From positions 1 to 20,106 of the IMG/VR virus record IMGVR_UViG_3300033153_004168: a stretch of 20,106 nt of DNA; one strand, 5' to 3'. Position numbers and translations under genes: made by a program. The notes beneath the pieces are model-generated. The model saw only the letters and a program-made list of their open reading frames with translations. It did not search any database and was not told the DNA's origin. The DNA comes from a virus. This document shows, in pieces, positions 1 through 20,106 of this stretch. Each line of letters starts with the position of its first letter. Positions within the stretch are counted from its first letter, which is position 1.

Positions 1-1
1 C

Positions 2-361
2 TTTGGAGAATTCGCCGAAGAAGCCCGAACCGCGCAAGAAATGGCGATTGCATCGCTTGAAAAATCACTTCAGGCGGCCAGCCAAAGACAAGAGGAGCAA
101 GAAGCCGAAGCCAAGAAAAAGGCCGAAGCTGAAGCCCGCGCCAAGGTCGAAGCCGAAGAAAGGGCGAAAGCGCAAGAAGAATTCAAACGCAAGGAAGACG
201 AAAACCACCGTATAAAGGTTCATCATCAAGCGGTTTGCGCCATCTCGGACGCGATTCAAAACGCCGTAACGCACGGACGCGACAACGGGCTTGAAATGGC
301 TGAAGACGTCCTTGCCGAAATCGAAGCGGGCAACGTTCCGAATGTTTCCATAAACTACTAA
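2..361 (+). CDS. coiled-coil phage protein, 5' partial
   Basis: The frame is open to the left edge, so the gene begins outside the window and the ATG at 41 is probably internal. About 120 codons are visible. The visible N-terminal half is a highly charged Glu/Ala/Lys/Arg/Gln-rich helix (roughly positions 40-215) of the kind often mislabelled TolA-like. The last 45 residues form a small domain ending in a pattern like 'NVPNVSINY'. Similar endings (an Ala/Ile-rich helix, then G-x-I/V-P-x-V-x-I-x-Y) occur, as I recall them, on phage coiled-coil proteins near recombination genes (Rad52/RecT/exonuclease regions). That comparison is from memory of the family and is not proof of function. It is the first of three plus-strand genes. 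Confidence 0.7.
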   Translation, partial: FGEFAEEARTAQEMAIASLEKSLQAASQRQEEQEAEAKKKAEAEARAKVEAEERAKAQEEFKRKEDENHRIKVHHQAVCAISDAIQNAVTHGRDNGLEMAEDVLAEIEAGNVPNVSINY

Positions 362-402
362 ACCCAACGGGGGCCGCGCATCCGGTAAACGCGGGTTTTA
401 TT

Positions 403-702
403 ATGAGATTTATACAAAACCAAGATTTTAACCCCGATTTAGTGAAGCTAAAAGGTCAATACGAATTCGGGCAAGGGGATTACGCGGACGAATTAAAGCC
501 GAAATATACACTTACCGGTCTTCATTACATGATTTACGGCTCGCCGATTTCAGTTTCAAAGGACGGTGAAGTTACATTTAATTCAAAGGCGATTTGTAAA
601 CTTATACAGTTCGTTTTTGACATATCCGAAGATCAATTTGAAGAACTGGAATATTACGACGCAATATTGCTTCAAAACTGGATACTAGAAAAGGCGTTTT
701 AA
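403..702 (+). CDS. small hypothetical protein
   Basis: This 99-residue protein is not recognised. It is mixed in composition, acidic, and rich in aromatic residues, with no signal peptide, membrane segment or cysteine motif. The N-terminal half looks beta-rich (several Tyr/Gly/Phe alternations). The C-terminal third looks helical and acidic ('ISEDQFEELEYYDAILL'). The start is the first ATG after the upstream gene, and the leader has no clear Shine-Dalgarno sequence. Its TAA stop shares one base with the ATG of the lysozyme-like gene (TAATG at 700-704), so the two are probably translationally coupled. Such coupling fits a small partner or regulator of the lysozyme, but nothing in the sequence shows this. 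Confidence 0.65.
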   Translation: MRFIQNQDFNPDLVKLKGQYEFGQGDYADELKPKYTLTGLHYMIYGSPISVSKDGEVTFNSKAICKLIQFVFDISEDQFEELEYYDAILLQNWILEKAF

Positions 703-1154
703 TGGACTTTTTAACCTTCCTAGTTCTCTTGATCGCTTGCGAAACCCCGAATTGCAAGTGCCAGAATGCCGAATTCTGCTATTGTATGGGCGATTTAAAC
801 AAAGAAACAGGCAAATATGAAGCGGCGGGCCAATTCCAAATTCATAAAAAGTATTTGGAAGACGCAAACAAGGAATTGGGGACCAATTACGTTTGGCCGC
901 GCGATGCGTTCCACCGGTTGACCTCATGCAAGATCGTATTGGGCTATATGAAGCGATATGCGACCCGTCAGCGCCTTGGAAGGTTGCCAACGGCTGAAGA
1001 TTGCGCCCGCATACACAACGGCGGTTTAAACGGCTTTAAGCGTGACTCAACCCTTGATTATCTTGCGGACTTCCGGAAGGCTGCCCAAGCAAATGGGCTT
1101 TCAAGCATTTTACAGCCGATTGAAAATATAGGTCCTTGGGAAGAAATCTTTTGA
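702..1154 (+). CDS. lysozyme-like (destabilase-type) endolysin candidate
   Basis: This 150-residue protein has the hallmarks of a bacterial/phage lysozyme-like family related to destabilase or transglycosylase folds: 'GQFQIHKKYLEDA' (residues 43-55), a middle helix 'GYMKRYATRQRLG' (81-93), and 'RIHNGG' (103-108) followed by a Gly-Phe-Lys and Thr-Leu-x-Tyr stretch. The role would be cutting peptidoglycan during lysis. Glu14, just after a hydrophobic N-terminus, is the best candidate for the catalytic acid. The N-terminus is also a possible lipobox (L10-I-A-C13), although it has no basic n-region. The region between residues 16 and 30 is cysteine-rich. The gene starts in a TAATG overlap with its upstream neighbour. 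Its last 119 bases lie antisense to the receiver gene, and both C-termini fall within recognisable domain sequence. The fold assignment rests on motif memory, and the exact enzyme class is uncertain. Confidence 0.65.
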   Translation: MDFLTFLVLLIACETPNCKCQNAEFCYCMGDLNKETGKYEAAGQFQIHKKYLEDANKELGTNYVWPRDAFHRLTSCKIVLGYMKRYATRQRLGRLPTAEDCARIHNGGLNGFKRDSTLDYLADFRKAAQANGLSSILQPIENIGPWEEIF

Positions 1155-1539
1155 CGGGGTAAACCTTCATTGCCGCCTTTTCAAGCGATTCGTAATGCGT
1201 CAATTCGCCGGTCTGAATGTATATTTCGCAACCGGCGACGACATTTGAAAGCATCATTGAAAAATCAAGGCCGGTCATTTTCGGCATATAGTAGTCTACA
1301 AACGCCAATGTTGGCGCCGGACGGTCCCCGCGACGGATTTCTTCAAGATAATCCATTGATTCCGAAAAGCTCTTAAGCTTCACTATGTCAATATTGGTAA
1401 ATTCGCGACGAATGCAGTATTCCAGAAGCTTCAAATCGGCTTCGTTGTCGTCCGCAATCACGATATGCGCTCGGCTGTCCTGCTTCTGAACCTTTGTCGA
1501 AGGGTTATAACCCAAGAATCTCGTAACATTCTTAATCAT
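1036..1539 (-). CDS. stand-alone CheY-like response regulator receiver
   Basis: This is a single-domain receiver of 167 residues. The ATG at 1539 is chosen because it overlaps the stop of the upstream gene (1532) and places the domain 25 residues in. The longer open frame (to 1686) would run through the neighbouring gene. An AAAGGA motif lies about 11 bases upstream. All phosphotransfer residues of the family are present: acidic pair D30-D31 in 'IVIADDNEAD', phospho-acceptor D82 in 'AFVDYYMPKMTG', T110 in 'YIQTGE', and K135 in 'RFLPKD'. Nothing suggests a DNA-binding or enzymatic output domain. The remaining sequence is a 25-residue lead and a Gly/Ser/Gln-rich tail of about 20 residues. The domain should accept phosphate from a histidine kinase, presumably the host's, since none is encoded here. 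It is the last gene of the minus-strand tail and lysis run, and its end overlaps the converging lysozyme-like gene. Confidence 0.88.
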   Translation of the reverse strand: MIKNVTRFLGYNPSTKVQKQDSRAHIVIADDNEADLKLLEYCIRREFTNIDIVKLKSFSESMDYLEEIRRGDRPAPTLAFVDYYMPKMTGLDFSMMLSNVVAGCEIYIQTGELTHYESLEKAAMKVYPVKRFLPKDLYFQSAVKCLKAHLLGQPSGSPQDNQGLSHA

Positions 1540-1804
1540 TTTTAGGCTTTTCCTTTGATAACGATTCAAGTTGTCGTTGCAATTGCTCGATAAAGTCTTT
1601 TCGAGACTTGTCGATTGTCTCGAACTGTGATCGCTCGGACTTAATTTGCTCTTTGAGGTAACGAATTGTTTTGTCTTTTTCATCAATTATTCGCTGAAAC
1701 CAACCTAAAACCCATCGACCCACAAAACCGGCGCCAGCAAGAACGCCCCCACCGGTTACAGTTGAAACCCAATATTCCTTTACGACCTTTTCGACCCACT
1801 CCAT
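1532..1804 (-). CDS. membrane protein with coiled coil, possible i-spanin-like
   Basis: This 90-residue protein has one hydrophobic Gly-rich segment (about residues 13-36, 'VTGGGVLAGAGFVGRWVLGW'). A charged helix with heptad character follows (about 38-82, many Lys/Glu/Gln), ending in a Lys-rich tail. An N-terminal membrane anchor followed by a coiled coil is the layout of Rz-type inner-membrane spanins. The protein is short for one, and a small holin-associated or accessory lysis protein is also possible. The lipoprotein gene immediately upstream would be the matching outer-membrane partner. There is no clear Shine-Dalgarno sequence before the ATG. The stop overlaps the receiver start by 8 bases. 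Confidence 0.68.
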   Translation of the reverse strand: MEWVEKVVKEYWVSTVTGGGVLAGAGFVGRWVLGWFQRIIDEKDKTIRYLKEQIKSERSQFETIDKSRKDFIEQLQRQLESLSKEKPKND

Positions 1805-1817
1805 TTCGATAAAACTT

Positions 1818-1823
1818 ATTATA
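1818..1823 (-). promoter_or_regulatory. possible -10 element (TATAAT)
   Basis: The 44-base gap between the lipoprotein and coiled-coil genes contains, on the minus strand, a perfect TATAAT. It lies 14 to 19 bases before the ATG at 1804. The sequence 15 to 17 bases further upstream is a poor -35 match (best TTGTTT at 15 bases). A transcript from here would have almost no leader and would carry the coiled-coil and receiver genes. The gap is AT-rich, so chance is a fair explanation. Confidence 0.25.
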
Positions 1824-1848
1824 CGAAAGTTTGATATTAAACAAGCTT

Positions 1849-2148
1849 TTACAATTCATCGCCGGACCTTTTTAGTTTGGCGCGAAGACGCTTAATTTCG
1901 TTTGCAAGCGCTTGCATGTCGTTCGGGTGAACGGCCAAATATCCGCCCAAATCCTTCTTTCCGACGGTATCCCCGACCGTAACTTGAATAGGGTCGTTGT
2001 CCGCAATCCGGACCGCCGACTTGGCGGCTTCCGGAAAGGGAGCTAAAGACGAATAAACAATTTCGGTCTTGTGTGTCGCGCAACCGCTACAGATTAGAAT
2101 ACTTATCAAGAGCGCGGTCTGTAGAAGTATGTATGCGGATTTGACCAT
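1849..2148 (-). CDS. small lipoprotein, possible o-spanin
   Basis: This 99-residue protein begins with a lysine (K3), then a hydrophobic stretch (about residues 5-21) ending in 'ICSGC'. This is a near-consensus lipobox (Cys at -3 in place of Leu) with C23 as the predicted lipidated residue. The mature part is about 77 residues. It is Ala/Pro/Asp-rich in the middle and ends in a basic helix ('LANEIKRLRAKLKRS'). It probably sits in the outer membrane facing the periplasm. Together with the adjacent membrane-anchored coiled-coil gene, this resembles a separated spanin pair that fuses the inner and outer membranes at lysis. The order here is lipoprotein first, whereas classical Rz/Rz1 pairs have the inner-membrane partner first or overlapping. 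No Shine-Dalgarno motif is evident. Confidence 0.68.
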   Translation of the reverse strand: MVKSAYILLQTALLISILICSGCATHKTEIVYSSLAPFPEAAKSAVRIADNDPIQVTVGDTVGKKDLGGYLAVHPNDMQALANEIKRLRAKLKRSGDEL

Positions 2149-2174
2149 TTATTGACTTGGTTTCGTAAGTTTTT

Positions 2175-2228
2175 CTTGGCGTAGTTATAGCAATTTCAAA
2201 TAATGCTTTAAACAGAAAAGACGCCAAG
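2175..2228. repeat. 8-bp inverted repeat in intergenic gap
   Basis: In the 93-base gap between the holin-like and lipoprotein genes, CTTGGCGT (2175-2182) faces ACGCCAAG (2221-2228), a perfect 8-base inverted repeat. A smaller AGCA/TGCT pair lies inside it (2188-2191 and 2203-2206). The arms are not followed by a T-run on either strand, so it is not a standard Rho-independent terminator. It could be an RNA structure or a protein-binding site, or it could be chance. Confidence 0.4.
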
Positions 2229-2241
2229 GACGCGAAAAAGC

Positions 2242-2679
2242 TCATTTTTGCTTTTTAGCTGAAATAATATCTTCGATTTTTCCAGTGACCCAAGCTTGGC
2301 CCTTCTTGATTAAGTGCTTCTTCAGGGAAGAAGACTTTAAAGCTTCCTTGGTGTTCTCGAATGCCTTGTTACGCAACTGGCGGGCTTCGTCCTTGGTCAA
2401 TTTGCCGTCGGCTGCCTTGGCCTTCAGGTCTTTGACTGTAGAATGATACAACGCCGTAATCTGCGTTGCCAGTTCGTCAACAACCGCTTCGTCCATGCCC
2501 TTGGCTTTAGCCTTGGAAATAGCCATTTTGCCAAGCCAAGTAAATACGAACATAAGAACCATTGCGACAATTTGAACGCCTTGGGATAAGTAATCGTTTT
2601 GAATTAATACGTCGCTTTCAGAAGCGGCGAGAATTGGCGCCATAAGCGCGAACCATGCGATTGTAATTGAAGTTTTCAT
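2242..2679 (-). CDS. membrane protein, holin candidate
   Basis: This 145-residue protein has two hydrophobic segments: residues 5-18 at the very N-terminus, which could be a cleaved signal ending 'ILAAS', and residues 34-49 ('VQIVAMVLMFVFTWLG'). A long basic, Lys/Ala-rich helical domain reaches to the C-terminus. One N-terminal membrane region followed by a charged helical tail resembles the phage holin LLH superfamily, and the position next to lipoprotein and coiled-coil genes supports a lysis role. The identification is by layout, not by a diagnostic motif. A GGAG lies only 2 bases before the ATG, closer than usual. A weak TTGACT/TAATCT promoter-like pair upstream would put the transcript start at the ATG itself. 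Confidence 0.65.
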   Translation of the reverse strand: MKTSITIAWFALMAPILAASESDVLIQNDYLSQGVQIVAMVLMFVFTWLGKMAISKAKAKGMDEAVVDELATQITALYHSTVKDLKAKAADGKLTKDEARQLRNKAFENTKEALKSSSLKKHLIKKGQAWVTGKIEDIISAKKQK

Positions 2680-2733
2680 AACTCCAGATTACCAAACGCC
2701 GGTTTTTAGTCAATACCGTAAAGCTTTTTACAA

Positions 2734-3537
2734 TTACCGATTATCTGTAATTGCATCAAGTTCCGCGTGAGTAGTGGCCGCAAGGATAGAATCGCGAATT
2801 ACGGCGCCACTATCAAGAAAGCCCTGTTTTGCCCCGACAAGAGCGAAATAGTAACTGTCGACTTCTGCTTTGGGCAAATCGTAGCTTGAACCGTCTTTGG
2901 CTGAAATGCGAAGCGGGAACATTCCGTTTGCGTCGTATGCTTCTTTGCCGAAGAAAATATTCGTCGCATTGATTTGCGCGTTCTCAGAGCAAGAAAAGAT
3001 TTTTCCGGCAAAGCTAATGTCGGCGCAACAAATCAAGTCGCCTGTCTTCGCGTCAACCGATTCAATCATTTCAACTTTTCGTTCTTCCACTGAAAGCGGC
3101 TCATGCGCGGCAATAATGGCTTCCAAGGCCGATTCATTCGCTTGATTGAAAGAATCACCCCAAACTTGCAACAAGTCCGCAAGAACTTCAACGCTTTTAA
3201 ACCCGTCAACAAGCCCGCTTTGGTCGATTTCGTCTTGCAACTTCATTGCATTAACGGAGCCGGATGGAATTTTTGAAGAAATCGAACATTCGTAAACGGA
3301 AGAAATTCCGGAAATTGAAGTATTATGATTCGCAATTACCGCTTCAAGCGAAGGTTCATTTGCTGGATCAAGCGAAACGCCGTGAATCTTTAGCGTATCC
3401 CCGTCAATTTCAATCGAATCAATGCCTTCAACTAGGTTGAATTGATTAATCAAGTCGCCCAATTTGTCGGGATCAACAACACCCGAAACCACTGTTTCGG
3501 AAATGGAACATTCATAAACAACTGTTACTTCTGACAT
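2734..3537 (-). CDS. tail-fibre-region protein with tandem repeat and DUF4376-like domain
   Basis: This 267-residue protein has two parts. Residues 7-80 and 81-154 are a tandem duplication with a period of exactly 74. Both units open with 'VYECSIS' and close with a helix of the form 'E-x-x-LEA-V/I-I-A-x-H'. Residues of about 157-263 resemble the DUF4376 domain found on phage tail-fibre and fibre-assembly proteins: 'ISFAGKIFSC', then 'AQINATNIFFGKEAY', then a C-terminal helix 'ILAATTHAELDAI'. It is probably a structural or assembly component of the fibre region, but the exact role is unknown. An AAGG motif about 8 bases before the ATG supports the start. It follows the cysteine-cluster gene after 3 bases. 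Confidence 0.7.
   Translation of the reverse strand: MSEVTVVYECSISETVVSGVVDPDKLGDLINQFNLVEGIDSIEIDGDTLKIHGVSLDPANEPSLEAVIANHNTSISGISSVYECSISSKIPSGSVNAMKLQDEIDQSGLVDGFKSVEVLADLLQVWGDSFNQANESALEAIIAAHEPLSVEERKVEMIESVDAKTGDLICCADISFAGKIFSCSENAQINATNIFFGKEAYDANGMFPLRISAKDGSSYDLPKAEVDSYYFALVGAKQGFLDSGAVIRDSILAATTHAELDAITDNR
3076..3519 (-). repeat. tandem protein-coding repeat, 2 x 74 codons
   Basis: Codons 7-80 (3298-3519) and 81-154 (3076-3297) of the preceding gene encode two diverged copies of one unit, each starting with VYECSIS. The copies are clear at the protein level and much less so at the DNA level, which points to an old duplication. Confidence 0.8.
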
Positions 3538-3540
3538 TTT

Positions 3541-3894
3541 TTAACCTTTTTTTCGTGCATCAATACCCCGAATCGAAACCCCGTGCCGCAATTGCATATA
3601 TTCGATTTGCTTCATAATAGGGGAATTCATCGAAATATCATCTTTTAATCTGTAAGCTAGATATTCACCTTTTAAACTTTTTGCAATAATAACCCCGCTT
3701 TTATCAGGTCGAAGCTCTTTTTTCCAATCTGAATTCAAATAAGCGCATTCAAAGGTCTGGCAAACTTCCGGCCTTGATTCATAAATTGAACAACCTTTTG
3801 AAGTGCAATGCGCGCAAAGTTTATGTTTCGGCTTATTGATTTCTTCAATCTCGAATACAGCACAACATTCAGTGCATTCGCCGCATTGATTCAT
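3541..3894 (-). CDS. YkgJ-type CxxCxxCC cysteine-cluster protein
   Basis: This 117-residue protein carries the signature of the YkgJ/UPF0153 zinc- or iron-chelating family. C4, C7, C10 and C11 form CxxCxxCC at the N-terminus. C27, C30 and C35 follow, with the last in 'GCSIYESRP'. C45 and C50 complete the usual nine-cysteine set ('RPEVCQTFEC'). The family binds metal, probably an Fe-S or Zn cluster, and its biochemical role is poorly known. There is no signal peptide or membrane segment, so it is expected to be cytoplasmic. Its ATG overlaps the upstream fibre stop by 4 bases (ATGA), which indicates coupled translation with a tail-fibre gene. This is an odd neighbour for this family, and a role in modifying or maturing a fibre is conceivable but unproven. 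Confidence 0.85.
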   Translation of the reverse strand: MNQCGECTECCAVFEIEEINKPKHKLCAHCTSKGCSIYESRPEVCQTFECAYLNSDWKKELRPDKSGVIIAKSLKGEYLAYRLKDDISMNSPIMKQIEYMQLRHGVSIRGIDARKKG

Positions 3895-4559
3895 TGAATT
3901 ATTCGTTCCTTAATTATCAACGTTCGATCCAAGTCCCAAGCGGTAGTTGTTCCGCCAGAAGGCCCCCAAAAGCGAACGTCGATTGTCATATTTTGAAACG
4001 GCCCAACAACACCACTCCATTGAGTCGATAAATTGGAAACGCCAACTCTTTGAGCTTGAACAATTGTTTCAGGGTCAAGAACTCCGTTGATAAATATGCC
4101 GCAAGCCGCATGTTTCTTTTTTGCGTCATTCTCAAACGTTCCAGAAAAGAAAACGTCAACGGTTGATTGCTTTATGAAGCTAGAAAACCAAGTGTCGGTC
4201 ATTCCGTCCAGAACCGGAGCCGATAAAGCATCGCCCGCGCCCGTAAAAGGATTCAAGACCGTTCCAACCCTAAATCTTTCATGGTTTTGATACATGAAAT
4301 TCAAAACGTCTTGAGCTTCGACAAATGTTAAGCTTTTAAGAATTCCTCCGGCGGGTCTGCCAAGTATTGATTTATCTCCAATAATTAAATTTTCAGGATC
4401 GCCAAAAGCAGGATTGAATCGACCTTTAACGCTGTTTCCTTGCATGTCGGCAAGCTCAACGTTTGTTATTGAATTAGGCGGAATAACGGGTGTCCCGCCG
4501 CCGCCAGCGCCCGAAGGTCTTTTTCTTACAGGGTATCGCCCGCCACCTCTTGAAGTCAT
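3891..4559 (-). CDS. tail fibre protein
   Basis: This 222-residue protein starts with a basic, glycine-rich, probably flexible segment (residues 1-25, including 'GAGGGG'). Residues 30-90 show a typical phage fibre pattern: 'ITNVELADMQGNSVKGRF', then 'NLIIGDKSILGRPAGG', then 'SLTFVEAQDVLNF'. Segments of this kind occur in fibres as shaft or pre-tip regions. The remaining 130 residues are beta-rich and may form a tip domain ('RFWGPSGGTTTAWDLDRTLI' near the end). It should attach to the baseplate or to another fibre and contact the host surface. It sits 3 bases after a stand-alone adapter-like gene and overlaps the cysteine-cluster gene downstream. The start is the first ATG after the upstream stop. 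Confidence 0.75.
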   Translation of the reverse strand: MTSRGGGRYPVRKRPSGAGGGGTPVIPPNSITNVELADMQGNSVKGRFNPAFGDPENLIIGDKSILGRPAGGILKSLTFVEAQDVLNFMYQNHERFRVGTVLNPFTGAGDALSAPVLDGMTDTWFSSFIKQSTVDVFFSGTFENDAKKKHAACGIFINGVLDPETIVQAQRVGVSNLSTQWSGVVGPFQNMTIDVRFWGPSGGTTTAWDLDRTLIIKERIIQ

Positions 4560-4562
4560 AAC

Positions 4563-4904
4563 TTAGGTCTTTCTTTGTTCGCTGTCGAATTGTTCGGTCC
4601 AGCATTCAATGGCCGAAGTGAAAGCAATTAACTTAATCGCGTCAAATTGTTCAAGCGTAACGTCGATTGCGTCGCCAACGTAAATTGGCTGCCCGTCCGT
4701 TGCGCTTGGCACGGCGTCAGGGTCAAGAGTGTAAGCCCCGATTGGGTTGCTTTCTGCAAGATCGCCCTTCGTGTAAATGGTTACGACGTTTGCCCTTTCA
4801 GCCAAGGAAACCGTCAAGTCTGCAAGACTCTTGCCGCCCGCATCTGTTGGAATGGATATACCCTTGGAAGCTCCGGCGATTGGCTTTGTATAAAAATCAC
4901 TCAT
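4563..4904 (-). CDS. small adapter-like protein, third copy of the KPIAG...EQF domain
   Basis: This 113-residue protein belongs with the 7627-7962 protein and the N-terminus of the gp48-like protein. 'KPIAG' is at residues 7-11, 'GQPIYVGD' at 71-78 (matching GNPIL...D in the sister protein), and 'EQF' at 104-106. The middle is more diverged, so this is the most distant of the three copies. It has no signal peptide or membrane segment. The fusion of the same domain to a baseplate-end protein suggests a structural role in fixing fibres to the baseplate. This is inferred from context. An AAGG motif 7 bases before the ATG supports the start. The tail fibre gene follows after 3 bases. Confidence 0.68.
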   Translation of the reverse strand: MSDFYTKPIAGASKGISIPTDAGGKSLADLTVSLAERANVVTIYTKGDLAESNPIGAYTLDPDAVPSATDGQPIYVGDAIDVTLEQFDAIKLIAFTSAIECWTEQFDSEQRKT

Positions 4905-4943
4905 AATTCAACCTTCTAGCGTTTTAATCCGGAAAATACAAGA

Positions 4944-5510
4944 TTAATCGCCGTAAAACGTCCCCGCTTCGGCGGCGTCTTCAATGATTTTTAGGTTCGC
5001 GGACATATTAGTTCGAAGGTCTTTTGCCGCTTGGCTTTCGTCTTCTTCGTTAGGATAAAGCTTTAAGGCGTATTCCTTGTTTTTTACTCGCGTGTAAATC
5101 TGGCAAGGCATGTCTGAACAATAGTTTACAGCGTGATATTTAAGTTCAAACGGTGCTTCAAGCGTAAGGCCAACCCCCGAACGGCTGTTTGCATAAAAAC
5201 AGCCATCAAGAGCAAGTTTGATATACGAAGCCAAATCGGATTCAAAGGCCGCTTGCGCGTCGATTACGGCTTGGGTTCGGTCTGCTTTATCAGGGTAAAG
5301 CGTAAACCTTCCTTGGCTTACAATTTTAACCCATTTGTCGCGATTCAACTTAATGAACCACTTGCCGCCGCGAACGTCAATATCGTCAATTTTGTTCTCA
5401 ACGGTAACGTCCGAATCAATCTCGACTTCCGAAGTGAGCGCGTCTTGAGCGCAAAGAAACGGCGCCGAAAGCGTTAATAGTAAAACGAATAAGTTTAGTT
5501 TGTTTTTCAT
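4944..5510 (-). CDS. secreted protein with internal duplication
   Basis: This 188-residue protein begins with a clear Sec signal peptide (M-K-N-K, then a Leu-rich core, then 'APFLCA', predicted cut near residues 21-22). The mature protein has an internal duplication with a period of 80. 'LYP' at 71-73 and 151-153 and 'G-x-FY' at 103-106 and 183-186 line up without gaps, with about 12 of 38 positions identical between them. Three cysteines (C104, C131, C136) could form a disulfide in the periplasm. The family is not recognised. The signal peptide begins with the same MKNK and a similar hydrophobic core as the upstream fibre-like protein, so the pair is probably exported together. There is no Shine-Dalgarno motif before the ATG, which lies 9 bases after the upstream stop. 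Confidence 0.72.
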   Translation of the reverse strand: MKNKLNLFVLLLTLSAPFLCAQDALTSEVEIDSDVTVENKIDDIDVRGGKWFIKLNRDKWVKIVSQGRFTLYPDKADRTQAVIDAQAAFESDLASYIKLALDGCFYANSRSGVGLTLEAPFELKYHAVNYCSDMPCQIYTRVKNKEYALKLYPNEEDESQAAKDLRTNMSANLKIIEDAAEAGTFYGD

Positions 5511-5519
5511 AGTGATATA

Positions 5520-7205
5520 TTATTGAAGATCGGTTGTAATACCTTTGAAGTTCAAGCCGGTTCCGTCGTAATGAAACCAAATCATATCTTTGGCGGCTGG
5601 CGTTGTTGTGAGTGTTGGCGGCGTTCCCCCTGAGAATTTAAAAATCGCGTCCCAAGTTGGTATCCTGCTTCCGATTCCGTCCTGAGTAATAACTAAAACG
5701 TATTCCATGCTTGGCGTCAAATTGGTTGGCGCGTTGAAGTTATGGTTGCCGTCCAAAGTAATTTTTCCAGTGCCGCCTTCTTCGGTATCCCAATCAATAT
5801 TTCCGCCGGACTCCGAAAGGTTTTCAATTGAAGCGCTGTAAGCGTGAGCAAGTTCACCGCCCGCATTTGTCGACATTGGAATTACGCTTGAACCGGTGTT
5901 AATTGAAGCAAGGTGTCGAAATACGGGGCTTCCTTCAAAGTTTGGGAGGTCTGGAAGCGCAACTTGGCGACCACCCGAACCCGAAGTGTTGTAATTTACA
6001 AACATATAATCGCCGTCACCGTCATAAAATCGAATACCTATGCCGTTGTCTGTCCTGACATGAAACGACTCAACGGACAAAGGCGCGTCAATAAGTTCCC
6101 CGCAAGTCGCGGAAGTCATTAAAAGGCGGCTTACATCTGTTACGCATTCGTTTACGACTGCAATCGTTCCGGTTGTATCCGGCAAAAAGTGATTCTGTTG
6201 ATCTGTTAAATAATCGCTTTTAATTCGAGCTTGCCAAGAATTATCGTTTTTGGAAAATACAAGTTCCGGACGGTCGCAAGCAACTCCCAAAAGCTGAAGG
6301 GCGAAGTCTGACCCGCTAGGCGCAACCATGTTGTATTGGCCTATTGTTTGCACATATGAAACATGATTACCAAGCCTATATGAATATTGATTTGAGTTTC
6401 TAAGATCAATAAAGTTTTGAGCCGTTGCGCTGCTTTGAATGTATCCAAGTTCCAATCCATTATTGCAAATACTTCCTAAAGTTCCAGCGCCATTCTGACT
6501 AAACATTGAATCAACAAGTTCGCCCTCGGTTGAAGTCGCAAGTGTTAAAGTGTCAGAAGATAGACAATTTGCAACGGCCATTGTTCCGGAAGCTTCAGGC
6601 AATACGAATGTTTGAGGGCCGACCGTTGAAGGGTCTGGCGTTTCAAAAGTGTATGAATGCCCATCGCGCCAAAAAACAAGGTCAACGTCTGAATCATTGC
6701 ACCCAAGCCATAAAGCATCGAGACAATTTCTCAGCCTGAAAACGTTGCTTGTAAGTTCTACGCCGTTGCCGCCGCTTATATAAATACCAATCTGACCTGT
6801 TTCAAATCTTAGCCTATTCGTTCCAAGGTTACACCCAAAAATCGTATTCGGGCTTGCATCATCAAGATAAATATCGCCCGCCGCTTCCCTGATAATAGAA
6901 TCGCCAAGATTTGAACCACTTCCACACCATTTCGGCAACTTTCCAACCGTTCCGCTTCCTGTTACAGCCCCGCAACCAATATCGGAAAGAAACGCAACTG
7001 TTCCGTCTGCATCCTTAAAAGTAATCGTCCGGTCTGCTGTTGGGTCCGTGAATTCAAGGGTCGTTTCGAATTCGTCATTCGTCGCGCCTTCTGCTTCAAT
7101 TGTCCCGTTCTGCTTAAGCTTTAACTTATCGGTAACGGTTGTCCCACCAAAGGCGACGGAACAAGCAATTAGTAATGCGGTAAAAAGTGTAATTTTGTTT
7201 TTCAT
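5520..7205 (-). CDS. fibre-like protein with Sec signal peptide
   Basis: The product is 561 residues from the ATG at 7205, which forms a TAATG overlap with the upstream stop. A longer reading (from 7250) would run into the upstream gene. The first 20 residues ('MKNKITLFTALLIACSVAFG') are a standard Sec signal peptide. The mature part has fibre-type modules repeated with variation. Examples are 'ADRTITFKDADGTVAFLSD' (about 57-75), 'FVLPEASGTMAVAN' (200-213) and 'FLPDTTGTIAVVN' (340-352). The last two are followed by a similar 'GEL-V/I-D' unit about 16 residues on. Such 'LPDxxGTxAV' units are common in phage tail fibres and in some bacterial surface proteins. It could be a virion fibre, or a surface protein placed on the infected cell. 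The signal peptide favours the second or an unusual assembly route. Confidence 0.75.
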   Translation of the reverse strand: MKNKITLFTALLIACSVAFGGTTVTDKLKLKQNGTIEAEGATNDEFETTLEFTDPTADRTITFKDADGTVAFLSDIGCGAVTGSGTVGKLPKWCGSGSNLGDSIIREAAGDIYLDDASPNTIFGCNLGTNRLRFETGQIGIYISGGNGVELTSNVFRLRNCLDALWLGCNDSDVDLVFWRDGHSYTFETPDPSTVGPQTFVLPEASGTMAVANCLSSDTLTLATSTEGELVDSMFSQNGAGTLGSICNNGLELGYIQSSATAQNFIDLRNSNQYSYRLGNHVSYVQTIGQYNMVAPSGSDFALQLLGVACDRPELVFSKNDNSWQARIKSDYLTDQQNHFLPDTTGTIAVVNECVTDVSRLLMTSATCGELIDAPLSVESFHVRTDNGIGIRFYDGDGDYMFVNYNTSGSGGRQVALPDLPNFEGSPVFRHLASINTGSSVIPMSTNAGGELAHAYSASIENLSESGGNIDWDTEEGGTGKITLDGNHNFNAPTNLTPSMEYVLVITQDGIGSRIPTWDAIFKFSGGTPPTLTTTPAAKDMIWFHYDGTGLNFKGITTDLQ

Positions 7206-7627
7206 TATGCCAATGATTGCGATTCTTTTAATTGAATTGAATACTTCCAATCAACAATCCCCAAATCGCCGGAAGAATCAACCGCTTCAATTTGGTAATT
7301 CGTGTCGCCAACTGCAACAATCTGAAATTCAATGTCGCCGTCTTGCTTAACAAGCCAAGATTCGGTTCCAACGTCGACCGAATACGCGCTTGGAGACTCG
7401 GCGCCGCGTCTAGTGACCATAAATTTGACGGTATAGCCAAGGCGAATCGAGTTGTCCGCGCTCTTTCCGATAATCTCGACTTCGAAAATCTGCGAAAGAT
7501 TGTCTTCCGGCAGCGTTCCGGAATAAATAAGCTTCGGGTCCGAATTATTAAAATCGGTTTGAGCATTCCCACGAACGGGGATTTTTAAACCCAAAGGGAT
7601 ACAAACTTTTCTGACGATCAATTTCAT
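7205..7627 (-). CDS. small beta-rich fibre-region protein
   Basis: This 140-residue protein is not recognised. It is rich in alternating hydrophobic and polar residues, which suggests a beta-sandwich, for example 'IRLGYTVKFMVTRR' and 'DIEFQIVAVGDTNYQIEAV'. There is no signal peptide, membrane segment or cysteine cluster. The gene is wedged between an adapter-like gene and the secreted fibre-like gene, with one-base TAATG overlaps on both sides, so all three should be translated in step. A role as a fibre subunit, capping protein or chaperone is possible from the position only. The first residues are basic ('MKLIVRKV'). Confidence 0.68.
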   Translation of the reverse strand: MKLIVRKVCIPLGLKIPVRGNAQTDFNNSDPKLIYSGTLPEDNLSQIFEVEIIGKSADNSIRLGYTVKFMVTRRGAESPSAYSVDVGTESWLVKQDGDIEFQIVAVGDTNYQIEAVDSSGDLGIVDWKYSIQLKESQSLA

Positions 7628-7962
7628 TACGAAGCGGGTTCGAATTGCTCTAAAAATGCTTTGACGTCGCCTTGAGTGTTTACAAACAGGGCGTTGAATT
7701 GGTCTTTGGTCAAAATAATGACGTCGACGCGCAAAATCGGGTTGCCCTTGGTTGCATCAAGGCCAAAAGAACCGTCGCGACTGAAGCGGGCAATAATATC
7801 ATTAAGCTTATCCGGCTCAATGTCGAACGATAGGCGAATTTCTGTTGCGTTCGGGTCGATAGAAAACGAACCATGAGTTTCAAGGGTCGCGGGCGCGTTT
7901 CCAATGGTTACTTCAAGGGAAGTTCCCGCAATGGGTTTTGTGTTGTCGGTGCAATCGCTCAT
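7627..7962 (-). CDS. small adapter-like protein, second copy of the KPIAG...EQF domain
   Basis: This 111-residue protein aligns almost end to end with residues 1-103 of the gp48-like protein. Shared features, in order, are a Pro-Ile near the start, 'TLE' before a glycine, 'ISF'/'LSF', 'IIARF' (56-60; 'VIARF' there), 'GNPIL' (73-77; 'GNVIL' there), 'ALFV' (91-94; identical there), and a final 'QF' (106-107). It also begins with 'KPIAG' like the 4563-4904 protein. The stand-alone gene next to a fused copy suggests a baseplate-to-fibre attachment or decoration domain. No biochemical function is known to me. It lies 2 bases after the Mu-like fibre stop. Confidence 0.75.
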   Translation of the reverse strand: MSDCTDNTKPIAGTSLEVTIGNAPATLETHGSFSIDPNATEIRLSFDIEPDKLNDIIARFSRDGSFGLDATKGNPILRVDVIILTKDQFNALFVNTQGDVKAFLEQFEPAS

Positions 7963-7964
7963 TT

Positions 7965-9383
7965 TTATTTATAGCCCAATACTTCAATACTCCAAGACGG
8001 ATTTACGGGCGTTCCTGCGCCAATATTAACGTCGTAAGTAATGCTTTTTGTTGTTCTTGTGTCTATCTGTAAAACGGTTGAATTTGCTTTTGCCGAATCG
8101 GCGCCGTTGTCGTATCTAAGTGTCAACGGTGTTCCGTAATCATCTGAACCGCATTCAATATCAATTGTCAAATTGTCAATTGAAGCCGCGTCGTCGGTTT
8201 GAGCCTTCAAGACAAGCTGAACTTGCTTTGCCTCATTATATGGCGCTGGCAATACGATCGTTCCGCTATCATTGCCGGTTCCGCTTGCCAATACTGCTGC
8301 GCCGGAAAACTTGAAAGCACTATTAGCAAGGGCGCTTACTGCTGCCGTTGCGTCCAGCGTAACAGAATTTGCCGAAGGCATTGAAAGCGTTGAACTAACT
8401 GAATAATCTGCAATTGTTACCGTTATATTGGCCTTATTTCCGCTAATGGCCGACATTGTCAGTTCCGGAAGCGTAGCAACAAGACCGGTTCCACTTGCGG
8501 AAGCACTTGAACCCGTTCCGGCGCCGCCAACGGTTCCGATTCCGTTAATCGTCCAATACCAAGTTCCGGCGATCTTTGCAAAGACGTATTCAACGTCGAT
8601 TGGATATGAATTTGCGCTTCCTACAACCGCATTTACTGAACCTTCGATTCGGTCGACGTTCAAAAGTTGGGAAGTTAATCCAATGTTCGCGGTTTTGCTT
8701 GTGGTGCTAGATTGCGACTCTGATTGATTGTTTAATTCAAGCGTTTCAAGGCTTGCAGCGTCGCGGGCTGGAATGCTCCAACCCCATTTTTCAATCGTCC
8801 AAGAGCGCAAAACGCCGCTTCCCGCCGTTCTTTCAACCTTGTATTCCACGGGGTTAAGCCCTGAAAGGTCGATAAATGCCGTTGATCGGTCGGACCCATA
8901 GGTTGAACCGGTTGTTCCGGCGCCATCAACAAGGCAAAATCTATGTTCGACGCCCTGCGTATCTTTAACAACAAGTTGGTATGTCGTGCCGTCATTTTCG
9001 GCTGAAAGCTCACAAGAAAGATAAATTCCGTTTGCCCCAACTGGCGGCGTTCCAATCGCTAAAGGCGTGAATCCAACCGTTGCGCCACCGGAAGCAAGCG
9101 TTGCCTTATCGAAAACAATCATTCCGCCGCCCCCACCGCCGCCGCCTGAAGCTGCCGCAATGGTTTGAATCGCAAGTAAGAGTTGGTTTCGCTTTGTGCC
9201 GTCAAGCGAAATGCCCGCGCCTTCAATCGCGTTGCAAATTTCTTCTTGGTGGTCTGCGTAAAACTCTGGATACAGGTCCGAAGCGCAACTTGGTTTATTG
9301 TCGGGGTTGCCGGAATGCGCTGTTGCTGGAACGCTAGGAACGCCCACGCCATTGACAGAAAGTGCTGGATCGTATCTTTTCAT
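7965..9383 (-). CDS. tail fibre protein, Mu gpS-like N-terminus
   Basis: This 472-residue protein has a Mu-like fibre N-terminus. 'YDPALSVNGVGVPSVP' (4-19) is followed by a short helix region 'YADHQEEICNAIEGAGISLD' (42-61) and 'QLLLAIQTI' (67-75). This resembles the 'WLNxVQEEIxNxIEAAG' segment that precedes the shaft in many Mu/P2-type fibres. A run of eight glycines (80-87) is a flexible linker. The rest (about 88-472) is beta-rich, Ser/Thr/Ala/Gly-heavy and low in charge, as in fibre shafts and tips. It should attach to the gp48-like protein encoded just upstream (TAATG overlap at 9383) and recognise the host. The C-terminal receptor domain is not recognised. Confidence 0.83.
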   Translation of the reverse strand: MKRYDPALSVNGVGVPSVPATAHSGNPDNKPSCASDLYPEFYADHQEEICNAIEGAGISLDGTKRNQLLLAIQTIAAASGGGGGGGGMIVFDKATLASGGATVGFTPLAIGTPPVGANGIYLSCELSAENDGTTYQLVVKDTQGVEHRFCLVDGAGTTGSTYGSDRSTAFIDLSGLNPVEYKVERTAGSGVLRSWTIEKWGWSIPARDAASLETLELNNQSESQSSTTSKTANIGLTSQLLNVDRIEGSVNAVVGSANSYPIDVEYVFAKIAGTWYWTINGIGTVGGAGTGSSASASGTGLVATLPELTMSAISGNKANITVTIADYSVSSTLSMPSANSVTLDATAAVSALANSAFKFSGAAVLASGTGNDSGTIVLPAPYNEAKQVQLVLKAQTDDAASIDNLTIDIECGSDDYGTPLTLRYDNGADSAKANSTVLQIDTRTTKSITYDVNIGAGTPVNPSWSIEVLGYK

Positions 9384-10300
9384 TATTCAAATTCGCAATC
9401 GCCGTTAATTTGGTAAACTATGTCGGATTGTGCGGGGCCGATTATCTTCATAATACAGCGAAAAGCAAGGATCGAATTCAAGTCGGGGCCATTCAACATT
9501 GAAGCGCAAGCCAAATCGCAAGCAAGCCTTGGCGCCAAATCCGGATTTATAAAGTTGATTGTCAGGCTGAACGTCGAAACGTCGTCAGTAATTGAGATTT
9601 CAAGGCCCAAGGCTTCGGCAACGTCAATGTAACCTTCTGTGCTATTGGCGCCGATTCCGTGAAGCTTGGCGACGGCTGCCGCAACTTTATCTTGGGTTGT
9701 AATTCCAAATCCTTCCAAGCAATTATTCAGAGTATCCGAAAACGTTTCATTTGCCCAATTGTTCGCAAGCTCGGTTGAAGTCGAAGCGAACATTTCCAAT
9801 ATCATATCCAAAACGCGGCAATGAAAGTCGCTAAATACCTTACCGAATGAATTGAAAAGCTTGTAAAGGTTGGATTCCGGAATGTATTTTGCGGCAAAAG
9901 TGCCATAACTGCCGAAATACTCCGGTTCAGAAGGCAGAACCCGCGCAATCAAGTTCCGGTATTCGTTGGTAAAGTCGCATTCTTCTTCGCCGGTAAATTG
10001 GGTAACATGCGCTTGAATTGAGCCTTCAGCCGCCACAAATAGGGCATCAAGGCCGAATTTGTTCATTTCGAATACGTCATTGGGCAAGATTACGTTGCCA
10101 ACGGTCGGGGAAATGGTCGCGCTTGGGTCCGCCGCAAATCGGGCAATAACCCTTAGTTCGGGCCGTTCATAGAATGAAATTTTGACGGTCTGAACGCCCT
10201 TAACGAAGGAAACGCCCATATCCTCAAGAGTCCTTGGGGTTTGGTCGATTGTGATCCGTTGGCCGGTCTTTGGAATTGGAATATCACAAATAAGGGACAT
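9383..10300 (-). CDS. gp48-like (DUF2313) baseplate protein with extra N-terminal domain
   Basis: This 305-residue protein has two domains. Residues of about 109-300 match the Mu gp48/YmfQ (DUF2313) type: 'EYRNLIARVLP', a long helix ending 'RVLDMILEMF', a 'WANETFSDTLNNCLEGFG' segment, and an 'AEALGLEISI' strand. This family closes the baseplate and links it to fibres. Residues 1-103 are not part of the usual family. They are homologous to the stand-alone 7627-7962 protein (VIARF 51-55, GNVIL 68-72, ALFV 86-89, QF 101-102). The fusion is the strongest hint that this domain works at the baseplate-fibre junction. The gene starts 1 base after the baseplate J stop and ends in a TAATG overlap with the fibre. 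Confidence 0.83.
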   Translation of the reverse strand: MSLICDIPIPKTGQRITIDQTPRTLEDMGVSFVKGVQTVKISFYERPELRVIARFAADPSATISPTVGNVILPNDVFEMNKFGLDALFVAAEGSIQAHVTQFTGEEECDFTNEYRNLIARVLPSEPEYFGSYGTFAAKYIPESNLYKLFNSFGKVFSDFHCRVLDMILEMFASTSTELANNWANETFSDTLNNCLEGFGITTQDKVAAAVAKLHGIGANSTEGYIDVAEALGLEISITDDVSTFSLTINFINPDLAPRLACDLACASMLNGPDLNSILAFRCIMKIIGPAQSDIVYQINGDCEFE

Positions 10301-10301
10301 T

Positions 10302-11372
10302 TTAAGAGAACGTTACAGTTCCAAGCGTAATAATATGGTCGACTGAAGCGGGGACCATTGGGCCGGTTGGGTCCGAAATTGTGCTGTCCTCTTCTCCAAT
10401 AGTATTCGAAACGGCTTGGGTTAGCTTTGAAAGTGGAATTGTCTTGTCTGGCGCTGCTTCGCGCAAAATCATATCTTGAATCGAATTCGTAACGTCCGCC
10501 CGCAATTCGGGGGTATCCGGTGTAATTGACAAGGTAACGTCTGTCGGCTGTGCTACTGGCGCGGAAACGAAAATGTCGACCTGTGCGGGCGCCAGTTCTT
10601 CAAGAAACGCCTTTAGGGCGGTTTCGTCTGCCGGTTGGGGTATGCCGTCGGGGTATTTGTTGTCCATCATAAAACGGACGCGGACCGTTCCAAGCCCGTC
10701 TTCTTTAGGGAATACAAAAGCGCGGGTTACTTCGGGGAATGCCAAAGCCCAATTGACGTAATCTTGGGGCGCCCCGCATTGGTTGGGGCCGCGCTTCTTG
10801 AGTAAAAGTCTTTGTCTGTATGGTTCGTCGGCTTCCAAGTCGGCGCCACCATCCAAACCGCCAGAATCAACGGTTGCTTCGGTATTCATTCCAACGGGCG
10901 CCGTTACAAAATTAAGCGTCGCGCCTGAATCCTGATTGGAGTCTAAGCCAAAAATAAGCGAACGAACGGTTACGGTTACATTTCCGCCGGACACAACGCC
11001 GCCGGTTGTGACTTCATATTGGATATTTGAGCCGTCGACGGTAACTAGACGGTCGCCAACTGATACAACGGAAGCGTCTACGCCCGTGCAAACAACGTCG
11101 CCAGTCGCCCCAAGTGCCGGTTTTCGGCTCAATCCTATATCGTTGCCGTGTAAATCAAGGAATTCAGGCGGGCAAAGCGCCACAAATGGCACGTTCGAAA
11201 GGTTCGAAAGCCATAAATAATTGCCATGAATAATCAGGGATAGGCCGCGCCCTAAAATATTGAAGAAGCTTTTCTTGATTGAAGGCTCCGAAGTCGGGAA
11301 TTCGCTTTTAATCTCCGATAAGTAAGAATCAAGGATTTCTTGCGGTGTTCGTATGTTGAATATGTCGGCCAT
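10302..11372 (-). CDS. baseplate J family protein (Mu gp47-like)
   Basis: This 356-residue protein shows the baseplate_J layout. An N-terminal helical region ('TPQEILDSYLSEIKSEFP') leads to 'GRGLSLIIHGNYLW'. A beta domain follows with 'GATGDVVCTGVDASVVSVGD', then the typical 'DEPYRQRLLL' and 'GAPQDYVNWALAFPEVTRAFV' stretch. It ends in a domain carrying 'APAQVDIFVSAPVAQPTDVTL'. The protein forms the baseplate wedge and connects the hub to the fibre-bearing periphery. Length and order (between gp46 and gp48) match Mu. Its start overlaps the gp46-like stop by one base. Confidence 0.92.
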   Translation of the reverse strand: MADIFNIRTPQEILDSYLSEIKSEFPTSEPSIKKSFFNILGRGLSLIIHGNYLWLSNLSNVPFVALCPPEFLDLHGNDIGLSRKPALGATGDVVCTGVDASVVSVGDRLVTVDGSNIQYEVTTGGVVSGGNVTVTVRSLIFGLDSNQDSGATLNFVTAPVGMNTEATVDSGGLDGGADLEADEPYRQRLLLKKRGPNQCGAPQDYVNWALAFPEVTRAFVFPKEDGLGTVRVRFMMDNKYPDGIPQPADETALKAFLEELAPAQVDIFVSAPVAQPTDVTLSITPDTPELRADVTNSIQDMILREAAPDKTIPLSKLTQAVSNTIGEEDSTISDPTGPMVPASVDHIITLGTVTFS

Positions 11373-11842
11373 TAGTTAGCGAATAAAGGTTGTTGCCACA
11401 CGTAAGCGTATTGCAGATTTTCGCCCGTAAGTCGAACAATTTCAACTTCGAAGCGTAATCGCTGCTTGGTTTCCCCGTCATACGTCGCCGTTACATTTAC
11501 GGAAGACGCAATAAAGTCGTCAATTAGCCATTGCAAAGCCTCTTCGCAATCCTGTTCGATTTGCGGTAAGAATCGGTCAATCGTCTTGCCGCGTAGATAT
11601 TGCCATATCTTATTGCCAAGATTCGTTTCGCCCAAATCGTTCAAGGCGTCGCCAGCGTATCCAGCCATATTCGGAAAAAGGTCGTCTGAATCGGTTCGAC
11701 GTTCGCAAAATAGGCATATCCCGACGGCATTTCGAAGATTGACGGCAGCCTTCAAATCTTTGCCATTGTCGGAAAGCTCAATATCGAAAAACTTCTTTTC
11801 GGTATTGTATTCAATAAAAACGTCGTTTTGGTCGTTTGTCAT
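11372..11842 (-). CDS. baseplate wedge protein, Mu gp46-like
   Basis: This 156-residue protein is a member of the phage GP46 (gpW/gp25-related) family, as judged by place and pattern. An N-terminal strand pair gives 'FFDIELSDNGKDL'. The stretch 'AVGICLFCERRTDSDDLFP' is where the family changes from beta to loop, followed by 'LGNKIWQYLRGKT', the helix 'EQDCEEALQWLIDDFIASSV', and C-terminal strands. In contractile tails this class of protein forms a lysozyme-like-fold wedge subunit that touches the sheath and the hub. It lies between the spike and baseplate J genes, as in Mu, with spacings of 1 to 2 bases. Confidence 0.87.
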   Translation of the reverse strand: MTNDQNDVFIEYNTEKKFFDIELSDNGKDLKAAVNLRNAVGICLFCERRTDSDDLFPNMAGYAGDALNDLGETNLGNKIWQYLRGKTIDRFLPQIEQDCEEALQWLIDDFIASSVNVTATYDGETKQRLRFEVEIVRLTGENLQYAYVWQQPLFAN

Positions 11843-11843
11843 T

Positions 11844-12410
11844 TTAAGAAGGTGGTCCCGTGTTGCTTCCGCCCGATTGGACGCCGCTATGCGTATGCGT
11901 CTTAACAGAAATTCCGTCGGCTATCAAGTCTTTGCTGAATGTCGCATTCGAACCGGTGAAGGTGTAAGTCTGGCCGCCGACTGTCAAAGTTAGGGTTCCA
12001 GCGACAAAATCAATCTTGTTGTCGTCATCAATACGAAGTTCGTATTGGTCGCCCTGTAAGTAATGCTTCCCGCCGTAAATGCGGTGTCGAGCGTTGCCGG
12101 ATGCGTCAAATTGTCTCGATTCTCCGTCTTCAAATTCAATGTCGGTTTCGATATTCTTATTGTCGGTCAAAATGGCCGTCAAATTGTCAGTATCGCCGCC
12201 GTATGCAATCAGAAGGCAACGAGAATCCAAAGGCGGATTACTGCGAAAGCCGAATTGCTGCCGGTATTCGACGTCGCTTGAAATATCGTCTTTCAATCCT
12301 TCGACCTGAACGAAAAATTGGCCGTCAATCTGCTTAACCCCCTTAATTATGGCGCGGGTGAGCAAATTACTAACCTTGGCTTTTATCCATCTGACAAACG
12401 AACTATCCAT
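11844..12410 (-). CDS. baseplate spike protein, Mu gp45-like
   Basis: This 188-residue protein fits the Mu gp45/P2 gpV spike type. A short N-terminal helix precedes an OB-fold region (about 25-95, 'YGGDTDNLTAILTDN'). A beta-helix-like shaft follows ('KIDFVAGTLTLTVGGQTYTF'). The C-terminal apex is 'SVKTHTHSGVQSGG', with H172 and H174 in the HxH arrangement known to bind an iron ion at the tip of such spikes. The trimer would sit on the hub and pierce the outer membrane as the sheath contracts. The length is similar to the Mu protein. It overlaps the hub gene by 8 bases. Confidence 0.9.
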   Translation of the reverse strand: MDSSFVRWIKAKVSNLLTRAIIKGVKQIDGQFFVQVEGLKDDISSDVEYRQQFGFRSNPPLDSRCLLIAYGGDTDNLTAILTDNKNIETDIEFEDGESRQFDASGNARHRIYGGKHYLQGDQYELRIDDDNKIDFVAGTLTLTVGGQTYTFTGSNATFSKDLIADGISVKTHTHSGVQSGGSNTGPPS

Positions 12411-13470
12411 TTAAATTTGAATCCTTCTTGTCTTTCTTGATTTGTGGCGTCGGAAATGCTGTAAACGAATCAGGGTGAACGAATTTCAATGTTGTCGTCT
12501 TCCCTTTTTCGCCAAATTCAAGCGTATATGCGCTAATAAGCATATTTCCTTCGAATTGGATACTTGGAAGTTTGAGCAACGCAAGAACATTAAGGACGGG
12601 TTGCCAGCCGTTTATTTTGACGCTGTAAGACTCGGCATCGGCCCTTCGTGTCTGCATTTCCCATTCGGCGCGGTCTTGTGCGCTGACTCGCCTTTGTGAT
12701 GAATCCGGAATGATAAGCAAGCGACGCAATCGCTTTTGCCGCGTGTCCTTGGCTTCACCCTCTACTTGCGCGGCTTCGGCTTCAGTCTCGCCAGCTTGAA
12801 CCGGATGCGAACCCTTCACCTTGTATTCACTGAAAAGCTTTGTCCCGTTGCTGTCGTGACTGTATTCAAGAATATTTCCTTCGTTCCCACCTTCCACGAA
12901 TGCGCCGTTTGAAACGACCTCAGAGGCCCTTGCAATGAGAATCCGACCATCGGCCAAGCTGTAGCACAAAAGGCGCTTTTGCTGTGCGTATTTGGCTATT
13001 ACTTCATAAATCTTCGTTCCTTGGTCGTATTTGACGTTTGGTATTGGGTCGCCGGTATCAAGTCCAGCTTGGACAACAACCTTTATGCCATAATCTGAAA
13101 CAAGGTCTTGAACGAACTGTTCGAATTTAAGCCCCTTCCATTCGCCGCGCTCGAAAATATCAGAGTCGACAAGGTCGCCCGCAAGATCGCGCCCCACAAT
13201 CTTAAAAGAAACGGTTCTTCCCACCTTTACGGCTACTTTATCAACCCAACCGTCCAGAAGCAAAATCGGCTTCGCATTCGGTTGTGGCCTGACTGATACT
13301 TTAACGCGGTCGTCGCGGCGGATGATCGGCAATTGCTGTCCCCGAACCATATCCGTAATATTCAGGTTGAAACGGCCCGAAATATTCTCGATTGAACGGC
13401 TTATGCTTCCACTTTTCCAACCTGAATAATCTTTACCGTTTACGGTGCAAATGAAGATCGGATTACTCAT
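12403..13470 (-). CDS. baseplate hub protein, Mu gpP/gp44-like
   Basis: This 355-residue protein matches the Mu P (gp44) hub family. The N-terminal 'NGKDYSGWKSGSISRSIENI' has the family's alternating pattern. 'DGWVDKVAVKVGRTVSFKIV' and 'GRDLAGDLVDSDIF' follow, then a middle domain with 'SLADGRILIARA'. Near the C-terminus are the Arg-rich 'RRADAESYSVKINGW' and the 'GNMLISAYTLEFG' strand. It forms the tail hub that carries the spike and joins the tube to the baseplate. The start overlaps the gpN-like stop by one base, and the 3' end overlaps the spike gene by 8. Confidence 0.9.
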   Translation of the reverse strand: MSNPIFICTVNGKDYSGWKSGSISRSIENISGRFNLNITDMVRGQQLPIIRRDDRVKVSVRPQPNAKPILLLDGWVDKVAVKVGRTVSFKIVGRDLAGDLVDSDIFERGEWKGLKFEQFVQDLVSDYGIKVVVQAGLDTGDPIPNVKYDQGTKIYEVIAKYAQQKRLLCYSLADGRILIARASEVVSNGAFVEGGNEGNILEYSHDSNGTKLFSEYKVKGSHPVQAGETEAEAAQVEGEAKDTRQKRLRRLLIIPDSSQRRVSAQDRAEWEMQTRRADAESYSVKINGWQPVLNVLALLKLPSIQFEGNMLISAYTLEFGEKGKTTTLKFVHPDSFTAFPTPQIKKDKKDSNLNG

Positions 13471-14732
13471 TAGGACGTCAAGACCTTAACAACTGATTGG
13501 CCTTGGATAAAGTTAGGGTTTACGATTCCGTTCGAACTGGCGATTTCTTCACCGCGAAACGAATCACCGTAAACTTCATTTGCCACCGCCCAAACGGGAA
13601 CGGTATCACCAATTGAAAGGTCGACTTCGTCCGGCAACTGGCCGTTCTGTCCGTCCAAGTGGTCAAGCGTAGAGCTTCGAAGGTCAACAAGGGCGTTGCG
13701 TTGCGCCGCGTCGCGATTGATAGAAGCGTTTTCGATTTGCTGGCCGAATGCTTCCAATATGGAAATCTTGCGATCCTGAACCGCATTTGACGATTCGTAA
13801 TCTTGTTGAACGGTAATATTCGCCATTTGAGACAAGAGCAAGTTGCGATAGCCATCACGGACCGCTTGATTGTTGTCGTCCTGCAATAGACGTTGAACCG
13901 TGTTCAGGTTTACAATCTTACCGATATTATCGACATTTGCGCCGAATATTGAATTAAAGGCGTTGTAAGCGTCGTCCAGATTTTCGCTAGGCCATACGTC
14001 GCGCAATTCTGCAAGCATTGTATTCGTATTTTCGAAGAACAATGTCGGGTCGCTCATGCTATCCTTAAGCCCTTCTTGGTAGTCTGAAAAGATGCGAACG
14101 AATTCGTCCAATTCTTCCCCGTTTTGCTGAACGCTTGAAATTACAATTGCGATTTCATTATTGAAGGTTTCCGGAATTTGAACCGTTTCTTCAATATTTA
14201 CGTCGGGATCGTTCAAGCCTTCGCCTGAATCGGGCGACACTGGCGCGAAATTGGTCTTCGTTCCGGCTTCCTCAATAACTGCCGTTTGGGTTTCTGTCGA
14301 TTTCTCTTGCGCGGTTTCCTGCGTGTTAATCGTGACTTCTGGAAATAGTTCTTCGCCAGCCTCGACAAAGGTTAATTCAAGGCTTTCCATCCCGCCAACG
14401 CTATTCGAAAAGGAAACCGAACAACTTTGCGGTCTTACGCGTCGCTTTCCAAGGGTAGGCAATACCAATGTCCCAACGGACGGGTCGTTTTCGATTGCTT
14501 CAATCAGTTCGTCCCGTGTCTGGAAATAATCTTGGCCTTGAACGGTTCTTTCGTCAACGAATGCGGTAAACGTGTAAGTCCGCCCCATTCTGCCGACGTC
14601 TTCCGTATATGGCGTATTTTTAAAGGGTTGGTCGTGCATTGTGACCCGACGCCCGAATTGCATAGACGACGAATCGACGTTGAACGATTTACCCCGAAAA
14701 CTTGCCCTTTGTATTTTGTCGCGCCAACTCAT
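13470..14732 (-). CDS. DNA circularisation / tail protein, Mu gpN-like
   Basis: The N-terminal 125 residues of this 420-residue protein carry the DNA_circ_N pattern: 'WRDKIQRASFRGKSFNVDS', 'FGRRVTMHDQPF', 'PYTEDVGRMGRTYTF', and 'RDELIEAIE' before 'GTLVLPTLGKRRV'. In Mu the protein is a tail component, and the family name comes from work suggesting a role in circularising or protecting DNA. The rest is acidic and helical, with a Thr/Glu/Gln-rich linker at about 135-170. It lies between the tape measure and the hub, as in Mu. Confidence 0.87.
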   Translation of the reverse strand: MSWRDKIQRASFRGKSFNVDSSSMQFGRRVTMHDQPFKNTPYTEDVGRMGRTYTFTAFVDERTVQGQDYFQTRDELIEAIENDPSVGTLVLPTLGKRRVRPQSCSVSFSNSVGGMESLELTFVEAGEELFPEVTINTQETAQEKSTETQTAVIEEAGTKTNFAPVSPDSGEGLNDPDVNIEETVQIPETFNNEIAIVISSVQQNGEELDEFVRIFSDYQEGLKDSMSDPTLFFENTNTMLAELRDVWPSENLDDAYNAFNSIFGANVDNIGKIVNLNTVQRLLQDDNNQAVRDGYRNLLLSQMANITVQQDYESSNAVQDRKISILEAFGQQIENASINRDAAQRNALVDLRSSTLDHLDGQNGQLPDEVDLSIGDTVPVWAVANEVYGDSFRGEEIASSNGIVNPNFIQGQSVVKVLTS

Positions 14733-14734
14733 AA

Positions 14735-16318
14735 TTAAAAGATTCTTGGGGTTATTTGGCCGGTTTCTACGGTATCGACCTTTGTTCGTCCGGTGCTGTC
14801 AGACATAACGCTTGCTTCAGTGGCGCCGGTTGAAGCGTCAACATTGCTTGAAATCTGAATATTATTATTAACGACGGGCGCTTGCGCTGGTGCAACAATC
14901 GGGCTTGCCGTTACGGCGGCGGCGGCTGCTACGGCGCCACCCCTTGCGGCGTCGCCCCCTTCTGGACCTATCCCCAATTTGTCAGCCAAGAAGGCGCCAG
15001 CCTTCAATGAAAGCTTAACAACTTGCCCCAACATTCTAAGCGGAACGGCCATTGTCTTGACCATAAAGGCCGCCATTTGGCCGACAATTCGCCCAATCTC
15101 CTTGAAGCCTTCGCCGGTTTCAGACTGGACGCCCAAAAGCTCAAAAAGAATATCAAGCAAGGGCTTCATTGCTTCCCAAATCGCCTTAACTTCTTCAAAA
15201 ATTGGCTGCATACCTTCAATAAATCCGTCCCAAAAACCCAATAAAAACGTTTTAATCGGCTTCCAGAATTTCCAAACTAGGAAGGCAACAAAAGCAATCG
15301 CGGCACCAATCAATAGAATCTTTGGCAATAGTGGCAAAAGGGCTACAAGCATCGCTTTAGCTGCAACCAATACCGAAGTTTTCAACATTGTAACGGCAAT
15401 TGCAAGTTGCCCGACTCCGATTAATATTGGACCAATTGCGGCGGCAATTCCGGCCATTACGACGATAATCGTATTCACCGAATCGGGTAATTTGTCCATG
15501 AAGGTCAAAATCCTTGATATTACGATAAGCACTTTTTGAGCAACGGGAATCAATACTTTGCCCAATTTCTCGGCAACGCCTTTGATTTGTTCCTGAAATA
15601 TCCGGAATTGGTTGGCAAGCTGGTGTTGCGTCCGGTTGAAGTCGCCGACGGCTGCTTTGTTGCGCTCGGTAACAATTGCCAGCGTCGCAAGGGCTTTCGC
15701 TTGCTGTTCTGTCAGGTCGACGCGCTCGGCCATAATATCGGCAGCCCTTTCTTGAACTTCGGCTTCCAATACTGCCGTCTTAAACGTTTCCTTGAGCATT
15801 TCACGTTCACCAAGCAACGCTTTCGTCAAGGATTCGGCGGCGCGTTGCGTCCCGCCCTGCACGTTCTTGAACGATGCGACGTCGCCAGATAGGCGAACAA
15901 CGCTTTCAGATAGCGAAAGAGCCTCTTTCTTGGACAATCCCAAGCCGGTCAACAAGTCACCGGTATTCGAAAGCAATTCTTGGCTTGTGGACGCTGCCAG
16001 CTTGAAATCGCGGGACAATCCCCCGACCGCGTCGGCGCCTTCCTTTTCAATGCCCTTGAAGACTTCGCCGAACTTGTTCGCGGTTTCTTCCGCGTCGCTT
16101 GCGAGCTTCAAGGATGCGCCACCGGCTGCCAGAATAGGCAAGGAAACGAAAGCCGACATTTTTTGACCGGCGCTTTTCGCCGCATTGCCGAATTTCTTCA
16201 ACTTTGCTTCGCTCTTTTCGATGGAATTCGACAACTTCATAAAGTTGCGTTGCATCTTGCCAAGCTTGGGCGACAAGCCGTCGATCAGCTTTACTTTTAC
16301 TTCAACTGCTGCGGCCAT
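14735..16318 (-). CDS. tail tape measure protein
   Basis: This 527-residue protein has the tape-measure layout. It begins with 'VKVKLIDGLSPKLGKM' and a helical, Lys/Ser-rich N-terminal region. A central helical zone rich in Ala/Gln/Glu follows ('LTEQQAKALATLAIV', about 202-216), then hydrophobic segments at about 283-310 and 318-349. Another helical part precedes a low-complexity Ala/Gly-rich C-terminus. Its length sets the tail length, and at the usual rise per residue of an extended helix it predicts a tail of roughly 80 nm, on the short side. Membrane-like segments of this kind are thought to help DNA cross the inner membrane. The start codon directly follows the stop of the chaperone extension. 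Confidence 0.9.
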   Translation of the reverse strand: MAAAVEVKVKLIDGLSPKLGKMQRNFMKLSNSIEKSEAKLKKFGNAAKSAGQKMSAFVSLPILAAGGASLKLASDAEETANKFGEVFKGIEKEGADAVGGLSRDFKLAASTSQELLSNTGDLLTGLGLSKKEALSLSESVVRLSGDVASFKNVQGGTQRAAESLTKALLGEREMLKETFKTAVLEAEVQERAADIMAERVDLTEQQAKALATLAIVTERNKAAVGDFNRTQHQLANQFRIFQEQIKGVAEKLGKVLIPVAQKVLIVISRILTFMDKLPDSVNTIIVVMAGIAAAIGPILIGVGQLAIAVTMLKTSVLVAAKAMLVALLPLLPKILLIGAAIAFVAFLVWKFWKPIKTFLLGFWDGFIEGMQPIFEEVKAIWEAMKPLLDILFELLGVQSETGEGFKEIGRIVGQMAAFMVKTMAVPLRMLGQVVKLSLKAGAFLADKLGIGPEGGDAARGGAVAAAAAVTASPIVAPAQAPVVNNNIQISSNVDASTGATEASVMSDSTGRTKVDTVETGQITPRIF

Positions 16319-16519
16319 TTAAAAAGATTCCTTTTGTTTGTCGATTTCCCTTCTTACGTCTTCAACGGTTTTACGGTGAAGTTCCCAAAAGTATAATAAA
16401 TCAGAAACTTCCCATCCGTCAATAACAGAAGGGCAAATGCCCGCGCCTGAGAAGTCGCCTTGAGCCATAAGCCCCCGATAAACATCATCGAAGGCCGCGC
16501 CCAACTCTAAAGTTGGGGC
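16319..16519 (-). CDS. frameshift extension of the tail assembly chaperone
   Basis: These 66 codons are translated only if ribosomes slip -1 at the heptamer 16519-16525, joining them to the first 113 residues of the upstream chaperone to give a product of about 179 residues. The frame stays open back to about 16600 but lacks a plausible start there. The stretch 'FFAPTLELGAAFDDVYRG' crosses the junction. The extension ends immediately before the tape measure ATG. Paired short and long forms of this kind are known in lambda (gpG/gpGT), Mu and P2, where the long form binds the tape measure during tail assembly. That role is inferred here from position and mechanism. Confidence 0.82.
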   Translation of the reverse strand, partial: APTLELGAAFDDVYRGLMAQGDFSGAGICPSVIDGWEVSDLLYFWELHRKTVEDVRREIDKQKESF

Positions 16520-16525
16520 AAAAAA
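16500..16525 (-). promoter_or_regulatory. programmed -1 frameshift site: slippery heptamer and hairpin
   Basis: On the minus strand, T-TTT-TTG (16525-16519) is in phase with the chaperone reading GAT-TTT-TTG. Slipping one base back keeps pairing at the two sites (TTT, and TTT for TTG). A 7-bp hairpin begins 1 base later: CCCAACT (16517-16511), loop TTAG, AGTTGGG (16506-16500). The zero-frame stop lies in its loop and last stem base. The heptamer is 4 codons before that stop. The spacer is shorter than the usual 5 to 9 bases, so the hairpin may act only partly, or only the inner pairs may form. Confidence 0.83.
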
Positions 16526-16857
16526 TCCAAGATCACCGCCTTCGCTTGCTCGTAGTCTTCTAAGTCGAGCTTGTTTGCATCGTCTTTTCCAAGACCGCAA
16601 AGGCGTTCAATCCACTTGCAAATTGTATCGTCGCAAATATCAACCAACTGTTCGCCCTGCTTCAAGCGTATGCTGTAAGCTGAACCGATTTGGCGAATAT
16701 CCTTAACCGCTACTTTGCGGAAATCTAAAAAGTTGATCTCTTCGCCGCCGGTTGTAATAGGTTCAGCAAGACGAATTGAAACTTCCGTTCCCTTTCTGGC
16801 GTCGGGGTTTTCTTCCTTCTTATAAGAAAGAATTGCTTGATTCTCTTCGTCGCTCAT
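16507..16857 (-). CDS. tail assembly chaperone, Mu gp41-like (short form)
   Basis: This 116-residue acidic protein is of the Phage_TAC_7/Mu gp41 type. 'VSIRLAEPITTGGEEINFLDFRKVAV' shows the family's opening strands. A helical part with 'EQLVDICDDTICKWIERLCGLG' leads into the C-terminal helix. In Mu-like phages the protein guides the tape measure and tube during tail assembly and is not in the final virion. The last codons contain the slippery heptamer that lets some ribosomes extend into the next frame. It starts 2 bases after the tube gene. Confidence 0.85.
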   Translation of the reverse strand: MSDEENQAILSYKKEENPDARKGTEVSIRLAEPITTGGEEINFLDFRKVAVKDIRQIGSAYSIRLKQGEQLVDICDDTICKWIERLCGLGKDDANKLDLEDYEQAKAVILDFLPQL

Positions 16858-16859
16858 GC

Positions 16860-17231
16860 TTACGCGAGAGTTTCAACCGTTTCGCCCTTTGACTCATAAC
16901 GAAGCGACATTGTCGATTCGATTGCGTCAACCTCAACGCGGTTCACTTGGTCGCATTCGGGGAACGTTACAAGCTTACCGTTTGCCAGTTGAACGACAAC
17001 GGTTACGTCTTGGGCTTCTGCAAGCGCTTTAACGTCCAGATTTGAAGCGTCCGAAATGGTCATTTCAACGTAAGGCGTTACCGGCGTAATCTTTGGGTTA
17101 AAGTGACGGTCAACACCGCGACGAATTTCGCGTTCTTCGTTTGTGGTCGAATATTTAATATCGCCGAAGACGTCGAGCGTTTGCCCGTCGACGCGGATTT
17201 GTGCGGTTCCCCCTAGAATTTTTTTAGCCAT
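16860..17231 (-). CDS. tail tube protein, Mu gpM-like
   Basis: This 123-residue protein has the Phage_tube_2 pattern of Mu-type tubes: 'GTAQIRVDGQTLDVFGDIKY', 'EEREIRRGVDRHF', 'PYVEMTISDASNLDVKALAE', and a C-terminal 'ESTMSLRYESKGETVE'. Hexameric rings of this protein stack to form the inner tail tube inside the sheath. The length is close to that of Mu gpM. It lies directly after the sheath, before the chaperone, as in Mu. The ATG is preceded by an A-rich leader with no Shine-Dalgarno motif. Confidence 0.92.
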   Translation of the reverse strand: MAKKILGGTAQIRVDGQTLDVFGDIKYSTTNEEREIRRGVDRHFNPKITPVTPYVEMTISDASNLDVKALAEAQDVTVVVQLANGKLVTFPECDQVNRVEVDAIESTMSLRYESKGETVETLA

Positions 17232-17245
17232 TTTATTTTGATTGA

Positions 17246-18202
17246 TTAGTTAAGACGGAATTCGATCAAGCCAAGGATTTGGCGAAGCTGATTAACCAAA
17301 TCAGGCGGAAGCTTTACAGAAACCGCGTTTACGTTTGGCGCAATCTCCGCTTCGATTAGCTGCTGGAATTCGTCGACGTTCTCGAAGATTCCCAAGGCTT
17401 CCAGTTCGCGAGCAAGGGCGATACATTCGCCTTTTACGCTGCTAGGTGTTGCAACATTGGCTTGGCCTGAGATTCGCGACCCATCCTTTACAAGCTTGAA
17501 AGGTGTGGTAAAGAAAACTTGCGTCAAACGCTGGCGGTATGCCTTGCGAGCGAATGAAAGCGTAAGCGGTGTTTGCGAATCCAAGTAAGAAACGTCCGGT
17601 TGGCCCAAGTTGTTGGTTTGATAATTTGTAATGCCGCGTTCGATGAAAATGCGACCGTCTTGGGTTCTGCGATGCGTTGCAATACCACCTTTAAGGAAGT
17701 TTTCGCGTTCTGCATCGGTAAATTGATTTGTGCGGGTTCCGCCATCAATTCCAAGGATTTGTTGCGAGTGCCAAGGTAATACAGGGTCGTTTTGTGCGAT
17801 TACTGTTGCCGCGCCACAATAAGCGCCCGCCCAAGCATGAGAAGGCGAAAGGCTATCTTCGGCGCCGGACATTGTAGTTGCGAACGCTGAATTGCGGTTG
17901 TCGCCGTATGCGAGCAAGTTTGCAGCCGATTCAACAAGAGCGTTGAACGCATGGCCTTCGTATTGATTATTGCCGTCTTGGCGACCTGCAAGCCATGTAT
18001 CAAGCGCGGTCATGTTTGTAGCGTCTGTATATGGCTGAAGGATATAATCAAAGATTTCGTCGGGAACTGCATCCAAAGCGGTTTGTAATACAGGGTTTCC
18101 GGTTCCTGCTACGGTGTCCGCAACTGCGAATGTTACGCCGTCCGGTAAAGTGTCGCTTCCGCCGTCCTTTACGAGCCTTGAACAACCAAGTCTTCGGTCC
18201 AA
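17246..18202 (-). CDS. tail sheath protein, C-terminal part after frame change
   Basis: This part is 318 codons and would start at a TTG if translated alone, which is unlikely. It carries the middle and C-terminal parts of a Mu gpL-type sheath. 'LPDGVTFAVADTVAGTGNP' corresponds to the family's 'LPAGVT...GxGNP' segment. Later come 'IDGGTRTNQFTDAERENFL', 'DVSYLDSQTPLTLSFARKAY', and the ending 'LPPDLVNQLRQILGLIEFRL', which is typical. With the N-terminal ORF (182 codons) the total is about 490 to 500 residues, the normal length for this family. The join needs a -1 shift between about 18172 and 18200. Either the assembled base is wrong, or the gene is broken, or it is recoded. Confidence 0.9.
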   Translation of the reverse strand: MDRRLGCSRLVKDGGSDTLPDGVTFAVADTVAGTGNPVLQTALDAVPDEIFDYILQPYTDATNMTALDTWLAGRQDGNNQYEGHAFNALVESAANLLAYGDNRNSAFATTMSGAEDSLSPSHAWAGAYCGAATVIAQNDPVLPWHSQQILGIDGGTRTNQFTDAERENFLKGGIATHRRTQDGRIFIERGITNYQTNNLGQPDVSYLDSQTPLTLSFARKAYRQRLTQVFFTTPFKLVKDGSRISGQANVATPSSVKGECIALARELEALGIFENVDEFQQLIEAEIAPNVNAVSVKLPPDLVNQLRQILGLIEFRLN

Positions 18203-18717
18203 GCGCCTTCGTTCAATGAAACGAGTGTTACGACGTTTGAAGCAACTGAAGCGCCAAACAGAAGTTCGGGGTCCGCGTCAATTGCCGCTTCAATCGAAGC
18301 CGCGATTGTGTCGGCGGTGTCTCCGATATTAACAGGGACGCGAACGAATCGTCCAGCAACCCAAACGGAAAGGGTCGCCGCGCTTGTCGCCGTGCCTGTT
18401 ACTGTAATAGTTTTTTCTGCGTTTGTGCCGTCATCATCAAGCGCGATTGCTGTAATGGACATATTCGCATTGTTTACTAAGAAATATTCAAGCATGTCGG
18501 CCAATTGTGAACCAACGCCGAAGAACTCTTGCGCGTCCTCTTTGCTTGTTACTGTCACAACTTCGCCTTCGATTGCCGAACCTGCTGCGGTTCGTTGACC
18601 AATCGCAACGAGCTTTTCAACCTGATTTACAGAGTCAACCGCTAGGCGATTGCTAATTTCTAGGCGAACGCTCGGAAGCCTTGAATCTGTGTTTATTTGA
18701 GTGAATGGAATTGGCAT
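18169..18717 (-). CDS. tail sheath protein, N-terminal part (ends in premature stop)
   Basis: These 182 codons encode the start of the contractile sheath. 'LPSVRLEISNRLAVDS' and 'LVAIGQRTAAGSAIEGEV' match the N-terminus of Mu gpL-like sheaths, and 'DAQEFFGVGSQLADMLEYF' and 'ALDDDGTNAEKTITVTG' are also typical. The frame stops with TAA at 18171-18169, right after 'NEGAWTEDLVVQGS', where relatives continue with a strand-loop leading to 'LPAGVT'. The continuation sits in the -1 frame (17246-18202). The sequence at the crossing has no X-XXY-YYZ heptamer, so an indel in the genome or assembly is more likely than programmed shifting. The start overlaps the DUF2635 stop by one base. Confidence 0.9.
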   Translation of the reverse strand: MPIPFTQINTDSRLPSVRLEISNRLAVDSVNQVEKLVAIGQRTAAGSAIEGEVVTVTSKEDAQEFFGVGSQLADMLEYFLVNNANMSITAIALDDDGTNAEKTITVTGTATSAATLSVWVAGRFVRVPVNIGDTADTIAASIEAAIDADPELLFGASVASNVVTLVSLNEGAWTEDLVVQGS

Positions 18718-19052
18718 TATTCGTCAGTCGTTGCGGGTTTTGATTGGTGACCTTTGGCGGATTTCTTAGCCTTGGCCTTTTTTGCTGCTTTCTTTGTGGC
18801 GGGTTCTGATTCCGCCTCTTTTGAAATTTGTTCTTCTTTTTTCACTGGCGCCGCTTCCTTTTTAGTCTCTTCCTTGTTGTCGGCTTCGCGATACTGCTCA
18901 ATTTTAATTAAGCCTTGTCGTTGTTGGCGGGCTAGTCGTGTGCAAAGCCTGTCGAAAACTTCGCCGTCCTTGGAAAGCTTCTTTTTGCTGTTGTAAGGGT
19001 GATATGCCTTATCGTTTAAAGGCGTGACTTTAATTTTCGGCGTCTTTGACAT
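18717..19052 (-). CDS. DUF2635-like protein between terminator and sheath
   Basis: This 111-residue protein sits where Mu-like phages carry the small DUF2635 (gp38) gene, between tail terminator and sheath. The first 45 residues fit that family: 'IKVTPLNDKAYHPYNSKKKL', then 'DRLCTRLARQQRQGLIKIEQ', similar to the family's 'YWxRRLxDGDV' end. The remainder is a low-complexity Lys/Glu/Ala tail that is not usual for the family and is strongly basic at the end. The function of DUF2635 is unknown. A GAG lies about 10 bases before the ATG. Confidence 0.72.
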   Translation of the reverse strand: MSKTPKIKVTPLNDKAYHPYNSKKKLSKDGEVFDRLCTRLARQQRQGLIKIEQYREADNKEETKKEAAPVKKEEQISKEAESEPATKKAAKKAKAKKSAKGHQSKPATTDE

Positions 19053-19094
19053 GGCGGCAAGCTCTCATATTTGAATCAATTAATCAAGCACAAA

Positions 19095-19709
19095 TTACGG
19101 AACGTTTATATCTGTATGCGGTGGAATCGCGTCGGGGTCGACTCCGGATTGCTGCATTTCCGCATGTATATTCAATAAATCTTCGATTGCTTCGGGGAAT
19201 GTATCGCCAACTCCATTTTCAGCCGAATTGATTTCGCTTTTGATTTCAAAATTGAATTCGTGAACGTATCGTTCGCGGTCGAAGGCAAAGAAATCGTCGC
19301 CCATATACATAATTGAATGGGTGCAATAACCAAAGTCGACGTCAAAACAATCGGCAAGGGTAGAAGGGTTCATGCCAAGCATTGCTTTTAATAAGTCGAT
19401 TCTTACTTGGTGGACTTGGTCAACTGGAATTCCGCCTATTTTATCGGGCTTTCCGTTTAAAACTGCGAATACGTCCAATTGTTCAATCATGTATTGAGCC
19501 GTAATCGTTCCCGAAGATTCCGACTTGTTTTGAACCGTCGTCGGTCCAAGGGCTAAAACAATAAGCGGGGTTGGGAACTTGGTTTGGCCGTCCAAGGCTG
19601 CCGTCATATCCGCGCCGCAAGTTACGCGGGCGGGATCGCCCCAAAATGTCCCCTTTAGGGCGTTTTGAAGGTATGGTATCAAGCCAACTGTCGATTCTTT
19701 TAAAAGCAT
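19095..19709 (-). CDS. tail terminator-like protein
   Basis: This 204-residue protein occupies the tail-terminator position (Mu gp37/DUF1834-type), just before DUF2635 and the sheath. 'LLKESTVGLIPYLQNALKG', 'TPLIVLALGPTTVQ' and 'QYMIEQLDVFAVL' (about 75-87), and 'HEFNFEIKSEIN' near residue 150 fit an alpha/beta terminator fold. The protein would cap the tube and sheath at the neck end once the right length is reached. Identification rests on order plus loose pattern rather than a diagnostic motif. There is no clear Shine-Dalgarno sequence. It starts 4 bases after the neck gene. Confidence 0.7.
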   Translation of the reverse strand: MLLKESTVGLIPYLQNALKGTFWGDPARVTCGADMTAALDGQTKFPTPLIVLALGPTTVQNKSESSGTITAQYMIEQLDVFAVLNGKPDKIGGIPVDQVHQVRIDLLKAMLGMNPSTLADCFDVDFGYCTHSIMYMGDDFFAFDRERYVHEFNFEIKSEINSAENGVGDTFPEAIEDLLNIHAEMQQSGVDPDAIPPHTDINVP

Positions 19710-19713
19710 GGTC

Positions 19714-20106
19714 TTATTTTACTTGAGCTTCCGCCATTGAACGCAAAATTGCCCGCTTGACAAGTTCGCTTCCTAATTTCTCTTTTTCTCGGGCTGCACG
19801 GGTTAAAAATGGACGTCCGCCCCGATTCGGGTCTTTCTCTTCAAGGAATTTGCCGTATTTTACGTTTGTGTAAACAATGCCTTCAAAGCCGCCCGTCAAT
19901 ATGCGTTGCTTGATTGAACGCCAAAGTCGACCGGTATCAACTGCCGGATACTGCCCTTTAATGCTTGGACGGTGTAGGCGCTGGCCGCCGCGACGCCCTG
20001 ATTTTACGGGCTTTCCGGTCTTGTTCCGCTTCATGCCCATAATTGCGCGCTTCTGAATTGCGCGTTGCCATTCAATTACGGCCTTCTTTCCGTGCTTCTG
20101 GAATGA
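19714..20106 (-). CDS. HK97 gp10-like neck/virion morphogenesis protein, 5' partial
   Basis: The frame is open to the right edge of the window and contains no stop, so the ATG at 20040 is probably not the true start. Upstream of it the frame encodes a helical stretch including 'AVIEWQRAIQKRAIMGMK'. The visible 130 codons show 'QYPAVDTGRLWRSI', 'EGIVYTNVKYGKFLEE', and 'GRPFLTRAAREKEKLG'. These are characteristic of HK97 gp10-like and Mu gpG-like morphogenesis proteins (P-x-DTGxL-xxSI, Y-x-x-FLE, RPFLxxA). Such proteins act at the head-tail junction. The protein is strongly basic. Confidence 0.83.
   Translation of the reverse strand, partial: SFQKHGKKAVIEWQRAIQKRAIMGMKRNKTGKPVKSGRRGGQRLHRPSIKGQYPAVDTGRLWRSIKQRILTGGFEGIVYTNVKYGKFLEEKDPNRGGRPFLTRAAREKEKLGSELVKRAILRSMAEAQVK

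Follow-up and report, generated by a model that had tools for sequence, protein, structure and literature searches.

A stand-alone receiver gene closes the minus-strand late operon of the window (the whole stretch of viral DNA analysed, 20,106 nt, IMG/VR record IMGVR_UViG_3300033153_004168) and lies directly 3′ of a gene for a small membrane protein with a coiled coil. The same pairing recurs in Alteromonas phages of several morphotypes, where the receiver sits within or beside lysis genes wherever the locus was examined. We tentatively propose that the window's divergent receiver works together with the upstream membrane coiled-coil protein as a late lysis-region module. The features concerned are as follows.

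1036..1539, minus strand: stand-alone receiver of 167 aa, with a 23-aa N-terminal extension, a domain at about residues 24-150 and a low-confidence C-terminal tail
1532..1804, minus strand: small membrane protein of 90 aa, candidate receiver partner, with a hydrophobic segment at about residues 16-34 and then a coiled coil (hydropathy, heptad and charge scan)
1849..2148, minus strand: lipoprotein-like ORF of 99 aa, weak Rz-like spanin candidate, with a signal and a lipobox-like CSGC (phrog_9385, E 0.006, weak)
2242..2679, minus strand: weak holin candidate of 145 aa with two hydrophobic stretches (phrog_36209 holin, E 0.006, weak)
702..1154, plus strand: invertebrate-type (destabilase family) lysozyme gene, convergent with the receiver (PF05497, E 8.7e-8, 32.8 bits against a 26.2 cutoff)

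The receiver ORF starts with an ATG at 1539 and its stop codon ends at 1036. An earlier note on this DNA had placed a receiver at exactly these positions, without naming the minus strand, and had described it as ending the tail and lysis operon; both statements agree with the ORF map. The start of the receiver overlaps the end of the 90-aa ORF (1804..1532) by 8 nt. At its other end, positions 1036-1154, the gene runs antisense to the convergent lysozyme gene, 3′ end against 3′ end, over 119 nt; K135 and helix alpha-5, which fall within codons 129-167, thus lie opposite the codons for the lysozyme C-terminus. No RNA structure was detected at this convergent overlap (z 0.84).

Several lines of evidence confirm that the protein has a receiver domain, as the earlier note had held. 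The Pfam profile PF00072 (Response_reg) matches residues 26-134 with E 9.8e-7 and 29.4 bits, below the gathering score of 30.2; with the neighbouring frame included, the score becomes 30.2 and the match is called over the cutoff. A phmmer search against the PDB matched solved receivers, the best being 2qvg (E 6e-6). AlphaFold2 with an 8-row alignment returned the alternating alpha/beta receiver fold at a mean pLDDT of 79, with block means of 88-97 over residues 21-110 and lower values beyond; the single-sequence prediction was poor (pLDDT 50). Foldseek searches with the model yielded 303 PDB matches at E<=1e-3, and among the matches listed nearly all were receivers or receiver-containing proteins, including DesR, Rcp1 and Spo0F. 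Judged by its profile score, the window protein is a divergent receiver, because only a handful of the 136 receiver matches in two bacterial genomes, which mostly score 50-116 bits, are as low. No output domain of the C-terminal winged-helix type (PhoB/OmpR) is present in the 167 residues, and PF00072 is the only Pfam match.

The active site had been described as complete, which is too strong, although most of its residues are secure. D30, D31, D82 (in DYYMPKMTG) and T110, which is followed by G111, lie in register with the receiver active site. The lysine is ambiguous: K135 is the conserved residue by profile alignment (rFLpKdl against YlvKpl) and by alignment with 2qvg, whereas one MAFFT alignment selects K130, which the model, with beta-5 at 125-128, also favours. 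K135 is therefore the likely, not certain, active-site lysine, with K130 as the alternative. The proline that usually follows the conserved lysine is absent from both (K135-D136, K130-R131). The further claim that an intact site implies selection for phosphotransfer was overstated, since all copies of the gene that were found are identical and selection on it cannot be measured.

In the window, the receiver adjoins lysis genes on the strength of the convergent destabilase-type lysozyme, which is probably the phage endolysin; the holin and spanin candidates are weak. Relatives of this lysozyme occur at 40-60% identity in other viral contigs. Those at about 40% include otherwise unrelated viral contigs (L004-L009), and matches in Cellulophaga phages are weak. 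The 90-aa membrane protein matches phrog_1009, a family of unknown function (E 3e-4). Also among the tail and lysis genes, at 3541-3894, is a cysteine-rich protein with CxxCxxCC-type spacing (phrog_9155, E 1e-9; the Pfam CxxCxxCC match is weak).

A generic receiver query identified stand-alone receivers in Alteromonas phages H4/4, R8W, R9Y1-3, XX1924, PB15, A5, V22 and V19, which comprise podo-, sipho-, schito- and myovirus types. Of these, R8W, R9Y1 and R9Y3 are known only from hit-level homology of their loci. The common order is a protein of 93-125 aa with one transmembrane (TM) segment and a coiled coil, the receiver directly 3′ of it, and lysis genes next or nearby. In XX1924, PB15, H4/4, R9Y2, V19, A5, V22, the contig L034 and the window, the two genes overlap by 4-11 nt or are separated by 1-8 nt, and the 8-nt overlap in the window thus reproduces the Alteromonas arrangement. 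This arrangement is also seen in related IMG/VR viral contigs (L030-L034 and L036-L040).

The lysis genes themselves differ from phage to phage. The XX1924 receiver adjoins a GTA_holin_3TM holin and a DUF5675 gene, that of PB15 an M15 peptidase, that of the R9Y phages (R9Y2) a GH108 lysozyme, and those of A5 and V22 a phrog_4297 Rz-like spanin. In H4/4 a holin lies two genes upstream of the receiver, and in V19 the receiver and its partner converge on a membrane protein and DUF5675. A 123-aa stand-alone receiver in a different, 48-kb phage (L041:4992-5363) has no recognised lysis genes around it. The earlier note had offered the link to lysis as an inference; it now gains comparative support from receivers lying in Alteromonas lysis cassettes behind a membrane coiled-coil protein.

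In a crude composition test for the class of the upstream partner, 24 of 474 genes (about 5%) passed for TM plus coiled coil; the figure serves as a rough background only, since the test missed the window and V22 partners. In a tblastn search of low sensitivity with two of the partners, only phages that also carry the receiver were matched. The XX1924 partner matches phrog_937, labelled 'hemolysin'. By the positive-inside rule, the coiled coil of the Alteromonas partners would be cytoplasmic, on the same side as the receiver. Inner-membrane spanins hold their coiled coil in the periplasm, and the predicted topology therefore argues against these partners being such spanins. For the window partner the charge scan (two K/R before and four after the TM segment) gives a weaker signal for a cytoplasmic coiled coil than in the Alteromonas partners.

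Apart from V19, all lineages of the set retain the aspartate pair, the acceptor aspartate, the S/T and the lysine, at pairwise identities down to about 25%. In V19 (L026:3998-4450), the acceptor Asp and the Lys have been lost while the gene order is kept, leaving a pseudo-receiver in the module; phosphorylation is therefore not needed in every member. The earlier note had counted such a loss among the outcomes that would tell against its reading, and it does occur, in this one lineage; the other outcome, a decaying prophage, is made unlikely by the sister contig described below, so that the two checks give a mixed result.

Homologues of the window receiver were sought, as the earlier note had advised, and no close one was found in the phages or chromosomes searched, including by tblastn at E 0.01 against phages. 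Plasmids gave four weak tblastn matches, and bacterial genomes gave two partial pattern matches, a hybrid kinase and a GGDEF protein. When viral contigs were scanned with queries for the lysozyme, baseplate J, the sheath and the receiver, the only matches were copies from the window's own population, phages unrelated to it that share the lysozyme, or host-type regulators. Several phage-labelled records were set aside as comparisons: the Komp_PAO1_1 receiver is NarL-type, lies on the strand opposite the annotated gene and looks like host DNA; that of Bhz63 is a PhoP with a kinase-like neighbour; L017 and L018 carry Rcp-type regulators with kinases; and numerous fecal, Listeria, Staphylococcus and Acinetobacter records look like bacterial DNA, as judged from the hit list.

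By BLAST, the window receiver matches the Alteromonas set no better than it matches unrelated bacterial receivers. A profile comparison favoured bacterial over phage receivers (45.7 versus 10.7 bits) but is biased, several of the bacterial sequences having been fetched for their likeness to the window protein; in the structure search the closest phage match was V22 gp30. Phylogenetic reconstruction united the Alteromonas receivers in one clade with moderate support (SH-aLRT 81), and they therefore represent one spreading family rather than many independent cases; their common position may reflect inheritance and not repeated recruitment. The branch of the window receiver, among those of bacterial receivers, is very long and its placement unsure; a tree holding it with the phage clade was not rejected by an AU test (p 0.74) and had a slightly better likelihood. 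Comparison of the window partner with the Alteromonas partners by hhalign gave no convincing sign of homology (probability 21%, over the TM segment only). The window is thus a second case of the Alteromonas arrangement, either by descent or by convergence.

The wider phage context comes from a sister contig, IMGVR_UViG_3300033144_001707 (L012, 34 kb), which is identical to the window over bases 1-9539 and differs elsewhere by 17 bases and one 10-base gap. One end of this contig carries terminase, portal, protease and capsid genes, of which terminase and portal match annotated phage genes; the other carries the lysozyme (by Pfam) and DUF1351-like, exonuclease-like and MazG-like genes. These last three, like the protease and capsid genes, are named from their translations. 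The tail proteins of the window resemble those of Mu-like contractile-tailed phages. At 18169-18202 the gene for the tail sheath is broken into two reading frames, because the window lacks ten bases at about 18180 that are present in L012; this is either an assembly error or a real mutant. Immediately 5′ of the tape-measure gene, at 16319-16857, lie two ORFs that overlap in different frames and resemble the pair of tail assembly chaperones usually made there by ribosomal frameshifting. Searches of the window proteins with PADLOC returned nothing, nor did Rfam.

No histidine kinase HATPase_c domain was found in the 34-kb sister contig, which spans the region, in line with the earlier note, which had seen neither a kinase nor an output domain in the window. 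The phage records searched likewise gave no HATPase_c match above the cutoff; the one match below it, of 18 bits, lies within an 854-aa frame of A5. Each of the eight phage records counted encodes a single receiver.

These observations are compatible with a mechanism in which, late in infection, the receiver would be phosphorylated by a host histidine kinase or by a small phosphodonor, an outside source being assumed because the phages searched yielded no kinase. Its phosphorylation state could then alter how it binds the coiled coil that the membrane partner exposes to the cytoplasm, and the partner might in turn restrain or release the holin, so that lysis time would be tied to the signalling state of the host. 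Every mechanistic step beyond co-expression is our inference. A phosphorylation-dependent switch fits the residues kept across the set, with the site degenerate in at least one lineage. In the window itself, the weakness of the holin and spanin candidates and the position of the endolysin gene on the opposite strand count against a module. The comparison suggests, and does not prove, that some phages tie cell bursting to phosphate signalling. The more specific proposal is rather doubtful: that host kinases phosphorylate a phage receiver, which then gates a membrane-anchored coiled-coil regulator of lysis, the pair having spread between morphotypes and perhaps having been recruited independently by the contractile-tailed phage of the window. 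Holin accumulation and membrane state are generally regarded as the main determinants of when a phage lyses its host; a receiver that belongs to the lysis cassette, if real, would add a phosphorylation input to that decision.

The main rival is a decoy or mimic of host signalling, made late, that would drain phosphate from host response regulators (for motility, envelope stress or phosphate) or compete with them, the late position serving only to set the timing. In favour of such a decoy, the receiver stands alone, its active site is nearly complete and the searches turned up no phage kinase; phage proteins acting on host two-component systems exist (PIT4, PMC10714779), and the V22 and A5 papers name their copies CheY-like class II AMGs (PMC7289586, PMC10579305). 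Nevertheless, a host-takeover gene would be expected early and not in a lysis cassette, the constant membrane coiled-coil neighbour across morphotypes is left unexplained, and V19 keeps the gene and its position after losing the acceptor and the Lys; we regard this explanation as unlikely. The V19 pair, retained with a degenerate site, speaks instead for an adaptor that works independently of phosphorylation, its receiver fold binding the membrane partner or the lysozyme and its residues persisting for structural reasons. The unusual divergence of the window domain (29-30 bits, against mostly 50-116 in the two bacterial genomes) and the Asp in place of Pro after the Lys point the same way, but the persistence of DD, D, S/T and K in all other lineages, down to about 25% pairwise identity, makes such an adaptor improbable.

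Cargo genes often sit at the ends of operons, and the receiver, at the end of the late operon, might be a passenger captured from a host and unconnected with lysis. Its likeness to bacterial receivers is no smaller than that to phage receivers, and its last 119 nt overlap the lysozyme gene that faces it. The recurrence of the same gene pair in other phages and the overlap of its reading frame with that of the gene upstream oppose this origin, which we consider as improbable as the adaptor; that the gene is identical in a second contig of the same population also does so, although this says little. A decaying prophage beside a host gene, the outcome that the earlier note had named as fatal to its reading, is highly improbable: nothing was found in its favour, phage-like genes flank the receiver on both sides in the 34-kb contig, and no tyrosine integrase domain was found there. 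The late lysis-region module formed by the receiver and its membrane partner is the explanation we prefer, at the tentative level given at the outset.

Among known systems, V22 gp30 and A5 gp11 are, like the window gene, late-region stand-alone receivers 3′ of a small TM and coiled-coil protein and beside lysis genes; they differ in sharing only about 13-15% identity with it, in lacking the 23-aa N-terminal extension and in being followed by an Rz-like spanin. Their describers assigned them to a 'host recognition module' and not to lysis. The Foturvirus proteins H4/4 gp44 and R8W g48, annotated as PhoB in the R8W paper (PMC8228385), likewise follow directly on a one-TM coiled-coil protein, there after a class II holin, at 18% identity to the window protein. 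Annotation as a DNA-binding PhoB regulator is not supported for H4/4 gp44 (L021:3992-4453, 153 aa), its only Pfam match being PF00072 at residues 4-115, a receiver domain alone.

Bacteriophytochrome response regulators of the Rcp1/RcpA type and CheY share the single-domain receiver form with the window protein (matches 2qvg, 6xvu and 1k68). They are normally linked to a cognate histidine kinase, whereas the window gene lies in a phage late operon with no kinase found. The divergent cREC receivers of jumbo phages are likewise phage receiver folds outside histidine-kinase operons; they are described as linked to NAD/ADP-ribose-processing enzymes (PMC7824862), none of which was recognised beside the window receiver. 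Our search of open-access full text found no paper linking phage receivers to lysis cassettes, holins or spanins. The papers on R8W, V22 and A5 name their receiver genes PhoB or CheY-like AMGs, and what appears new, within that literature, is the association with lysis cassettes.
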